DNA from: a virus
Virus record (IMG/VR): IMGVR_UViG_3300047323_000304
Location: 62,001 to 126,000 of that record
Direction: 5' to 3' (one strand)
Length of the DNA stretch: 64,000 nucleotides
Shown: in pieces, positions 1 through 64,000 of the stretch
Numbering within the stretch: position 1 is the first letter of the stretch
Layout: each line of letters opens with the position of its first letter
Made by a program: the position numbers and the translations under genes
The notes under the pieces: model-generated
What the model was told of the DNA's origin: nothing
The model's database searches: none
The model's input: the letters and a program-made list of their open reading frames with translations, nothing else

Positions 1-1
1 T

Positions 2-79
2 GAGTTTACTGAAGATAACTTAGATAGATTTTTAAATGAATATTATAAAACTCATAGAAAAGGAGGGATTTATGAATGA
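2..79 (+). CDS. 3' end of an unidentified gene
   Basis: Only the last 25 codons lie in the window, ending in FLNEYYKTHRKGGIYE and a TGA stop. The stop overlaps the ATG of the next gene (ATGA), and the next gene's AGGAGGG ribosome site lies inside this reading frame, so the two are translationally coupled. Too little is present to name a function. Confidence 0.6.
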   Translation, partial: EFTEDNLDRFLNEYYKTHRKGGIYE

Positions 80-1113
80 CATTGAGAAGTAAATTAGAAG
101 AAGTAAGAAAAGGATTTAAAAATATGGGATTAACTTTAATTGCTGATGAATATATAAATAATACTCAAAAGCTCTTATGTATTGATAAAGATGGTTATAA
201 GTTAATATGTACAACAGTGAATTTAAATAGAAATACATATCCTTCACCATTTACTAGTAGCAATCCATATGTAATAAATAATATAAATAATTATTTAAAA
301 TTATCTGGCAGAAACAAAGTTGTAAAATTACTCAGTGCGAATTATGCAAATGTAAATTCTAAATTGAAATTTATTTGTTTAATAGATGGCTATGAATTTG
401 AAGCTACATGGAGAAGTTTTTATTATCAAAATAATGGATGCCCTAAATGTGGAACTACCCTAAAATTTACATTAGAATCAATAAAAAATGATATCAAAAA
501 TATTAATTCACATATAAAAATTATATCAAATGAATATATAAATTCTGAAACAGATTTAGAGTGTTATTGTACTAAGCATGAGTCAATATTTTATAGTAAA
601 TGGAGAGAACTAAAAAGAGGACATATTGGATGTAAAAAGTGTCAGCATGAAAAATTTAGTGAGAATACATATTTTAGAGGACTTCATCTATGTGGAGAAA
701 AAAGCCCTTCGTGGAAAGGTGGTATATCGCCATTATCTAGTCACTTAAGAGATAAAATAAAACAATGGAAACAAGCCAGTTTAAAAAAATATGATTATAA
801 GTGTGATATAACAGGTAGTAATAAAAACTTGATAATTCATCATTTACATAATTTCAGTGATATATTACGAGAAACAATGGAAATTTTAGAATTGCCAATC
901 TATCAAGAAGTTAATAAATATACTGATGAAGAATTAAAACTAATAGAAGATACATGTTTAGAACTACATTATAAGTATGGATTAGGTGTTTGTTTATGTG
1001 AAGAAATACATAATGAATTTCATAAAATATATGGAAAATATAATAATACAAAAGAACAATATGAGGAATTCAAAAAAGATGAATTAGAAGAAATGGAGGT
1101 AATAATTAAATGA
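76..1113 (+). CDS. HNH homing endonuclease with zinc-ribbon repeats
   Basis: A 345-residue free-standing homing endonuclease, expected to cut intron- or gene-lacking alleles and so spread its own gene. Residues ~45-215 hold two treble-clef-like repeats, each ending in a cysteine pair (CPKCG and CKKC), typical of DNA-recognition modules in these enzymes. The GEKSPSWKGG motif (~231-240) introduces the nuclease domain, followed by a KCDITG strand, the IIHHLHNF histidines and a C-terminal EIHNEFHKIYG, together a His-Asn-His finger. The start is fixed by AGGAGGG eight bases upstream. It overlaps the resolvase gene by ATGA. The family call is firm; the target site is unknown. Confidence 0.85.
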   Translation: MTLRSKLEEVRKGFKNMGLTLIADEYINNTQKLLCIDKDGYKLICTTVNLNRNTYPSPFTSSNPYVINNINNYLKLSGRNKVVKLLSANYANVNSKLKFICLIDGYEFEATWRSFYYQNNGCPKCGTTLKFTLESIKNDIKNINSHIKIISNEYINSETDLECYCTKHESIFYSKWRELKRGHIGCKKCQHEKFSENTYFRGLHLCGEKSPSWKGGISPLSSHLRDKIKQWKQASLKKYDYKCDITGSNKNLIIHHLHNFSDILRETMEILELPIYQEVNKYTDEELKLIEDTCLELHYKYGLGVCLCEEIHNEFHKIYGKYNNTKEQYEEFKKDELEEMEVIIK

Positions 1114-1694
1114 ATAATAATAAACAATTAAAATTAGTATGTGACGACTTTATATCTGTTAATCACTATATGAGTTATAGAGTGACTGGTAGAATTGTAA
1201 TGGCATATAAACCAAAAGAAACAAAAGACTTTGAAAAGAAGTTTGGTAAATATGTTAAAGAAGAAATGGACAAGCAAGGATGGTCTAAACCACCTTTAGG
1301 TAAATTCGTAAACCTTGATACTATATTTTACTTCCCTAGGATTGATATGGATGCACAGAATTATTTTAAATCTATATGTGACATAATGACTAATGTTGCC
1401 ACATATGAAGATGACAATATAGTTATGGAACGTGTAAATAGAATATATTATGATTCTAAGAAACCTAGAATTGAGTTAGTTTTAACCTTATCAGAATATG
1501 TTGGTATATTTGATAACGATAATGACTACGAAGAATTTAAATCTAAGTGTGATAATTGCTCTAGATTTAAAGAAGGAAAATGTAGTATACATAAAAAAGC
1601 TTTAGAATCAAGAATACAAGATGAAATTGTATTTATTGATAATAAATGGAACTGTGAGAAATTCACTGAAAAGAAGGTGAAGAAATCTAAATAA
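1110..1694 (+). CDS. rusA: RusA-type Holliday junction resolvase with Cys-rich tail
   Basis: A 194-residue RusA-family nuclease that would resolve Holliday junctions and branched replication intermediates. The hallmark pattern is visible at ~88-115: IDMDAQNYFKSICDIMTN followed by YEDDNIV, giving the acidic metal-binding residues, and an I-E-L-V-L strand after it. RusA proteins are usually about 120-140 residues; here an extra ~55 residues follow, with four cysteines (CDNCSRFKEGKC plus a later WNCEKF) that could bind a metal. A GGAGGT site lies in the end of the upstream endonuclease gene, so translation is coupled. Confidence 0.85.
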   Translation: MNNNKQLKLVCDDFISVNHYMSYRVTGRIVMAYKPKETKDFEKKFGKYVKEEMDKQGWSKPPLGKFVNLDTIFYFPRIDMDAQNYFKSICDIMTNVATYEDDNIVMERVNRIYYDSKKPRIELVLTLSEYVGIFDNDNDYEEFKSKCDNCSRFKEGKCSIHKKALESRIQDEIVFIDNKWNCEKFTEKKVKKSK

Positions 1695-1751
1695 TAGATG
1701 AGATCAATAAAAATAAAATAAATTAAAACAACTTAGAAAGGATGCGATTTA

Positions 1752-2768
1752 ATGTCAAGAAAAACATTTAGAAAAGTGATTACTTCAGACGAATATATAG
1801 AGCAAATAAATCCTAAAAATAAAAAACTTATGGAGAGATTTTTAAAAAATAAGAATGCAAAATGTAGTGATTTAACAATTAAAAATTACAAAAGTGATTT
1901 AAATATATTCTTTTGTTATAACCTAGTAAATAATGATAACAAACATTTTATAGACTTAAAGAAAATAGAATTATCAGAGTTTTTCGATTATGGATTACTA
2001 GATTTAAAATGGAGTGGAAATAGATATTCAAGAATGAGGAGTTTAATTTCAAGTTTTTCCGATTTTATAATTGATTTTCTGGACGAAGAATTCCCTGAAT
2101 TTAAAAATCTTGTAAATAAAGCTGTATCAAAAGTACCTAAAGTTCCAGTAAGAAAGAAAACTATTATAACTCCTGAACAAGTGTATGCATTAAAAGATAA
2201 ATTAATATCAGAAGGAAAAATACAACAAGCAACATTTTTAATGATTTTAGCAAGTTCAGGCTCAAGGGTGAGTGAAAGTTTGCGTATAGATGTGAATTTA
2301 ATTGATGAAAATGTAACTGCATTTGGAGATTTGTTTTTAGAAACTACAGAAGAGATTAAAACCAAAGGACATGGGAAAACTGGTTATATGATGACTAGAT
2401 TCTTAATAAAAGATGTATTTTTGCCTATGTACAAACAATGGATACCTATAAGAGAAGAAGTCTTAAAGAAAAATAATAAAGAACATAATTCAATGTTTAT
2501 AAAAAGTAATGGAGACCCTATTACTGTAGCTGGTGTTAATGGTTGGATTAAAAGTTGGGAAAAGTTTTTAGGTGTCAATGCATACGCACATATGTTCAGA
2601 CATTTTGTGGTTTCAGATCTTACGAGAAAAGGGTGTAGTTCCGATTTTGTGGTTGCAGTTATGAAATGGAAGACGGCATCAATGTATTCCGTTTACAATG
2701 ATATTGAAGATAAGGATAGAACATGGAAAGAAGTTGATAAATTAAAAGATGTATTTAAGACTGAATAA
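1752..2768 (+). CDS. tyrosine recombinase (integrase/XerC-like)
   Basis: A 338-residue site-specific recombinase. The N-terminal ~130 residues form a SAM-like core-binding domain. The catalytic domain shows the expected series: first arginine in SSGSRVSESLRI (~174-185), then HMFRH (~281-285) giving His-x-x-Arg, a K-W position in MKWKT, and the nucleophilic tyrosine in MYSVYNDI near the C-terminus. Such enzymes integrate or excise phage DNA, resolve multimers, or circularise genomes. It ends just before a non-coding stretch full of inverted repeats, the usual place for an attachment site. The ribosome site is GAAAGGATG. Confidence 0.88.
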   Translation: MSRKTFRKVITSDEYIEQINPKNKKLMERFLKNKNAKCSDLTIKNYKSDLNIFFCYNLVNNDNKHFIDLKKIELSEFFDYGLLDLKWSGNRYSRMRSLISSFSDFIIDFLDEEFPEFKNLVNKAVSKVPKVPVRKKTIITPEQVYALKDKLISEGKIQQATFLMILASSGSRVSESLRIDVNLIDENVTAFGDLFLETTEEIKTKGHGKTGYMMTRFLIKDVFLPMYKQWIPIREEVLKKNNKEHNSMFIKSNGDPITVAGVNGWIKSWEKFLGVNAYAHMFRHFVVSDLTRKGCSSDFVVAVMKWKTASMYSVYNDIEDKDRTWKEVDKLKDVFKTE

Positions 2769-2770
2769 AA

Positions 2771-2800
2771 TTGACTTTTTATCAACTTATATTGTATATT
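2771..2800 (+). promoter_or_regulatory. candidate rightward promoter
   Basis: TTGACT starts immediately after the recombinase stop and is followed 18 bases later by TATATT. It would drive the two small membrane protein genes downstream. The -10 box is embedded in an 11-bp inverted repeat that resembles an operator. Confidence 0.45.
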
Positions 2801-2827
2801 ATTCACTATTTTTTGCATAATATACAA
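2792..2827. repeat. 11-bp inverted repeat, shared 33-bp regulatory element (copy 1)
   Basis: TTGTATATTAT and ATAATATACAA form perfect arms around a 14-base spacer. Bases 2795-2827 match 30 of 33 positions of a stretch on the opposite strand at 12426-12458. In both places the element starts at a -10-like box and sits upstream of a gene, which suggests an operator or shared promoter element. Confidence 0.6.
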
Positions 2828-2838
2828 CCTAAAAACCC

Positions 2839-2899
2839 AATCTCATAGTCCAAGTATTCCGTCCAATAATAAAACCTATCCTAAAAAGACTATGAGATT
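2839..2899. repeat. 12-bp inverted repeat next to the recombinase gene
   Basis: AATCTCATAGTC and GACTATGAGATT are perfect inverted arms separated by 37 bases. There is no T-run, so it is not a standard terminator. Being just downstream of a tyrosine recombinase gene, it could be part of an attachment or resolution site, or a structured RNA. Confidence 0.5.
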
Positions 2900-2939
2900 A
2901 ATCCATGAACAGATAATTAAATAAATATAAAGGTAAAAT

Positions 2940-3003
2940 ATTGTAGAACAATTACTATCCTAAATAACCAAACTAATATTCAGTATAATAACCATTCTAC
3001 AAT
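2940..3003. repeat. 9-bp inverted repeat upstream of small membrane gene
   Basis: ATTGTAGAA and TTCTACAAT are perfect inverted arms 46 bases apart. This is the third inverted repeat in the 310-bp gene-free stretch between 2769 and 3078. No open reading frame or tRNA was seen there. Confidence 0.4.
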
Positions 3004-3078
3004 TATTATTATGTCTTAAATATCAAAAAAATATGCATAGTTAAAATACTTAAAATTAAAAGAAAGGATGTGCTTTAA

Positions 3079-3285
3079 ATGAATGATTCAACAAGTAAAA
3101 TGATAGAAATGTTACAAGACCAAATAGGAAAAAGAGATGAGGTAATCAAGTCATTAAAGAGAGAAAATGAAGTGCAATCCATTGTAATTAAATCTAACAA
3201 GAAAAAATATAAAGGAATTATATTTGTATTATCTATCTTGACTTTAATATCTTCCGCAATAACTATATATAATATATTACTTTAG
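3079..3285 (+). CDS. small coiled-coil membrane protein
   Basis: A 68-residue protein with a charged heptad-like N-terminal half (~5-45) and one C-terminal membrane helix (GIIFVLSILTLISSAITIYN), probably tail-anchored. Its position directly before a holin-like gene suggests a lysis or membrane role, possibly a spanin- or antiholin-like partner, but this is inference from context only. The ribosome site is GAAAGGATG. Confidence 0.65.
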   Translation: MNDSTSKMIEMLQDQIGKRDEVIKSLKRENEVQSIVIKSNKKKYKGIIFVLSILTLISSAITIYNILL

Positions 3286-3355
3286 ATTTTAATTATAAAA
3301 ATTATGAAAGGACAGTGATTATCAAAAATATAAACAAGCGAAAGGAGTTTTTATT

Positions 3356-3670
3356 ATGCCAATATCTACTATGACCGAAGTAATTACAAATTTAGGATTC
3401 CCAATAGGATTAGTATTAATATTCTTAGTATTAATGGTAAGATATATAAATAAAAAAGATAAACTTACAAGAGAAGATACCAAGGAGCAAATAGGTATTT
3501 TAAGACAAGAAAATAAAGAAGATAAAGATATATTTAATAAAACTGTATGTTCTTTTAACAAAGCAATATCTGAATTTCAAGCAGTGAATAATAATATGTC
3601 ATCTATAGAGTGTAAGCTGAATACTATTGAGCAAGACATAACAGTAATTAAAACAAAAATGGACAAATAA
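3356..3670 (+). CDS. BhlA/UviB-family holin-like protein
   Basis: A 104-residue protein with one N-terminal membrane helix (GFPIGLVLIFLVLMVRYI, ~14-31), a basic stretch KKDK after it, and a long charged coiled-coil tail. This layout matches the BhlA/UviB holin-like family of Firmicutes phages and clostridial bacteriocin loci, whose members permeabilise the membrane at lysis or bacteriocin release. GAAAGGAG lies nine bases before the ATG. No endolysin gene is in the window. Assignment rests on topology, so it is moderately secure. Confidence 0.7.
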   Translation: MPISTMTEVITNLGFPIGLVLIFLVLMVRYINKKDKLTREDTKEQIGILRQENKEDKDIFNKTVCSFNKAISEFQAVNNNMSSIECKLNTIEQDITVIKTKMDK

Positions 3671-3700
3671 AAAGAATAGTTAATTTTCATAACTACTCTT
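3663..3700 (-). terminator. terminator of the small RNA
   Basis: On the minus strand AAGAGTAGTTA pairs with TAACTATTCTT (one G-U pair) around a seven-base loop, followed by a T-run. On the plus strand the same hairpin has an A-C mismatch and a poorer T-run, so it is better suited to leftward transcripts, though it could weakly end the holin transcript. Confidence 0.6.
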
Positions 3701-3759
3701 TAAGTACCATCAAGAAATAAATAGTTACATATGGTAAAACAATACTGTTTATCTCTTAT
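3663..3759 (-). ncRNA. candidate ~95-nt small RNA with own promoter and terminator
   Basis: A leftward TTGACA/TATAAT pair (16-base spacer) lies just beyond the bidirectional terminator, and about 60 bases after its expected start is an 11-bp hairpin followed by TTTTATTTG. Between them no peptide longer than five codons is encoded. The RNA would end inside the last bases of the holin-like gene. No homology can be claimed. Confidence 0.5.
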
Positions 3760-3764
3760 CTATA

Positions 3765-3792
3765 ATTATACACTTTTAAAAATATATGTCAA
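3765..3792 (-). promoter_or_regulatory. leftward promoter for the small RNA
   Basis: TTGACA, a 16-base spacer and a perfect TATAAT. It lies between the bidirectional terminator and the holin-like gene and points toward the latter. Confidence 0.55.
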
Positions 3793-3797
3793 TACTT

Positions 3798-3865
3798 AAA
3801 TGAGGGACTATTAATAAATTTATTACACTATAATGTGTTTTATTTTTATTAATAGTCCCTCATTT
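3798..3865. terminator. bidirectional intrinsic terminator between convergent gene blocks
   Basis: A perfect 21-bp stem (arms AAATGAGGGACTATTAATAA and complement) encloses a 26-base loop and has an A-run on the left and a T-run on the right. It separates the rightward lysis-like genes from the leftward nucleotide-metabolism genes and can end transcription from both sides. Confidence 0.9.
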
Positions 3866-3873
3866 TTTCGATT

Positions 3874-4050
3874 TTATTTTTCTAGTAATTCAATTAATTT
3901 CTTATGACATATATCAAATGCTTGCCTTTCTCCTAAATCTACAAGATCATTTGGGTGTTTGTTATAAGATTCATTAGATTTATTTCTTAATTGTTCAATT
4001 TCATCTAATAAATCCCATAAATCACTTCTTAACTGTTGGTAATCATCCAT
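3874..4050 (-). CDS. small hypothetical protein downstream of folA
   Basis: A 58-residue helical, charged protein (MDDYQQLRSDLWDLLDEIEQ... ending LIELLEK). GGAGAT precedes the ATG at good spacing, and the gene ends just before the terminator, as the last gene of the thyA-folA transcript. It has no cysteines, signal or membrane segment. Function unknown. Confidence 0.6.
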   Translation of the reverse strand: MDDYQQLRSDLWDLLDEIEQLRNKSNESYNKHPNDLVDLGERQAFDICHKKLIELLEK

Positions 4051-4108
4051 AAATTAATCTCCTTTATATTTTATTAATAATTGTTAAACTTATCCTTTTA
4101 CAAAGACT

Positions 4109-4603
4109 TTATTTTTTAACTAGATCCATAAATTCATATTTTCCATAATCTGATTCTAATATTTGACTCCAGTAATCAATATCCCATTCATCTGTATTAA
4201 ATTTAAAATGTGTATCGGCTTCATATTCTTTGAAATTGACAGTTAAATATATCTTTTTGCAATGTGGTAAAAATTGTTGATATATGAATCCTCCACCTAT
4301 AACAAATACTTCTTCTTCAGAATCTTTATACTCATCAATTAATTCCTCTAAGTTATCTTTAAATATTAATGATTGTGTAGGACTAAATGTTTGAATTGTA
4401 TTCGAATTAGTTGTAAGAACTATATTATGCCTATTTGGCAAAGCACCATTCGGTAATGATTCAAAAGTCTTTCTACCCATAATGATTTTATGTCCTGTAG
4501 TCAATTCTTTAAATCGCCTCATATCTTCTTTAATATGAAATAGTAATTTATTATTATATCCTATTCCACCATTTATATCACTTGCTACTATTATTGATAA
4601 CAT
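4109..4603 (-). CDS. folA: dihydrofolate reductase
   Basis: A 164-residue enzyme reducing dihydrofolate to tetrahydrofolate with NADPH, needed to recycle the cofactor oxidised by thymidylate synthase. Visible family features are the N-terminal SIIVASDINGGIGYNNKLLF strand-loop, the substrate-binding helix EDMRRFKELTTG, the cofactor motif KIIMGRKTFESLP and VFVIGGGFIYQQFL. Its length is normal. Its ATG overlaps the thyA stop (TAATG), so the two are co-translated, a common phage pairing. Confidence 0.97.
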   Translation of the reverse strand: MLSIIVASDINGGIGYNNKLLFHIKEDMRRFKELTTGHKIIMGRKTFESLPNGALPNRHNIVLTTNSNTIQTFSPTQSLIFKDNLEELIDEYKDSEEEVFVIGGGFIYQQFLPHCKKIYLTVNFKEYEADTHFKFNTDEWDIDYWSQILESDYGKYEFMDLVKK

Positions 4604-5484
4604 TAAACACTTACCTCCATTTGTAATTTTCCCATATGTTTATAATCTTCTAGTTCGATATCATCTATGGTAAAGTCATAAAAATCTTTTATATTAGAAT
4701 TTAGTTTTAATTTTGGATTAGAAGAACATATATCCTGTATCTTATTATAATCTTCATGTGTAATATTTTTATGGAATTCTTTGAAAGTATCATAATTATA
4801 AATTGAATGAACTAATTTATCGTATCTGTCCAATTGTTCTTTCATTGCATCAAAATGATTTTCATATATATGAGCATTATTTATAATATGAGTTAATCTT
4901 CCTACTTTTAATCCAGTAGCTTGAGCAATCAAATGTGTTAAAACTGCATATTGAGTTGTATTGAATGGAACTCCTAATCCTACATCCCCAGAACGTTGAA
5001 CTAGCATACAATTTAATTCACCATCAGTAACATCCCACATACTAAGAAAGCAACAAGGTGCTAAATTCATTTCAGGTAAGTCTTGCCAATTCCAAAGATT
5101 AATCATCATTCTTCTATCTTGAGGATTTTCTTTAAGCATTTTAATTAAGTTATCAATTTGATGATATTGTTTTACCTGATATCCATAAGCCTTGCCAATT
5201 GTACCATCTTCTCCTTCCCATTCGTTCCAAACATTACAACCAACATCTTTTAAATCTTGCACTACATTAGATTGTTTTTGCATGATCCATAATATTTCTT
5301 TAACTGCCGTTTTAAAAAATACTTGCTTGGTTTTTAAAATTGGGAATTCTCTTTGTAAATCTACTGTTATAGATTGATGTGATAATTTTTTAGTTGGCAT
5401 ACCTGTTCTATTATTATCATAATAACCTACATCCATTATATTTCTAACTAAATTCATATATTGTAATTCATAATTGCTTATCAT
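4603..5484 (-). CDS. thyA: thymidylate synthase
   Basis: A 293-residue folate-dependent enzyme converting dUMP to dTMP. The catalytic cysteine lies in [13 protein letters not shown] (~165-177), followed by the conserved [18 protein letters not shown] segment and the C-terminal H-x-Y-x-N-H motif in NAHIYENH. The N-terminus carries the RTGMPTK loop. The length fits the family. It heads a thyA-folA unit and works with the dUTPase and ribonucleotide reductase genes of this window to supply dTTP. Confidence 0.97.
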
Positions 5485-5513
5485 ATTTTCATTCTCCTTA
5501 TATCCTTTTTATT

Positions 5514-5873
5514 TTATCTTATACTAAATTTTTGTCCAGCAAATTCAAAATCACTTTCTACATTTTTATAAGCTTCAATATAACTATCCATTATTTTATC
5601 ATTATTTAAAAAATCTATATATTCATCAGATGAATTATTATTTATAAATTCTTTTTTATCAGTTTGATTATCTATCATATTATGTAATTCATTTTTGTCA
5701 TTTATTAATTGTTCCTTTTCTATTTGCAATTGCTTATTATCAGCTTTTAGACATATATTTTCCATTCTAAGCTTATTTAATTCTTGTAACATATCCATAA
5801 ATGTTGGTTTTCCACCTTTTGATTGTAGTTCGTCCACTTCTTCTGCCTTTTCTATTTCACATACATTACTCAT
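5514..5873 (-). CDS. coiled-coil hypothetical protein
   Basis: A 119-residue acidic protein with a predicted coiled coil at ~30-70 (LQELNKLRMENICLKADNKQ with leucines in heptads) and an acidic C-terminus ending FAGQKFSIR. It is the first gene after a perfect promoter and lies just upstream of thyA. Nothing in it indicates a catalytic role; a scaffold or regulator of the unit is possible. Confidence 0.65.
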   Translation of the reverse strand: MSNVCEIEKAEEVDELQSKGGKPTFMDMLQELNKLRMENICLKADNKQLQIEKEQLINDKNELHNMIDNQTDKKEFINNNSSDEYIDFLNNDKIMDSYIEAYKNVESDFEFAGQKFSIR

Positions 5874-5926
5874 TTAAATTCTCTCCCTCATATTTATATT
5901 TTGTTTCCCTTGATTACCATAATTTT

Positions 5927-5955
5927 ATTATAGAACATACGTTTTATAGTGTCAA
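5927..5955 (-). promoter_or_regulatory. sigma70-type promoter upstream of the thyA-folA unit
   Basis: A consensus TTGACA and TATAAT separated by exactly 17 bases. The A-rich motif AAATTAAAAAGAATAC lies directly before the -35. It drives the coiled-coil gene, thyA, folA and the 58-residue gene up to the terminator. Confidence 0.85.
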
Positions 5956-5973
5956 GTATTCTTTTTAATTTAT

Positions 5974-6237
5974 TTATGATTCACTATTTTTTCTATTTGA
6001 ATAACAATTTCTATCTTTTAATAAGCAATACTTATTTCTATAAAGGAAACTACATTTAGTTGGTTGTTGATTACATTTTACGAATCCATATTTTATAGTA
6101 GTAAAAAAATTAACTATGGGATTTCTTATACATCTATACCATAAATTGCTTACTGATGGACATTCTTTATCACACTTATAACAATAATCAAAATCATCGT
6201 GATGTTTGCAAAATACATGATTAAATTTTTGATTCAT
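5974..6237 (-). CDS. small Cys/His-rich protein
   Basis: An 87-residue protein with ten cysteines and several histidines arranged in two clusters (FCKHHDDFDYCYKCDKEC and later CNQQPTKCSFLYRNKYC), suggesting two bound zinc ions. AGGAGGT precedes the ATG. The N-terminal cysteine cluster is reminiscent of the one at the start of the dUTPase in this window. Function unknown. Confidence 0.6.
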   Translation of the reverse strand: MNQKFNHVFCKHHDDFDYCYKCDKECPSVSNLWYRCIRNPIVNFFTTIKYGFVKCNQQPTKCSFLYRNKYCLLKDRNCYSNRKNSES

Positions 6238-6299
6238 AATTTTACCTCCTAATAATGTTTTAAAATTTAAGATTTATTAACTTTTTATCTTTATTTCAT

Positions 6300-6377
6300 C
6301 TATTTGCATCCATTGAAGAATGCTAATATTATTGCAAGAATTAATATATATCCTACTATTATGGCACTCAGAACCAT
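6300..6377 (-). CDS. 25-residue membrane peptide
   Basis: A tiny open frame, MVLSAIIVGYILILAIILAF plus FNGCK, that is almost entirely one hydrophobic helix. A GAGGTGG site lies at normal spacing. It sits between the ligase and the Cys-rich gene in the same operon. Real translation is plausible but unproven. Confidence 0.4.
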   Translation of the reverse strand: MVLSAIIVGYILILAIILAFFNGCK

Positions 6378-6413
6378 AGACACCACCTCTTTTCTTAGTA
6401 AGATTTTTATATG

Positions 6414-7694
6414 TCAATTATAACTCACTTCCTTTCCTTCTTCTCTAATACAAACAAATGTAGGAAATTGTAATGATATTAATTTAGTTTTCTTATCCAT
6501 AGTTTCTTCTTTGTATTTAACTTCTAAAATTCTATCTATGTATTTATCACGATTTGTCCAATATTCTTGACGTTGTTCATCAGTGTATCCTGAACCAACA
6601 TTAACTTTATTTCCTTTGTAGTCTATTATGAAACTACCCAATACTCCTTTATATTTCCCATCACCCTCCTCGTATCCAATGATACTACAATCGGCAGTCA
6701 TAAATTTTTTAATCTTGAGAATACCATTATGCCTCTTATTTTTCCATTCACAATCTTTTATAGCCATTAAGCCTTCTTTATCTTCTGAAGTTGCTATTTC
6801 TAGGTATTCTGCAATTACATCAATGTTATCACCTTCATAATATATTTTAGGAATATCTAAATTTATCAATCCTTTTTCTAATGCTTCTTGTTTTAATTGT
6901 TTTAATAACTTAAGTCTTTCTTTATATTTTAATTTACTTTTTCCTTGATAAAATTCTTCTATCGGTATTAAATCAAATACTATGAAATCAATCATTGTTT
7001 TATCTTCTGCATCTGAATTTACTATTGAAGTAGTTAATCTAAAGTTCTCACCATTTGATAGATTATCTATATTTTTTCTAACTAATTCACCATTAAAATA
7101 ATATCCTTTGAAACTTAATTGTTCTAGTTGTTGAAGTATATGACCTAGATTTGATAATTCTTTGCCTTGTCTACTAAGCATAATTCCATTTACATCAGAA
7201 CAATTTATACCATTTAATTTATCTTCTAAACAAAACCAAGTACCTTGTTTTAATGGATATTTATGAATTGGATATGCTTGTTGAATATTAAATTCTGGTA
7301 TTAACCCTTTTATAGCTTTATTTATACTTTTTCCAGATATATTACACCTCAAGTCTTTGGTAAGTACATTGATCCATAACTCTTGTTCTTCATAAGATCT
7401 AATGCTCAAAAATATCAATACTCTGTTTCTAAGCACATCATTGATATTGCTTTCTGATAACTTATTCAACATATCAAATCCATTAGTCCAAGTTTTATCG
7501 TTATTGATTATAAAATCATGTAATAAGTTTCTTAATTTATTTTCACTAAATCCATATTGCAAATTATCGTCATATGTATATTTAAGGATATCTGTAAAAA
7601 CTTTATTATCAGCATTCTTTTTAATTATTGTTATCTTATCATTAGTTGATGATGTACCTCTTAAATCTTCAATTATTTTTATTACATTTTCCAT
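6414..7694 (-). CDS. ATP-dependent DNA ligase
   Basis: A 426-residue nick-sealing ligase for replication and repair. Nucleotidyltransferase motifs are visible in order: motif I as CLEDKLNGINC (~154-164) with the AMP-accepting lysine and an unusual KLNG in place of KxDG; motif III as YFNGELV; motif IIIa around DFIVFDLIP; motif IV as EGLMAIKD; motif V as ILKIKKF. An OB-fold tail follows (SIIGYEEGDGKYKGVLGSF). The N-terminal ~130 residues look like a DNA-binding region. AAAGGAG precedes the ATG. Length is typical of phage ligases. Confidence 0.9.
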   Translation of the reverse strand: MENVIKIIEDLRGTSSTNDKITIIKKNADNKVFTDILKYTYDDNLQYGFSENKLRNLLHDFIINNDKTWTNGFDMLNKLSESNINDVLRNRVLIFLSIRSYEEQELWINVLTKDLRCNISGKSINKAIKGLIPEFNIQQAYPIHKYPLKQGTWFCLEDKLNGINCSDVNGIMLSRQGKELSNLGHILQQLEQLSFKGYYFNGELVRKNIDNLSNGENFRLTTSIVNSDAEDKTMIDFIVFDLIPIEEFYQGKSKLKYKERLKLLKQLKQEALEKGLINLDIPKIYYEGDNIDVIAEYLEIATSEDKEGLMAIKDCEWKNKRHNGILKIKKFMTADCSIIGYEEGDGKYKGVLGSFIIDYKGNKVNVGSGYTDEQRQEYWTNRDKYIDRILEVKYKEETMDKKTKLISLQFPTFVCIREEGKEVSYN

Positions 7695-7794
7695 TCTTCA
7701 TATCTCCTTTATTACTTATATTGTTTTTAATTTATTTACTATGTATATTTGTAATGGTTGTCCTATTCAGTATGACTTCTTCCTTACATCTATA

Positions 7795-7823
7795 ATATTA
7801 CTACTTTTGGATTGATATGTCAA
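7795..7823 (-). promoter_or_regulatory. promoter for the ligase gene
   Basis: TTGACA, 17-base spacer, TAATAT. The A-rich motif precedes it and overlaps the end of the methyltransferase gene. The leader to the ligase ATG is about 100 bases. Confidence 0.75.
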
Positions 7824-7843
7824 TAATATTATCTTTAATTTAT

Positions 7844-9439
7844 TTAATTTAATTGTAATGGAATATATGAGCCAGTATTTGTAGCAACTAATTCATCATA
7901 TTCAAATGGTTTAAATCCAAATTCCATTACTAATTCTTGTTCTTTCTTAGACATATCACTATATCTTTTTGTCATAAAATCATCAGGTAGCCAGTTTTTA
8001 CCTTTACCTGCCAAAATATTCAGTTGTTTTAATAAATTTTCATCTTTATACTTCACATGGATTGTACCTTTATGGTAAACATCAAGATAAAAGAACTCAG
8101 CATCTATATTTTTTTCACAATGTTGTATTTTATTTCTTATTTCATCTGTGTCTAATATGTATTTCTTCCCTGTCAAATTATTAAATATTATAGTTAAATC
8201 TTTTAATACGTCTGGCACACATTGAAAAGAATATTCTAAATAACAAGGTATTATATTTTTGCCTTTTATCATATAAGCATTATTTGTCCTCCACCCAGAA
8301 TACATATGTATGTTTTTGTTCCATGAAGCATCTGTATAACTATATTTACTAGTTAATTTATCAAATACTTCTGCAACAGTGCTTTCGTAAGATTTTGGAA
8401 TAGAACTCATAATTTTCTCATAAAAATATCTACAATTTTCAATTGTAAAAGGTATATCTTCTTGTCTTTCCATATTATAAGAAAAATCATTTCTTAATTT
8501 AGATGGAAGTCTTGACATAAAATCTGTTTCAGTTATAAACTTTTGCCAGTACTCTAGTGTCAATTTTGAGATATAGTCATTAATTTTTATATGTGTCCGA
8601 GATAAGGTTTCACTATCCATTATGCCTATTTCTTGTTTTATATTTAATCCTTTAAATAAATGTTTAATACGTTCTCTCTCTTCATATAGTTTTATTACTG
8701 AATTTTTGCAAATATTATATTCCATTACTAATTGCTGTAATTTACTCATTTTTGGCATAACAGATTTAAAACTGTAATCTGAATTGATATTTATATTCTC
8801 TCTTTTAAAATTCTGTTCAAACATAGTTTCGGTGTTTTTCATTGGTATTTTCAAATATATTATTGCAATTTCAACATCAGTCTTTCTTTCTGAGTATATA
8901 AATGCTTCCTGTATATATTCTATATCTGCATTATATTCATCTAATTTGTTTAGTAATTCTATTCTTTCTTTGGAATAAGGGTTTTTTATTGTTTCTGCAT
9001 TTATTATACAAAGTATCTTACCACCTATTCTTTCTTGAATACATATTGATTTTAGCAAATGTTTTGTTCCATTGCTAAAAGGAACGTTTTGAATTATTAA
9101 GTCATAAAATCTTGGTGCATCAAAAGTTAAATAATCATTCCATATAACATTATAATTTTGTCCTCTTAATAAACTATTCAATGTTTCATCGTATTCTATA
9201 ACATCAAATTTAACATATTTATCTATATCTGTTTCTGGATTACTATATTTTGACTTATATTTGTTCTTTTCTTTTAAATAGTATTCTTTATAGGCTTGTA
9301 TTATATCTCCTTTTCCACACTCAGGTTCTAATATGTACTTACATTTACTAAATCCATAGTTATCTGATTGTAACTTATCCAACATTTTAAAGACAAGTTC
9401 TTTTGGAGTCGGATAGAAGTCTTGGTTGTTATCAAACAT
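7844..9439 (-). CDS. N6-adenine methyltransferase-like protein, DUF4942 type
   Basis: A 531-residue protein beginning MFDNNQDFYPTPKELV, the usual start of phage adenine methyltransferases. Motif I is ILEPECGKGDI (~41-51, binding S-adenosylmethionine). Motif IV reads IIQNVPFSNG where NPPF/Y is expected, so one catalytic proline is replaced. The C-terminal third resembles the DUF4942 domain (HKGTIHVKY, then LNILAGKGKNWLPDDF). It may methylate phage DNA against host restriction or may be inactive. The start was placed at the third in-frame ATG because the AAAGGA site fits only there. Confidence 0.75.
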   Translation of the reverse strand: MFDNNQDFYPTPKELVFKMLDKLQSDNYGFSKCKYILEPECGKGDIIQAYKEYYLKEKNKYKSKYSNPETDIDKYVKFDVIEYDETLNSLLRGQNYNVIWNDYLTFDAPRFYDLIIQNVPFSNGTKHLLKSICIQERIGGKILCIINAETIKNPYSKERIELLNKLDEYNADIEYIQEAFIYSERKTDVEIAIIYLKIPMKNTETMFEQNFKRENININSDYSFKSVMPKMSKLQQLVMEYNICKNSVIKLYEERERIKHLFKGLNIKQEIGIMDSETLSRTHIKINDYISKLTLEYWQKFITETDFMSRLPSKLRNDFSYNMERQEDIPFTIENCRYFYEKIMSSIPKSYESTVAEVFDKLTSKYSYTDASWNKNIHMYSGWRTNNAYMIKGKNIIPCYLEYSFQCVPDVLKDLTIIFNNLTGKKYILDTDEIRNKIQHCEKNIDAEFFYLDVYHKGTIHVKYKDENLLKQLNILAGKGKNWLPDDFMTKRYSDMSKKEQELVMEFGFKPFEYDELVATNTGSYIPLQLN

Positions 9440-9486
9440 TATTATCATTCCTTTCATTATCTATAATTTATTTAGTTTTCTATATT

Positions 9487-9515
9487 ATAGTAACATATCC
9501 ATTAATTTATTGCAA
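9487..9515 (-). promoter_or_regulatory. promoter for the methyltransferase-like gene
   Basis: TTGCAA, 17-base spacer, TACTAT, preceded by the shared A-rich motif AAATAAATTAAAAATAATG. Confidence 0.65.
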
Positions 9516-9548
9516 CATTATTTTTAATTTATTTTATAAATTTAGATA

Positions 9549-9572
9549 TAAGAAAAGACGAGTTCCCTCGCC
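9549..9572 (-). terminator. intrinsic terminator with GNRA loop
   Basis: On the minus strand GGCGAG pairs with CTCGTC around a GGAA tetraloop and is followed by TTTTCTT. It ends the transcript of the small genes upstream, just before the methyltransferase promoter. Confidence 0.85.
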
Positions 9573-9580
9573 TAATCTAT

Positions 9581-9820
9581 TTATTCTATTAATGCTAATT
9601 CTTCATATATTGCTATATAAGTATGTCCTTGTGGGATATTTAAAGCCTCAGAAGGTGGTAATTCTTCAAAATAATTATCCATATAGATATAATATAAATC
9701 TGTATCGTCAGAATTATGTATTAATTTAACTATACCTTTTTCTCCAATTGCTTCAGGATGAACATTATCTTTATGTGGCATTATTAGAACTTTACTATTT
9801 AGTTTTATATTTTGTATCAT
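9581..9820 (-). CDS. small SH3-like hypothetical protein
   Basis: A 79-residue protein whose pattern (NSKVLIMPHKDNVHPEAIGEKGIVKLI, then YIYMDNYFEELPPSEAL) suggests a small beta-barrel of the KOW/SH3 kind that is frequent in phage orphan proteins. It is the last gene before an intrinsic terminator. Function unknown. Confidence 0.6.
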   Translation of the reverse strand: MIQNIKLNSKVLIMPHKDNVHPEAIGEKGIVKLIHNSDDTDLYYIYMDNYFEELPPSEALNIPQGHTYIAIYEELALIE

Positions 9821-9829
9821 TTAAATCAC

Positions 9830-10054
9830 CTACTTAAAATTAATTTTAAATTTACTAACTAAATAATCAGTAATTATAGAAATAGATGCTCCACCAACAA
9901 TAATTATTCCCATTTGGAAGTTACTACATTGTAAATTTCTATCATAATATAGCAATAATCCTAAAATCATTAACATCATTCCACCAGCATATAAGACTCC
10001 TACATATAGCATACATACTAGCCACTTTACTATTTTATATAAATTAATTTTCAT
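9830..10054 (-). CDS. small membrane protein, two helices
   Basis: A 74-residue protein with two hydrophobic helices (WLVCMLYVGVLYAGGMMLMI and GIIIVGGASISIITDYLV) and short lysine-rich ends. GAAGG precedes the ATG. A perfect 13-bp inverted repeat lies upstream and may control it. Function unknown. Confidence 0.6.
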   Translation of the reverse strand: MKINLYKIVKWLVCMLYVGVLYAGGMMLMILGLLLYYDRNLQCSNFQMGIIIVGGASISIITDYLVSKFKINFK

Positions 10055-10133
10055 AATTAACCTTCTTTCTAACTTTGTATTTAATTTATTAACAAGCTTT
10101 TAAAAGTATGATTTTACAAGGATATTTTTGATT

Positions 10134-10196
10134 ATTTCCCAAAATTAATTTGTAAAGTATTGATATTGCTTATGTGTATAATCAATTTTGGGAAAT
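10134..10196. repeat. 13-bp inverted repeat between dut and a membrane gene
   Basis: ATTTCCCAAAATT and AATTTTGGGAAAT are perfect arms separated by 37 bases containing TTGATT and TTTACA. It could be a pair of operator half-sites or a large hairpin formed after the dUTPase stop codon. There is no T-run. Confidence 0.5.
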
Positions 10197-10205
10197 ATAT
10201 TCAAT

Positions 10206-10862
10206 TTATTTAGTTGTAGATCCAAATCCACCTTGCCTAGTTTCTCCCTCATTAAATGAATCCCCATCTGTTAATAAGAATGGCATGAATAACATTTGAC
10301 ACATTCCATCACCTTGTTCAATTATCATTTCTTTGTTACCTTCATTTCTTAGCTTTACAAACATATGTCCTTCGTTTTTAGGGTTGTTATAGTAATCTCC
10401 ATCAATAACTCCTACTGTATTTGCAAGCCTACAATAATATTTAAATCCTAATCCACTTCTAGGAAAAGCCATTAATACTTCACCATCTTGCATATAAGCT
10501 TTTAATCCTGTAGGAACATTTATTTCTTCATTGGGTTGTAATGTAATATTGTAAGGTGCAAATATATCATATCCTGCCGACTTACTTGTACCACGTTTAG
10601 GTAGTTTTAATTCACAATCTAATATACTTTTTTCATCAAAATCTTTTAATCCTTGATCCATTGATACAAATTCAAATCCTCTTAATCTTTTAGGTTTTAT
10701 TACTTCTTTAATTGTTTCTTGCATTATTTTAGCCTCCATATCTATAATTGAATCATAATTGATTTTACTTTGTTGTCCTTGATAGCAATTAAGTCTATCT
10801 TTACAAAATCCACACATTCCTTTACACCTTAATCCATTTTCATACTCTTGTTTGTTTACCAT
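10206..10862 (-). CDS. dut: dUTPase with N-terminal Cys cluster
   Basis: A 218-residue trimeric-type dUTPase hydrolysing dUTP to dUMP, which keeps uracil out of DNA and feeds thymidylate synthase. Motifs are visible in order: SAGYDIFAP (motif 1), FPRSGLG (2), NTVGVIDGDY (3, with the catalytic aspartate), QGDGMCQMLF (4) and the C-terminal GETRQGGFGSTTK (5, P-loop-like). The enzyme core starts at ~78. The preceding ~75 residues are additional and contain CKGMCGFCKDRLNC, a likely zinc site unusual for this family. Confidence 0.93.
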   Translation of the reverse strand: MVNKQEYENGLRCKGMCGFCKDRLNCYQGQQSKINYDSIIDMEAKIMQETIKEVIKPKRLRGFEFVSMDQGLKDFDEKSILDCELKLPKRGTSKSAGYDIFAPYNITLQPNEEINVPTGLKAYMQDGEVLMAFPRSGLGFKYYCRLANTVGVIDGDYYNNPKNEGHMFVKLRNEGNKEMIIEQGDGMCQMLFMPFLLTDGDSFNEGETRQGGFGSTTK

Positions 10863-10913
10863 AATTCTTTCTCTCCTTCAATTCTTATCATATCAGTTTA
10901 ATATATTTTGTTT

Positions 10914-11141
10914 TTAACTATAAAATTCATCTAATAATATATAAATATCTTCTGCCAAAATTTCCATCTCTGATACTAGTTTATTTTCATATTCAGTAAA
11001 TTCATATTCATCGAGATTTCCTACAATACTGACTATTTTTTCCGCTATAGGTTTAATCTCTTTTGTTGTATCTTGAAGCCTAATAAATATATCTTTTAAT
11101 TCTGTAAGTTCTGATAATATTTTTGAATCTTGTTTATCCAT
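10914..11141 (-). CDS. small helical hypothetical protein
   Basis: A 75-residue acidic, leucine/isoleucine-rich protein without cysteines, apparently all-helical (ILSELTELKDIFIRLQDTTK...). It starts five bases after the previous gene's stop. Function unknown. Confidence 0.55.
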   Translation of the reverse strand: MDKQDSKILSELTELKDIFIRLQDTTKEIKPIAEKIVSIVGNLDEYEFTEYENKLVSEMEILAEDIYILLDEFYS

Positions 11142-11145
11142 TATT

Positions 11146-11538
11146 TTAATTCACATCCTCACTATTTGTTAAGCGTTTATATAATTCATGTCCTTGTCTA
11201 ATTCCAGTTAATTTATTACAAGTATATAGCATTAAAATATTTCTATTTTTTATTTCATCTTCTAGTAAATCTCTTTCATGGCAATATATTTGTTCAATAT
11301 AGTCATCATATTCTTTGATATATTTGTTATGAATTTCTTTATCATCTTGTTTATTTTGAATGTTCATTGACTTAAATTGTTTTAGTACTTCACTTAATAT
11401 ATTATCAATACTTTTACAGTTATTATTTTCATCTTTTATTGTTACATTAATTTGTTTTAATGCTTGTTCAATTGGACTAAAATCCTTATTAATGGACATT
11501 GCTAGAAATCTATGTCCAACAGTTTTTATACAATCCAT
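11146..11538 (-). CDS. hypothetical protein
   Basis: A 130-residue mostly helical protein starting MDCIKTVGHRFLAMSINKDF. A good AAAGGAG ribosome site precedes it. It is followed closely by the small helical gene and then dut. No domain recognised. Confidence 0.6.
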   Translation of the reverse strand: MDCIKTVGHRFLAMSINKDFSPIEQALKQINVTIKDENNNCKSIDNILSEVLKQFKSMNIQNKQDDKEIHNKYIKEYDDYIEQIYCHERDLLEDEIKNRNILMLYTCNKLTGIRQGHELYKRLTNSEDVN

Positions 11539-11594
11539 ATATTTAATCTCCTTTCATTGTATTTTAAAATGTAGTTTTTGTTGTCTTTTAATAT

Positions 11595-12359
11595 TTAATC
11601 AGTTATATCTATTTTTCTATGAATTAATGCTTGGTATACACTATCTGGTATTTCATTTTTATATTCTTCAGCTACTTCTACAAAAACATTTTCTCTAAAT
11701 TCTTTGTAAGCATTAAATGCTTCTATTTCAGTAGGAAAAGTACCTAAATAACATGATTTTTCATCACTACCTACTGCATTTGCAGAAAATGTTCCACTAT
11801 CCTTACGACTAGTTCCCAATAAGGTTTTCCCACGATAATTCTTTCTATTAATTAATAATAGATTTATTCTTTGAGGGATAAATACACAAATTTCAGGCGA
11901 ATATATTTTATTACCTTTATGTAGTATATCTTTATCAATCTCCATTCTTTCATTTCTAACTTCATAATAATTGTCTTTATACCATTGAGCATAGTTCTGA
12001 AAGTTTAACCATTCATCACATACTATACAACCTTCGTATGCACCTCTTTGTCTTTTAGGAATAAAACATCTTCCAAGCATATTATGCCAAGTTTTATATT
12101 CTATAGTATTTTTATTTGTTCCTAAACTAAGTTTATGTATACCCTCCCCTGTATAAGCGACACCATAAATTGTTTTATCGTATGGGTTCTTAATAACACC
12201 TTTTTTAAAGTTACTATATGTAGTTTGTTTAGTATGTTTGTGTTCATCTTGAAATTGAATGGTTATATTATTTGTATTTTTAAATTCTATTATTTTCATA
12301 ACTGTACCATGTTTATTCTTATTTTCTTCTCCAATATATTTACTATAATCTCTATTCAT
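11595..12359 (-). CDS. HNH homing endonuclease with AP2-like domain
   Basis: A 254-residue free-standing endonuclease. Residues ~85-170 carry the phage-type HNH variant (TWHNMLGRCF, then CDEWLNFQNYAQWY, MEIDKDILHKGNKIYSPE and CVFIPQRINLLL). The C-terminal part (~180-235) resembles an AP2/integrase-type DNA-binding fold (TSRKDSGTFSANAV, then KSCYLGTFPTEIEAFNAY). It lies just downstream of the intron-containing ribonucleotide reductase gene, which suggests that gene is, or was, its target. AAAGGAG precedes the ATG. Confidence 0.85.
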   Translation of the reverse strand: MNRDYSKYIGEENKNKHGTVMKIIEFKNTNNITIQFQDEHKHTKQTTYSNFKKGVIKNPYDKTIYGVAYTGEGIHKLSLGTNKNTIEYKTWHNMLGRCFIPKRQRGAYEGCIVCDEWLNFQNYAQWYKDNYYEVRNERMEIDKDILHKGNKIYSPEICVFIPQRINLLLINRKNYRGKTLLGTSRKDSGTFSANAVGSDEKSCYLGTFPTEIEAFNAYKEFRENVFVEVAEEYKNEIPDSVYQALIHRKIDITD

Positions 12360-12425
12360 TCTATCTCCTTTTTAATTTATTTTATTTGTAAAGTTCCCTT
12401 AAATTATCTGTTTTATGAAAACATT

Positions 12426-12489
12426 TTGTATATTATGCAATAAAAAGTGAATATTATAACATATTTATACACTAATTTTACATAATATA
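12426..12489 (-). promoter_or_regulatory. regulatory element (copy 2) with TATAAT and inverted repeat
   Basis: The minus strand carries TATAAT followed by a stretch matching 30 of 33 bases of the element at 2795-2827. A 10-bp inverted repeat (GTATATTATG / CATAATATAC) spans the whole stretch. It would control the homing endonuclease gene. A clear -35 box is not visible. Confidence 0.45.
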
Positions 12490-12506
12490 CGTTGTTAGTT
12501 TTTAAT

Positions 12507-13901
12507 TTATTTTGTTAATTCTATAATATACTGATTGCTTGAACCATACATAGGATTATCACATTTTTTATCAAGCTCAAACTTCCCACATATTATTTTA
12601 TCAATATATTTAGTTGCTTCAAAATCTTTAATATCATCATATTCATAGCCAGTCCAAACATAAATACTGCAATCTGGAATTTCATTTCTTACACGTTTAA
12701 CAATATCTAATAATTCGTTTTTGTTATATGGAGCAAATGGTTCTCCTCCAAGAAGGGATAACGCTTTTCTTTCTTTACAAAGATTAACAATTACATCAAT
12801 ATCTAATTTAAAATTATTATCATGTTCCCATAAAGATTCATTATGGCACATATAACATTTATGAGGGCAACCTTTAAACCATGCAGAAACTCTTAATCCA
12901 TCACCATTTAGTATTTCAAAATCATGAATTCCTTCTGAAATCTCTCTACCATAATGTACTTCTCTTTGTTCATCTTCTTGTTTTTTACCATCATTTACTC
13001 TAGTATCTCCATCTATTTCATAATAAGAAAGATAACCACAGACACGATCCACTACTATTAATTTTGTACTACCACATTTATCACAATGAGGATTTGATTT
13101 GTCATATTCTATAACACTTCTGCCACATTCTTTGCATGTTACTGAGTCAAAATTAACTCCTTCATATAATCCCATTTTCATAGCTTGTCTTGTTACTTGT
13201 GATATTGCTTTTAAATTATGGTTAATTGGATATTCACTATAAAAAATATGTCCAGCATTACTTAAATCAAACATTGGTTTTTCAATTCTCATCTTTTCAA
13301 ATGGATCAACTTTAGCAGTAACATTTACATGAAAACTATTCATTATGTATTTTTTATCTGTGACTCCTTTTATAATTCCAAAATGTTCAAACTCTTTATT
13401 TCTACAAGTCTCGGCATAACCTTCTATTGGACTACCATAGATTGCAAACATTAATCCATATTCTTTTATAGCCTCATCTTTCCATTTATTTAGATGCTCT
13501 AAGACTTCTATCGCAAATGAATTATCTTCGTGTATTTCTTTTCCTGTCATTAATAAACTAACTTCATTTAACCCTAGATAACCATATGACCATGTAAAAG
13601 TCTTAATTACTTCTTCTATTGTATCAGTTGGTTTTAATCTCATATGACAACCACCATCACAAAAGAATAATGGATTTGAACTTGCTTCTACATTTTTCAT
13701 TCTGTCAAATTGCCATAAATGACCTTCAGTTGCTAAGTCAAAATATTCTTTTAAAGTTTTAAAATATGCTTCTTTATCTTTTGTGTGTCTGTATAATAAT
13801 GCTGGTCTTACTGTATTAATTGTTATTGCTCCACAGTTTGCACGACCATTAAAAACTGGTTCTCCTTTTTCATTAAACCATACTGACAAATACGCTCTAC
13901 A
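12507..13901 (-). CDS. nrdD-nrdG: anaerobic ribonucleotide reductase 3' exon fused to its activase
   Basis: The second exon encodes 464 residues. It opens with CRAYLSVWF, completing the MG/CR junction of NrdD. The reductase part ends with a zinc site (CKECG ... CDKCG) and the glycyl-radical motif RVCGYLSYY (~288-296 of the exon). There is no stop: the frame runs on into a complete NrdG-like radical-SAM activase with the iron-sulfur motif GCPHKCYMC, the SAM-binding LLGGEPF and a YVWTGYEY strand. Normally nrdD and nrdG are separate genes; here catalyst and activase would be one chain. Unspliced, the frame reads upstream to a fortuitous ATG nine codons earlier. Confidence 0.9.
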   Translation of the reverse strand, partial: CRAYLSVWFNEKGEPVFNGRANCGAITINTVRPALLYRHTKDKEAYFKTLKEYFDLATEGHLWQFDRMKNVEASSNPLFFCDGGCHMRLKPTDTIEEVIKTFTWSYGYLGLNEVSLLMTGKEIHEDNSFAIEVLEHLNKWKDEAIKEYGLMFAIYGSPIEGYAETCRNKEFEHFGIIKGVTDKKYIMNSFHVNVTAKVDPFEKMRIEKPMFDLSNAGHIFYSEYPINHNLKAISQVTRQAMKMGLYEGVNFDSVTCKECGRSVIEYDKSNPHCDKCGSTKLIVVDRVCGYLSYYEIDGDTRVNDGKKQEDEQREVHYGREISEGIHDFEILNGDGLRVSAWFKGCPHKCYMCHNESLWEHDNNFKLDIDVIVNLCKERKALSLLGGEPFAPYNKNELLDIVKRVRNEIPDCSIYVWTGYEYDDIKDFEATKYIDKIICGKFELDKKCDNPMYGSSNQYIIELTK

Positions 13902-14176
13902 CATGTTCTCTAATATTACTATTAGCATTGACTATATCATCTCTCCGACTCACCACGTCATCAACAAGCCCTTCGCTTGGAATTGGTGCTTATCTCCAAT
14001 CCTACTCTGCTACACTCATCACAGATAGTCGATACACATTTATCTATATTACTATAGAATTTAGCACGGTCTCAGCTTTAATATGTTATTAAAGTCCTAA
14101 CCGTTAGCATTACAATTAAGTAACACACCCTATAAGCTAGGTTCAAAGGGTTTTACATGGGCTAGTAGTTTTACAG
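13902..14176 (-). ncRNA. group I intron in nrdD
   Basis: A 275-base ORF-less self-splicing intron. The 5' exon ends in ATGGGT, which pairs with GCCCAT 13 bases into the intron, giving a P1 helix with the diagnostic U-G pair at the splice site. A P7 helix is formed by GACTAT (R region, near 14024-14031) and ATAGTC (S region, GATATAGTC, near 13930-13938). The last intron base is G. Removal joins PMG to CRAYL in frame, as in other NrdD proteins. The reading frame of the 5' exon stops two codons into the intron if not spliced. Confidence 0.9.
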
Positions 14177-15304
14177 ACCCATTGGTGCTAAGGCATAACC
14201 ATACGTTTTCCATATGTATCCACAATAACCTTCATCTAATGAAAGCATATCTGGATATGCACGTTTTGCTCTACATTCAATAGCTAAGTCATATAAATCT
14301 TCATTTATTCCACCTTCACCATGAATTTCATCTCTATAAAAGAAAACTATCTTAGGAAATATTGCAGTTTGTTTTTTCTTTCCACAACCTTTTAATCTAG
14401 TTTCTAAAATAATTCTAGTTACAAATCTTGCCCAAAAGGTTGTTCTATTTCCTAATGCTATTGTTTCAAAAGGTACTTGCATATTAGAATTAGAAATCGA
14501 GTTTAATCTAGTTTCAATACCATTCCATCTTTTTCTAAATGCTCTTTCAACAAATTTCATTGCCATATCTTTTATCTTTTCTTCTGAAATATCCTCATCT
14601 TTTAGTTGATTTGTATAATATGTAATTGATTTATCATAAGCATTTTCTAAAGCCCCTTCTAATACATGATCAATTTCATTGATAGTAAATCCCCCATATT
14701 CTTGTGAACTAGCTTCTAATAGTACATCTGATAATACGCCTAAATAAGCTTCAATACTTTCTGCATCATCATATTCTAATCCATTGATAACAGGGTTGTT
14801 ATCAATAACAGTTTTCATATCAAATAGGCAACAATTTATTCCTCCAAAATATCTATCAGAAACATCATGGAACTTTATTTTATTATCTTTATGTGCATCT
14901 GCTAACTTCTTTGGTAATATACGATTTAACATTTCACTTGTTATATATGTATCTAAAGTTAGTCCTTTTTTAGTAGATACTAATTGTGAATTTTTATTAG
15001 CATTTTCCCTACTAACAGTTGTTAATATTTTATCTGTTTCATGTCTAAGTTCTGTATTTCTTTTATATTCTTGTACACATCTATAATCTTCATAAGATAT
15101 AGCAATATCTTTAAATCCATATTCAATTAATGAATTAACTACTAGTTTTTCAATTTCAGATACTGTTAGTTCTTTATTAATATGTTGTATATCCTCAGCT
15201 ATCATTGTTGCAACTGATTTCTTGCCTCCAGCCTTTACTATTGCACTTTCAATTCTTTTAATGTCAAAATCTTGTTTAACACCTGTTCTTTTTATTACAT
15301 ACAT
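14177..15304 (-). CDS. nrdD: anaerobic ribonucleotide reductase, 5' exon
   Basis: The first exon encodes 376 residues of class III ribonucleotide reductase, which makes deoxynucleotides under anaerobic conditions. Residues 1-90 form an ATP-cone regulatory domain (YVIKRTGVKQDFDIKRIESA, then YEDYRCVQEYKRNTE). The start of the catalytic barrel follows (KIKFHDVSDRYFGGINCCLF and NSNMQVPFETIALGNRT). The exon ends at APMG. With the second exon the chain would be about 840 residues. An oxygen-sensitive enzyme fits a strictly anaerobic host. Confidence 0.93.
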
Positions 15305-15364
15305 TTAACCACTCTCTTTCATTATTTTTAATTTATTATATAAACTATTTTCATAGTTATAAGC

Positions 15365-15559
15365 TTATTCTAATACTAATTTAGTATCATTGACTTCTCC
15401 ACAATGAGAACATGTAACATATGGTCTACCCATTTTTACTGAAATTCTAGCTTCATTATATGAGTCACATTTTCCACAGATATAATGAATTTTAGGTGAT
15501 TTACCAAATAACATTGTTAAACTTAAATTTAACATTTGTAAGCTTTTTACTGTTACCAT
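15365..15559 (-). CDS. zinc-ribbon protein
   Basis: A 64-residue protein whose C-terminal half is a zinc ribbon (YICGKCDSYNEA ... YVTCSHCGEVND). AAGGAGGGG precedes the ATG. It is in the same operon as nrdD. Role unknown; a nucleic-acid-binding adaptor is possible. Confidence 0.65.
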   Translation of the reverse strand: MVTVKSLQMLNLSLTMLFGKSPKIHYICGKCDSYNEARISVKMGRPYVTCSHCGEVNDTKLVLE

Positions 15560-15574
15560 TAATTAATCCCCTCC

Positions 15575-15760
15575 TTATGGTTCAAATTTAAATAATTCAT
15601 AATCATTTTCAACTAATCTATAATAGTTATTACTATCTTCACCAGCTTTTTCATTTAAAAATTCGACTATTTGTTTGCCATAATAGTTATTTACATTTTC
15701 ACAAACTAAGACATCGTCATATATTTCTCTATCATAATTATCTACACATATTATTTTCAT
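15575..15760 (-). CDS. small hypothetical protein
   Basis: A 61-residue protein (MKIICVDNYDREIYDDVLVC...) with alternating beta-like segments, common in phage orphan genes. It is tightly packed between neighbours. Function unknown. Confidence 0.55.
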   Translation of the reverse strand: MKIICVDNYDREIYDDVLVCENVNNYYGKQIVEFLNEKAGEDSNNYYRLVENDYELFKFEP

Positions 15761-15764
15761 TTAA

Positions 15765-16082
15765 TTAATCCTCCTTAACGAAACTAATATTATCAATATT
15801 TCCAGTTAAAACAAAAATATTGTTAGTTAACATACCTACATCTAAACACATTTTTCCTTCAACTTCTTGCCCTTCTATATCAGTCAATTGCATAGTAATA
15901 GGAGTATTTAAGAATTGTTCTAATTGACCATGCTCCTCATGCCATTTTTTATCTTCTTCTAATGTCTCCATTAAATCTTTAATTGTTGGATAATCTCTAA
16001 ATCCATTATCTTGTATGTATAGTTTTACTTCATTAACCTTATCTGTTTCTGCAATAATCACTTTTGCTTGTTTTGTTTCCAT
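15765..16082 (-). CDS. hypothetical protein
   Basis: A 105-residue acidic protein beginning METKQAKVIIAETDKVNE, with a beta-rich C-terminus (CLDVGMLTNNIFVLTGNID). GGAGAG precedes the ATG. It is the first gene after a weak candidate promoter and heads the nrdD-containing operon. Function unknown. Confidence 0.6.
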   Translation of the reverse strand: METKQAKVIIAETDKVNEVKLYIQDNGFRDYPTIKDLMETLEEDKKWHEEHGQLEQFLNTPITMQLTDIEGQEVEGKMCLDVGMLTNNIFVLTGNIDNISFVKED

Positions 16083-16123
16083 TTCTCATTCTCTCCTTTT
16101 TATAATTATTTGGTATAATATTA

Positions 16124-16152
16124 CTTTATCATATAATATATAAACCGTCTAT
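16124..16152 (-). promoter_or_regulatory. weak promoter candidate upstream of the nrd operon
   Basis: TAGACG and TAAAGT are spaced by 17 bases right after the A-rich motif AAATAAATTAAAAATAAAG. Both boxes match the consensus only partly; the placement is what supports it. Confidence 0.35.
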
Positions 16153-16196
16153 CTTTATTTTTAATTTATTTTCTCTTGATAAAATCAGCACTTTAT

Positions 16197-16787
16197 TTAC
16201 AGTAATATCCATTCTTTTGATTCAATATCTTTTATGGTAAATTCACTATCCTTGTCGTAAAAATAACCATCTAATTCACAACCATTATCATTCTTCATAT
16301 GTTCTTTAGCTGTTTTAAAATCAAAATATTCAACCTTGTTCTTTTCTTTTAATTCAGTTACATATTTATAAATGTTTTGTAACCAGTCAATTATTATTGG
16401 TAAATTGTCATATGTAAAATCACAATTATCCTTAACATATATAAGTGAATATTTATTCTTTATTAATTCAGCAAATTCTTCTTCTTCATAAGCATTTAAA
16501 GTTAATCCATCTATAGAATCTTTCAATAGCTCATAAACTGATTTCTCATTATCTTTGTTCATTTTATTATCACGCTCTTTTCTTTCTTCAACTAATTCTA
16601 ACATATCATATGCCCAACGTGTTTCACCATTATCTAATGCTAATCTATAACCATTGTCATATCTTATTATAGTAGTTTCTTGATTAGAATGCTTTAAATG
16701 CATATTAGTAACTTTTATACTTCCATAACAATATCCTCTATTTAAATTATTTTTAATTCTAACTTTGTTCCCTTTTTGATAACTCAT
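16197..16787 (-). CDS. hypothetical protein with KOW/SH3-like N-terminus
   Basis: A 196-residue protein. Residues 1-65 look like a small beta-barrel (YQKGNKVRIKNNLNRGYCYG, then TRWAYDMLELVEE), a charged helical middle follows, and the end has a separate small domain (FDFKTAKEHMKNDNGCELDG ... ESKEWILL). AGGAGGT precedes the ATG. Both end modules are types that recur in unrelated phage orphan proteins. Function unknown. Confidence 0.6.
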   Translation of the reverse strand: MSYQKGNKVRIKNNLNRGYCYGSIKVTNMHLKHSNQETTIIRYDNGYRLALDNGETRWAYDMLELVEERKERDNKMNKDNEKSVYELLKDSIDGLTLNAYEEEEFAELIKNKYSLIYVKDNCDFTYDNLPIIIDWLQNIYKYVTELKEKNKVEYFDFKTAKEHMKNDNGCELDGYFYDKDSEFTIKDIESKEWILL

Positions 16788-16839
16788 ATTCGTTTTACCT
16801 CCTAAATTTTAATTCTTAATTTATTATATTCAAGTAAAT

Positions 16840-17097
16840 CTATTCTTTTATTTTATCCTGCTTGTTAACAAATTGCATTAACTCATTATAAATATCTTCA
16901 TATTTTATATCTCCATCTTCCTCATTGTATACTGCACTTTCAAAAATTTCAGAGCCATTATCCCATATTGTTACTTGCAATGTACAATTTATTTCATCGG
17001 ATACTATATTTTTTATTTTTTGTAAAACTAAATTTAAATCTGTAGTTATTAAAGAAGTGTCTTCTCCATAACATTCTAAAACTTGATATACATTCAT
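16840..17097 (-). CDS. small hypothetical protein
   Basis: An 85-residue acidic protein (MNVYQVLECYGEDTSLITTD...). The second in-frame ATG was chosen because AAAGGATG lies nine bases upstream of it, whereas the first ATG is part of that site. Function unknown. Confidence 0.55.
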   Translation of the reverse strand: MNVYQVLECYGEDTSLITTDLNLVLQKIKNIVSDEINCTLQVTIWDNGSEIFESAVYNEEDGDIKYEDIYNELMQFVNKQDKIKE

Positions 17098-17146
17098 TTT
17101 ATTCATCCTTTCTTTATAATTTATTTAATAATTTATCACTCATTAA

Positions 17147-17272
17147 CTATACAATTATAACTGTTCCTATCAATCTTAAATACGTAATATCATTTACTAT
17201 AAATATACTGGTTAAAAGTAATATATCTAATGTCAATCCTAATCTTTTTCTTTTGGTCATTCGTTTATTCAT
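17147..17272 (-). CDS. 41-residue membrane peptide
   Basis: MNKRMTKRKRLGLTLDILLL and onward: a very basic N-terminus followed by two short hydrophobic stretches. GAGGT precedes the ATG, which lies one base beyond the stop of the secreted 3D-domain gene, so the two are coupled. Function unknown. Confidence 0.45.
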   Translation of the reverse strand: MNKRMTKRKRLGLTLDILLLTSIFIVNDITYLRLIGTVIIV

Positions 17273-17273
17273 A

Positions 17274-17861
17274 CTATTTTACCTCATTTACTATGTACCC
17301 ACGTATCTTTTTAACTCCATAAGAATTTGCTCGTTTCTTCCACTGTTCTCTAGTCTCACCATCTAGTCTGGTAACATATAAATCTATGTGGTTAGAATTA
17401 TTAAAATTATTTCCACCTTTATCTGAAACAATCCTTAAACCATAATCTTTTTCTAAAAATATTTTAGTTCCTAATGGTAATACATTATTTGCAATGACTC
17501 CTCTTTCTAAAGGTTTTCCCTTACAATCTACATTTCCATGTATACTGTTTTCTTCTTCAAGTCCTGTATAAAAACTGACTGTAAACTCTTGCCATTGTGG
17601 TTCATTTATCTTTTGTTCTTCTAACTCTTTCTGATTTCTCAGTCGTTCTTTTTCAGTTTTCTTTTTATCTAGTTCCAATTTGTCTTTTTCAAACTGTTCT
17701 TGTATTGGATTGATTAATAATCCAAATCTATCTTTATGTACCATTCCCTCTGTATCTTTTACAACTACTTGCGTTGTCTGGAACGGTGATATGTTGCTTT
17801 CTGTTGGAAATGTGAAAAGTAAAGTTATAGAAAGCATACATACAATCCTGTTCTTCAACAT
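17274..17861 (-). CDS. secreted 3D-domain protein (RlpA/MltA-like barrel)
   Basis: A 195-residue protein with a signal peptide or membrane anchor at 1-25 (IVCMLSITLLFTFPTESN), a charged coiled coil (~55-85) and a C-terminal 3D domain. The double-psi barrel signature is visible: FTVSFYTGLEEEN, GVIANNVLPLGTKIFLEKD, then VSDKGGNNFNNSNHIDLYV with the aspartate cluster. Such domains occur in peptidoglycan lytic enzymes and resuscitation/sporulation factors of Firmicutes, so a cell-wall role is likely. Carried by the phage, it may remodel the wall of an infected or lysogenic cell. Confidence 0.75.
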   Translation of the reverse strand: MLKNRIVCMLSITLLFTFPTESNISPFQTTQVVVKDTEGMVHKDRFGLLINPIQEQFEKDKLELDKKKTEKERLRNQKELEEQKINEPQWQEFTVSFYTGLEEENSIHGNVDCKGKPLERGVIANNVLPLGTKIFLEKDYGLRIVSDKGGNNFNNSNHIDLYVTRLDGETREQWKKRANSYGVKKIRGYIVNEVK

Positions 17862-17889
17862 CTAATCATTCCTTCCTAAGTATATTCAA

Positions 17890-18762
17890 TTATTGTTTAA
17901 CATTCATTAATTCAGTAATTTTTTGGGTTTCATTTGCTATCTCAACTATATTCGCAGTTTGTTCTTGAATGGCTGAAGATATTTGTTCCATGCCTGCTGA
18001 TGTTTCACTCATGCTAATATTAATTTCTTCTATATTAGCAATTCTAAATATACTACTTTGTTTTAATTTTGCACTGTCCTCTTTTCCGATTTCAGTTTTA
18101 GTTAAAATTATCCTTGCTTTATCTTGTAACTCTTTTATAATTTGACTTATTGTTACGCTGGAATCTTTAACTCCTTCTGCCAACTTCCTTATTTCACTAG
18201 CAACTACTGCAAAACCTTTACCAGCTTCGCCAGCTCTAGCACTTTCTATACTTGCATTTAGTGATAATAGATTAGTTTGGTCTGCAATTTCTTTAATTGT
18301 TTCTGTTATTTTAGAAATGTCTTGCATTTTCTCATATAAATCATTTGCATTATTATAAATATTTGTGTTCTCTTCATGAAATCTATCCATAATTCCACCA
18401 TTATCTTTAGCACCTTTATATGCACTATTAACTCTTTCGGCAATGCTAAAAAGTGTTGCATTGATTTCTTCAACTGTAGCAGTAAATTCTTCTGATACAC
18501 TCGCAGATGATGTAATAGCATTACTAATTGATTCCATTTCTTTTAGTAATTTTGAATTGGACTTTTCTGCTGACTTCTTATAATCTTTAAATGATTTATC
18601 GTTAACTTCTAGTTCTGTATGTAGTTCTTTATTTTGTGATTCTAATTTTTTAATTTCATTATCTTTTTCAGATTTTAAGGCTTCTAGTTTCTCATTCATT
18701 TCTTTTTCTAAAGTTTCTCTTAATTCTTGTAACCCTTTTTCGTTTTTAAATAATTTTTTCAT
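17890..18762 (-). CDS. soluble methyl-accepting chemotaxis-type signalling protein
   Basis: A 290-residue protein with no membrane segment and no ligand domain. Residues ~15-75 form a charged coiled coil; the rest is a chemoreceptor signalling helix pair. The hairpin tip is strongly conserved ([20 protein letters not shown], then [19 protein letters not shown]), the part that contacts CheA and CheW. The C-terminal helix contains [20 protein letters not shown], a typical adaptation segment. The start is the ATG after GGAGTG. It could plug into the host chemotaxis array and change swimming behaviour; inference from family knowledge. Confidence 0.88.
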
Positions 18763-18888
18763 ATTAATACACACTCCATTCATTTAATTTATTTTTGTTG
18801 GCTTTCATTACTGTGTCAACTCTAAATTGTCAGGATTAATTGCGTACTATGTTTAGTTTTATGTTTTCTATTTTTTTAGAATTGAGAA

Positions 18889-19086
18889 TTACTTTTCACT
18901 TGGTTCTTTATATAATTCCTCTTTGTGTTCATTAATATAGTCAATTATTTTTGTAGTTTCTCTTGAAGCGTTTAAACATATTTGTAACAGTTCGTTTGGA
19001 ATATGTTCTGTTGTACCTATATCTATCAAAGCATTTTTTGCTCTATAATAATTTTCAACTAGTCTTTGTGCATCTTGTTTCCACAT
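18889..19086 (-). CDS. small helical hypothetical protein
   Basis: A 65-residue protein (MWKQDAQRLVENYYRAKNAL...) that looks like a short helical bundle. AAAGGGTG precedes the ATG. Function unknown. Confidence 0.55.
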   Translation of the reverse strand: MWKQDAQRLVENYYRAKNALIDIGTTEHIPNELLQICLNASRETTKIIDYINEHKEELYKEPSEK

Positions 19087-19115
19087 ATATATCTACACCC
19101 TTTCTTCACATTTTT

Positions 19116-19214
19116 CTACAATACACTAAGTGTCCAATTGTCTTTGTTTATGCTGATTAATTTACCATTAAAATAATGGTAATTATAACCATGTATTAAA
19201 CATAAAGTATACAT
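19116..19214 (-). CDS. 32-residue peptide
   Basis: MYTLCLIHGYNYHYFNGKLI and 12 more residues, preceded by the very strong site AAGGAGGGG. Aromatic-rich and not clearly a membrane peptide. It follows a TATAAT box. Function unknown. Confidence 0.45.
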   Translation of the reverse strand: MYTLCLIHGYNYHYFNGKLISINKDNWTLSVL

Positions 19215-19249
19215 TACATTTCCCCTCCTTTTACTTCTCAATTTTATAT

Positions 19250-19255
19250 ATTATA
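19250..19255 (-). promoter_or_regulatory. candidate -10 box
   Basis: A perfect TATAAT lies between two small genes, downstream of the A-rich motif. The -35 region (GTAAAA at 17 bases) is poor, so activity is uncertain. Confidence 0.3.
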
Positions 19256-19291
19256 CTTTCTATAAAATTTGGTTTTTACTTGCTTTTTAAT

Positions 19292-19489
19292 TTATTTTGA
19301 CTCTATTAATATTTTACATATATTTCTTATTTCTGATTCTAAACCTTTATCATTGTTTATCTTTTCATAGAATTTTTCTTTATTGATTTTTAATTCTTCT
19401 AGCATTCTATTTTCAAAAATTATATGCATATTATTTGTTTTTGTATTTAAAGATACTTCAAATAGCTTTACTGTATTTTCTTGTTTCAC
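19292..19489 (-). CDS. small hypothetical protein
   Basis: A 65-residue protein (MKQENTVKLFEVSLNTKTNN...) with a beta-strand-like start and a helical tail. GAGGTG precedes the ATG. Function unknown. Confidence 0.55.
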   Translation of the reverse strand: MKQENTVKLFEVSLNTKTNNMHIIFENRMLEELKINKEKFYEKINNDKGLESEIRNICKILIESK

Positions 19490-19515
19490 AATATCACCTC
19501 TATATTATTTATATT

Positions 19516-19821
19516 TTATTCTTTTATGTATCCACAATCTTCACAACCATACTTGTACATTATTTCGTAAATTTCTTTACCTTGCATTTCTCCTCTAGGC
19601 TCGTTCCATTTGTCTAATTCAACAATTTTTGAACTACATTTAGGGCATCTGCCTGTTCTATCAGCTAATGAATTTTTATCTTCTTCTAATTTATCAGCAA
19701 GTTCCTTAGGATTGTTACGAATGTCTAAAACTAACATATTAAGGTCTTGTATGGTTTCACTAACTTCATGATTATTTCTATTTATCGTTTGTGTTAACTC
19801 ATATGTATCTGTATCAATCAA
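19516..19821 (-). CDS. helical protein with C-terminal zinc ribbon
   Basis: A 101-residue protein: a helical N-terminal half (NNHEVSETIQDLNMLVLDIR) and a zinc ribbon (CPKCSSKIVELD ... YGCEDCGYI). It is the first gene after a good promoter. A nucleic-acid-binding or adaptor role is possible. Confidence 0.6.
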   Translation of the reverse strand: MIDTDTYELTQTINRNNHEVSETIQDLNMLVLDIRNNPKELADKLEEDKNSLADRTGRCPKCSSKIVELDKWNEPRGEMQGKEIYEIMYKYGCEDCGYIKE

Positions 19822-19856
19822 GTTTTCATCACTTCCTTTCCTGTTGGATTAATCTT

Positions 19857-19885
19857 AGTTTAACATTATTGGATAAGCTTGTCAA
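19857..19885 (-). promoter_or_regulatory. promoter for a zinc-ribbon gene
   Basis: TTGACA, 17-base spacer, TAAACT, with AAATAAAATAAAAAGAATA directly before the -35, at the end of the topoisomerase A gene. Confidence 0.75.
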
Positions 19886-19900
19886 TATATTCTTTTTATT

Positions 19901-22153
19901 TTATTTATTATTAATATTTAAAGAAATAACTTTATCTTCAGTAGTTCTTGTATTAATCAAGAAAATGCCTTGATTACCACGCTTAGAGTACAAATAAGTA
20001 TACAAATCTCTTTCTTCATTTTTACTATTTGTAGGAGCAATATCATTAAGTATAAATGACTTATTCTTCCCTTTTAAAGTTTCTAATTCAAAATTAAACC
20101 CTTTATTAACATCAATGATAGCACTTATAATCTTGTTATCCTCATTTAACTTCATTCCTACATTCCCTTGGCTATTTGTACTTCCAACAGCGTTAAAATT
20201 ACTACTATTAAAGATTATTCCCTTTCCTTCGTCAGATACCGTTAATACATCTACATCTTTTTCAGAATAATATATGTCTAATACTCTACTTTTATTTGAG
20301 TAACATTTTTCTAGTTTTTTGTAAGATGACAAATACTTATCTATTTTGATCTTAGCCATATTCCCATCTTCATAAGCTACTAAAATAAATCCAGTTGGCT
20401 TTTCTACGGATACTATTTTGATTATTTCTTCATCATCTTCAAAACCTAACAATTTAGGTGAGAATGTACCAAAAGCAGATGGTTGATACTGTTCTAAATC
20501 AGAACATTGTAATCTATATCTTCTTTCTTTATTAGTAAATATTAATAAAGTAGATTTATTTGTAGTTGTGAAATCACCAAGTATAGTATTGCCTTCAACT
20601 ACTTTGTGATTATCAGATTGTTTAAGATGTTTCTTCATGTATTTGTTTGTGTAAAAAATACGGCAGTTGTAGTCTTGTACAAAATCTTCTTTATTAATTT
20701 CTTGTACTGCATCTTCGTGAATTATTTCTGTCTTTCTAGGCTGACTATATTCTTTTTCAACTCTTTCTAAATTTGATATAATTAGATTGATGATATAATT
20801 TTCATCTTGAATGTTTTCTTCCAATGTTTTTACTTCGTTTTGCAACTGTTCAATATCTTTAATTTGTTTAACTATATAATCTTTATTTACATTTTTTAGT
20901 TTAATTTCAACTACATATTCTGATTGTTTTTTATCAATTAAAAAATATTGCATTAAATCATCAATTGAATTTTCACTAAAACGAATAATTTCTATTGCTT
21001 TGTCAATATCTAATAAGACTTGTTTTAAACCTAATAATAGGTGTAAACTCGATTTCTTTTTATCTAAATCATAATTCATTGTATTTATTATACATTCTTC
21101 ACTAAAAGCTATCCAATTATCCAATATAGCTTTAATTCCTAACACTTTTGGAGAATTATTAACTAAACAATTCATATTAAAATTAAAATTAGTTTCTAAT
21201 GACGTATCTTTAAATAATTTTGCCATTAGAAAAGATATGTTAGTATTTTTCTTAACATCTATAGCTATTTTCAATTCTTCAATATTCTTTTCCTTATTAA
21301 ATCCCGTTTCATCTCTGACATCTGTTATATCTTTATACTTATCCATTTTTTCAGTAATTTCTTTAATAATTTTTTGAGCAGTTGTTGAATATGGAATCTC
21401 ATATACTTCAATACAACCTTCACTTTCAACATATTTATATTTACTTCTTAAACAAATACCTCCACGTCCTGTGTTATAGATAGCTTTTAGTTGTTGATTA
21501 TCATATATCAATTGTCCTCCTGTTGAGAAATCAGGCGTTAAATAATCTATAATTTCAATATCCTTATTAATTATATATGCTTTAGTAACTTTGCATACTT
21601 CTGATAAGGGAAAACTTCCCCAATTGCAAGCTTCTCCTACAGCTATTGCACTGTTAGGTTTAACTAATATATTAGGATATGTATTTGGTAAAACTATTGG
21701 TTGGTAATGTCCATCTTCTCCGACAAGTTTTACTGCATTTTGTTTCAACCCATTGAACATTTCTTCACTAAATTTATTTAACCTACAAAAAGTATATCTC
21801 ATATGACTAGGACTATCGGTTGAATAAACTTTTCCAAATGAACCATCACCATCAATAAAAGGATGTAATAAAGTTTCATTTCTATCGGTTAATAATGCTA
21901 GTGATCCATAAGCACTACTATCTCCATGATTATGAATTTTTAATGTTTCTGACACTGGTTCTGAGGATTTTGCATAAGGTTTATCATAAGTTAATCCCCT
22001 ATTGTACATTGCATATAGTATTCTTCTATGTATTGGAAGGCAACCATCACGAACATCTGGAAGTGATCTATCAACTATAGTAGCAATGGCATATGACATG
22101 TAAGATTCCTTCATTCTTTCATGAAGTTCTACGTATTCTATATTATTATTCAT
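19901..22153 (-). CDS. type II DNA topoisomerase, subunit A (GyrA/ParC-like)
   Basis: A 750-residue DNA-breaking and rejoining subunit. The N-terminus matches the family (SYAIATIVDRSLPDVRDGCL, then PIHRRILYAMY), and the catalytic tyrosine lies in SPSHMRYTFCRL (~121-132) after GDGSFGKVYST. A long coiled-coil arm follows (~440-480), and the last ~250 residues form a beta-pinwheel-like region. The usual GyrA box is not obvious, so decatenase (topo IV-like) activity is as likely as supercoiling. It follows the B-subunit gene by ten bases, and the pair forms one operon. Confidence 0.93.
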   Translation of the reverse strand: MNNNIEYVELHERMKESYMSYAIATIVDRSLPDVRDGCLPIHRRILYAMYNRGLTYDKPYAKSSEPVSETLKIHNHGDSSAYGSLALLTDRNETLLHPFIDGDGSFGKVYSTDSPSHMRYTFCRLNKFSEEMFNGLKQNAVKLVGEDGHYQPIVLPNTYPNILVKPNSAIAVGEACNWGSFPLSEVCKVTKAYIINKDIEIIDYLTPDFSTGGQLIYDNQQLKAIYNTGRGGICLRSKYKYVESEGCIEVYEIPYSTTAQKIIKEITEKMDKYKDITDVRDETGFNKEKNIEELKIAIDVKKNTNISFLMAKLFKDTSLETNFNFNMNCLVNNSPKVLGIKAILDNWIAFSEECIINTMNYDLDKKKSSLHLLLGLKQVLLDIDKAIEIIRFSENSIDDLMQYFLIDKKQSEYVVEIKLKNVNKDYIVKQIKDIEQLQNEVKTLEENIQDENYIINLIISNLERVEKEYSQPRKTEIIHEDAVQEINKEDFVQDYNCRIFYTNKYMKKHLKQSDNHKVVEGNTILGDFTTTNKSTLLIFTNKERRYRLQCSDLEQYQPSAFGTFSPKLLGFEDDEEIIKIVSVEKPTGFILVAYEDGNMAKIKIDKYLSSYKKLEKCYSNKSRVLDIYYSEKDVDVLTVSDEGKGIIFNSSNFNAVGSTNSQGNVGMKLNEDNKIISAIIDVNKGFNFELETLKGKNKSFILNDIAPTNSKNEERDLYTYLYSKRGNQGIFLINTRTTEDKVISLNINNK

Positions 22154-22163
22154 AAATTACCTC

Positions 22164-24080
22164 CTAATCTTCAATTAAAGAAAAATCAAAATATTTGTGA
22201 CCTTCTAATTCTATTAATTCTTTTCTTTGTGGTAAAGTTTTATCAGACATACATATCTCTACCATCTCTATACCTTTTTCTACTTCTTCCCAAGTCACGC
22301 ATTTCATTTTTCTTTTTTTAATATCCATTGCTGTTTTATTTAGTATTTGTGGTTTTAAACCACCAATTCCTTTGTATCTAGTTTCAGTAAACTTATCTCC
22401 ATTAAATGATTTAACTATTTCGTTTCTCTCTTCTTCACTGTATGCAAATATCTCATCTTTTTTATGATTGATTATATATAGTGGTGTATATAGTATATAA
22501 ATTCTTCTTTGTTTTATTAGTTCTGGTGCAAATGTATAGAATAAGGTCAACAACAAAGTTTCTATATGTTGCCCATCTGTGTCCATATCTCGACATATTA
22601 AGACATTTTTCACATTTAAGCTATCAATATTAAAATTAGGAACTCCTTTTATTTGTTTTCCTTTATATATCATTCCACAACCTAAAATTTTAAATAAATC
22701 TTTTACTTCACTATTATCCAACACCTTGTCCAGTTTATTCTTAATTGAATTTATTATCTTTCCCTTTAATGGATAAATGCACATTGTTTTTGCATCACGG
22801 CTACTCTTTATGGAATTAAGAGCTGAATCTCCCTCTATAACTATAAGTTCAACTTCGTTTGCATATTTACTTCTACAAGGTACAAATTTATCAGGTCTAA
22901 CTTTATTATTTGATATACCTTCTTCTAGTTTTTTTCTTAAATCTTTTCTACTACTTTCGGCTTTCTCATTTGCTCTTTTAGTTAAAAGAATTTGCTCAAC
23001 CATTTTAATAAATTCGTCTTTTCTTTCTATTTGCAATATTTCTAAATATTCTTGGATATATTTTTTGGCTATTTTCCCATATAATTCTTTTTGGCTGGAG
23101 AATTTAGTTTGAGATTGAAATTCTACGTTGCTAGAAAGAACTGACACAACAAAATTAACACTATTTGTTACATCATCTATTGATATAATCTTTTCATTCT
23201 TACTATATAAAGCATTTTCTTTTGCATATTTATGTACAAAAGTTTTTATCCCTTCAAGCACTCCTTTATTAATTATTCCACCTTCAGATAAATAGTTCCT
23301 ATTTAAATATGCTTCTTGTATTGGCTCTATAGAAGTTGAAAACAATAATTCTATTTTTGTAATTTCATTTTCATCATTATAAATCTTTTGATTACATTTA
23401 AAATAATTATTTTCTTGTATGTTTTGATTATAATAGTCTTCTAAAGTATCATAGTGATATGATGATGTTTCTCCATTATATGTAAAATCAATAATAGTCT
23501 TTGGCGATGATGAGCTTGCTTTATTAATTATATCTTTCAAATCTAAGGGGTTATATTTTGTTTTCGTATAACATTCTTTATCTAATTTAAAAGTTATTTC
23601 AGTACCATGTTTATTTGTTTTTCCTATGTAAGTTAAAGGTGTTTTAATATCTCCTCCATTTTCAAATTCAATAATATATTCTTTCCCATCATACCATGAC
23701 CTAACATCATATCTAACACTACTAAATTGTAAACATACACCTCCAACACCATTGACTCCTGAGTTCTCAGCATCTTCTGTATCATATTTTCCCGAAGCAA
23801 AAAGTATTGTAAAAAATAACTCCCAGTTTGGGACATCATCGCTTACTTCTCCTATAGGCATTCCACGACCTGTATCACTAACTGTAATAGTCTCTAAATC
23901 TTCATGCAATAGTATGCTTATAACTCCATTATCAAAATTATTAGTTATTTCATCGATTGTATTATTAATTCCCACTTCTCTAAATCCATGCATGAAATTA
24001 TCTCTACTTCCATAGAAAATGGGAAGTTTTTCTCTAGCTTTTTCTCTATCATTTAATGTTCTTATTTTATCAAATGCCAT
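22164..24080 (-). CDS. type II DNA topoisomerase, subunit B (GyrB/ParE-like)
   Basis: A 638-residue ATPase and metal-binding subunit. The GHKL ATPase motifs are present: NNTIDEITNNFDNG, VSDTGRGMPIGE and VNGVGGVCLQF. The TOPRIM domain shows VIEGDSALNSIKSSRD with the catalytic glutamate and LICRDMDTDGQHI with the acidic triad, then PLKGKIINSIKNKLDK. The C-terminus ends in the conserved RYKGIGGLKP segment and a short tail. The length fits the family. With subunit A it would relax or decatenate phage DNA during replication. Confidence 0.93.
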   Translation of the reverse strand: MAFDKIRTLNDREKAREKLPIFYGSRDNFMHGFREVGINNTIDEITNNFDNGVISILLHEDLETITVSDTGRGMPIGEVSDDVPNWELFFTILFASGKYDTEDAENSGVNGVGGVCLQFSSVRYDVRSWYDGKEYIIEFENGGDIKTPLTYIGKTNKHGTEITFKLDKECYTKTKYNPLDLKDIINKASSSSPKTIIDFTYNGETSSYHYDTLEDYYNQNIQENNYFKCNQKIYNDENEITKIELLFSTSIEPIQEAYLNRNYLSEGGIINKGVLEGIKTFVHKYAKENALYSKNEKIISIDDVTNSVNFVVSVLSSNVEFQSQTKFSSQKELYGKIAKKYIQEYLEILQIERKDEFIKMVEQILLTKRANEKAESSRKDLRKKLEEGISNNKVRPDKFVPCRSKYANEVELIVIEGDSALNSIKSSRDAKTMCIYPLKGKIINSIKNKLDKVLDNSEVKDLFKILGCGMIYKGKQIKGVPNFNIDSLNVKNVLICRDMDTDGQHIETLLLTLFYTFAPELIKQRRIYILYTPLYIINHKKDEIFAYSEEERNEIVKSFNGDKFTETRYKGIGGLKPQILNKTAMDIKKRKMKCVTWEEVEKGIEMVEICMSDKTLPQRKELIELEGHKYFDFSLIED

Positions 24081-24100
24081 TATGTATTCCTCCTAATATC

Positions 24101-24367
24101 TTATTCTATGTCATAATCATATCTAGCTTTATCAGCTTCATAAACGTCTTTATATTCAAATCTATAAAGATTATCTCTTTGTGTTAATTCTTCAAATTTA
24201 ACTATTTCTATATTTTCATATTCTAGGTATTCTTTTGCTTTTTCTAATAAGACATCTTCTAATAATTCTTGATCCTCTATGCAACCTTCTTCAATTGTTA
24301 AAACCAATTCTGGAGTCATATGTATATCACCTAACCAAAAATTTATAAATACTCTATAATCAATCAT
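24101..24367 (-). CDS. small acidic hypothetical protein
   Basis: An 88-residue acidic protein (MIDYRVFINFWLGDIHMTPE...). Its ATG abuts the stop of the upstream gene, so it is coupled, and it precedes the topoisomerase operon. Function unknown. Confidence 0.55.
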   Translation of the reverse strand: MIDYRVFINFWLGDIHMTPELVLTIEEGCIEDQELLEDVLLEKAKEYLEYENIEIVKFEELTQRDNLYRFEYKDVYEADKARYDYDIE

Positions 24368-24781
24368 TTATATTTCCTCCTTAGCTATTTCTAAAGCTAC
24401 TTTCCAATATGCTTCTAATAAAGTACCTTCAAAAACTATATTCCTTTTGTCTGTTCCCTCTTGGAATTCATATAGAGAATATGCAAAAGACTTATCATCA
24501 TAATATTGTAATTCCATTCCATAGCCTTTATCTTCAATAAATTTCCTTAACCGAGTTTCTATAAGAAGTGGAATCATATATGCTATTGACGACATATTAT
24601 CTCTCATAGAATGATATAGAATTCCTTCTTCATCTTCTTTTATGTAATCTAAGCACTCAACTTGACTTAAATCAGCAGAATCAATGTATAAATCATATCG
24701 TCTAGGCTTCCACCAGTTTAAAAATACTTTTTGTATATTTTCTTCTAATCCTTTAAATTGTTCTAATTTTATAAATTCCAT
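24368..24781 (-). CDS. hypothetical protein
   Basis: A 137-residue mixed alpha/beta protein, MEFIKLEQFKGLEENIQKVF to LLEAYWKVALEIAKEEI. The tryptophan-containing C-terminal helix resembles ends of other Firmicutes phage orphan proteins. GGAGAG precedes the ATG. Function unknown. Confidence 0.6.
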   Translation of the reverse strand: MEFIKLEQFKGLEENIQKVFLNWWKPRRYDLYIDSADLSQVECLDYIKEDEEGILYHSMRDNMSSIAYMIPLLIETRLRKFIEDKGYGMELQYYDDKSFAYSLYEFQEGTDKRNIVFEGTLLEAYWKVALEIAKEEI

Positions 24782-24947
24782 TTTAATCTCTCCTAACTTA
24801 ATCTATAATTTATTCAACTTTAAATGAAATACAAATTTTACGGGGTTATTCTGCAATTAATGTTCGTATTTCTTGTATAATTTAATCTATTATTCCGTTA
24901 TTTTTATCAATTATGCAATATTTCAATTTGTATTATTCGTGTTTTTA

Positions 24948-25316
24948 TCAAAATCCATTGCAACCTTCATCATAAGGATCTTTTTTAATTTTATCGCCTT
25001 TATCTTTTTTATCTAAGTATTTCATAAATTTACTAAACCAATTTCCTTCATCATAAACTACTTTTATTGGTGGAGGAGTTGGTTTAATTTTAACAGCTTC
25101 ATCTAAATTATTTAAGTGTTTCATAAACTCACTATCAAATAATTCTAATTTTATTTCTCTTAACAACTCATTATCTTCAATATTAAATATATCTCCATCA
25201 GTTCTAACTTTATAAGCTATCTTATGTATAAGTTGTCCAAATCTTAAATCAGGACTTTCTATCCACAATTCTGTTAGTATTTTCATGAATGGTTCTATTC
25301 TATTTACATCTCTCAT
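24948..25316 (-). CDS. hypothetical protein
   Basis: A 122-residue protein with a helical first half (MRDVNRIEPFMKILTELWIE) and a lysine/aspartate-rich tail. AGGAAGG precedes the ATG. The 165 bases between it and the next gene contain no clear feature. Function unknown. Confidence 0.55.
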   Translation of the reverse strand: MRDVNRIEPFMKILTELWIESPDLRFGQLIHKIAYKVRTDGDIFNIEDNELLREIKLELFDSEFMKHLNNLDEAVKIKPTPPPIKVVYDEGNWFSKFMKYLDKKDKGDKIKKDPYDEGCNGF

Positions 25317-25332
25317 TTGCTATTCGCCCTTC

Positions 25333-25560
25333 CTATAATTCTATTTTAATAATTTCGTATTTTATACCTATATCATTTAATCCATTAATTAAATTCTCTA
25401 ACCAATCTTCGTTAGTATAATCTTCTTCAAAATCATCAACTATTTGAACCCCATTTGCAAAAGTTCTAATATTATTTATTAGTTTTTCGTATGTAAAAAT
25501 ATCATTTTTTTTAATTCCCTGTTCTGTATTAGCTTCTTGAAATACTATTTCTATTTTCAT
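25333..25560 (-). CDS. small hypothetical protein
   Basis: A 75-residue protein starting MKIEIVFQEANTEQGIKKND. The internal ATG was chosen because GGAAG lies nine bases before it. Function unknown. Confidence 0.5.
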   Translation of the reverse strand: MKIEIVFQEANTEQGIKKNDIFTYEKLINNIRTFANGVQIVDDFEEDYTNEDWLENLINGLNDIGIKYEIIKIEL

Positions 25561-25620
25561 GATAATCATCTTCCTTCTAATATTATTTTTAATTTATTAA
25601 CAGTTGATAAAACAAGCAAT

Positions 25621-25995
25621 TTATTTTGATTTTAATAAATCTATTGCTATTTTATAAATAGGAACTTCACTATATCTATCAAGTCTTTTAGCACTTGTTG
25701 CACACTCGAATAATCTATATATAAATTTATTATCATTTAATAATTCTTTGGCTAATTTTATTTGTAACTTTTTAAAGAAATCGTTAGCTTCTTTTTCGGT
25801 TCTAAATATGTATTGTTCATATGATCTTGTTAGAACTTCTATTCCACCAGTACACCACACACCTTCATAAGGATTAGGAAATCCATCTATCATAAATAAC
25901 TCTTGTTTTACAATTGACTCAGCATAAACACCTAATCCATCTGAACAAACACCGTATACTTTATCATCTATTTTTAAATCTTCTAGTTTAATCAT
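25621..25995 (-). CDS. hypothetical protein with SH3-like N-terminus
   Basis: A 124-residue protein; residues 1-60 look like a small beta domain (LKIDDKVYGVCSDGLGVYAE) and the rest is helical (TEKEANDFFKKLQIKLAKEL). Its start overlaps the upstream gene's end. Function unknown. Confidence 0.55.
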   Translation of the reverse strand: MIKLEDLKIDDKVYGVCSDGLGVYAESIVKQELFMIDGFPNPYEGVWCTGGIEVLTRSYEQYIFRTEKEANDFFKKLQIKLAKELLNDNKFIYRLFECATSAKRLDRYSEVPIYKIAIDLLKSK

Positions 25996-26215
25996 CTAAC
26001 TTTACCTCCTTATCGAGTTTTCTAATACCAATATTATTATTTTCTCTAATAAATTCAACTTTACCACCAAATAATATTGCTCCAGTATCTTGTTCAGTAT
26101 TTAATAAGTCATCTATCATATTTTCTATTCTATTAATAACTTCTTTATGTTCTTCATTATTGGTAAATCCAAAATTTAGACTTAAGTTAAATCCTATTAT
26201 TTTGTTATTATCCAT
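25988..26215 (-). CDS. small hypothetical protein
   Basis: A 75-residue protein (MDNNKIIGFNLSLNFGFTNN...) overlapping both neighbours by a few bases. The ATG was preferred over an in-frame GTG three codons upstream because of AAAGAAG spacing. Function unknown. Confidence 0.5.
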   Translation of the reverse strand: MDNNKIIGFNLSLNFGFTNNEEHKEVINRIENMIDDLLNTEQDTGAILFGGKVEFIRENNNIGIRKLDKEVKLDD

Positions 26216-26315
26216 TTTTATCACTCTTCTTTCTAAATCTTTTATAAATTTTATCTATATATTCCAGACACATTCCTATTATTGCATATATCAATATAGT
26301 TCCTACAATCTCCAT
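26208..26315 (-). CDS. 35-residue membrane peptide
   Basis: MEIVGTILIYAIIGMCLEYI followed by a strongly basic tail (KIYKRFRKKSDK): one helix with positive-inside topology. GAGAGG precedes the ATG and the end overlaps the next gene's start. Function unknown. Confidence 0.45.
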   Translation of the reverse strand: MEIVGTILIYAIIGMCLEYIDKIYKRFRKKSDKNG

Positions 26316-26371
26316 TAGTGCATTTCCTCTCTCTGTTTATATTTTATTCAAATCACCATCAAATCAAAGTT

Positions 26372-26673
26372 TTAATTGGATTTAATTTCCTCAAAATCTT
26401 CACAAGTAAACCCATATCCACAATTACATTTATGTAATTTACACCAACCACCTTCTATAAAGTATGGATAATTCTTAATATAATTTTTACAACCATATTC
26501 ACATTGCCCTACAAAATCTTGTAATGGTTCTGATACATATAAAAAATCATTTACCTTAATCAAATTCATATCTTTTTTATCAGGTAATGGATGTTGATTA
26601 AGCCATTTAATTTGTTCTTGTATTTCTTCTTGTGTTGGATGAAAACTCTTCCTAAAATTTGCAAATATATCAT
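26372..26673 (-). pseudogene. frameshifted Cys-rich small protein
   Basis: A Cys-rich frame (CEYGCKNY ... WCKLHKCNCGYGFTCEDF) is open from 26569 downward but has no ribosome site at its first ATG. The same frame continues upstream with protein-like sequence (RKSFHPTQEEIQEQIKWLN) toward a GAAAGGAAG site whose ATG is two bases out of frame. Losing one AT from the ATATAT run near 26665-26672 would restore a 98-residue protein. It is either a real frameshift, a sequencing error or a switchable dinucleotide tract. Confidence 0.6.
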
Positions 26674-26693
26674 TTCACTTCCTTTCTAAACTA

Positions 26694-26722
26694 ATACTAC
26701 CATAAGTTACTATTTAATTCAA
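26694..26722 (-). promoter_or_regulatory. promoter for the frameshifted Cys-rich gene
   Basis: TTGAAT, 17-base spacer, TAGTAT, with AAATAAAATAAAAAGAATAC directly before the -35. Confidence 0.65.
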
Positions 26723-26736
26723 GTATTCTTTTTATT

Positions 26737-26972
26737 TTATTTATATCTTTTTAAACATTTAATAAATGGTTTAGATACAGTTATATATCCTACATCAATA
26801 GTAGTATCTGTTTCTTTACACTTTCCTTCAATTGTTGTATCTATAAAAGCTACTGTTTCTTGGTTTTGATAAACTTCTATGGCTCAAGAATGCTAATGTC
26901 TATTGTAACTTCTCCATAGTCTGAATTAGCTTTAAATAATCCATATCTCTGTTTGTTTCTTAATTCTAACAT
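26737..26972 (-). pseudogene. frameshifted small gene
   Basis: GGAGGTG and an ATG open a frame, MLELRNKQRYGLFKANSDYG and on to SILEP, that stops at TAG after 31 codons. A second frame picks up at once (IEVYQNQETVAFIDTTIEGK ... CLKRYK). Adding one base near 26879-26883 joins them into a ~79-residue protein. The intact coding character on both sides argues for a recent single-base loss or a sequence error. Function unknown. Confidence 0.6.
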
Positions 26973-27017
26973 TTTAACACCTCCTAATATCTGTAAATAA
27001 AATATCTATTTTACAAG

Positions 27018-27476
27018 TTATCTAATATTTATTATTTCATATTCTTTATCAATATAAATGTAATGACCATAATTCATATAATCAAGACTAACGGATGTTT
27101 GTACTATTCTGTGTTGTTTAACATCTAACAATGCAAAAGGATATTCTGGATTTATTTCTGAATTATCTAATACTTGATACTCTTCATTAATACCATCTTT
27201 ATTTACTAATAAGATAGATCCAATATTAATTTGCATATCTTCTGATTTTGATGTACATTTAGCATAATCATCCATTCCAACAAATGATGCTTGAGATAAT
27301 ATTTCCTTATCAAAATTGTCTTCATCATCTCCTAATATCATATTATAAGCATCTAGTCTATCTTGCTTGGTTAATTTAATATTATCTAATTGTTCCTGTC
27401 CTCTTTTACTTCTAGTATTTTCACCTTTATTATATATGGTTTCAATTACTGAACCATTTTCTAATTCTATTCTCAT
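27018..27476 (-). CDS. hypothetical protein
   Basis: A 152-residue acidic protein, MRIELENGSVIETIYNKGEN onward, with a beta-rich C-terminal half (YPFALLDVKQHRIVQTSV). GGAGGA precedes the ATG. Function unknown. Confidence 0.6.
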   Translation of the reverse strand: MRIELENGSVIETIYNKGENTRSKRGQEQLDNIKLTKQDRLDAYNMILGDDEDNFDKEILSQASFVGMDDYAKCTSKSEDMQINIGSILLVNKDGINEEYQVLDNSEINPEYPFALLDVKQHRIVQTSVSLDYMNYGHYIYIDKEYEIINIR

Positions 27477-27480
27477 CTTA

Positions 27481-27753
27481 TTATTCCTCCTCCTCTATTT
27501 CTATTTTGGTGATATGTAATCTCTTATTCGTATCTGATATTTGTTCTATTACATTACTAACTCCATCTTGGTCATCATTGCCACAGTATTCATCATTACA
27601 TATATAATGATTTACTTGCCATGATACAATTTCTTCTTCCTTAACTAATTGTTCTAATAAACAAGCACTGCAATAATTTTTCCCTTCATATTTGTATTCT
27701 GCAAATTCAGTTTTACATTCGTCACACCAAATATCATTATCTTTGTCTTTCAT
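27481..27753 (-). CDS. zinc-binding small protein
   Basis: A 90-residue acidic protein with a zinc-binding N-terminus (WCDECKTEFAEYKYEGKNYC followed by SAC) and a third cysteine pair (YICNDEYCG). Treble-clef-like. It is translated with the genes around it. Function unknown. Confidence 0.6.
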   Translation of the reverse strand: MKDKDNDIWCDECKTEFAEYKYEGKNYCSACLLEQLVKEEEIVSWQVNHYICNDEYCGNDDQDGVSNVIEQISDTNKRLHITKIEIEEEE

Positions 27754-27758
27754 TTTAA

Positions 27759-28136
27759 TTAGTCCTCCTTCTTATATTTTAATATTAATTGTAATTTATC
27801 ATCATTATTCCATTCATTGATTTCGTCTAATGTCATGTCTTCTAATACATCATAATCAATATACCAAACATATTGCTCATCTAAAACTTCAACCTTAATT
27901 TCTTTTATATTGCATATTGGAACATAAGTATTATCATCTTTGTTGTATAATATTTTTTCTCCTCTTAAAATCCAGTAATGTACAAAAGAATATTTACTAC
28001 TATATGTATATTTATTATCAGTTATAACTTCCTTTGAGTCATCTTTATAATAAATAGTTGCTTGATATAAATAGTATTTTTGTCTTTTAAACTGTTTAGC
28101 TAAATGTCTATAATATAATTCTTTAAGTTTATTCAT
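27759..28136 (-). CDS. hypothetical protein
   Basis: A 125-residue protein with a basic, aromatic N-terminus (LYYRHLAKQFKRQKYYLYQA) and an acidic C-terminus. AAAGGAGA precedes the ATG; the A-rich motif lies directly before that site. Function unknown. Confidence 0.55.
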   Translation of the reverse strand: MNKLKELYYRHLAKQFKRQKYYLYQATIYYKDDSKEVITDNKYTYSSKYSFVHYWILRGEKILYNKDDNTYVPICNIKEIKVEVLDEQYVWYIDYDVLEDMTLDEINEWNNDDKLQLILKYKKED

Positions 28137-28268
28137 ATTTCATATCTCCTTTATTCATATTCTTTTTATTTTATTAAGTTAGGGTAAAATTGGAATTTTA
28201 ATTGGTTATTATTTAATTTAGTGCTTGAAAATACAAGCATTTAAGAGTATATGTGAGTATGGGAGAGT

Positions 28269-28652
28269 TTAATTTTCCAACTTACTCATTTTATAACCTA
28301 ATTTTGCACATTTGTTTTCTAATTCCTTTTTCTCAATAGTTGTTTTGATTGTATTAATTAAATTATCATCAATAAGTTCTTTATGTACCTCAAACATTGT
28401 GGCTAATAAATATTGATAATCTTTATTTATTATACTTAATACCATATTGTTTAAAAATTGTTCATCTATGTGTTTTATCAAGAACGTTTCTGAAGTATTT
28501 AGTATTTCACATAATTTAGGTAGATACTTTTTGGGAATAGGTCTTGTTCCTTTTGCCCAAATACTTATAAGTTGTTTACTTACATCTAATTTATTAGCCA
28601 ATTCTTTATTTTGCATATTACTATTTTTTAATAAAAATTCTAACCCATTCAT
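28269..28652 (-). CDS. XRE/Cro-CI-type transcription regulator
   Basis: A 127-residue protein whose first ~60 residues form a lambda-repressor-like helix-turn-helix (MQNKELANKLDVSKQLISIW, then AKGTRPIPKKYLPKLCEIL). The remainder is helical and could dimerise; there is no peptidase domain. It has its own strong promoter and no closely coupled partner. It is a candidate reader of the operator-like repeats in this window. Confidence 0.85.
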   Translation of the reverse strand: MNGLEFLLKNSNMQNKELANKLDVSKQLISIWAKGTRPIPKKYLPKLCEILNTSETFLIKHIDEQFLNNMVLSIINKDYQYLLATMFEVHKELIDDNLINTIKTTIEKKELENKCAKLGYKMSKLEN

Positions 28653-28715
28653 ATGTATTTCCTCCTTAAAATAAAAATAGATACAAGATATTTTCTAAAT
28701 TTATCCTGTATCTAT

Positions 28716-28744
28716 ATAATATACCTATTAAGTTTTATTGTCAA
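28716..28744 (-). promoter_or_regulatory. promoter for the XRE regulator
   Basis: TTGACA, 17-base spacer, TATTAT, preceded by AAATAAAATAAAAAGAATAC at the end of the polymerase gene. It gives a leader of about 55 bases. Confidence 0.8.
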
Positions 28745-28763
28745 TAGTATTCTTTTTATTTTA

Positions 28764-31700
28764 TTAATTTAGTTTTTTCCATCCATTTAACCAAATCCAA
28801 GTTCCACCTATTTCTATCCAATCATCTCCTACTTTCTTTGTTTTTGGTTTTTCTGTTGTACTTCCTATTTGAATCATATCATATTGATTTATTATATTTT
28901 TATTGTATGTTTTTTTATATGCCTTATATTTTATTTCTTCACCAGTATCTAATTGATATATCGTAATTAATGGAGCATTTGTTAAATCTACATCTAATAC
29001 TAATCCTTTATCTTTATGTTTAGGATATCTATTGAAGCAGTATCCACATGATTCATGTTGAAATATTAACCTATCTCTTATACTTGTTTTATCTTCTAAT
29101 TTTGAAATAAAATGTTGAACTAATTTGTCTGAATCTAAATCATTAAATTGTTTTTCAGTTGCTCTTCCAAATTGTTCAAATAAATCAATACTATAACCTA
29201 GTTCTTCAATTTGTTCTTTTTTAATAGTCTTTCTACCATTCCATTGATTGTAGATGTCCACTATATTTAATAAATAATTAGGCGAACCAAATTCACTAAA
29301 ATAATCAAGTTTAATTAATAAATCTATCATAGTTTTATTTAATGTTGTAGTTTTTAATTCTTGTAATATATCTATAAATGAATTATATTTATTATTTCTC
29401 ATGTCATATAGTTCTTGTGGTGCATTTTTACCCATGTTTTTTATTGAAGCCAATGAAGGATTTATGCAATTATTTTCTTCATCAATTGCGAAGTTTCTAT
29501 TATCTAATCTAAATTTATACTTTCCTTCTTGAATTCCAAAGGCTTCGCTCATTTCTTTTTTATATGCAGTTACTTTATCTTTTTTACCTTTATCAGTGTA
29601 AGTTTGTAACATAACTGAATAGAAATGATAAGGATAATTTGCTTTTAAATAAGCCCCATATAAACTATCATAAGCATAAGCATATGCATGACTTGCATTG
29701 AAAGCATACTTAGAGAAATCTTCAACGACATGAAAAGATTCTTCAAAACCATCAATATTGCCCGTATTATTAATCCAAGCTTCAGCAAGCCTTCCTTTTA
29801 ATTCTTTTAGTTCCTTATCTTTAAACTTCTTTTTACTTATCTTTTTTATAATTTCATATGTTTCTGTTTGTTCTATTCCTAACCAACCCAAATACGTCAT
29901 AATATTTTCTTGGTACATTATGTAATGAAAACTATCTTCAAGTAAATCGTCTAAAGCTTTAACTCCTGTTGAATATGGATTTCTAGCTAAAAAATTCTGT
30001 AACATAGATTTAAAGCCCGGTCTTAAAGCACTTACTAATGCAGTAACTTCTGCAACATTTTTTGGTTTATATTGTTTACAACATTGTACACCAAAATTAC
30101 TTTCCATTTGATTAACACCTAAAGTATATCCATTAGCATAAATATCCCATGTTTTTCTATCATTTTCTATTATTTTAGTTAATTCTTGAATATCATGTTG
30201 TCCAATACCTATACTATCATAAATCTTTTTAACTGTATTTGCTACATCTACTTTAAGTAAATCATTTTTTACAAACTTATATTCTTCAGCAACATATCCA
30301 TCAACTACTGTTGTAATATATTCTTTTTTTGTACTTTCAGATTTACATTTAATTAATCCTATTTCTCTTCTGATATCACCTTGGTAAAGAAAATATCCAC
30401 AGGGGTGTGGATGTTTATTATCTATAATTCCTTGATATTTTTTACTTTCATCTATATACGATTTATATTTTTCGTCCACATAATCATAAAGATTAATTAA
30501 TTCTTTTTCTTCTTCATTATCAGCATTTTTTAAAGCTTTTTCATATTTTTGAATTTGTTTAGATATTTCATTAGCTAGTTCAAATTCTAATCCTTGAGAT
30601 TTACAATATAATTTAAATGCTGATGAAGTTTTTAATTGACCAAAAGCAATCATTGGATATGCATGATTCTCTCCCAATAAATCTTTTTGAACCTGTGCAA
30701 ATATTTCAACTGTTCCCAAATTCAAATCTAAATCTGGTAGGGACTTTGTAGCAAGAATTCTAGTTTTACTCATAAATCTTTCGGGATATAATTTTACGGG
30801 TGCTTCAAATCTATTTAAATTACTAAATCCTAATAATGTATTAATAAAGAATGATCCACCAGAACCTCTTGCAGTTTTAGATATTATCCCTCCTCGTTCT
30901 TTTCCTTGTTTAACTATCTCATAATCAAGTAAAAAATAATCAGTCATTTTGGTTTCTGTTATTGTTTCAAATTCATTTCTAATACCTTCTAAATATATTT
31001 TCTTTTGTTCTTTTGATAAAAAAGGTAAATAATCTGATTTCCATGATTGATTGATTAATTCCTTTAATTTATTATCTTTCCATTCTTGTGACTTGTCAGG
31101 ATATAAAGTTGGTAGTTTGATGTCCTTATTAAATTCAATATTTTCAAAATTAAGAATTATATTTGTATTATCCATCGCCTTAGTTATTTCTTCTTCTGTC
31201 AATATTCCTTGTGTTTTAAATCTCTCAAAAGCAATGTCATAATTGGGATAATCTAAAAACCATCCTTCTTCGCCTTCATAAAATATACCTTTTGCTTCTA
31301 ATAAATTATCTCTTTCTTTACTATCAGACTCTAATATATAATGGCTATCACACCCCATTATTATATCTATATTATATTTATTTGATAATTTTAATACTTT
31401 TTCATTTAATTTTTTTTGACTATCAGTATTATGAAATTGAACTTCTAAATAGAAATTGTTTTTAAAGTGATTATGTAATTTAATTATAATATCTTCTATA
31501 TCTTTATAATGAAAAAAAGCGACGCAAGCTGACGTTACCATAATATTGTTAGGGTTTAATGATAACAATAATTCTAAATCAACCCTAGGTTTTGCATAGT
31601 ATCCAGTTATGTTAGCTTCTGAAAGAATATCATTAAGTTCTCTTCTTCCCTCCTCATTTTTTGCTAATAATACTATATGTGAATTAGTTCTATCACGTTC

Positions 31701-31985
31701 AAACCTATTTTTAACCCAATAAGCTTCAACACCAAATATAAATTTTAAATCAAGTGGAACATTTGATTCTCCTTCTTCTCGTCTTTTCTTTAACTTTTTA
31801 TTTGTGTTTTTTACTGCTTCATAAACTTTGTAATAGTGAGATTGCCAGCCATGTTCAACACTTGAAATAACTTGATGACCTAATTCTAAAGCCCTATTAA
31901 CATAATCATCAATTGAGGCAGTACTATCAATAGTCATTATATTAGACCAGTATGTATGTTTGTGATAATTTTGAAATGGTTTCAT
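28764..31985 (-). CDS. dnaE: DNA polymerase III alpha subunit (DnaE type)
   Basis: A 1073-residue C-family replicative polymerase. The PHP domain starts at once (NYHKHTYWSN, then ISSVEHGW). The palm shows ARGSGGSFFINTLLG and the aspartates of KSLPDLDLNLG; the third catalytic aspartate is in LLKVDVANTV. Conserved finger and thumb segments follow (QMESNFGVQC, ALRPGFKS, YQENIMTYLG, YAFNASHAYAYAYDSLYGAYL). There is no proofreading exonuclease domain, so it is DnaE-like rather than PolC. The ATG after GAGGGG was preferred to an upstream GTG. It overlaps the end of a homing endonuclease gene. Confidence 0.93.
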   Translation of the reverse strand: MKPFQNYHKHTYWSNIMTIDSTASIDDYVNRALELGHQVISSVEHGWQSHYYKVYEAVKNTNKKLKKRREEGESNVPLDLKFIFGVEAYWVKNRFERDRTNSHIVLLAKNEEGRRELNDILSEANITGYYAKPRVDLELLLSLNPNNIMVTSACVAFFHYKDIEDIIIKLHNHFKNNFYLEVQFHNTDSQKKLNEKVLKLSNKYNIDIIMGCDSHYILESDSKERDNLLEAKGIFYEGEEGWFLDYPNYDIAFERFKTQGILTEEEITKAMDNTNIILNFENIEFNKDIKLPTLYPDKSQEWKDNKLKELINQSWKSDYLPFLSKEQKKIYLEGIRNEFETITETKMTDYFLLDYEIVKQGKERGGIISKTARGSGGSFFINTLLGFSNLNRFEAPVKLYPERFMSKTRILATKSLPDLDLNLGTVEIFAQVQKDLLGENHAYPMIAFGQLKTSSAFKLYCKSQGLEFELANEISKQIQKYEKALKNADNEEEKELINLYDYVDEKYKSYIDESKKYQGIIDNKHPHPCGYFLYQGDIRREIGLIKCKSESTKKEYITTVVDGYVAEEYKFVKNDLLKVDVANTVKKIYDSIGIGQHDIQELTKIIENDRKTWDIYANGYTLGVNQMESNFGVQCCKQYKPKNVAEVTALVSALRPGFKSMLQNFLARNPYSTGVKALDDLLEDSFHYIMYQENIMTYLGWLGIEQTETYEIIKKISKKKFKDKELKELKGRLAEAWINNTGNIDGFEESFHVVEDFSKYAFNASHAYAYAYDSLYGAYLKANYPYHFYSVMLQTYTDKGKKDKVTAYKKEMSEAFGIQEGKYKFRLDNRNFAIDEENNCINPSLASIKNMGKNAPQELYDMRNNKYNSFIDILQELKTTTLNKTMIDLLIKLDYFSEFGSPNYLLNIVDIYNQWNGRKTIKKEQIEELGYSIDLFEQFGRATEKQFNDLDSDKLVQHFISKLEDKTSIRDRLIFQHESCGYCFNRYPKHKDKGLVLDVDLTNAPLITIYQLDTGEEIKYKAYKKTYNKNIINQYDMIQIGSTTEKPKTKKVGDDWIEIGGTWIWLNGWKKLN

Positions 31986-32667
31986 CAACCTCACCCCTCT
32001 CTACTCTAGTAATTATATTTTCTTTATTTAAATTAAAAATTCTATATAATATATCAATATTTTTATTGTTCTTATAATATTTATTTTGAGTTTTCTCTAG
32101 TGTAACATTATAAAATTCACACCATTCTGTAAAAGTTTTTATAGTATTGTTTATTTTTATATATAAATTATTTCTTCTATTGTTACATTGTTCTTTCATT
32201 GTTGCCCATTTACAGTTATTACATTCATAATTTCCATTAACTTCAATTCTATCAATAGATGTATTGTCTTCTCCAAATTCTTGACAATGTTTTATATAAG
32301 AATTATACATATCTTTTTTGAAATTAATATATTTTTTCCATGAATCACAAACTTTAATATTTCTTCCACCATATCTTTCATAGGAAGTTGCAGTTGGATT
32401 TTCACATCTATTTATAATCCCCTCCCATATTCTATAAAACCTTGTACCTTTATCTCCATGTCTATTTTTTCCAAGAGTATCTGCACAAACTCTACATTGA
32501 TACGATTTACCTGATTTTAAATGACATGATAAAACATCATATTCTCTATCACATTCGCATTTACAATGCCATGCGGTTCTAGTTCCTCTATTTTCTACTT
32601 GATATAATACTCTCCATTTTCCAAACTGTTTGTTTATTAAATTCTCTGCTTTCCCCATATTTTCCAC
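31942..32667 (-). CDS. HNH-type homing endonuclease
   Basis: A 241-residue free-standing nuclease. The first ~80 residues form a zinc module (WHCKCECDREYDV ... QCRVCADTLGKNR). The HNH-like core follows: RIWEGIINRCENPT, YGGRNIKVCDSWKKYINF, then TSIDRIEVNGNYECNNCKW and TMKEQCNNRRNN. Such genes insert beside conserved replication genes; this one lies directly upstream of the polymerase gene and overlaps its start by 44 bases. Target unknown. Confidence 0.82.
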   Translation of the reverse strand: MENMGKAENLINKQFGKWRVLYQVENRGTRTAWHCKCECDREYDVLSCHLKSGKSYQCRVCADTLGKNRHGDKGTRFYRIWEGIINRCENPTATSYERYGGRNIKVCDSWKKYINFKKDMYNSYIKHCQEFGEDNTSIDRIEVNGNYECNNCKWATMKEQCNNRRNNLYIKINNTIKTFTEWCEFYNVTLEKTQNKYYKNNKNIDILYRIFNLNKENIITRVERGEVDETISKLSQTYILV

Positions 32668-32688
32668 CTACTTAATATTTTATTTTAT

Positions 32689-33768
32689 TTATAACAAGTC
32701 CTCAAATTCATCTTGTTCTTCAGTATCTTTCTTTTTTCTATTTTTCCAGCTACTATCATTATTTTCTTTATAGTTTTGAAAGTGTTTGCATGGTTTCTTA
32801 CATAACATATTACAAAAGAATTCACTACCTTTATTTAATTCTATACAAGGATAATTTTCTTCAACATCTCCATTTATCTTTATTTCATCAATTATACTAT
32901 CTATCCAATCATCCATTTCTTTTAATGAATCTTCATTTAATTCAACATCTACTTCATGATCTGAAATTGTAAATCTGTCCTTTATTAAATCATCAATTTC
33001 ATTCATATCTATCATTCTTTGAACTCTAATATCTATTTCATTTTCATCTAATCCTTCTTTTTTTAATAATCTCTTTGCAACTGATTTTAATTTATCTCCA
33101 ATAGCATTTCTTTCACATTTTGTTGATTTGTCTACCAGCTTCTTTTTACTATCAATTTCTTGCCAAGTTATATTACAATATTTTAACATATTAAAATATA
33201 ATCTATTTATTTTATAACCTTCTTCCATTAGAGCCTTAGCATATAATAACAATTGCATTCTTTTCTTTTTAAAATCTTGCTTAGTAAAATCAGAACTTGT
33301 CTTATAATCCACTATATCTAAAGTATTGTTTTCATTATGTATAATTAAATCTATAAAACCATATACTAATGTTTTATTTCTGCCTACTAAAGTATCAAAT
33401 CCTTTTTCTATATCATATATTTTATGTTTTGGTTGGTATCGTTCTAAGAAATGAGTTACGCATTCTTTATATGTAATTCCACTTTTTTCAGTTGGGAACT
33501 TTAATCCAAGAACCGTTTCTGCATCTTCTAATGATGTTAAAAATCTTTCAACTGCTATATCATTATTTATTTTATTTTCAACTAAATCTTGACTACATTC
33601 ATGTGCCTCAGTGCCTAAAGAACTATATATACTTTCTGCTCCTCTAATATGTCTTATATATGTAAGAAAATAGTTGTATTTACAATGTGAATATGTACTT
33701 AATTTACTAAAACTGAATTTTTCTTTACCTTTTATGTTATTTTTAAATGTATAATCTCTATTACTCAT
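32689..33768 (-). CDS. PD-(D/E)XK nuclease, Cas4/RecB-like
   Basis: A 359-residue nuclease. The N-terminus has FSFSKLSTYSHCKYNYFLTY, with the first cluster cysteine, and GTEAHE. The catalytic core is YGFIDLIIH ... LDIVDYKTSSDF (Asp, Asp-x-Lys) and QLLLYAKAL. Near the C-terminus FFCNMLCKKPCKHF supplies three more cysteines, consistent with a Cas4/AddB-type iron-sulfur cluster. It belongs to the replication-recombination operon and probably resects or trims DNA ends. Confidence 0.85.
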   Translation of the reverse strand: MSNRDYTFKNNIKGKEKFSFSKLSTYSHCKYNYFLTYIRHIRGAESIYSSLGTEAHECSQDLVENKINNDIAVERFLTSLEDAETVLGLKFPTEKSGITYKECVTHFLERYQPKHKIYDIEKGFDTLVGRNKTLVYGFIDLIIHNENNTLDIVDYKTSSDFTKQDFKKKRMQLLLYAKALMEEGYKINRLYFNMLKYCNITWQEIDSKKKLVDKSTKCERNAIGDKLKSVAKRLLKKEGLDENEIDIRVQRMIDMNEIDDLIKDRFTISDHEVDVELNEDSLKEMDDWIDSIIDEIKINGDVEENYPCIELNKGSEFFCNMLCKKPCKHFQNYKENNDSSWKNRKKKDTEEQDEFEDLL

Positions 33769-33772
33769 TAAA

Positions 33773-34816
33773 TTACTCCTTAATCCATTTTATATATTCT
33801 TTAACACATTTTTTCATATCTTCTTTTTCTAGATCACATATGCTGTCTTTACTTCCACTTTTTAAATACTTATTATCTTTATCATATATATACCCTACTT
33901 TATAGGTCATAAACGATGATTTTGGTTTTAATTGTTCACATAACTTTATCATTTCTTGTTCAGATATGCCCTCATCCAATGTAACAATTATTTTTTTGGG
34001 ACTTAAATTTTGAATATATTTTATTTGAATAGGAGAAAGAGCCCTCCCACCTAAAGCTAAAAAATTTCTCTTACCCATTGAATCAAGTTTCATTACACTT
34101 TTTTGACTTTCCACTAAATATATTGTATTACCACATAAGTTATAATAGTTTTGAGAATATCCAAACAAAGTCATTTTTTTTGAAAACTCAATTATAGGAT
34201 AATATTTTAATTCATCATAATAATCATAATCTTGACCATTATATCTTCCAGTAACTCCTACCAACTCTCCTTCAAATGAAAATTCTGGGATTGTTATCCT
34301 ATGTGTATTCCAATCGTATCCTATTTTGAATTTCATTTGAGTTTTTAAATTTATTCCATCTTTTTGAAATAATTCATTGCCTTTTATTTCATAGTTATTT
34401 AACGTTTCAATTGGATAGGTTTTTATATTATAATTTAAACCATTGTCATTCTTTTTGTATTTATCAAACAACCCTCCAAAAATTTTAGGTTTTTCTATTT
34501 TTTTAAATGTACCTTTTAAATTTAAAAAATCACAAACATATTTAAATGATTTAAAAAATTCTTCTTCACTGTATCCTAATTTATGTCTTACTGCTAAAAA
34601 CAAATCACCCTCTAGTGAGTTTGAATAATCAGAATAGGATATATTGTTTTCTGATAGCTTAAACTTAATCCCTGTTGGATTCCACCCATTGTCATAAGCA
34701 CATCTTATTTCTTCTCTTGTTCTATATTTTATTTCCGAAAAATCTAACTGTTCTAATAATTCTATTAACTTTTCTTGATTGTTAAATAAATAATGTTTTA
34801 TTTCTAACGCATTCAA
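33773..34816 (-). CDS. DNA primase, TOPRIM (DnaG-like)
   Basis: A 347-residue primase catalytic protein. It has DnaG-type features: WNTHRITIPEFSFEGELVGV, TGRYNG, then the TOPRIM strands TIYLVESQKSVMKLDSMG and the glycine-rich LALGGRALSP, followed by KKIIVTLDEGISEQ. No N-terminal zinc-ribbon cysteines are visible, unlike bacterial DnaG. It is directly upstream of a nuclease gene and just after the helicase gene, as expected for a primase-helicase pair. Confidence 0.82.
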   Translation of the reverse strand: MNALEIKHYLFNNQEKLIELLEQLDFSEIKYRTREEIRCAYDNGWNPTGIKFKLSENNISYSDYSNSLEGDLFLAVRHKLGYSEEEFFKSFKYVCDFLNLKGTFKKIEKPKIFGGLFDKYKKNDNGLNYNIKTYPIETLNNYEIKGNELFQKDGINLKTQMKFKIGYDWNTHRITIPEFSFEGELVGVTGRYNGQDYDYYDELKYYPIIEFSKKMTLFGYSQNYYNLCGNTIYLVESQKSVMKLDSMGKRNFLALGGRALSPIQIKYIQNLSPKKIIVTLDEGISEQEMIKLCEQLKPKSSFMTYKVGYIYDKDNKYLKSGSKDSICDLEKEDMKKCVKEYIKWIKE

Positions 34817-34834
34817 TTACCACCACCACATTTC

Positions 34835-36409
34835 TTATTTTGCTCTAGTATCTACATGAGAAACGGTACAGAAAGCTACCTCACGCCAACGATTCCAAGC
34901 TCCACTAAATTCTTGAACAATGCATTTGTCATCTTCATCTGCTCTGGTTTTACATAGGAAAAATATTCTGTATTGTTTTGTAGTATCTAATTGTATGTAT
35001 TCCTTTGTTTTTAACCATTTTCCTGTTTTATCATCCTTCATAAACCTATAAGGTTTTATATCATATTTTTCTTCTGCAAATTCATCTGGAAATATCTTTC
35101 TGAATAGTACCATTTGTGTAACAACTTCTTTTACTGCTTTTGCTTCAGATAGACAACTTGAATTAGTATACCTCACGTTCTCAGTATGTATTGCACATTG
35201 CATTACTATAGTTATTGCAACTTTATATTTTTTAGCTAGTTGATGAAGAGTTTTAGAAGCTTCTATTAATTGCCCCCTACTGTTCACATCTTGCATATTT
35301 CCTGCTTTAAATGTGTCGTATATGTAATAGCCTACTCCTTGTCTAGACATTCTTCTAACTATAATCTTCATAGTGTTCATATCATAATTATCTATATCAG
35401 CAAATTTTAATTTTCCATAATAGTGTTCTCTATAATATTTTTGTGCTTGTCCTATCATGTTTTTTTGCTCTTCAGAGAACCCCCCTTGTTTTAAATGTTT
35501 TCTAGTTAATCCATAATAATCAAAATGATAAGCTAAAATCATAGGCAATATTATTGCTTTATAATCATCTATATTCATTTCATTTGCTATAATACAAACT
35601 TTTTCATTTTGATAAATAATTGGCATAACTCTTTCTGCTAATATCCAACTAGACTTGCCACATCCACTATATGCACCTATTAATTCGGTATAACCTTTAT
35701 GTATTCCTAATGTAGAAGCGTTTAATATAGGACTTCCATATATAGATTTCCCATGAATATCTGTTCCAATAATATCATAAGGTAAACCCATCATTTGTCC
35801 ACTATCACAAGCTTCAATAAATTTATCATCTAAATCTAAATCAACTATTTTTGTATTACCCATAGTCTTATCCATTGTTAATGATTGTACTCTCCAGTCG
35901 TACCATTCTGAAACTTGTGTTGAAGTCATACTATGGAATAATTCAAATGGAATTACTATTTTTTCTTTTTCTCCATCTTTTATAGTTACTTTATTAAAAA
36001 TATTAAATCCTTCATTATATAGTCCTATAATTATATTTGATTTAAAAACATCATCTATATATGAATGAATATTTGCAACGTTCATTGTATCTATTAATGA
36101 TTTAATATTTTCATATCCACCTTTAGATTCAAATTTATCTCTTAACATTTCATGTGTCTGTATATAGGTTGTTACTGTTATTTCATCAAATGCCTCATAT
36201 CCTTGTTGTGCCATCTTTTTACCTAAGGCATAGTAATATTTCCCGTCCATACTTGTAAAACACTCAGAGTTTAAGTTATTATAATCATCATACAAATCTG
36301 GATTTTTCCATAAACAACCTATAACCTTTCCTTCTTGTTCTATTCTTCCATTTAATAATCTATCATCCAAATCTTGATATTCTGTTAAAAATAAATTTTT
36401 GTCAATCAT
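34835..36409 (-). CDS. dnaB: replicative DNA helicase (DnaB-like)
   Basis: A 524-residue RecA-fold helicase. The N-terminal helical domain (~20-130) resembles the DnaB primase-interacting region. Walker A is GAYSGCGKSSWIL (~254-266); Walker B corresponds to GYYIYDTFKAGN; a following TIVMQCAIHTENVRYTNSS segment fits motif H3/H4. The C-terminus has CKTRADEDD. With primase, polymerase and Sak4 genes beside it, it would unwind the phage replication fork. Confidence 0.85.
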   Translation of the reverse strand: MIDKNLFLTEYQDLDDRLLNGRIEQEGKVIGCLWKNPDLYDDYNNLNSECFTSMDGKYYYALGKKMAQQGYEAFDEITVTTYIQTHEMLRDKFESKGGYENIKSLIDTMNVANIHSYIDDVFKSNIIIGLYNEGFNIFNKVTIKDGEKEKIVIPFELFHSMTSTQVSEWYDWRVQSLTMDKTMGNTKIVDLDLDDKFIEACDSGQMMGLPYDIIGTDIHGKSIYGSPILNASTLGIHKGYTELIGAYSGCGKSSWILAERVMPIIYQNEKVCIIANEMNIDDYKAIILPMILAYHFDYYGLTRKHLKQGGFSEEQKNMIGQAQKYYREHYYGKLKFADIDNYDMNTMKIIVRRMSRQGVGYYIYDTFKAGNMQDVNSRGQLIEASKTLHQLAKKYKVAITIVMQCAIHTENVRYTNSSCLSEAKAVKEVVTQMVLFRKIFPDEFAEEKYDIKPYRFMKDDKTGKWLKTKEYIQLDTTKQYRIFFLCKTRADEDDKCIVQEFSGAWNRWREVAFCTVSHVDTRAK

Positions 36410-36423
36410 TTCTCAATCCTCCA

Positions 36424-36963
36424 TTAAAAGAAATTTGTAAAATCTGTTACGTCATTATTTTTGAATTGGTAATTATCCATTTCTATTTGTTTATCTTCTA
36501 TTTCTTCAATCTTTACTCTTTTAATTTGTTCCTTATTTTTTTTATATTTTATTATTTTTGATATATCTGCTATATTTGCTCTAATTACAGTAAATATGTA
36601 TCTGATCTTATTAAATTCCTTGTCTATACCTTTCATATACATATAATCACTTATATTAGTTTTATATTCTTTAAAACATTCTAGTATTTCTTCATATGTA
36701 TATATAGCTATAAATGGTGATAATTCTTTAGTTATTAAATTGAAATTAAGACATTCATAGCCTAAAATTTCATTTATTATGTTGAATATTCCCTCCTTTT
36801 CTTGTTTAGTTTTCTCTTTTTCATAAATATAGCTATCGTATTCTATCGAGTCACAATAATAATTTCTTTTCTTAGTCCCTGTTTTTGTCTCTGATATTAC
36901 ACAATAGGCTTCACTTTGTAAAATTTTATTCCCACAAATCTTGCAGGTAACTTGTCTTGCCAT
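36424..36963 (-). CDS. zinc-binding replication-operon protein
   Basis: A 179-residue protein beginning MARQVTCKICGNKILQSEAY, with a further cysteine in RNYYCDS, so a zinc ribbon at the N-terminus; the rest is helical and lysine-rich. The ATG after AGGAAG is preferred to an upstream GTG. It lies between the helicase and Sak4-like genes, so a helicase-loader or DNA-binding accessory role is plausible but unproven. Confidence 0.6.
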   Translation of the reverse strand: MARQVTCKICGNKILQSEAYCVISETKTGTKKRNYYCDSIEYDSYIYEKEKTKQEKEGIFNIINEILGYECLNFNLITKELSPFIAIYTYEEILECFKEYKTNISDYMYMKGIDKEFNKIRYIFTVIRANIADISKIIKYKKNKEQIKRVKIEEIEDKQIEMDNYQFKNNDVTDFTNFF

Positions 36964-37020
36964 TTGATACACTTCCTTTTTATAAATTTTAATAGAAACA
37001 ATCAGCTTATAATTGCTTTT

Positions 37021-37049
37021 ATTAAAATAGGGAGAAGAATTTCCCCCTA
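37021..37049 (-). terminator. intrinsic terminator after the Sak4-like gene
   Basis: On the minus strand TAGGGGGAA pairs with TTCTCCCTA around ATTC, followed by TTTTAAT. It is right after the stop codon of the ATPase gene and would partly separate it from the helicase unit. Confidence 0.75.
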
Positions 37050-37054
37050 AATAT

Positions 37055-38224
37055 TTAATTAAGTTTTTGTAATATTTCTTCCATACCTTCTGTTAAGTTG
37101 TTTTCAACATCACTTATTTTTTCAATATTATACTTTTGCATTATCTCTTTAATATCAGCCTTCAATTCTTTTGAAGTATCTTTCCATTTTGAAGTTACTA
37201 TTTTTTGTATTTCTTTATTTCTTTCAACATTTATCTTGTTTGTTTCTTCTTCACTTGTTTTTATTTTATTTAATTCTTCCTTGATTTCATTTTTTCTATC
37301 TACTTCAGCTTTTTCTTTTAATTGTTCAAAATCTTCATCTGAAACATTCTTTCTCATAGAAGCTTTAATTCCATCTTCTATCGCTTGTATAAATCCACTA
37401 GCAGATAGTTCGACCTTTTCTACTATATCCTTAAATCTTGTTCCAGCTTTAACAAAATTACTTTCTCTGAAATATATGTATCTCTTTGTTCCATTTAATA
37501 CACCATCTTTTACATTCTTATCTATTTGTATAGTAGCAATGACGTCTGCTTTATGAGCAATAATATTATCAAGTCTGCTATCTAAGTTAGATGTAAGCAT
37601 GTTGTAAGACTCATCATCTGTCATTCCTTTTTCTTTAATAGTTTTAACTTTTGTATGTGATATTACTACAGGAGTTAATCCACAACTTCTCAATCTATAA
37701 AGTTGTTCATCTACTATTTCAGCTAATTTATCAAATCCCCCACTAAATCCTCCAAAAGCACTGTTTATACTTGATACTTTTTTAGTTGGGTTAGCATCAT
37801 TATGAAGCTTTACTACATAATTTTTTGCTATTTCACAAAGTTCGTCATATGTATCTATACCAATTATTTCAATTCCATTTTCTTCTCTCCCATCAACTAA
37901 ATCATCGATTAATTTAACAAATTCTTCCCAACCATATCCACTCTTAATTATTTTTCCTTCATTGTCTTTGATTTTAGTAATTATAATTCCATTCTTATCT
38001 TTTATATCTTGAATTACTTCATATTGAATATCAGGTAATGTTTTAAATCCATCTTCTCTCCCACATGATATTAATAATCCTTTTGATTGATCTCCATTAA
38101 ATATTTCATTTATTAAATCATAGAAAAGTGTAGTTTTTCCTGATTTTTCAACACCTCTTAAATAGTAGTAATATCCTAATATACTTGCCTTAACTTCATT
38201 TTTCTTAAAACTTCTTCTTGCCAT
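37055..38224 (-). CDS. Sak4-like RecA-fold ATPase
   Basis: A 389-residue protein. Walker A is RGVEKSGKTTLFYD (~23-36), Walker B is IEIIGIDTYDEL, and TPVVISHTKVKT fits the third RecA-fold motif. This is the AAA_24/Sak4 family of phage single-strand annealing and recombination proteins. A lysine/glutamate-rich coiled-coil tail (~290-389) is additional. It pairs with the putative single-strand binding protein encoded just upstream. The ATG after AAGGAAAT was preferred to an earlier one. Confidence 0.82.
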   Translation of the reverse strand: MARRSFKKNEVKASILGYYYYLRGVEKSGKTTLFYDLINEIFNGDQSKGLLISCGREDGFKTLPDIQYEVIQDIKDKNGIIITKIKDNEGKIIKSGYGWEEFVKLIDDLVDGREENGIEIIGIDTYDELCEIAKNYVVKLHNDANPTKKVSSINSAFGGFSGGFDKLAEIVDEQLYRLRSCGLTPVVISHTKVKTIKEKGMTDDESYNMLTSNLDSRLDNIIAHKADVIATIQIDKNVKDGVLNGTKRYIYFRESNFVKAGTRFKDIVEKVELSASGFIQAIEDGIKASMRKNVSDEDFEQLKEKAEVDRKNEIKEELNKIKTSEEETNKINVERNKEIQKIVTSKWKDTSKELKADIKEIMQKYNIEKISDVENNLTEGMEEILQKLN

Positions 38225-38325
38225 AATTATATTTCCTTCTTTCATAATTTATTATTTTTATTTTATTACTATATGAATTTGACTTCTCTGAGTTCAATTA
38301 ATTCATAGTTCTCAATTATTAATTA

Positions 38326-39648
38326 TTAAAGTAAATCCTCATCGTCATCAACAACTTCTGCTTCAGGTTCACTATTTTTAGTTGTATCCTTTTTATCTGT
38401 TGCATCTACTCTTTCAATTACGAAATCTTCCATTGTTAATTCAGTTTCTTCTGCACCATTCATAAATTCTTTGATATGAGTAGGTTTAACCAGTCTAATT
38501 TCTCTAATTCTATCTCCAAATTTGTCTCCACCTAACTCCAATATTGCGTCTTCTAATGTTATGATTCCAGACTCAACATAATCTTTTTGAGTCTCAGTTA
38601 AATCATCTATTGTTAATTCTTTCTTTTCTGCTCCATTTGCAAATTTAACTTCAAATGCTATTTGATAAATCTTTTCTTCGTCTTTATCAGTTCTACCTTC
38701 AATATGGAATCTAAAAGCATTTGCAATAGTTTCAATCAGTTTTACATGTTTAGGATTTTCAAAATCTAATCTTGATCCATCGGCTACAATATCACTTATA
38801 TTTACATAAATTTGTTTCTTTAATTGACTATCATATGTTCTTGTCCAAACATTTAAAAAGTATTTTTTACTTGTTTCAAAAGTATCTTCATTTAAGCTTG
38901 TAGAATTAAAATATAAATCTAATACTCCTGTTAATCTTAATTTTTTAGATTCTTTATCTACTGCCTTTTCAATTCTTTGAACATCAAATGACTTATACAC
39001 CTTACCCTTCCATTCAGAAAAGTTTATATTTCCTACAATTTTAAATACGGTATTAGTTCCTTCAGATGTTTTTACTAATTTTAATAAATCTTGCACCATA
39101 TCTGTTTTGTTTAGATACTCTGTCTTTAGTCCTTCAAGTCTTAATAATTCTTCTTTTAAAGTTGCAACAATATCCTTTTTATCTTCTAATGCTCTGACTA
39201 GTTCAAATTTTTCTTTAACTTCCTTTATAATGTCATCACTTACTGCATCATCTTTTAAATTTTCAATGGCTTGTCTTAAATCATATCTCTCTTTATTATT
39301 TGATAAATCTAATATGTATTTTTGATTAAAAGCAACTTTGCTAATAACAGTTTGATTTTTTCTGTCATTCCAGTTCACCTTTAAATCAGGAACTTCCTTA
39401 TAAGTACCATCTTCCAACTTCTCTTTTGCACATCTTTTTGTGAATTCATAATTGGGTTTATTGAAATAGCCATCGCTAATTAAAATTGTTTCACTATTTT
39501 CGTCAGCTCTTACGTTTAACTTTAACTCTTCTTTTACCCATTTTGAGTCATATTCTGTTTTAGTATGTACTTTGAACTTATCAGTCTCCTTTGGCATAGC
39601 AAGTCTTCCTATAAATTCGAATGTGTTGTAGATGTTAGTTTTTTGCAT
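38326..39648 (-). CDS. putative single-strand DNA-binding protein
   Basis: A 440-residue acidic protein starting with a beta-rich segment (NTFEFIGRLAMPKETDKF), a long coiled coil (~150-195) and a second beta-rich region (FKIVGNINFSEWKGKVYKSF). It ends in DDDEDLL, an acidic tail like those by which single-strand binding proteins recruit partners. Being next to a Sak4-like gene supports the assignment. No canonical SSB motif could be confirmed by eye. Confidence 0.6.
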   Translation of the reverse strand: MQKTNIYNTFEFIGRLAMPKETDKFKVHTKTEYDSKWVKEELKLNVRADENSETILISDGYFNKPNYEFTKRCAKEKLEDGTYKEVPDLKVNWNDRKNQTVISKVAFNQKYILDLSNNKERYDLRQAIENLKDDAVSDDIIKEVKEKFELVRALEDKKDIVATLKEELLRLEGLKTEYLNKTDMVQDLLKLVKTSEGTNTVFKIVGNINFSEWKGKVYKSFDVQRIEKAVDKESKKLRLTGVLDLYFNSTSLNEDTFETSKKYFLNVWTRTYDSQLKKQIYVNISDIVADGSRLDFENPKHVKLIETIANAFRFHIEGRTDKDEEKIYQIAFEVKFANGAEKKELTIDDLTETQKDYVESGIITLEDAILELGGDKFGDRIREIRLVKPTHIKEFMNGAEETELTMEDFVIERVDATDKKDTTKNSEPEAEVVDDDEDLL

Positions 39649-39680
39649 ATTTTTCTCTCCTCTAATTTTAAATTTTAGCT

Positions 39681-39709
39681 AATCTCACTCACTTGATTTT
39701 CTCTGTCAT
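39681..39709 (-). promoter_or_regulatory. weak promoter candidate for the replication operon
   Basis: ATGACA lies 17 bases before GAGATT and directly after GATAAAATAAAAAGA. The -10 match is poor; position after the A-rich motif is the main support. Confidence 0.35.
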
Positions 39710-39784
39710 TCTTTTTATTTTATCTTTTATGCATTAGAACTCTCTGATTCACATTAATGCAATTAAATTCTAGTTATATATTTG

Positions 39785-40096
39785 TTAATATAAGAAATCC
39801 CATTTATTAATTTTATGTATATGCTCTACTACAAATATTAGATTACTTTTAGTATTCTCAAACAACATATTACCATATGCCATAGGAATTTCTTTAATAT
39901 GTTGTTGTAGATAGCTATCAATCGTTAAATAATAGTCCTTTAATGTTTCTAATGTAACTAATTTAGCTTCACCATATTCTAGTTCTAATATAGATATTAT
40001 CTTCTCATATTTATCTTCTGTAGATTGATTTTTTAGTATAGTTTTATATTCTTCTAATAATTCCTGATATGTATTTACTCTTACCTTATCACTCAT
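39785..40096 (-). CDS. hypothetical protein
   Basis: A 103-residue helical protein, MSDKVRVNTYQELLEEYKTI onward, ending in an aromatic HKINKWDFLY. Tightly packed with the next gene. Function unknown. Confidence 0.55.
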   Translation of the reverse strand: MSDKVRVNTYQELLEEYKTILKNQSTEDKYEKIISILELEYGEAKLVTLETLKDYYLTIDSYLQQHIKEIPMAYGNMLFENTKSNLIFVVEHIHKINKWDFLY

Positions 40097-40109
40097 TTTA
40101 ACACCCTCT

Positions 40110-40403
40110 TTATTTAATTAAATTTTGAAATTTATAATCTTTTACCATATAATATTCAGAAGTATATTCCCATCCATTATCTCGCTCTACAACTACCCTT
40201 AAATGTTTTTCATCATTTATATCTGCTACAGTAATTTTGCCTTTAGGTTTCATTATTTTTTCCATAGTCCCTACAAATTCTTTCCTAATAGAATTATCAT
40301 TACTTAATATGTATTCCTTAAATTCTTCCCATTTTAAATCTTCAACTTTATACATACAACTTTGGAAATCTTCTTTGCTAATATTGTTTTGAATTATATA
40401 CAT
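40110..40403 (-). CDS. hypothetical protein
   Basis: A 97-residue protein with a helical first half and a beta-rich second half (PKGKITVADINDEKHLRVVV). Two ATGs are adjacent; the second is better spaced from GAAGG. Function unknown. Confidence 0.55.
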   Translation of the reverse strand: MYIIQNNISKEDFQSCMYKVEDLKWEEFKEYILSNDNSIRKEFVGTMEKIMKPKGKITVADINDEKHLRVVVERDNGWEYTSEYYMVKDYKFQNLIK

Positions 40404-40467
40404 CATATCACCTTCTTTAATTAATTTATATTCTTTTTAATTTATTAAACCAATTAAAATTATTCTT

Positions 40468-40584
40468 TTAAGATATTGTTAAAAATCTTTTATAGATGCC
40501 TTTAAATACATTTCCTATCTTAATTCCATTTTCATATGTAGAATTTGAATATAATTTTAATGTTTCTAGTTTGCTAATATACAT
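40468..40584 (-). CDS. 38-residue peptide
   Basis: MYISKLETLKLYSNSTYENG and 18 more residues, preceded by the strong site AAGGAGAG. Basic, without a membrane helix. Function unknown. Confidence 0.45.
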   Translation of the reverse strand: MYISKLETLKLYSNSTYENGIKIGNVFKGIYKRFLTIS

Positions 40585-40589
40585 TTATT

Positions 40590-40787
40590 TCACTCTCCTT
40601 TTATTATAAACAACATATTTTTAACAATCTTAACTCCATCTTGAATGTCACCATCAATCCATACCTCTCGAATTATATTCATTGCTTCAAGAGTATCCTT
40701 ATATTCTCCATTTTCCTTTTTTAAGGTTTTATTGTATTTATTCATTATATCTTCTAAAAGTGCTAAAGAATATTTTACACTACTCAT
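40590..40787 (-). CDS. small hypothetical protein
   Basis: A 65-residue helical protein (MSSVKYSLALLEDIMNKYNK...). The ATG eight bases after AAGGTGG was chosen over upstream GTG codons. Function unknown. Confidence 0.5.
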   Translation of the reverse strand: MSSVKYSLALLEDIMNKYNKTLKKENGEYKDTLEAMNIIREVWIDGDIQDGVKIVKNMLFIIKGE

Positions 40788-40806
40788 TTTGTTCACCACC
40801 TTTTAC

Positions 40807-41208
40807 TTATAATTTAAATAATTTCTTAACTAATTTTCTAATACCTTTAATATCAGGATGATTTTTATACCATAACTTAATTTCTTCTGTGAGTTCTTGT
40901 TTTAATTTTTCTTTTTGTTCATTATCTTCAATGATATTAGAGCAACATTCATATAGTACATTATCTTTGGAAGTTCTTATAATTCCTCTTATTTTTACCA
41001 ATTTATTATCTTCTTCTATGTAAAAACTTTCTCCAGATTTCAATAATGGCATAGCTAAATTACATTCGAATTTATATTCTTCAGCTATTTCTTCTTGTTT
41101 GGAATGTATATACCTATTTGGCTTACTATCATCGTCATATTCTTTTTCATAAGTTTCTTTGAATTGTTTTTGTTTGAAAATACTTTTCTTTACTATAAAC
41201 TCTTCCAT
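40807..41208 (-). CDS. hypothetical protein
   Basis: A 133-residue charged protein, MEEFIVKKSIFKQKQFKETY onward, with a central beta-like stretch (ESFYIEEDNKLVKIRGIIRT). It has its own promoter, and its leader carries a short hairpin (GTACC/GGTAC, ~41251-41265). Function unknown. Confidence 0.55.
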   Translation of the reverse strand: MEEFIVKKSIFKQKQFKETYEKEYDDDSKPNRYIHSKQEEIAEEYKFECNLAMPLLKSGESFYIEEDNKLVKIRGIIRTSKDNVLYECCSNIIEDNEQKEKLKQELTEEIKLWYKNHPDIKGIRKLVKKLFKL

Positions 41209-41273
41209 TATTTATTTCTCCTTTATTCTCTTTATTTTATTTATTATAACTTGTACCACTTAGGTACTTCTTT

Positions 41274-41302
41274 AGTTTAACATAATTTTCTTTCTTTGTA
41301 AA
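41274..41302 (-). promoter_or_regulatory. promoter for the 133-residue protein gene
   Basis: TTTACA, 17-base spacer, TAAACT, with GATAAAATAAAAAGAATAC before the -35. Confidence 0.7.
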
Positions 41303-41323
41303 TAGTATTCTTTTTATTTTATC

Positions 41324-41485
41324 TTACTTAGATATTGGAGTTTCAAAAACAACTTTTATTGGTTCTTTTCCTATACTAGAAAATACTGTTCTGTCATTAT
41401 ACATTACAACTTTTGTACCTGAATTATGACTTTCTACCATAGTTGTAACTTTGTCATCTTCCATAATTACTGTTGATTTACTCAT
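41324..41485 (-). CDS. 53-residue protein behind a structured leader
   Basis: MSKSTVIMEDDKVTTMVESH, then a beta-rich remainder ending FETPISK. AAGGAAG precedes the ATG. It is preceded by two promoters, an operator-like repeat and a ~165-base leader with several hairpins, which is exceptional control for such a small gene. No domain recognised. Confidence 0.6.
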   Translation of the reverse strand: MSKSTVIMEDDKVTTMVESHNSGTKVVMYNDRTVFSSIGKEPIKVVFETPISK

Positions 41486-41523
41486 TATCATTCACTTCCT
41501 TTATTTAATTATTTAAGCTATAA

Positions 41524-41650
41524 TTTGCTTAAAAGAACAGGCTAATTTACCATTTAGCTAATGTTCTCCGATATTAAATTTAATATCTACCCTTGAAATG
41601 TTCTATTTCTATTTGAGTATTTCTACTCTTTTAAGCAAACTGTTCTTTAC
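41524..41650 (-). promoter_or_regulatory. multi-hairpin structured leader RNA (riboswitch-like candidate)
   Basis: Read on the minus strand, a 13-bp closing helix (41627-41639 with 41524-41536) encloses four hairpins: GAGTA/TACTC, GAAAT/ATTTC, the 18-base palindrome GATATTAAATTTAATATC, and a two-part stem GAACA-TTAGC/GCTAA-TGTTC. A competing 9-bp helix (AAAGAACAG at 41640-41648 with CTGTTCTTT at 41532-41540) excludes part of the closing helix. The transcript start predicted from the promoter falls at ~41653, so the whole structure lies at the 5' end. No known riboswitch class is recognised. Confidence 0.55.
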
Positions 41651-41659
41651 TACTATCTT

Positions 41660-41688
41660 AGTATAATCTATCCAATTCTTATTGTCAA
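41660..41688 (-). promoter_or_regulatory. promoter for the structured leader
   Basis: TTGACA, 17-base spacer, TATACT, directly after GATAAATTAAAAAGAATAC. Its start point lies just before the structured leader. Confidence 0.8.
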
Positions 41689-41836
41689 GTATTCTTTTTA
41701 ATTTATCTTGTTTTGATAAAACAGACTTTTTAACAACTCTTTATCCTTAAAAACTAGAGTATTTGCAAGCATTCAGTAGTATGAGTGAGGTTTAAAATTC
41801 ATATTTTTGTATTTTTATGTATTTTGACTTGTACAC

Positions 41837-41879
41837 CTTGGCACTATTTCATTATAATGCCAAGATTATACAATATCAT
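41837..41879 (-). promoter_or_regulatory. promoter with operator-like inverted repeat
   Basis: ATGATA, 17-base spacer, perfect TATAAT. The -10 box is framed by perfect 7-bp arms CTTGGCA and TGCCAAG. A repressor binding there would occlude the promoter. It reads toward the structured leader and the 53-residue gene. Confidence 0.5.
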
Positions 41880-41900
41880 GTATTATTTTTATTTTGTCTT

Positions 41901-42293
41901 TTAGTTATCTAGTTCATCAATTCTTTTTTGAATTTCTTCTGCTGACATATTCTTTAAATTATCATCTTTTTTCGATGCTAGAAGTTCCAATAGTTTTTGT
42001 TTTTCTTCTCTCTTAGCTTTAGCATCAACCTTTGACTTCTCTTCTTCAAGTTTAGTTTTAACTATATATTTTACAATTTCAATTTTTATATCTAATTCTT
42101 CATCCTGTTTTGTTTTCGTATCTAATAGGCTTTCCTCTTTTACTTCTTTTAATTGTGCATTCAACCCTTTGAAAATTGTATCTAAATCTCTTACAGTTAA
42201 GTCCCACAAAGACTCTACAGATTGTAACCCCTTAAACTCGAATCTAAATTTTCCTCTTATTGCTACCTCAAACATATTTTTATCATTATTCAT
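41901..42293 (-). CDS. coiled-coil hypothetical protein
   Basis: A 130-residue protein: a beta-like first 30 residues (FEVAIRGKFRFEFKGLQSVE) and then a long lysine/glutamate-rich coiled coil. It directly follows the 683-residue gene and may be its partner. Function unknown. Confidence 0.6.
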   Translation of the reverse strand: MNNDKNMFEVAIRGKFRFEFKGLQSVESLWDLTVRDLDTIFKGLNAQLKEVKEESLLDTKTKQDEELDIKIEIVKYIVKTKLEEEKSKVDAKAKREEKQKLLELLASKKDDNLKNMSAEEIQKRIDELDN

Positions 42294-42327
42294 TTTACAT
42301 CATTCTCCTTCTTCTTTATATTATTTA

Positions 42328-44379
42328 TTAAAATTTTATTTTTAGTGTTCTTTCTGTTTGACCTTTAACCTTGACAATTAATTCATTTCTCTTTGTTGAA
42401 CTAAATCCTAATCCTGATAACTGATCTTCTACATCTTCTACTCTCATTTTACTACCTAGTGCCTCAAAAACTCTTTTATGTTTCATTAAATCTTCTTTCA
42501 AGAATTCGTTGTAAAATCCATTAGGTTGTTCTGGATTTACACAATCCTTTAACATAAACATATAATGTCTATGACCGATTCCATCTTGTTCATTCCAATA
42601 GTTAGGTGAATAACACATAACTGAAACTGGTACAAAATTATTTGTTTTTAAGTTCCATACGTCTTTTGATGATACACTTGATGGTAATTTTTCTTTAATT
42701 GTAAATCCTGTATTTTTATTAAAATTAACTTCTGCTACTTGAACATTTTCACCTTGTCTTAATTCTTTATTGTACTCAAAAGAGAATACTTGCCCATCAA
42801 ATTCAATTTCTGCTTTAAATCCTGTTCTTCCACCTCTGTTAGTAAAGTTATGAACAAAGAATTTATATGTTCCTTCTTCCATTCTATCTCTATCAGTCCA
42901 TGTTATATTTTCAACTGCTGGAACATTTCTATCTGGATTAATTATATCCACGTCTAATTGTCCTGTAGTATATCTATTTACTTTACTACTATAATAAATT
43001 TCATTTCCACTTGGTTCATAACAATGAGCGTCTAAATCATTTCCATCATATTCATTATCATTCCATTGAATTGAAAATCTTAATACCCCTTCTACATTTC
43101 CACCTGCTGATTTAACTCTGTCTTTCATTGAACTATCTGTTATATTTCCTGAATAAGCCCAACTAAAGTTGTTATCCCACTTAAACATTGTTTTACTATT
43201 TATATCTTTAGGTGCTATAAGTGATACCATATTACCACTATGTTTATTTTCTAAGTATACTTCAATTTCTTTAGCTGTTGGTAATACACCATTTACAAAA
43301 CTATCTATTGAAATTTCTTCAACTTTTGAGAATTTTTTAGGATTAGTAGATACTTCACTTAGCATTTCATCAAATACATTTGCATTAGATATTCTCTTTG
43401 CAGAATCCTTGTTAGAGAATAATATATTATTTACTGTTATATCATCTAATGTTGCATATCTTCTGCCTAATGAGTCCATATAACCAAGTTCTTGTATAGT
43501 TTTTTGTGCATCTTCTAGCATTTTCTTTGTAAATATTGCTTTTGGACGTTTATAATTGCTAGGAGCTACAATGACTTCATATTTTTTTACTGCTGTATCT
43601 AAATCCATTCCTTCGCTTACATTTATAAGTAGTGTTCCTATAGAATGATTTCTTATTCTTCCAATTGCCCCACCAGCTTTTACTGATTGTTCCCATGCAT
43701 AAATTTCTTTTTCTTCTTGTGTTTGTAATTTATCATAAACTTTCTTGTATTTAAGGAATTCAGTTAAAACACCTTTCCATTCTTCACCTTTATATAAAGT
43801 GTTTGAAGATATTAATTCTAATATAGTTAAAATTGATTCTTCTGTAATTTCATCTAAAGACCTTTTGAATACATTTCTTGTATCTCTATATCCACCTTTT
43901 ATATCACCTTCTGATCTCGCACTTGAATCAACAAATCTGTCTGGTAATTCTAAGTAGAAATGTTGCCATTCCATTATGTTTCCATTTGCTAATTGTTCAA
44001 AGTTTTTATCTGTTCCAATCTTTTTCATTTTACTAACATAAATATCTGTAATAGCTTTTGATTTAACATATTCAGATAATGCATCTGCCACAGGTTGGAA
44101 AGTTGTACTATTTGTTTCAAAATCCCATATTGTAGTAACCGTATTGTCTTTAACAACAACTGCATTTCCAAGTGTTTTTATAAATTGTCTGCAACAACTA
44201 CAATCATATTCTCTTCTTTCTCTGTAAAGTTCATTAGTACCTTCTGGGAAGCTATCCAAGTATAAGTTCCATAATTCGTCTTTGTCTACATTCACCTCAA
44301 ATAACTTGTCTGCATCTTTTGATACCTTTGCAAAATTTTCTTGTAATCCTTTTTTAAATTGTTTGAATTGATCTTCCAT
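42328..44379 (-). CDS. large protein with YfaP-like beta domain
   Basis: A 683-residue protein of unknown function, the longest orphan in the window. The N-terminal part has a CSCC cluster ([16 protein letters not shown]). A beta-sandwich-like domain at ~430-550 ([20 protein letters not shown], then [19 protein letters not shown] and [17 protein letters not shown]) resembles the YfaP/DUF2135 fold found in surface or VWA-linked proteins. The C-terminus is basic. It has its own strong promoter. A structural, nucleoid or takeover role are all possible; no catalytic motif is visible. Confidence 0.65.
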
Positions 44380-44509
44380 AATAACATCTCCCTTTATTTT
44401 ATGTATTTAATTATTTTTAATTTATCAAATATACTTTAATATATTTGTTTATAAGCACCAGTTAAGATGTTCATAAACCTACATATTATTTTGTTTACTT
44501 TCTGTTATT

Positions 44510-44538
44510 AGTATAAACTTTCCATTATTGAATGTCAA
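44510..44538 (-). promoter_or_regulatory. promoter for the 683-residue protein gene
   Basis: TTGACA, 17-base spacer, TATACT. The A-rich motif lies ~10 bases further upstream. The leader is about 125 bases. Confidence 0.8.
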
Positions 44539-44661
44539 TACTTTTTAACATTATTTTTAATTTATTAACTTAAAACATACCTTTTACTTGCTTTTTGTAA
44601 TTTTAGAATGGGGCTATTACTAGGTTGTAGCTTTTAAGTTTTTATCATTTTTCTTTTATGT

Positions 44662-44691
44662 AAGTGGTAAAGTTGTGATTCTTTACCACTT
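44662..44691. repeat. perfect 11-bp hairpin in a 380-bp gene-free stretch
   Basis: AAGTGGTAAAG and CTTTACCACTT are perfect arms with an eight-base loop and no adjoining T-run. It follows the stop of the 75-residue gene and may stabilise that mRNA end or act as a weak terminator. The rest of 44380-44758 holds only the promoter and AT-rich sequence. Confidence 0.55.
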
Positions 44692-44758
44692 GTTAAATTA
44701 AGTTTATCATAATGCTTTTTGTCTATATTCTCTTTATTTTATTTTTAATTATATTTCA

Positions 44759-44986
44759 CTATACTACTTCTAAGTATTCACACCCATATCCACCTAAATT
44801 TAATTCTTCAATAATCTCCTCTAATCTTTTATAGTTTTCTGAGAACTTAGTATTTTCTTTTAAATCTTCTTTGTCAAAATAAATCATTAAACTATTAAAT
44901 TCTGGATTTATTTTTGCTTTAAATTTTCCTCTATATGTTTCTTTTAAACCTTGTTCAATTTCATTTTCATATTTTGTATAATTCAT
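44759..44986 (-). CDS. small acidic hypothetical protein
   Basis: A 75-residue protein (MNYTKYENEIEQGLKETYRG...) ending GGYGCEYLEVV. It has its own promoter and is followed by a perfect hairpin. Function unknown. Confidence 0.55.
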   Translation of the reverse strand: MNYTKYENEIEQGLKETYRGKFKAKINPEFNSLMIYFDKEDLKENTKFSENYKRLEEIIEELNLGGYGCEYLEVV

Positions 44987-45032
44987 AACTATTCTCTCAT
45001 TTAATTATATTTTGTCCACTTGGTATATTTAT

Positions 45033-45061
45033 ATATTACTACCAATCATTTCATCTGTCAA
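45033..45061 (-). promoter_or_regulatory. promoter for the 75-residue protein gene
   Basis: TTGACA, 17-base spacer, TAATAT, after an ATAAAATAAAAATAATATTA stretch. Confidence 0.75.
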
Positions 45062-45086
45062 CACTTTTATTAATATTATTTTTATT

Positions 45087-45257
45087 TTATCTCTTAGGTG
45101 TACATTTCTGCATTCTAGTCATTAATTCAGCTAATGTCACATTTTCTCCTTTTGTATATAATCCTAATTCAATAAGCATTTGCCCTATTGTTTTATTAGA
45201 TTTAAAATTTATTTTATTTAATAATTCATTTACCATATCTTTTTCACTGATATTCAT
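45087..45257 (-). CDS. 56-residue hypothetical protein
   Basis: MNISEKDMVNELLNKINFKS and 36 more residues, preceded by AAGGAGGT. Helical and basic; the stretch TIGQMLIELGLYTKGENVT could be a small DNA-binding unit, but this is weak. Function unknown. Confidence 0.55.
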   Translation of the reverse strand: MNISEKDMVNELLNKINFKSNKTIGQMLIELGLYTKGENVTLAELMTRMQKCTPKR

Positions 45258-45274
45258 TGTTTATAATTACCTCC

Positions 45275-45705
45275 TTAAAAGTCTTCAATTTCCCATTCAT
45301 CTCTCAACTTTAAAATATCTTTTATTGCTTTAGAATTATTGTTTAAGAACTTTTTAGCATATTTATCAGCAGACTTTTCATCTGTATATCCATTAAGCAT
45401 TATATCATCTCTATGTTTGAGTTCATGTAATAAAACACCTATACCATATAGCCTTTTATCTTCAATATTACCTTCTAGATTATAAAGCTTTATCATTACC
45501 TTATCAAACTCTTCGTTATAAGATCCTTCACAATTATAAGTTAGAATAAAACGAATATAATCAATTATACTTTTAGATTTAATATATCTATTTTCTTTTC
45601 CAGTACTATTAAATTTACTTCATCTAGATCTCTAAACTTAGTCAATTTTAATACTTTATATAGTTGTTTATTAGTTATAATATTTTGATTATTAATTATT
45701 CTCAT
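45275..45705 (-). pseudogene. frameshifted HExxH (zincin-like) protein
   Basis: An ATG after GAGGTG opens a frame that stops after 46 codons. A second frame beginning in protein-like sequence (TGKENRYIKSKSIIDYIRFI) runs through MIKLYNLEGNIEDKRLYGIG to LLHELKHRDDI and SADKYAKKF, then stops. HELKH is a zinc-metallopeptidase-type HExxH, and the aspartate or tyrosine downstream could complete the site. One added base near 45603-45607 joins the two parts into a ~143-residue protein. The part from 45496 down may still be made from an internal ATG. Confidence 0.6.
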
Positions 45706-45716
45706 AAACTACACCT

Positions 45717-46265
45717 CTATACATATTTCCATACTAGTTTATACACTGTTCCATCATCAAGAACAATTTTCCCTGATGATTTAAGTTCACTTTTACAACA
45801 CTTATTTATACTTCCAGCATTTACATTATAATATCTACTAGCATCAGTAACACATTTAAATTCTTTGTTAGTAGTTGTACATATTACTGGTTGTTTATCT
45901 TTTTTATATGTCTCTATTAATTTGGGTATATTTCTTGAAAATACATATAAATTTTCTGGTTTGTTATCCTCTCCTTTATTATTTTTGTGACGAATTATCA
46001 AATCATTATTATAGATATCAAATTCAGGATTAAACGCCTTATAAACTAATCGAGCTAGTGAATAGGTTATTTTAATACCATCTTTAGATAAATTCACTTT
46101 AGCTATCCCATATGTATCTAATCTAGCATTTAATAATCTTTCTTTAGTAAAATACTTTTTTCCTTCAATTGTATGTATTATTCGATTAAGGCTTTTAATA
46201 TTACCTAGATTAGATACTTTATAAATCCCTTCATATTCAAAAACATCTTTCCAAATTTCTTTCAT
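45717..46265 (-). CDS. NUMOD4-HNH homing endonuclease
   Basis: A 182-residue free-standing endonuclease: an N-terminal NUMOD4 motif (EIWKDVFEYEGIYKVSNLG), an HNH core (LIIRHKNNKGEDNKPENLYV) and a C-terminal NUMOD1-like DNA-binding helix (KCVTDASRYYNVNAGSINKC). It sits next to the frameshifted zincin-like gene. Confidence 0.85.
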   Translation of the reverse strand: MKEIWKDVFEYEGIYKVSNLGNIKSLNRIIHTIEGKKYFTKERLLNARLDTYGIAKVNLSKDGIKITYSLARLVYKAFNPEFDIYNNDLIIRHKNNKGEDNKPENLYVFSRNIPKLIETYKKDKQPVICTTTNKEFKCVTDASRYYNVNAGSINKCCKSELKSSGKIVLDDGTVYKLVWKYV

Positions 46266-46373
46266 ACTATAGAATCACTTCCTTATTTATAGTATAACAA
46301 ATATATAGTATTTTAATCAATTATAAATACTATATTAAGACCCTCTAAAAGACATCTTTTAACAAGACAGAGA

Positions 46374-46592
46374 TTATAGAATTACTTTATCCAACATGTC
46401 TACTTCAACAATTTCATAATCTCTGTAGCCATAATTATTTAATATATACTCTCTAATTAAATCTTCATCATCTGCTCCATTAGGTATATCTATTTGTTCT
46501 ACTTTAATTCTAATATTGTCTACATATTCTCTATTACTAAATACTATACAATAATCACGATATACTTTATTTTCGTATGTATTATCACTCAT
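46374..46592 (-). CDS. acidic hypothetical protein at a mobile-element boundary
   Basis: A 72-residue protein (MSDNTYENKVYRDYCIVFSN...) whose ATG overlaps the edge of the 286-bp inverted-repeat element. No ribosome site precedes it now. Removing the element with one TA copy would place this ATG inside the last codons of the gene upstream (AATGAGTGA), a normal coupled start. Function unknown. Confidence 0.5.
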   Translation of the reverse strand: MSDNTYENKVYRDYCIVFSNREYVDNIRIKVEQIDIPNGADDEDLIREYILNNYGYRDYEIVEVDMLDKVIL

Positions 46593-46876
46593 TATGGAGT
46601 GTCGCCAACAAAACCGACAAAACCCACGCTAAGACAAAAAATTGGGTATAAATTAGAGTTTTTACCTACGTTAATCCATTTATAATCGCAAATAAGTATC
46701 ATAAAGGTTAAATTCAAGTTGTTTTGATACTTTGTTTTTGGTAATAGTTTTGGAGCTGAAAATTAGTTATAATCCCACAGTTTTAGAGACTTTAAAAATA
46801 GTGCTAAAAACGAGGGTTTATGGAACTATATACCTTAGCGTGGGATTTGTCGGAAATGTTGGCTACACCCCATAAT
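46591..46876. mobile_element. MITE-like element with 43-bp terminal inverted repeats
   Basis: The two ends match in 37 of 43 positions in inverted orientation (outer ends ATTATGG and CCATAAT; inner ends CCCACGCTAAG and complement). The ~200 bases between are AT-rich with no open frame. The boundaries fit a TA target duplication, as used by Tc1/mariner/IS630-type transposases. It is not autonomous, and no matching transposase is in the window. Confidence 0.75.
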
Positions 46877-46999
46877 ATCTTTAATTAATAAATCCAATTT
46901 TTCTTCATCGTCAGTGCTTAATTTATATTTTTGAGTCATATCATCTAGACTCTTTTGACATTCTTGTTTTATATGTTCAAATAACTCATCTATATCCAT
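46835..46999 (-). CDS. small gene interrupted at its 3' end by the MITE-like element
   Basis: MDIDELFEHIKQECQKSLDD to LLIKDI is native; the last twelve codons (MGCSQHFRQIPR) are read from the element. Excision with a TA footprint would end the protein at KDINE. GAGGTG precedes the ATG. Helical and acidic; function unknown. Confidence 0.55.
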   Translation of the reverse strand: MDIDELFEHIKQECQKSLDDMTQKYKLSTDDEEKLDLLIKDIMGCSQHFRQIPR

Positions 47000-47003
47000 A
47001 ACA

Positions 47004-47261
47004 TTACACCTCACTATTTAATAAATTAACAATTTCTAAAACTTTAATTCTTGCAGAGTTTTCAGTTAGTTTAGTATGAAAATCATATTCCCTATCTTCT
47101 AAAATACACAAAGCTTCAATCCAACCTAATCCACCACGTTCTGCCAACCTTTTTAATGTTTGACTATGATTTCTAATTGCTTGTTTTTCATGTGGTTTTA
47201 CTATATCTAATGGAATATATTCTTTTGGATTTGAACCTAGTATTGGAAATTTATGTTCCAT
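47004..47261 (-). CDS. conserved-looking phage orphan protein
   Basis: An 85-residue protein with IPLDIVKPHEKQAIRNHSQT followed by LKRLAERGGLGWIEALCILE, a pattern I recall from small Firmicutes phage proteins of unknown function. Its end is four bases from the next gene. Confidence in the gene is good, in any function nil. Confidence 0.65.
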   Translation of the reverse strand: MEHKFPILGSNPKEYIPLDIVKPHEKQAIRNHSQTLKRLAERGGLGWIEALCILEDREYDFHTKLTENSARIKVLEIVNLLNSEV

Positions 47262-47738
47262 TTAATCTTCACTTCTTTCAATATTTAACTTTTCTAATAT
47301 TTTACTTACAGTTAATTCCTTTAAATCATCAAAGTCAGAATACATTCCTTCATTTATTTTATATTCAAATAATAAATATTTCTTACTTCTTTCTTTAGAT
47401 TGGTCATAGACATACATCTTACAACTGTCTTCATCTTTTTGTTGATAATCTATTCTTAATGGGCAATATGATGATTTATTCTTGTCCACTTTAAATACTA
47501 CTGCTAAAAATACTTGATTATCTGTCATTATATTATCTGAGCCTGTAATTGTTGGAATATCTAAAAATAAACCACTTTTACTAAATCTATCTTTAGGTAA
47601 TTCTTCCAAGTCAAAGAAGTTATCAGGTACAACTTGACTCAATACAGATAAACCTCTAAAACAAAATTTATCTATTGTAGATTTATCATAACTCTTGTTT
47701 TCTTTTAATTCTTTTATTATTGTTGATATATTTTTCAC
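47262..47738 (-). CDS. hypothetical protein
   Basis: A 158-residue protein, MKNISTIIKELKENKSYDKS onward, mixed alpha/beta, with SSYCPLRIDYQQKDEDSCKM in the middle. Directly upstream of the previous gene with no gap. Function unknown. Confidence 0.6.
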   Translation of the reverse strand: MKNISTIIKELKENKSYDKSTIDKFCFRGLSVLSQVVPDNFFDLEELPKDRFSKSGLFLDIPTITGSDNIMTDNQVFLAVVFKVDKNKSSYCPLRIDYQQKDEDSCKMYVYDQSKERSKKYLLFEYKINEGMYSDFDDLKELTVSKILEKLNIERSED

Positions 47739-47825
47739 TTATATCATTCCTTTCTTTTTTACTTAATATAATTTATTAACTTACAATAAAATACATTTTT
47801 TAAATGCTTGTCTAAGATTACGCAA

Positions 47826-48020
47826 TTATATTTTTTCTAAGTCTAATCCTATCAATATTAATTTAGTAATACAGTCACTAATCTTATTTGTTTCATAAAA
47901 TACCTTTTTAATTAAATAATTTTTGCCATCAAATATGATATCCTCGTCTTTTCTTGGCACTATTGGACTTTCAAAGCAACCAATACAACGCTCATTATAA
48001 TATAAGTTTATTTTTAACAT
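47826..48020 (-). CDS. small hypothetical protein
   Basis: A 64-residue beta-rich protein (MLKINLYYNERCIGCFESPI) that looks like a small barrel. AGGGAGG precedes the ATG and a perfect hairpin lies just upstream. Function unknown. Confidence 0.55.
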   Translation of the reverse strand: MLKINLYYNERCIGCFESPIVPRKDEDIIFDGKNYLIKKVFYETNKISDCITKLILIGLDLEKI

Positions 48021-48041
48021 AACATATAATCCTCCCTTAAT

Positions 48042-48064
48042 TACTGTGTAAAATCTACACAGTA
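48042..48064. repeat. perfect 9-bp hairpin between two small genes
   Basis: TACTGTGTA and TACACAGTA with a five-base loop lie between a stop codon and the next ribosome site. Without a T-run it may be an mRNA processing or stability element. Confidence 0.5.
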
Positions 48065-48068
48065 CAAA

Positions 48069-48251
48069 TTAATACTTTTTAATTTCTTTATTTAATTCTT
48101 TAATTTCATCTTTGCATTTTTGAATTTGATTTGTAATCCATTGTGCTTCTATATAATCATCTTCTGTTAGATATAATACATCTTCTTGAAAACTTTTTAT
48201 TTCCTCTGTTAGTATTTTAATTTTCTCAACAATTAATCTTCTTCCATCCAT
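48069..48251 (-). CDS. small helical protein
   Basis: A 60-residue coiled-coil-like protein (MDGRRLIVEKIKILTEEIKS...KELNKEIKKY). Function unknown. Confidence 0.5.
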   Translation of the reverse strand: MDGRRLIVEKIKILTEEIKSFQEDVLYLTEDDYIEAQWITNQIQKCKDEIKELNKEIKKY

Positions 48252-48298
48252 ACTCTTATCCCCTTTTTACACATTATCTCCTGATACAATACATTTTT

Positions 48299-48475
48299 TT
48301 ATATAGTAATTAATTTTCTTTTCTTCATTTCTTTTAAACATAATTTGCAAGTGACTTTTTCTTTATTTAAAGTTGCCTCTTGTCTTTGATAACCACAAAT
48401 AGTACCACTTCCTATTCTGTAATCATTTGGTATTTTAGAATCATGGTCTAAATCTAAATAATGAATTTTACTCAA
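48299..48475 (-). CDS. 58-residue protein with TTG start
   Basis: SKIHYLDLDHDSKIPNDYRI and onward, with one cysteine in TICGYQ and a pair in TCKLCLKE, a probable zinc site. The only start fitting the GAGGGTG ribosome site is TTG. Function unknown. Confidence 0.5.
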   Translation of the reverse strand: MSKIHYLDLDHDSKIPNDYRIGSGTICGYQRQEATLNKEKVTCKLCLKEMKKRKLITI

Positions 48476-48494
48476 ATTAATTCACCCTCTTTAA

Positions 48495-48635
48495 TTAATT
48501 TACTCTATTATAAAATTTTATAAATTCATGTTTTAACATTTTAAATTCGTCACTATTTAATTGTTTGAACTGTTCTTTGTTTAATTTCTTTTCAATAATT
48601 AACCATTCATAAAAGAAATACTCTATTTGATTCAT
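48495..48635 (-). CDS. 46-residue helical protein
   Basis: MNQIEYFFYEWLIIEKKLNK and 26 more residues; AAGGGGG precedes the ATG. Function unknown. Confidence 0.5.
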   Translation of the reverse strand: MNQIEYFFYEWLIIEKKLNKEQFKQLNSDEFKMLKHEFIKFYNRVN

Positions 48636-48690
48636 AATACGTTCCCCCTTCTTACTAATTTGTTGATAAAACTAATATTTGATTTAGATT

Positions 48691-48924
48691 TTATCCTTCA
48701 TATTCTATATTCAATTCTTTTGCTAATTGTTTAAAAATTCTTTCTAAATCTTCTATGTCATCTTGTTCCTCATCAAATTGAAACGTAAAATATGATTGAC
48801 TTCCGTCGTCTAAAAACCATGTAAAAGGAAATCCAAAAGTTTTTATAGTCCAACTATATGTTGGAGTTTTATTTTCCACATAATATTTCATTAATAAAAA
48901 AGTTTTAAAATTTAAACTATCCAC
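48691..48924 (-). CDS. hypothetical protein with GTG start
   Basis: A 77-residue protein with aromatic beta-like segments (YSWTIKTFGFPFTWFLDDGS). The GTG start overlaps the previous stop (TAGTG), and AGGAGGA is correctly spaced before it. Function unknown. Confidence 0.55.
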   Translation of the reverse strand: MDSLNFKTFLLMKYYVENKTPTYSWTIKTFGFPFTWFLDDGSQSYFTFQFDEEQDDIEDLERIFKQLAKELNIEYEG

Positions 48925-49220
48925 TATTCTTCCTCCTCAAACCAAATAATTTGAAAATGTTCTTTGAATTTCGCATCTTGATACCAGTCTTGGTCATGCC
49001 ACATTATTCCATCAGAGCCTTTAAAATCACCATCCTTATTTTTTCTAAAGTCTTTAAATTCTTTTGTTGGATTTATTGTAGCTAATACATATTCATAATA
49101 ATTGTGATAATATACTAGATATATTGTATCTTTATTGTTTTCATTACATTCAACCTCATATATGTATCCCGTTTTAAATATTTCATGGTCTTTTATACAT
49201 TTAATTTTATTACTATACAT
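48924..49220 (-). CDS. KOW/SH3-like small protein
   Basis: A 98-residue protein starting with NKIKCIKDHEIFKTGYIYEV, the opening of a small barrel fold common in phage orphan proteins, with an aromatic C-terminus. Coupled to the next gene. Function unknown. Confidence 0.55.
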   Translation of the reverse strand: MYSNKIKCIKDHEIFKTGYIYEVECNENNKDTIYLVYYHNYYEYVLATINPTKEFKDFRKNKDGDFKGSDGIMWHDQDWYQDAKFKEHFQIIWFEEEE

Positions 49221-49234
49221 CTTCTTTTTCTCCT

Positions 49235-49630
49235 TTATTCTTCTAAAATTTTATATATTAATATAGATTCTTTTAAGTCCTTCATCTTTTTATACATTAT
49301 TAATAATTGCTTTTGTATTTTTGTTTTAGTTTTCTTTTCTTCTAACTTTTTGATATTATTATTTAATGTATTTATATCCTCTATAATTTTTTCTTTAGTG
49401 GCTTTCTTAAAGCTATCACTCATTACATTGTCCAGCATATCATCATATTCTTTGTACTTTTTATCTAAATTACCTATAAGTTCGTCAACTATTCTACTAG
49501 ATGATATCACATTACTAAAATATAATTTTAATAAGTCCTTATCTATATCTTGATTAGAACAATACATGTCTGAAATTTTACTTATAGAATAACCTAGATC
49601 ATTATTTATTTCTATTAATTTATTACGCAT
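49235..49630 (-). CDS. coiled-coil hypothetical protein
   Basis: A 131-residue almost entirely helical protein with a lysine/glutamate-rich heptad region (~70-120, IEDINTLNNNIKKLEEKKTK). Function unknown. Confidence 0.55.
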   Translation of the reverse strand: MRNKLIEINNDLGYSISKISDMYCSNQDIDKDLLKLYFSNVISSSRIVDELIGNLDKKYKEYDDMLDNVMSDSFKKATKEKIIEDINTLNNNIKKLEEKKTKTKIQKQLLIMYKKMKDLKESILIYKILEE

Positions 49631-49681
49631 TCAATACACTCCTTCTAATTCTTAATAATATATTCCTTTCATGCAAACTTA

Positions 49682-49942
49682 CTAACTAATAGTTAGCTCA
49701 AATTCCTTACTAATATCTTCATTTGTTTTTAAACAATATCCTTCAAATTCAAGTTCTGAATCATCTAATGTCCAATCTATCATTCTAATCATTGCCAAAC
49801 CACCATATATAAATTTACAATATTCTTCATCGTTAAAGACTTTATTTGCATTGTCATTCATCATAGTTACTAATTCTTTTAATCCTTCAGATAATTCTGC
49901 TCTTTGTTTAATTATTAAATCTTTATTCTTCAATGTGTTCAC
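49682..49942 (-). CDS. hypothetical protein
   Basis: An 86-residue helical protein (MNTLKNKDLIIKQRAELSEG...). Function unknown. Confidence 0.55.
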   Translation of the reverse strand: MNTLKNKDLIIKQRAELSEGLKELVTMMNDNANKVFNDEEYCKFIYGGLAMIRMIDWTLDDSELEFEGYCLKTNEDISKEFELTIS

Positions 49943-49949
49943 TCCTTAT

Positions 49950-50159
49950 TTAAAATAATTTATACCATAACGCTTTTAATGTTTTCTTCCATTTTCCTTT
50001 TATAAGTTCATATCCATCAATGTATACTTTTCCATTTATTTGAGTTGAATTATTACCTTTCATATTATCATTCCACTTATATTCTATTCCATCAATACTT
50101 GTACTTCTTTTGGTTGAACTAGAAATACAAGTATGTCCATTTTGCATTTGAATATTCAA
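49950..50159 (-). CDS. hypothetical protein with TTG start
   Basis: A 69-residue beta-rich protein (NIQMQNGHTCISSSTKRSTS...). AGGAGG lies nine bases before a TTG, which therefore replaces the upstream ATG as the likely start. The stretch STQINGKVYIDGYELIKG resembles repeat-containing beta-sheet orphans. Function unknown. Confidence 0.5.
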   Translation of the reverse strand: MNIQMQNGHTCISSSTKRSTSIDGIEYKWNDNMKGNNSTQINGKVYIDGYELIKGKWKKTLKALWYKLF

Positions 50160-50206
50160 TTTTATTAACCTCCTATAAGTTGTTAAAAACATTAACTTAT
50201 CGTCTT

Positions 50207-50350
50207 TTAATCATTAACATCTAGAATTTGTATATTACTAACGCCTACTGCTGAACTATCCATACATTCTTTTATATAATCTTTTATATCCGAATCATCG
50301 GAAATACCTTCTTCATCTATAAATAAATCAAATTTGACTGTATATGTCAT
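50207..50350 (-). CDS. 47-residue hypothetical protein
   Basis: MTYTVKFDLFIDEEGISDDS and 27 more residues; GAGGAGG precedes the ATG, which lies just beyond the upstream stop. Acidic ferredoxin-like pattern. Function unknown. Confidence 0.5.
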   Translation of the reverse strand: MTYTVKFDLFIDEEGISDDSDIKDYIKECMDSSAVGVSNIQILDVND

Positions 50351-50351
50351 A

Positions 50352-50678
50352 TTACTTATCCTCCTCTTTACTATCTATAACTACTTTATATGTATAGCCT
50401 TTCTTATCATAATTCCAATCACTGTTTAAGTTCCATTTAATCTTGTTTTGATTTAAGATATCTATGCATTTAATTTGATCTTTAGATAAAGAATTAAATT
50501 GTTCGGCTAAACTATTTGCAAATTTATTACACTTTTCACTTAAATCTTCTATGAATTTTTCGATGTCTTTAGTATCTAAATTATTATTCTCTAATTCTTC
50601 TTTTATGTATTTAAAATCCTGTAAACTAAAATTTTCATACCCCACAAATCTATTTATTAATTCTAGAAATTCATTCAT
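50352..50678 (-). CDS. hypothetical protein
   Basis: A 108-residue helical acidic protein with a beta-like tail (WNYDKKGYTYKVVIDS). Function unknown. Confidence 0.55.
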   Translation of the reverse strand: MNEFLELINRFVGYENFSLQDFKYIKEELENNNLDTKDIEKFIEDLSEKCNKFANSLAEQFNSLSKDQIKCIDILNQNKIKWNLNSDWNYDKKGYTYKVVIDSKEEDK

Positions 50679-50739
50679 TTTTATATCCCCTTTATTATTC
50701 TTTATATTTTATTAATATCCTTTTAAAATCAAGAACTTA

Positions 50740-51402
50740 TTAACTTATGTCTATATCTTCTTCATCAGATAAATACCATTTACCTTCTTTAATTACTGTT
50801 TTATATTCTCTTGCATTAAAGAATCCCATCACTACGTCCATGAGTAAATTAAGTTGTAAGTAGCCTTTATTGCTATACTCTAGAAACCACTTATATTCTA
50901 ATTCATCATTATTAAATTCTTTTAATGTTATATCTGAATTTAATAAATCGTTCATTAATTCATGCTCAACCTTACATTTCTTATTTGACTCAACTACTTC
51001 CATAAAACCAACTGGTTGTGGAATTGGTATAAATACTCCATTGATTAAATAATCATATGGTTTCATAAAAGTATATTGGGGATGGCATTTCCAATCCATA
51101 TGTTTATCTTTATCCCCTTTATCCCCTTCAAGACTTCTATAAATTATCATTGTATTATTTTCTATATGTTCTCCATTGAAGATAACTTTAAATTCTGTTC
51201 CTACAGGCATTCTCATAGCTTCAATTATATTTAAGCCTTTCTTTTCTTCTATTTCTTCAAATCTTTCACTTACAAATTCATAAGCATCTCCTATGTCTTC
51301 TAAAATATATCTTCTATTTATTTCTTTTGCAACAGTATATATTTTATTTTCTTCTAATCTATTTTCAAATCCCAAATTATTTATACATCTAACTTTTTTC
51401 AT
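50740..51402 (-). CDS. hypothetical protein with SH3-like N-terminus
   Basis: A 220-residue protein starting MKKVRCINNLGFENRLEENK, the frequent small-barrel opening, then IIEAMRMPVGTEFKVIFNGE. The ATG after AAGGAG is preferred to an upstream GTG. It precedes a homing endonuclease gene. Function unknown. Confidence 0.6.
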   Translation of the reverse strand: MKKVRCINNLGFENRLEENKIYTVAKEINRRYILEDIGDAYEFVSERFEEIEEKKGLNIIEAMRMPVGTEFKVIFNGEHIENNTMIIYRSLEGDKGDKDKHMDWKCHPQYTFMKPYDYLINGVFIPIPQPVGFMEVVESNKKCKVEHELMNDLLNSDITLKEFNNDELEYKWFLEYSNKGYLQLNLLMDVVMGFFNAREYKTVIKEGKWYLSDEEDIDIS

Positions 51403-51457
51403 TCTATTCACTCCTTAATATTCCAAGTAAAATTTCCATTTGATTGGGATTTTTAAT

Positions 51458-52030
51458 TTATGTATAATACCCTTTATTCCCATTCTTTCTACTTCCTCTA
51501 ACCAACCTCGGTAAAGGTTCTAAATTTAAATTTCTCCATTTTTTACCTCCTACTATTAAAGATACTTCAGATGGAACTATGTTGTATAATTCTGCTATTT
51601 CTTTGTATAACATGTTAGTATTCTTACACAAATCATATATTTCTAATACTTTTTCTTCTGTTAATGTGCTATAATAACAATCTCTTCCAACTCTTTTACC
51701 CAAAGTATAACTAGCATGTATTTGGTTTTCTTTTTTACTAACCCATTCTAAATTGTCATCATAATTGTGGCTTTTTACTCCATCCTTATGATTAACCTCT
51801 TGTCCATCTAATGGTTTGCCTATGAATAAATATGCCACTGCTCTATGTAAACTTCCTGCATGAAACCCATCCTCAAAAGTTATATTACATTGTAAATATC
51901 CATCTTTATTAGGGGTACAGTTTAATAGCTTTCCCTTTTTACCAATAATCCTACCTTTATTTGAAATTTCATATCCATTATTTATTATCCATATTTCATC
52001 TTCTAAACTTTCTATGTGTTCTTTTCTCAT
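51458..52030 (-). CDS. HNH homing endonuclease (NUMOD4-like)
   Basis: A 190-residue free-standing endonuclease: a NUMOD4-like start (EIWIINNGYEISNKGRIIGK), the HNH core (VNHKDGVKSHNYDDNLEWVS, then KKENQIHA) and a C-terminal helix-turn-helix-like region (YKEIAELYNIVPSEVSLIVG). It lies between the 220-residue gene and the amylase gene and may have carried the latter in. Confidence 0.87.
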   Translation of the reverse strand: MRKEHIESLEDEIWIINNGYEISNKGRIIGKKGKLLNCTPNKDGYLQCNITFEDGFHAGSLHRAVAYLFIGKPLDGQEVNHKDGVKSHNYDDNLEWVSKKENQIHASYTLGKRVGRDCYYSTLTEEKVLEIYDLCKNTNMLYKEIAELYNIVPSEVSLIVGGKKWRNLNLEPLPRLVRGSRKNGNKGYYT

Positions 52031-52100
52031 TTAAAACCTCCTTATTTTAATCTTTTCGTAAATATTCTTTTTATTTTATCTAATATACTATTTTATATTA

Positions 52101-52149
52101 AATCTTTAGTTTATAATTTTCTATTCTTAAGTTATAATTTATTTATGTA
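52101..52149. repeat. AT-rich repeat 3' of the amylase gene
   Basis: AATCTTTAGTTTATAA and, further on, TTATAATTTATTTATGTA recur in the same order and orientation on the other side of the amylase gene (53145-53221). The composition is AT-rich, so chance similarity cannot be excluded. Confidence 0.4.
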
Positions 52150-52166
52150 TTAATATTAATCAAATT

Positions 52167-53093
52167 CTACCTATATGTATTATTTATGTATTTCATTCTG
52201 CTATCTGCCCAAGTATTATCATTGGCACATGGATAAAATAACATATGTGTGTTGGGATAGTATTCTAAAATATGTTGCCATTCATTTAATATTATGTCTT
52301 TGTTTTTATGTTTACTTCCTGCTACGTTAAAGGTTAAATCATCATCATGACTAAGACTCCAGCGTACAGTATCATTTTGAGGTAATGTGGTAGGTGTATT
52401 TACACCGACTTTAGTATATTTACCATATCTATTTATTAACTCATCACTTGAATATATAACTTCCCCGTATATAAATAGCGTGTCTTTATTTGGTATGCTT
52501 CCTAATACCCTGTCCCAATAATCTGAACCACAATTAGGATCGTCAGGTAGCTCAATATGTCTCATCGCATCTATTCTAAATCCATCTACATTTGATGATA
52601 AGAGTTGCTTTAAGTAATTAATATGTAAGTCCTGTAAATCGTGACTGGCAGTATTTAAATCTGGAAGTCCTATGCAACCTTGAGTACATTCATCTCTATT
52701 TTCATAATCCTTTATTTGAAATGGTGAATGGAAGAAATCTGGTCTTAATCTTATTTCATCTTCTACTTCTATACTAGGTATTAGTTCTTGATTTCCTCCT
52801 CCATTATTTCCTACATGATTAAAGACTACATCAATTATTATTTTAATATTATATGTATGCGCTAAATCACAAAGTTCTTTTAACTCTTCCTTTGTTCCTA
52901 ATCTATTTCCGATTTTATAATTAGTTACTTGATATGCTAAATACCATGTAGGATTGTGCTTTTCTTTATGTTGTTGTAATGGACTCAATTGAATAATATT
53001 AAAACCTTGTTCAGCGATTTTAGGTAAGTTTTCTTTAACTCCTTGTATAGTCCAATTAAATGCTTGAAAAATTAATTCTCTCTTTTTATTCAT
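52167..53093 (-). CDS. glycoside hydrolase family 13 alpha-amylase-like enzyme
   Basis: A 308-residue alpha-1,4-glucan hydrolase. All four conserved regions are present: IIIDVVFNHVG (I), GFRIDAMRHI with the nucleophile aspartate (II), LFIYGEV with the acid/base glutamate (III) and SLSHDDDL with the third aspartate (IV). The N-terminus is typical (LIFQAFNWTIQGVKENLPKI). It is shorter than usual (~430-500), lacking the C-terminal beta domain, and has no signal peptide, so it acts in the cytoplasm. GAGGAG precedes the ATG. A role in using host granulose or glycogen is a reasonable inference. Confidence 0.9.
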   Translation of the reverse strand: MNKKRELIFQAFNWTIQGVKENLPKIAEQGFNIIQLSPLQQHKEKHNPTWYLAYQVTNYKIGNRLGTKEELKELCDLAHTYNIKIIIDVVFNHVGNNGGGNQELIPSIEVEDEIRLRPDFFHSPFQIKDYENRDECTQGCIGLPDLNTASHDLQDLHINYLKQLLSSNVDGFRIDAMRHIELPDDPNCGSDYWDRVLGSIPNKDTLFIYGEVIYSSDELINRYGKYTKVGVNTPTTLPQNDTVRWSLSHDDDLTFNVAGSKHKNKDIILNEWQHILEYYPNTHMLFYPCANDNTWADSRMKYINNTYR

Positions 53094-53144
53094 ATTATTT
53101 ATTATCTCCTCTTAATTTATTATTAGTTATCATCTCCTTTATTT

Positions 53145-53221
53145 AATCTTTGGTTTATAACTTTATGTCCTATGTATAAACGTAATATATAACTTAGTTT
53201 ATAATTTATTTTATTTATGTA
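53145..53221. repeat. AT-rich repeat 5' of the amylase gene
   Basis: It contains AATCTTTGGTTTATAA and TTTATAATTTATTTTATTTA, matching the blocks found at 52101-52149, here split by ~35 extra bases. The pair brackets the amylase gene. Confidence 0.4.
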
Positions 53222-53223
53222 AT

Positions 53224-53457
53224 TTAAACAAGTCCTTTTTTAATCTTATTTAATATTGATATGTATCTATCAACAATTCCTAATTCTTCAAGATACTCGG
53301 TTATATTCCACTTTCCATTTTCTTTTGCTTGTAGAACAATGTTTACACCCCATTCTGATTGATATATATCAGAAATCTTTTCATAAAACTCTGAAATATT
53401 TAGATTATTTTCATTACAATATTCTTCTATAAGAATTATTAAATACTCTGATTTCAT
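53224..53457 (-). CDS. small hypothetical protein
   Basis: A 77-residue helical protein (MKSEYLIILIEEYCNENNLN...). The start overlapping the previous stop (TAATG) with AGGA upstream was chosen over an ATG 18 codons earlier. Function unknown. Confidence 0.55.
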   Translation of the reverse strand: MKSEYLIILIEEYCNENNLNISEFYEKISDIYQSEWGVNIVLQAKENGKWNITEYLEELGIVDRYISILNKIKKGLV

Positions 53458-53915
53458 TAATAACACATCCTTCTTTTGATTTCTCTTAAATTCTTCAAAC
53501 CATTTATCCAATCTTCAACTGTTGTAGGATAGTCAGCCTTATTTAGACCAGCTATATCTATTGAAAAATCATTTTTACAATTATCTTGTTTATTATCATT
53601 ACTCATAGTATATATTTTATGTACTGCTATTCTATATGTTTCTTGGTCTAAATAGATTCGGCTTGTATTTACTTTTATATCATTACTTACTTTATCAATT
53701 ATGTCCCCTTGTTCTACTAGTAGTGTTTTTACCTCTTTAGTTTTAATTAAGATAGGAATTTCAAAATATGGTTTCTTATCCTCTAGATCAGATTCCCATT
53801 TATTCTGAGCCTTTTCAATTTCAACTAATTCCATGTTTATTCTTTCTGTATTTTCTTTTAACCTTTGTTGTAATTTTTCATTTTTGCTATTTTTAAGTTC
53901 TTGTGCTGATTTCAT
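53457..53915 (-). CDS. hypothetical protein
   Basis: A 152-residue protein: a lysine-rich coiled coil (~1-40), a beta-rich middle (YFEIPILIKTKEVKTLLVEQ) and a helical end. AAAGGAAAG precedes the chosen ATG. It has its own promoter. Function unknown. Confidence 0.55.
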   Translation of the reverse strand: MKSAQELKNSKNEKLQQRLKENTERINMELVEIEKAQNKWESDLEDKKPYFEIPILIKTKEVKTLLVEQGDIIDKVSNDIKVNTSRIYLDQETYRIAVHKIYTMSNDNKQDNCKNDFSIDIAGLNKADYPTTVEDWINGLKNLREIKRRMCY

Positions 53916-53971
53916 TTTAAATCTTTCCTTTCTTTTTAACATTATCTTTAATTTATTTTACTCTTGTTATT

Positions 53972-54000
53972 ATATTACAACTTGTGAATATGTTTGTCAA
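53972..54000 (-). promoter_or_regulatory. promoter for the 152-residue protein gene
   Basis: TTGACA, 17-base spacer, TAATAT, with AAATAAATTAAAAATAATAA before the -35. Confidence 0.8.
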
Positions 54001-54018
54001 TTATTATTTTTAATTTAT

Positions 54019-54186
54019 TTAATTAGTTATGTAAAAAATTCCTAGTAGTAATAACACAAAAACAATTAGAAATAGATTAAAACTAAACGTTACTATTAGA
54101 GATAAGATTACTACTATTGGTATTGAAATTAATATTAATAATCCAATTATAAAAAAGCTTCTCAAAAAATCACATAATTTTGCCAA
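54019..54186 (-). CDS. 55-residue membrane protein with TTG start
   Basis: AKLCDFLRSFFIIGLLILIS and onward gives two membrane helices separated by a short turn. AAAAGGAGG lies eight bases before a TTG. Function unknown. Confidence 0.5.
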   Translation of the reverse strand: MAKLCDFLRSFFIIGLLILISIPIVVILSLIVTFSFNLFLIVFVLLLLGIFYITN

Positions 54187-54215
54187 ATTACTTACCTCCT
54201 TTTAAAATTAAATTT

Positions 54216-54374
54216 TTATTGTTTCTCAAATTTTCTTTTAAGAAATTCACATTTTTCATTATCATCATCAATGACGTAATAAAAATAGTCATTTTCTTCA
54301 ATTAACTCATATAATTTATTCTTTGTTATATTATTACTAAAGCCAACATATAAGCACTTAATAAATGTCATCAT
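54216..54374 (-). CDS. 52-residue SH3-like protein
   Basis: MTFIKCLYVGFSNNITKNKL, then YYVIDDDNEKCEFLKRKFEK: the layout of the short KOW/DUF6501-like barrels common in Firmicutes and their phages. Two ATGs are adjacent; AAAGGA precedes them. Function unknown. Confidence 0.55.
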   Translation of the reverse strand: MMTFIKCLYVGFSNNITKNKLYELIEENDYFYYVIDDDNEKCEFLKRKFEKQ

Positions 54375-54388
54375 TATCTGTTCCTTTC

Positions 54389-54568
54389 TTATTGATTTAC
54401 TACTGGCTCATAATATTTAGCACTTCTAGTTATCCATTTACCATCCTCATAAAAAGTAAAGAATGGATATCCATGTTTATATTGAACCGAATAAACTTTC
54501 TTTTTTCTTCTAGTACTTGAGGCTTCATCACAGTATGTTTCTGGCTTTTTGCTATATACATAAAACAT
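54389..54568 (-). CDS. small basic protein
   Basis: A 59-residue protein (MFYVYSKKPETYCDEASSTR...) with aromatic and basic residues. GGGAGGA precedes the chosen ATG, which overlaps the upstream stop (TAATG). Function unknown. Confidence 0.5.
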   Translation of the reverse strand: MFYVYSKKPETYCDEASSTRRKKKVYSVQYKHGYPFFTFYEDGKWITRSAKYYEPVVNQ

Positions 54569-54717
54569 TATTCTTCCTCCCACTCTATAAAATCATTTTT
54601 ATCATCTATATTTGCAATACAATCACATTCTTCATTTGAACAAGCATAAATCCAATAACCAAGTATTTCATTAGAATCAATTAAATCCATTTCTGAGTTG
54701 CATTTTTTACAATTCAT
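54568..54717 (-). CDS. 49-residue zinc-ribbon protein
   Basis: MNCKKCNSEMDLIDSNEILG, then ACSNEECDCI: a compact zinc ribbon with an acidic tail. GGAGAG precedes the ATG. Function unknown. Confidence 0.55.
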   Translation of the reverse strand: MNCKKCNSEMDLIDSNEILGYWIYACSNEECDCIANIDDKNDFIEWEEE

Positions 54718-54769
54718 ATTTATCTCTCCTTATATTTTATTCAACTCTTGATAAAGCTAAAGTTTTAGT

Positions 54770-55738
54770 CTAACTTTTGAAATATTTATATAAGTCATCT
54801 CCAAGTTTATATAAAGCATGATTTGCAATGTCCATTGACGAAAAATATACTTGTCCATATTCTTTACCTCTGTTTCTCCATTCAATTCTTAAATTATTAT
54901 TTTGAAAAGCTATATAATATTTCATTTGTTCTTTATTATCCCAATCAATTTCTTCTTCATTATTTAAATCAGCAAATTGTTGTATTCTTCTATGTAATAA
55001 TTGTTCAAATGCAACTCTTTCTGCTTCTTCTTCAGTTTTATAATAATTTAAATTTTTAATTATATTATCACTTATCTTATCATGTCCATAATATATATTC
55101 ATACTAGGAATTCCTTCTGAATTTATTACCCAAATTAAATATCCTTCTTTAGGAGTCCACAATTTCTTTTTATTATCTTCTTTCTCAATTTCCCTTTGTA
55201 ATAATTCCATCTTTTTAGCTAATTCCTTTTGTTGATTTTTAATCACTTCCATAGTTTCTAATATTTTTTGTTTATCCATTTTAAGTTCATTCTCCTTTTT
55301 GGTTATTTTAACATAGTAATCATAATTATTTACTGTTAATGTTTTTATAGCGTTCTTCCTTACTCTAAATTTATTATTGTTTGAATAATTAACTATTCTT
55401 ACTATAGACTCTCGAACATCGATTAATTTTCCTTTAAAGATATCTCCATCAATAGTTGTCACCTCTATTTCAAGTCCAATAAGTTTATCTATTGTTTTTA
55501 TAATACTTTCATTATTATCAAATATATTATAACTCATTTTTATTTTATTCTCCTTTTTTGTTAATTTTAAATTAAAGTTTTGCCAAACATAATTTATACC
55601 TTCAACAGTATAAAAAAATCTATTACCATCATCATAAATATTTACTATTTTTCCTTTATGTCCTATGAATTGTTTCTTATATTCTTCTGCGCCATAATAG
55701 TTGTTAACTATTTCAACTTCGTCATTTAATTCTAACAT
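54770..55738 (-). CDS. three-module protein with internal ribosome sites
   Basis: A 322-residue frame made of three parts: a small SH3/KOW-like barrel (1-60), an Sm-like module (~75-140, LIGLEIEVTTIDGDIFKGKL), and a coiled coil plus C-terminal domain (154-322, WTPKEGYLIWVINSEG) often found alone in phages. Each junction encodes TKKEN, which is the sense reading of AAAAAGGAGAA, followed within 13 bases by an in-frame ATG (at 55537 and 55279). So three formerly separate genes seem joined by loss of stop codons, and the internal starts probably still work. Confidence 0.65.
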   Translation of the reverse strand: MLELNDEVEIVNNYYGAEEYKKQFIGHKGKIVNIYDDGNRFFYTVEGINYVWQNFNLKLTKKENKIKMSYNIFDNNESIIKTIDKLIGLEIEVTTIDGDIFKGKLIDVRESIVRIVNYSNNNKFRVRKNAIKTLTVNNYDYYVKITKKENELKMDKQKILETMEVIKNQQKELAKKMELLQREIEKEDNKKKLWTPKEGYLIWVINSEGIPSMNIYYGHDKISDNIIKNLNYYKTEEEAERVAFEQLLHRRIQQFADLNNEEEIDWDNKEQMKYYIAFQNNNLRIEWRNRGKEYGQVYFSSMDIANHALYKLGDDLYKYFKS

Positions 55739-55790
55739 CGTCTAACCCTTCCTTTTGTTATTTATTTCCAAATAAAAATATTTTAGTGGT

Positions 55791-56117
55791 TTAATATCCA
55801 ACAACTGTTAATATTTCTTTATCTTTCATAAAGTGAACTAATCTACTTCTCTGTATAGTTAAGTTAATATCTTTACCTATATTGTCAGTACAATATTCAT
55901 ATGTATCTCTATCTGTATTTATAGTGTGTATCCATCCATCATGAGTATTCATTTTTACCCTGTTGCTTTCGCCTTTTCCAGAACTACGATGAGTATCTAA
56001 TATAGTTACAGTTTCAACTTTAGTAGAAATAGGTTCTTCTCTAATAAGTTCAAAAAGACCTCGTATACCAACTATTATCATTAGTATAACCATTATTATT
56101 ATAATTTTATTTTTCAT
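55791..56117 (-). CDS. membrane-anchored hypothetical protein
   Basis: A 108-residue protein with an N-terminal membrane helix (KIIIIMVILMIIVGIRGLF) and an outside beta-rich domain (VETVTILDTHRSSGKGESNR ... YEYCTDNIG). AGGAGGTG precedes the ATG. Function unknown. Confidence 0.6.
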   Translation of the reverse strand: MKNKIIIIMVILMIIVGIRGLFELIREEPISTKVETVTILDTHRSSGKGESNRVKMNTHDGWIHTINTDRDTYEYCTDNIGKDINLTIQRSRLVHFMKDKEILTVVGY

Positions 56118-56135
56118 TATTCACCTCCTAAAGAC

Positions 56136-56159
56136 ACGATAAAAGAAGTATCTTATCGT
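56136..56159. repeat. hairpin upstream of membrane-anchored protein gene
   Basis: ACGATAA and TTATCGT, extended by AAGAC/GTCTT on the minus strand, lie between the previous stop and the AGGAGG site. The T-run is short, so it could be a weak terminator or attenuator. Confidence 0.45.
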
Positions 56160-56163
56160 CTTT

Positions 56164-57405
56164 TTAATTTCTAAATGGATCATTATCTTCAGTATCAATA
56201 TCCACCCATTTAATCCATTCTTCCTTTTCCACAATTCTAACTGGCTTAACTTTTTTAAATGTAATTGTATTATCATCTACACTTACAATGTCTTTATATT
56301 CTACTTCTAATTCTAATAATTTTCTATTTTCATTATCTTTAGAATAATATGAACTGCATTCAATACTATCATTATAGTTGCAGTATATTTGTTTATCTCC
56401 AATAGTTGCCATTATTTCTTCATTTAATTTATATTCAAATTCTTGCCTATTCCATTTATAACAACTAATTAATTTACCATCTTTTGAATCAACAAACTTA
56501 TAGAATTTTTTATCTTTAAAATATTCTTCTGCTGAAACTTCTTCATACTCCCTATCCTTTTTCTCATGCAAATCATCTAAATGTTTATATGCATTAATCT
56601 TATATTTGTTTTCATTAATTTTTATGTATTTAATAGGTTTGCCTAATATTGATTCAATTAAATCATCTACATCATCAAATTCTATCTTCTCATCTTCTGA
56701 TATCCCTTTGAAATAATCTTCTTCTAAGTATAAATCTTTTAATTTGTTTACTACTTCTACTAAATCAACTTGTCCATCTTCTTTAATCTCAACATCTTTT
56801 AATATCTTGCTGAAGTCTAATCCATACATTCCTCCCAGTTGTTCCTTTAATTCTTCTATTGTATTGATTTCTAAATTCATACAAGTTAATAAGACTCTTA
56901 TAAACTCCGATTTTGAGATGTTATAACCTTTATTTTTATACTTGTCAACTCTTAACATAGACATGATTGGATAATCTGTATTACTATTAAAATTTAATAT
57001 ACCTTGTATATTATCTAATAAGAAGTCATCATGTAAAATAAACTCCTCAGTTTTAAAATCAAACGCTCCCATGCATACAGTAAAATCAAATGTATCAAAT
57101 ATTTCTTGTGCATTTTTAAATCTTTTAAAATGAATTAATTGCACTAACTTTTCTCCCTTTTTAAATAAAGTAGCTTTCTTTGTATGTGCTAAAATCCAAT
57201 TAGAATCATAAACATCAGCTACAACATCTACTAAATCATCATCACTTCTAAAATAAACATCAATATCATTAATATCTTTATTAGTAAAAATACTATTAAT
57301 ACAACCCCCAGCAATAATAACATTACCATTTTTAAATGTCTCTACTAATCCCTTTCCTAAATAATTATATAATTTTCTTTTTTGAAATTCATAATTTGTA
57401 CTCAT
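56164..57405 (-). CDS. nucleotidyltransferase-fold protein
   Basis: A 413-residue protein. Residues ~25-60 carry the polymerase-beta-type signature: NVIIAGGCINSIF followed by INDIDVYF, a GG-x-D-x-D arrangement as in poly(A)/CCA-adding enzymes and antitoxin/toxin nucleotidyltransferases. A third acidic strand lies near AFDFKTEEFILHDD. The C-terminal ~200 residues are acidic and unassigned. It may modify tRNA or another nucleic-acid end during infection. It overlaps the next small gene by one base. Confidence 0.72.
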   Translation of the reverse strand: MSTNYEFQKRKLYNYLGKGLVETFKNGNVIIAGGCINSIFTNKDINDIDVYFRSDDDLVDVVADVYDSNWILAHTKKATLFKKGEKLVQLIHFKRFKNAQEIFDTFDFTVCMGAFDFKTEEFILHDDFLLDNIQGILNFNSNTDYPIMSMLRVDKYKNKGYNISKSEFIRVLLTCMNLEINTIEELKEQLGGMYGLDFSKILKDVEIKEDGQVDLVEVVNKLKDLYLEEDYFKGISEDEKIEFDDVDDLIESILGKPIKYIKINENKYKINAYKHLDDLHEKKDREYEEVSAEEYFKDKKFYKFVDSKDGKLISCYKWNRQEFEYKLNEEIMATIGDKQIYCNYNDSIECSSYYSKDNENRKLLELEVEYKDIVSVDDNTITFKKVKPVRIVEKEEWIKWVDIDTEDNDPFRN

Positions 57406-57593
57406 TATTTATTACCTCCAAACTTTTTAATAAACTCTTCAAATGTGTATCCTATTTTAGTTTCAACTTCACCTATGTAAAAACTTGATGGGTCTTTCCA
57501 TTGAATATCATCTAATACTTTTTCTACTGTTTCATATTCTCTTAATACCTCGCCATCATATCCACAAACCAATGCAAATTTCATATCTTTCAT
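57405..57593 (-). CDS. small hypothetical protein
   Basis: A 62-residue protein (MKDMKFALVCGYDGEVLREY...). It overlaps the start of the nucleotidyltransferase-fold gene, so the two are co-translated. Function unknown. Confidence 0.55.
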   Translation of the reverse strand: MKDMKFALVCGYDGEVLREYETVEKVLDDIQWKDPSSFYIGEVETKIGYTFEEFIKKFGGNK

Positions 57594-57664
57594 TCAATTA
57601 AAATCTCCTTTACTTTTAATTTTATTTTATTTAATTCCATGTAAATTGACAATCTTATGGTCTT

Positions 57665-58021
57665 TTAACTCATATCTATTTCAGAATATCCTTCATCTTC
57701 AACAAACCATTTACCATATTTAAAGCCAATTATATTTAGATCAATTTTCCCGTCCTCTATATTTTTATTAAATTTATCTTCAGAAACTCCACATTGTAGA
57801 AATACATTCTTAACTTCATCATCAATTACGATATATACATAATTACAATATTCATCAATATCAATATCCTCAGATTTTATTTTAGGTATCAATGTATTTA
57901 TCAATTTCAATTTTTCATCCACACAATTGTCACATATGTCATCTTGAATTGTGAAATCATAGTAATAATATTCGTGTCCACATTCCCCACACACTTTCTT
58001 TTTTAATTCCGATGTATTCAT
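57665..58021 (-). CDS. zinc-binding acidic protein
   Basis: A 118-residue protein with a treble-clef-like N-terminus (VCGECGHEYYYYDFTIQDDI followed by CDNC) and an acidic remainder. Function unknown. Confidence 0.6.
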   Translation of the reverse strand: MNTSELKKKVCGECGHEYYYYDFTIQDDICDNCVDEKLKLINTLIPKIKSEDIDIDEYCNYVYIVIDDEVKNVFLQCGVSEDKFNKNIEDGKIDLNIIGFKYGKWFVEDEGYSEIDMS

Positions 58022-58036
58022 TTTTCTTCTTCCTCC

Positions 58037-58186
58037 TTAATATCTAATATAGCCTATTTTACCAGTTTGAATGTTTTTAACTTTATAATCATTACAATCT
58101 TTTCCTATGTATTCATATTTATTACTATCATATCCTTGTACTTGCAAGAATGATTTAAATTGTTCTGACATTATTGATTTCTTCAT
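58037..58186 (-). CDS. 49-residue hypothetical protein
   Basis: MKKSIMSEQFKSFLQVQGYD, then YIGKDCNDYKVKNIQTGKIG: a short helix and a beta-rich end. AAAGGAG precedes the ATG. Function unknown. Confidence 0.5.
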   Translation of the reverse strand: MKKSIMSEQFKSFLQVQGYDSNKYEYIGKDCNDYKVKNIQTGKIGYIRY

Positions 58187-58217
58187 AATTTATTGCTCCT
58201 TTAATATTATTAATTTA

Positions 58218-58355
58218 TTATTTATCTAAACAATGTAGTATTATATCGTTTCCCAATAAAGCGTACCCTACTAAATATCTTTTCTCATTAATAAATATAA
58301 TTTGATTATTGTTGAGTTTTAATGATTTCTCTTTATTTTTAAAAATTCTAAACAT
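58218..58355 (-). CDS. 45-residue hypothetical protein
   Basis: MFRIFKNKEKSLKLNNNQII and 25 more residues, beta-rich. AGGAGATG precedes the ATG. Function unknown. Confidence 0.5.
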   Translation of the reverse strand: MFRIFKNKEKSLKLNNNQIIFINEKRYLVGYALLGNDIILHCLDK

Positions 58356-58415
58356 ATTTATCATCTCCTATTCGACTAAAATCTTCATTTTACTTGTTTA
58401 TAATTTATTATTATA

Positions 58416-58607
58416 TTAGCCATCATTAGAGTTTTTAGTTAAGATCTGCTCTATATTTAAATCAACTTTCTTAGCTATAATCCAAGTACCATATTCCTTA
58501 CTTGCTAATTTTATTGCTCTTTCTTCCGTTTCAGCTACTATAGTTTGTTCAATATATTCATCATAACCATAGTCATCTTCTCTTTCTAAGACATACACAT
58601 TTAACAT
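58416..58607 (-). CDS. small hypothetical protein
   Basis: A 63-residue protein (MLNVYVLEREDDYGYDEYIE...) with a ferredoxin-like pattern. It overlaps the DUF3841 gene by one base. Function unknown. Confidence 0.55.
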   Translation of the reverse strand: MLNVYVLEREDDYGYDEYIEQTIVAETEERAIKLASKEYGTWIIAKKVDLNIEQILTKNSNDG

Positions 58608-59092
58608 TATTTCACCTCATTCAAAATATATTTTAAAACTTTAATATTCTTTAAATCAATTTTACCAGTAACCCCTTGATAATCATCATCGTCAAAAGTA
58701 AATTCAAATTCCATTAATTTATCTACCTCAAACAACATTTCCCAATCTTCTTCTTGATTAATCCCTTCAATATCATCTGAAAAATATCCATCGTTTAATA
58801 TAACATGCCAAGCATCAAATTTAGATAATAATACTTTATCTTCTGGTAATTCAACTTCTAATAATACATAATCATCGTCTAGTGTACTTTCAATATGAAC
58901 GTGGTCTAATGATAACCATAACCATATAGGATACTCATTATTATAATCTTCTAATCTTTTATACATTTGATTCATCATCCATTTATAATATCTTTGAAAT
59001 TCTGATATAGCATATTGTTCATTTCCTACTAGATAATCTTTTTCTTTTGCTTCATTCCATGCCTGTAATGTTTGTAATGTATAATACTTCAT
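58607..59092 (-). CDS. DUF3841-family protein
   Basis: A 161-residue protein matching the layout of DUF3841: YYTLQTLQAWNEAKEKDYLV, then RYYKWMMNQMYKRL, YPIWLWLSLDHVHI, LLEVELPEDKVLLSKFDAWH and LNDGYF. The family is widespread in Firmicutes and phages but uncharacterised. Its length is normal for the family. Confidence 0.75.
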   Translation of the reverse strand: MKYYTLQTLQAWNEAKEKDYLVGNEQYAISEFQRYYKWMMNQMYKRLEDYNNEYPIWLWLSLDHVHIESTLDDDYVLLEVELPEDKVLLSKFDAWHVILNDGYFSDDIEGINQEEDWEMLFEVDKLMEFEFTFDDDDYQGVTGKIDLKNIKVLKYILNEVK

Positions 59093-59116
59093 AATATTAA
59101 TCCTTTCATTATTGTT

Positions 59117-59368
59117 TTAACTATTTTTAGATTTTCTCAAATATTCATCTATACTTCTTTGAAAATGCTCAAGATCAACAAAGTCTGCATTTGTTATATT
59201 TCCCATAACATCCTCAAATTCTGTGTCAGTTACATCTATATTTCTTTCAATAAACCACTCTAATATACTATCTTCTATTCTTCTTTGTTGTTTTTGTAAA
59301 TCTCTTATCTTTAATGTCTTTACATATAAATGTTTAGGTATTTTTATTTCATAAGGCATTTTATTCAT
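59117..59368 (-). CDS. hypothetical protein
   Basis: An 83-residue helical protein (MNKMPYEIKIPKHLYVKTLK...), a possible small DNA-binding or ribbon-helix-helix-like protein, but no signature is certain. GGAG precedes the ATG. Confidence 0.55.
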   Translation of the reverse strand: MNKMPYEIKIPKHLYVKTLKIRDLQKQQRRIEDSILEWFIERNIDVTDTEFEDVMGNITNADFVDLEHFQRSIDEYLRKSKNS

Positions 59369-59407
59369 TAAATATCTTCTCCTTTCATTATAAAATTATT
59401 GATTTAA

Positions 59408-59575
59408 CTATTTGTCTCTTATTACTTTTCTATTCTCTCCCCAAACTTCATGGCACTTAGAACATTGATATTCTCCACCTTCATCATCATATCCAAACCA
59501 TTCTACTTTTCCTTCGCAATAAGGACATACATAATAACTATCTTTAAATATTTTTAATTCTCTATGCTTAGACAT
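59408..59575 (-). CDS. 55-residue zinc-ribbon protein
   Basis: KDSYYVCPYCEGKVEWFGYD, then YQCSKCHEVWGE: a complete zinc ribbon. GAGGTG precedes the ATG. Function unknown; a nucleic-acid or protein adaptor is likely. Confidence 0.6.
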   Translation of the reverse strand: MSKHRELKIFKDSYYVCPYCEGKVEWFGYDDEGGEYQCSKCHEVWGENRKVIRDK

Positions 59576-59591
59576 ATTCTTTCACCTCATA

Positions 59592-59792
59592 TTAATAATC
59601 TTCGTCAAATATTATAGTTGCACGTATTTGTTTATTATCTTCAAAATAGCCAACTTTTTCTGTTTTTCTACCACCAATAAATTCTTTTATTTCTAAAGTT
59701 ATTAAATTCCTATCAAATGTATTAGTATTCTCCTCAAGAATATAACTTAATATTTTTACTTTGCTTGATTCATCTATTATTTTCTTTACCAT
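59592..59792 (-). CDS. small hypothetical protein
   Basis: A 66-residue protein starting MVKKIIDESSKVKILSYILE. The ATG after GTGAGGCG was preferred to one seven codons earlier. Function unknown. Confidence 0.5.
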   Translation of the reverse strand: MVKKIIDESSKVKILSYILEENTNTFDRNLITLEIKEFIGGRKTEKVGYFEDNKQIRATIIFDEDY

Positions 59793-59831
59793 TTCTATTC
59801 GCCTCACTTCCACTAAAAGATAGATTTTAGA

Positions 59832-60329
59832 CTAAATTTCTCGCTTTACTTTTGTATATTCTGCAATTTCATCTTCTATTTCTTCTTTGTTTGCTATTTC
59901 AAATCTAGAACATATTTCATCTATTTTTAGATAAATTGGTTCAACAGATTCATATTTATACTTATAAAATGGAATTGTAGTAGTTTCTGTTCTTAATTGT
60001 GATGACTCTATACACACATCTCTATTTGATAATTTCAACATTTTAGAATAATATACTCTTATTTTAATATTATTCTTCCTATCATCTCTAGTGTTTTCTA
60101 CTCCTATTCTATATTCTTTTATGGACTTACTTGGTAAAACATCATATTGTATATTCCTTCCTAATTCTTCACATAAATATTGCAATGCTTCTAATTCATT
60201 ATTTGAATAATTATCAGATATATTTTTAATGAAATTGTAATAAGAAGGCAATTCTTTTAATGCATCGCTATATCTTTCTTCTCTAGAAATTATTTCTGTT
60301 AAAATTGTTTCTATCTCTAAATTTTTCAT
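59832..60329 (-). CDS. hypothetical protein
   Basis: A 165-residue protein, MKNLEIETILTEIISREERY onward, with a beta-rich middle (KNNIKIRVYYSKMLKL) and helical end. AGGAGGAAT precedes the ATG. Function unknown. Confidence 0.6.
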   Translation of the reverse strand: MKNLEIETILTEIISREERYSDALKELPSYYNFIKNISDNYSNNELEALQYLCEELGRNIQYDVLPSKSIKEYRIGVENTRDDRKNNIKIRVYYSKMLKLSNRDVCIESSQLRTETTTIPFYKYKYESVEPIYLKIDEICSRFEIANKEEIEDEIAEYTKVKREI

Positions 60330-60376
60330 AATTTTATTCCTCCTAAATTTTGTTAAAATATAGTTTTTACTTGCTT

Positions 60377-60625
60377 TTACAATTTTTCTAAAATATCCAT
60401 GAATTGTTCATCTGTTAAATCCCAAATGTTAGTATCTTCGCAAAGTATTTTATTACTGAAATCTTCTTTAAGTTGCAATATAACAGATTCCTCATCTCCC
60501 ATATAATCTTCACCTAATATTTTCTCCATGACCTCGGTATCTGTAGTAACAAATTCAAAGTATTTTCCTTGTGGATAGGTATTTAATTCAAATCCTTTTG
60601 ACAGTAATAATTCTTTTGATAACAT
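60377..60625 (-). CDS. small acidic hypothetical protein
   Basis: An 82-residue protein (MLSKELLLSKGFELNTYPQG...). GGAG is best spaced for the last of three in-frame starts. It has its own promoter. Function unknown. Confidence 0.55.
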   Translation of the reverse strand: MLSKELLLSKGFELNTYPQGKYFEFVTTDTEVMEKILGEDYMGDEESVILQLKEDFSNKILCEDTNIWDLTDEQFMDILEKL

Positions 60626-60699
60626 CATAAACACTCCATTTCATTATTTTAATTATATCCTAACTATGTGTATCTGTCATTCCTTTATCTGTTAATATA

Positions 60700-60728
60700 A
60701 TTATAAATCTTACCATTTAATAAGTCAA
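60700..60728 (-). promoter_or_regulatory. promoter for the 82-residue protein gene
   Basis: TTGACT, 17-base spacer, perfect TATAAT, with AAATAAATTAAAAATAATG before the -35. Confidence 0.8.
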
Positions 60729-60795
60729 ACATTATTTTTAATTTATTTAATTATTTTAAAGTTTATCAAGATTTAATCTTTAGTATTTAAATTAT

Positions 60796-61104
60796 TTAAC
60801 TATTATAATCTCTATCCCATGTACTTGTTTCATCCGTAAGTACAAAACATTTCTTCATTCCTATAAGAACATCAAAATATTTGAATTCTAGATTTTCTAT
60901 TTTAAATATTTTTTCTTTCTCTTTAAAAAAATTATCTATGTCATTGAATAAAACTTCATCCTCGATCTTTTCTATTATTCTTTCAAAATTTTCAACATCA
61001 TTTATAGTATACATTAAAAATCTGTAGTTTTCTTTAGTAATAAAGTTAACGCAGTCTACGCCTCTCATTGGAAATACTGGAGTATGTGTGATTTTATTTT
61101 CCAT
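60796..61104 (-). CDS. hypothetical protein
   Basis: A 102-residue protein (MENKITHTPVFPMRGVDCVN...) with mixed alpha/beta pattern. GGAG precedes the ATG. Function unknown. Confidence 0.55.
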   Translation of the reverse strand: MENKITHTPVFPMRGVDCVNFITKENYRFLMYTINDVENFERIIEKIEDEVLFNDIDNFFKEKEKIFKIENLEFKYFDVLIGMKKCFVLTDETSTWDRDYNS

Positions 61105-61120
61105 AATTAATTCTCCTTAA

Positions 61121-61354
61121 TTATTCTTCTACTACAATTTCAATTGTTTTATTTTTAAAATCTAACTTTATATCAGGTACGAACTCACAAACTAATTCTC
61201 CTGAATCTTCATCTACAAATCCTTCACGCAAAGCACCAGTGAACCCAAATGTTGTAGTAATAAACCATGTTATAAAATCTTCTAACTCGTAGTCTCTTTG
61301 ATATTTCTCACTTGAATTATAGATATTTTCTAAATAATCAAATAAATTTTCCAT
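61121..61354 (-). CDS. hypothetical protein
   Basis: A 77-residue acidic protein starting MENLFDYLENIYNSSEKYQR. AAGGGAG fits this ATG rather than the one 14 codons upstream. Function unknown. Confidence 0.5.
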   Translation of the reverse strand: MENLFDYLENIYNSSEKYQRDYELEDFITWFITTTFGFTGALREGFVDEDSGELVCEFVPDIKLDFKNKTIEIVVEE

Positions 61355-61466
61355 TAATAAAAACTCCCTTGCATCTTTATACTTTAATATATGCAAAGGA
61401 GTTGTAAATATTACTATTTAATTTTATATTTTATTTAAAAGACAACAAGTTTAGAAATTTACTTTC

Positions 61467-61613
61467 TTATTCTTCATATTTAAAATTTTCGCAATCTCCA
61501 TCTTCTACTATCCCTTGCTCTGGAATATTCTCTTGTGTTACATCGCATATCCACTCTCCACTAAATATTGGTCTACAATTCGCACAGTCAAAACAATCGT
61601 TCTTATTTATCAT
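61467..61613 (-). CDS. 48-residue Cys-rich protein
   Basis: NDCFDCANCRPIFSGEWICD ... GDCENF: six cysteines, including a CxxC pair, suggest a zinc knuckle. GTGAGG precedes the ATG, which lies two bases beyond the TAG of its neighbour. Function unknown. Confidence 0.5.
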   Translation of the reverse strand: MINKNDCFDCANCRPIFSGEWICDVTQENIPEQGIVEDGDCENFKYEE

Positions 61614-61616
61614 AAG

Positions 61617-61748
61617 CTATTCCTCACTTTCTAATTCAAAATTATCTTCAGCATCTTCATTTTGGTCGTATATGAATCTACTGCAAATAGCAAAACATTT
61701 AAAATCATTATCTCTATTTTTACATCTCCCTTGACTTTCACAAATCAT
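61617..61748 (-). CDS. 43-residue Cys-rich protein
   Basis: MICESQGRCKNRDNDFKCFA, then ICSRF: four cysteines in a short pattern like the N-terminal cluster of other phage Cys-knuckle proteins. AAAGGAG precedes the ATG. Function unknown. Confidence 0.5.
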   Translation of the reverse strand: MICESQGRCKNRDNDFKCFAICSRFIYDQNEDAEDNFELESEE

Positions 61749-61807
61749 ATGTATTCTCCTTTCAACTTCCAATTAAACATTTATTTTATTTTAAAATCCA
61801 TATTTTA

Positions 61808-62740
61808 TTAAAATGATATATTATCTGCAATATTTTTTATTACTTGATAGTGTTCATTTTCTTTTATTTTTTCTTGCAATTCCCTTTGATTTCTTTCTTT
61901 TTCTATTTTAGACATTAAATCATTAGTTTCTTCTATACACAATACTAATGTGTCTCTATGATATTTTTTAACTTCTTCTATTGTTGTACCATTTAGAATT
62001 ATCTTTTTACCACTGATTGAAGCAATACTAGGTCTGTGCATAGAAGAAAATTGTGATGGATGATTCCATTTTTTAACAAAGATTGTTTTCCATTCATTAT
62101 TAGGATAATTAGATAATTCGAATGGAATTGTATATAAAGCACATCCTTTACTACCATCCATTCTAGGTGTAGTAACTTCATTAATTAATATTTTATTTAT
62201 CTTTATGGGAATAAAACTATTTTTTTGTATATTACTACTATTTTTAAAAGCTTTAAGTTTCTCTATAGGTGGTTCTTGAACTGGTGGAATATCTTCTTTG
62301 ATATCTAATATGCAGGCACACAAATCATTAAACATATTATCATAATTTTTAGAATATATATCATCACTTAAATCAAAATAATATTTCCCCAATAAATTTG
62401 TAGGTGCTGAATTAATCCATATTCCTTTTCTTAATATAAGTATAAATTTTTTATCATTTTGATTATTGAATAACTCTGCTGATATTATATCTCCCTCATA
62501 TCCTACACCACCTATTCTATTATTAGACTTTTCTTTATATTTCGGTGTGCATATAATTAATACAAAGTCATTATCTCTAATTTCTTTTTCCATAAAAAAT
62601 GGTAGTTTATCCCCTCCGCTTAAATTCCATGCATCTAGTCTACTCTCTATTCCATAATTTCTTAAATCAGTAGCGAGTTTTTTAACCCATGTTTTATGAT
62701 CTTCATCTTCCCAACTATACGATATAAATACTTTTTTCAT
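61808..62740 (-). CDS. SEFIR/TIR-domain protein
   Basis: A 310-residue protein. Residues 1-150 form a SEFIR/TIR-type domain: KKVFISYSWEDEDHKTWVKK (box 1), YGIESRLDAWNLSGGDKLPF, VLIICTPKYKEKSNN (box 2) and GGVGYEGDIISAELF, which carries a candidate catalytic glutamate. Residues ~185-265 are a beta-rich domain and the tail is a coiled coil. Bacterial relatives are often NAD-consuming or signalling components of antiviral defence, so in a phage it may exclude competing phages or interfere with host defence. AAGGAGGT precedes the ATG. Confidence 0.85.
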   Translation of the reverse strand: MKKVFISYSWEDEDHKTWVKKLATDLRNYGIESRLDAWNLSGGDKLPFFMEKEIRDNDFVLIICTPKYKEKSNNRIGGVGYEGDIISAELFNNQNDKKFILILRKGIWINSAPTNLLGKYYFDLSDDIYSKNYDNMFNDLCACILDIKEDIPPVQEPPIEKLKAFKNSSNIQKNSFIPIKINKILINEVTTPRMDGSKGCALYTIPFELSNYPNNEWKTIFVKKWNHPSQFSSMHRPSIASISGKKIILNGTTIEEVKKYHRDTLVLCIEETNDLMSKIEKERNQRELQEKIKENEHYQVIKNIADNISF

Positions 62741-62783
62741 AGTATTTTACCTCCTTTAATTTTATTTACTTAAAATTCATCAT

Positions 62784-63176
62784 TTAAAGTCTTTTAAAAA
62801 TCTTCTTATCTTCTTCGCTAACACACTCATCACATAGAATATTCCCATCATTGTCTAAATAAAAATCACATTCATCTACACCTAATGTTTCTTCGCATTT
62901 GCCACATGTATATCTTATATAATTTAATGGATTATACCCACTAATACTTGATCCTAGAATTTCTTCCATCTCTTTTATTGTGGTTTCTGATACTTTTACC
63001 TCTGTAATATCTGCTTCCTCTAAAATTCCATAAACCTCACTATGTTTTCCTAATATTTCACCAAAATATACTTCTTGTCCCATAGCTAATTTGACTGCCT
63101 TTTCATCTGCAATAAACATTCCTTCTACATCACCTTGTCTTCTACAATCCCAATAAAATTTATATAATTTCTTCAT
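62784..63176 (-). CDS. zinc-binding hypothetical protein
   Basis: A 130-residue protein with an unassigned first part and a C-terminal treble-clef-like zinc site (YTCGKCEETLGVDECDFYLD, then LCDEC). Function unknown. Confidence 0.6.
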   Translation of the reverse strand: MKKLYKFYWDCRRQGDVEGMFIADEKAVKLAMGQEVYFGEILGKHSEVYGILEEADITEVKVSETTIKEMEEILGSSISGYNPLNYIRYTCGKCEETLGVDECDFYLDNDGNILCDECVSEEDKKIFKRL

Positions 63177-63233
63177 TACTTAACACTCTCTTTCTTTATT
63201 TTTAATTTATTTAATTACCATCAAACTAACTTT

Positions 63234-63620
63234 TTATCTAGACTTGTCTTCTATCGCTATAATTTCAACATTGTATTCATTACAGAACTCTTCTATTAAA
63301 GTATCCGAATATATGCAAGTATAATCAAACATATACCATTTAGATAATTCTTGATTCCTCCAATAGTCACTCAATAAAATTAAAGTTTGTCTTTCTTTAT
63401 AATTCTCAACTATAACAGTTTTAATAATTTCTTCGTCTTCATCTTTGAATGTTATTTCTGTCCCAACTGGTAAAACAGATTTTACACCTTTTTCAAGTCT
63501 ACAAATAGTTTGTTTTAATTGGTCTATCTCATGTTTAATTTCTATTCCATTTTTAATATTTTCTTTATATTCTTCTTTCTTGCGATCTAATGCCTTTTGA
63601 TATTTTTCCAAATCTGACAT
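63234..63620 (-). CDS. hypothetical protein with N-terminal coiled coil
   Basis: A 128-residue protein: a coiled coil over residues 1-45 and a beta-rich small barrel (KSVLPVGTEITFKDEDEEII) after it. GGAGAG precedes the ATG. Function unknown. Confidence 0.55.
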   Translation of the reverse strand: MSDLEKYQKALDRKKEEYKENIKNGIEIKHEIDQLKQTICRLEKGVKSVLPVGTEITFKDEDEEIIKTVIVENYKERQTLILLSDYWRNQELSKWYMFDYTCIYSDTLIEEFCNEYNVEIIAIEDKSR

Positions 63621-63636
63621 CTTTTATTTCTCTCCT

Positions 63637-63879
63637 TTAACAATTAATTAATACTTTTCCTGTGCATTTACAATTAATACATTGAAATTCTTTACCTACT
63701 GGTATTTCTTTTTCGTAATCAAAGAAATCTTTAGGGTAATAATCCCATATACCAGTACCTTCACATTCAAAACAAGGCACATAAGCATAACCTCTTTCAG
63801 TATCTTGTTCAGTAACTTCAACCTCTATTGGCGTTGTACTCCAAAATCCTACATATGCTATAGCTTTTATATTTATCAC
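63637..63879 (-). CDS. DnaJ-type zinc-finger-like protein
   Basis: An 80-residue protein with two cysteine pairs (CFECEGTGIWDY and CINCKCTGKVLINC), resembling half of a DnaJ central zinc domain. The start is uncertain: the first codon in frame is GTG within AGAGGTG, which itself looks like the ribosome site, and no ATG follows closely. Function unknown. Confidence 0.5.
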   Translation of the reverse strand: MINIKAIAYVGFWSTTPIEVEVTEQDTERGYAYVPCFECEGTGIWDYYPKDFFDYEKEIPVGKEFQCINCKCTGKVLINC

Positions 63880-63892
63880 CTCTTTATCTTAC

Positions 63893-63920
63893 TTTGCATG
63901 AAACTTAACTTTCATGCAAA
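63893..63920. repeat. perfect 11-bp inverted repeat between two small genes
   Basis: TTTGCATGAAA and TTTCATGCAAA with a six-base loop lie between a stop codon and the next ribosome site. There is no T-run. It could be an operator or an mRNA processing hairpin. Confidence 0.5.
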
Positions 63921-63922
63921 CT

Positions 63923-64000
63923 TTAAAACAACTCTATGTATTTTACTTTAACAGTTCCATCATTCAATATATTAAGTCCTACCATTCTAAATGCATCATT
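63923..64000 (-). CDS. 3' end of an unidentified gene
   Basis: The last 25 codons of a leftward gene, ending GTVKVKYIELF and TAA. The start lies beyond the window. Function unknown. Confidence 0.55.
   Translation of the reverse strand, partial: NDAFRMVGLNILNDGTVKVKYIELF

What the first reader, a model, noticed from the sequence alone, without database searches (positions are those of the whole stretch)
41524..41653. Elaborate, possibly switchable leader RNA before a 53-residue gene
Seen directly: a 13-bp closing helix, four internal hairpins (one an 18-base perfect palindrome) and a competing 9-bp helix that reuses part of the closing helix. The promoter at 41660-41688 places the 5' end at its edge, and a small gene follows. 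Two exclusive folds at the 5' end of an mRNA are what a riboswitch, thermosensor or protein-binding leader looks like. The hexamer TGTTCT also recurs at 41562, 41599 and 41641, with its complement at 41534, so iteron-like or operator roles are alternatives. I recognise no known RNA class.
Basis: partly seen in the sequence, partly recalled or inferred. Interest (0 to 1): 0.75.

Follow-up and report, generated by a model that had tools for sequence, protein, structure and literature searches.

The report
Orphan structured phage mRNA leader
Just after a strong promoter and just before a tiny phage gene lies a 120-base stretch that would fold into a stable five-way RNA junction; the fold is real by computation, but it has no relatives in anything searched and shows no sign of being a switch.

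Summary
A strong sigma-70-type promoter points through it into a 53-codon ORF with a Shine-Dalgarno site, so it is most likely a structured 5' leader.

The 'switch' part does not hold up. The 9-bp alternative helix has about 1% occupancy and costs 3.4 kcal/mol. Neither fold hides the ribosome-binding site, and no terminator was found there. No homologue was found in Rfam, phages, plasmids or IMG/VR, by a single-sequence covariance model in 33 related phage records, or at 28 syntenic loci. The decisive test (compensatory changes) therefore cannot be run. Structured intergenic DNA is common in this phage; this stretch ranks sixth. Iteron and origin readings get no support.

Best reading: a lineage-specific leader module in a variable part of the genome, probably a 5' stability or protein-binding element. 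Low interest.

Side finding: a conserved, uncatalogued ~175-nt leader upstream of antirepressor-type genes in this phage and in two further sequence variants found in nine IMG/VR contigs.

The parts
41683..41688 (-). -35 hexamer TTGACA
   Evidence: 17-nt spacer to the -10
41660..41665 (-). -10 hexamer TATACT; transcription start inferred near 41653
   Evidence: start position inferred from usual spacing, not measured
41640..41648 (-). AAAGAACAG near the 5' end: 5' half of the 9-bp competing helix, unpaired in the main fold
41627..41639 (-). 5' arm of the closing helix (UUUGCUUAAAAGA), extended by G-U and A-U at 41640-41641 on this strand only
41615..41628 (-). Arm 1: GAGUA-GAAA-UACUC hairpin with a GNRA-type loop
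   Evidence: fold and sequence
41595..41609 (-). Arm 2: weak 5-bp hairpin holding the second AGAACA
41570..41587 (-). Arm 3: 18-base perfect palindrome GATATTAAATTTAATATC (7 pairs formed)
41533..41568 (-). Arm 4: compound arm GAGAACA...UGUUCUU enclosing GCUAA...UUAGC; shares its last bases with the closing helix
   Evidence: base-pair probabilities
41524..41536 (-). 3' arm of the closing helix (UCUUUUAAGCAAA)
41532..41540 (-). 3' half of the competing helix, CUGUUCUUU (P about 0.01)
41495..41499 (-). Shine-Dalgarno GGAAG, largely unpaired in the ensemble
   Evidence: sequence
41324..41485 (-). Small ORF of 53 codons (55 from the first ATG at 41491), unknown function; one 38-aa paralogue in the same phage

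Best explanation
The stretch from about 41653 to 41486 (minus strand) is the 5' untranslated leader of the mRNA of a small phage gene. It is made from a strong host-type promoter and folds, essentially one way, into a stable closed domain: a closing helix and four arms. The domain sits between the 5' end and an open ribosome-binding site. The most likely role is a 5' stability or protection element that shields the short transcript from decay acting from the 5' end, possibly with a bound protein. It is not a two-state riboswitch. Shown by computation: anatomy, excess stability, promoter quality and orientation, open RBS, absence of detectable relatives. Inferred: that the leader is transcribed, its exact 5' end, and its role in stability.
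For: Fold better than all shuffles and sixth among intergenic segments. Promoter of 11/12 with 17-nt spacer; such sites in this phage lie between genes in 18 of 27 cases and 16 of those 18 are co-oriented with the genes. The main fold dominates (first seven closing pairs P 0.98 in the leader alone), SD bases AAAGG 0.94-0.98 unpaired. GNRA-type loop and G-U/A-U helix extension exist only on the transcribed strand. A hairpin at or near the 5' end is known to stabilise long downstream regions of mRNA in B. subtilis (PMC3997798).
Against: The plus strand folds as well or better (z -5.4), so the strand is not decided by folding. About 12 nt at the inferred 5' end are unpaired in the main fold, which is not ideal for a 5'-end protector. 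No homologue and hence no covariation. Hairpins after promoters are not a general feature of this phage (p 0.49). No transcript data.
Confidence: 0.42

Rival explanations
1. A regulated leader: a protein (phage or host) or another ligand binds the domain and shifts the pairing of the single UGUUCU among its three AGAACA partners, changing expression of the small gene.
For: Three AGAACA copies and one UGUUCU in the leader; a hexamer this repeated occurs in 1.6% of shuffles. Competing 9-bp helix. Multi-arm junctions are a common shape of sensing RNAs (own knowledge).
Against: Competitor P about 0.01 and 3.4 kcal/mol worse; neither fold hides the SD; same fold 25-37 C; no terminator in the leader; no match to any Rfam family.
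Confidence: 0.2
2. Incidental AT-rich inverted repeats: the leader is transcribed but its structure has no function.
For: Structured intergenic DNA is common in this phage (57 segments with z below -2.7). No conservation in 28 syntenic loci or 33 related records. G+C 26% makes long A-U helices easier.
Against: z -3.9 to -5.4 with dinucleotides preserved; 13-bp repeat in 1 of 300 shuffles; sixth-ranked in the genome.
Confidence: 0.18
3. A DNA-level element: the repeats act in double-stranded or single-stranded DNA, as an operator, a replication origin near the replication genes (helicase 34835-36409, Sak4-like 37055-38245), a recombination site or the relic of a mobile element.
For: Both strands fold equally well; perfect palindrome and repeats; replication genes a few kb away.
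Against: Base skew does not turn here; it turns near 66 kb and 174 kb of the record, while the site is at 103.6 kb. TGTTCT is common in the window and irregularly spaced here. No second copy in the genome.
Confidence: 0.15
4. The leader is a trans-acting antisense RNA to the conserved leader of the phage's antirepressor-type gene (G000:C1 about 17142-17316).
For: 13 contiguous complementary positions (one G-U) covering its UCUCCG loop (sequences), next to the only paralogue of the small gene.
Against: A composition-corrected scan ranks this match third in the genome, and shuffled queries reach the same score. The window leader is not recognised by the model of that RNA.
Confidence: 0.05

Closest known systems
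5' mRNA stabilising leaders of Gram-positive bacteria (e.g. B. subtilis aprE leader; review PMC3997798)
   Same: Structure near the 5' end, open ribosome-binding site downstream, no need for a ligand
   Different: Here a multi-arm junction rather than one stem-loop; about 12 nt precede it; stabilisation not measured
Riboswitches and RNA thermosensors
   Same: Structured 5' leader with a competing helix
   Different: No expression platform found: SD open in the ensemble, no terminator, competitor at about 1%, no temperature response between 25 and 37 C; no Rfam family
The conserved antirepressor leader found in this phage and relatives (L037, L055, L087; uncatalogued)
   Same: Same phage, strong promoter, long structured leader, close to the paralogue of the small gene; an 18-nt near-match on the opposite strand
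   Different: Different sequence and fold; the window leader does not score above background with its model
Phage T4-type origins (promoter plus unwinding element) and iteron origins
   Same: Promoter followed by repeats, replication genes within a few kb
   Different: No skew turning point, irregular repeats of a hexamer common across the window

Membership tests
Known RNA families (Rfam 15) | Covariance-model match at gathering score | tested here: not met
   No match in the window; relaxed search gives only scores far below the cut-offs
Riboswitch / thermosensor | Two folds of similar stability | tested here: not met
   3.4 kcal/mol gap, competitor P about 0.01
Riboswitch / thermosensor | Expression platform: SD sequestration or terminator coupled to one fold | tested here: not met
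   SD AAAGG 0.94-0.98 unpaired; no terminator there
Riboswitch / thermosensor | Conserved ligand-binding core with compensatory changes | not testable with these tools
   No homologue found
5' mRNA stabiliser | Stable structure at or near the 5' end of the transcript | tested here: inconclusive
   Stable domain starts about 12 nt from the inferred 5' end; 5' end not mapped
5' mRNA stabiliser | Longer mRNA half-life with the leader than without | not testable with these tools
   Needs an experiment
Antirepressor leader of this phage group (model R2) | Match to its covariance model | tested here: not met
   No score above background at 41524-41653 with filters off
Iteron origin | Regularly spaced repeats confined to one site; skew turning point | tested here: not met

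The most novel reading that the evidence does not exclude
The leader is a new phage regulatory RNA: a five-helix junction in which one UGUUCU chooses among three AGAACA partners, and which also pairs in trans with the conserved leader of the phage's antirepressor-type gene, linking the small gene to the phage's regulatory decision.
Probability: 0.05. Interest if true: 0.65.

Novelty: new member of a known kind. Interest (0 to 1): 0.27.

Why it matters
If it is a real leader RNA, it shows that this large phage carries a lineage-specific structured leader on an accessory small gene, as a promoter-leader-gene module at a variable site. It has little wider reach until relatives are found. The conserved antirepressor leader met on the way is a better candidate for a new RNA family.

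Tried and rejected
1. Switch reading: rejected on energies and on the lack of an expression platform. 2. Homology to the antirepressor leader, from the shared ATGTTCTCCGAYATYAAA on the opposite strand: at first promising because it lies beside the paralogue of the small gene, but a composition-corrected genome scan ranks it third and shuffled queries do as well, and model R2 does not find the window leader. 3. A general rule that promoters of this phage are followed by 5' hairpins: single cases suggested it, but 25 promoters against 249 controls gave p 0.49. 4. Genome-wide RNA-RNA duplex search: uninformative, long AT-rich duplexes dominate. 5. Closing-helix pattern search in IMG/VR and GTDB genomes: five hits, none with the same arms. 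6. Origin: skew turns elsewhere. 7. tRNA or tmRNA: none found in the window. 8. Mini-ORFs in the leader: a 9-codon TTG ORF without an SD, and AUG-GUA-AAU-stop 12 nt after GGAG; judged incidental.

Full report
What is there. The window is 62001-126000 of a 193.9-kb virus record that is AT-rich (26% G+C). The finding lies in a 409-nt non-coding stretch (41492-41900) between a 130-aa phage protein (phrog_2018) and a small ORF; next to the former is a 683-aa conserved phage protein (phrog_1735). The closest named relative of the latter is in Clostridioides phage pCD1602_4, 64% identical. The genes around it run on the minus strand, as base skew also shows.

Observation. All elements were confirmed at the stated coordinates. 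On the minus strand the region folds into a closing helix with four arms: a GAGUA-GAAA-UACUC hairpin, a weak 5-bp hairpin, the 18-base palindrome, and a compound arm. Energies beat all 200 dinucleotide shuffles on both strands (z -3.92 and -5.42). A 13-bp repeat at this spacing occurs in 1 of 300 shuffles of the intergenic stretch. In a scan of this phage's intergenic DNA the site ranks sixth of 57 non-overlapping segments with z below -2.7 (20 shuffles each, so these z values are rough). So the structure is real, but structured intergenic DNA is common in this genome.

Strand and transcript. TTGACA-17-TATACT at 41688-41660 is a good host-type promoter. Sites of at least 11/12 with 17-nt spacing fall between genes in 18 of 27 cases, and 16 of those 18 point the way of the genes. 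A start near 41653 is inferred from usual spacing. The GNRA-type loop and the G-U/A-U extension of the closing helix exist only on the minus strand; a G-U pair in arm 4 exists only on the plus strand, so the strand evidence from folding is mixed. I saw no well-spaced promoter for the plus strand.

Switch or not. In the leader alone the first seven pairs of the closing helix have P 0.98; the inner pairs share bases with arm 4. The 9-bp competitor has P about 0.01 and its best fold is 3.4 kcal/mol worse. The SD bases AAAGG are 0.94-0.98 unpaired, and the fold is the same from 25 to 37 C. No terminator is found in the leader. A two-state riboswitch or thermosensor is therefore not supported. During transcription a transient 5' hairpin precedes the closing helix, which is ordinary.

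Relatives. No Rfam match at gathering score, and only weak chance-level scores when relaxed. Blast found nothing convincing in phages or plasmids. A pattern of the closing helix in IMG/VR and in GTDB genomes gave five hits without the same arms. A covariance model of the single sequence found only itself at E below 0.5 in 34 phage records, own record included. In 28 syntenic loci with the same two upstream genes the longest comparable repeat is 10 bp against 13 here, and in the three that I read (L014, L002, L011) other small genes occupy the site. The small protein has no relatives found in the phages collection or IMG/VR except a 38-aa paralogue in the same phage (E 4e-4). The module is thus lineage-specific, in a variable part of the genome, and compensatory changes cannot be looked for.

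The antirepressor leader. Beside the paralogue, at G000:C1 about 17142-17316, lies a much better conserved RNA candidate. It is about 175 nt, 93% mean column identity over three distinct sequences, with two pairs of one hairpin showing changes on both sides. It stands upstream of a Bro-N gene here and of an ORF6N/KilAC antirepressor in L087, each time behind a promoter-like TTGAC... sequence. It contains a hairpin with the loop UCUCCG, complementary to the GGAGA/GGAGG of the gene's own ribosome-binding site, and a 20-bp helix whose 3' strand has an alternative partner. Rfam has no match at gathering score. In logic, not in sequence, it recalls the C4 antisense RNA that controls the P1 antirepressor (own knowledge; not tested for membership). 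A shared near-match of 18 bases on the opposite strand of the window's leader tempted me to link the two, but it is no better than chance and the model does not recognise the window leader.

Mechanism. The best-supported reading is a transcribed leader whose closed domain separates the 5' end from an open ribosome-binding site, as in 5' stabilisers known from Gram-positive bacteria (PMC3997798). Protein binding is possible. I give this 0.42; a regulated leader 0.2; incidental sequence 0.18; a DNA-level element 0.15; a trans-acting RNA 0.05.

Verdict. Observation confirmed, interpretation partly supported, interest low: an orphan structured leader of a kind already known.

Noticed in passing
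L037:1745-1920 (G000:C1 about 17142-17316), L055:2990-3166, L087:13348-13519: Conserved, highly structured leader of about 175 nt upstream of Bro-N / ORF6N-KilAC antirepressor-type genes, in this phage and two further sequence variants over nine IMG/VR contigs; no Rfam match at gathering score; a hairpin loop UCUCCG is complementary to the gene's own Shine-Dalgarno GGAGA/GGAGG. Possible new RNA family.
   Followed up: partly
L045:4300-4540 (G000:C1 about 189300-189540): A very long imperfect hairpin covering most of 200 nt, fold energy -76.5 kcal/mol.
   Followed up: no
window 3760-3880: A long near-perfect hairpin (about 21 pairs) directly upstream of a promoter-like TTGACA...TATAAT-type sequence on the minus strand; z about -9 on both strands.
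   Followed up: no
window 41835-41865: Hairpin CTTGGCA...TGCCAAG in the same intergenic stretch, after the 130-aa gene, z about -8.3 on the minus strand only.
   Followed up: no
window 42328-44379 (-): 683-aa protein of unknown function (phrog_1735), matched in 487 phage records over very diverse hosts, from Clostridioides to Klebsiella and Caulobacter; it is followed by phrog_2018 in most IMG/VR relatives fetched here.
   Followed up: no
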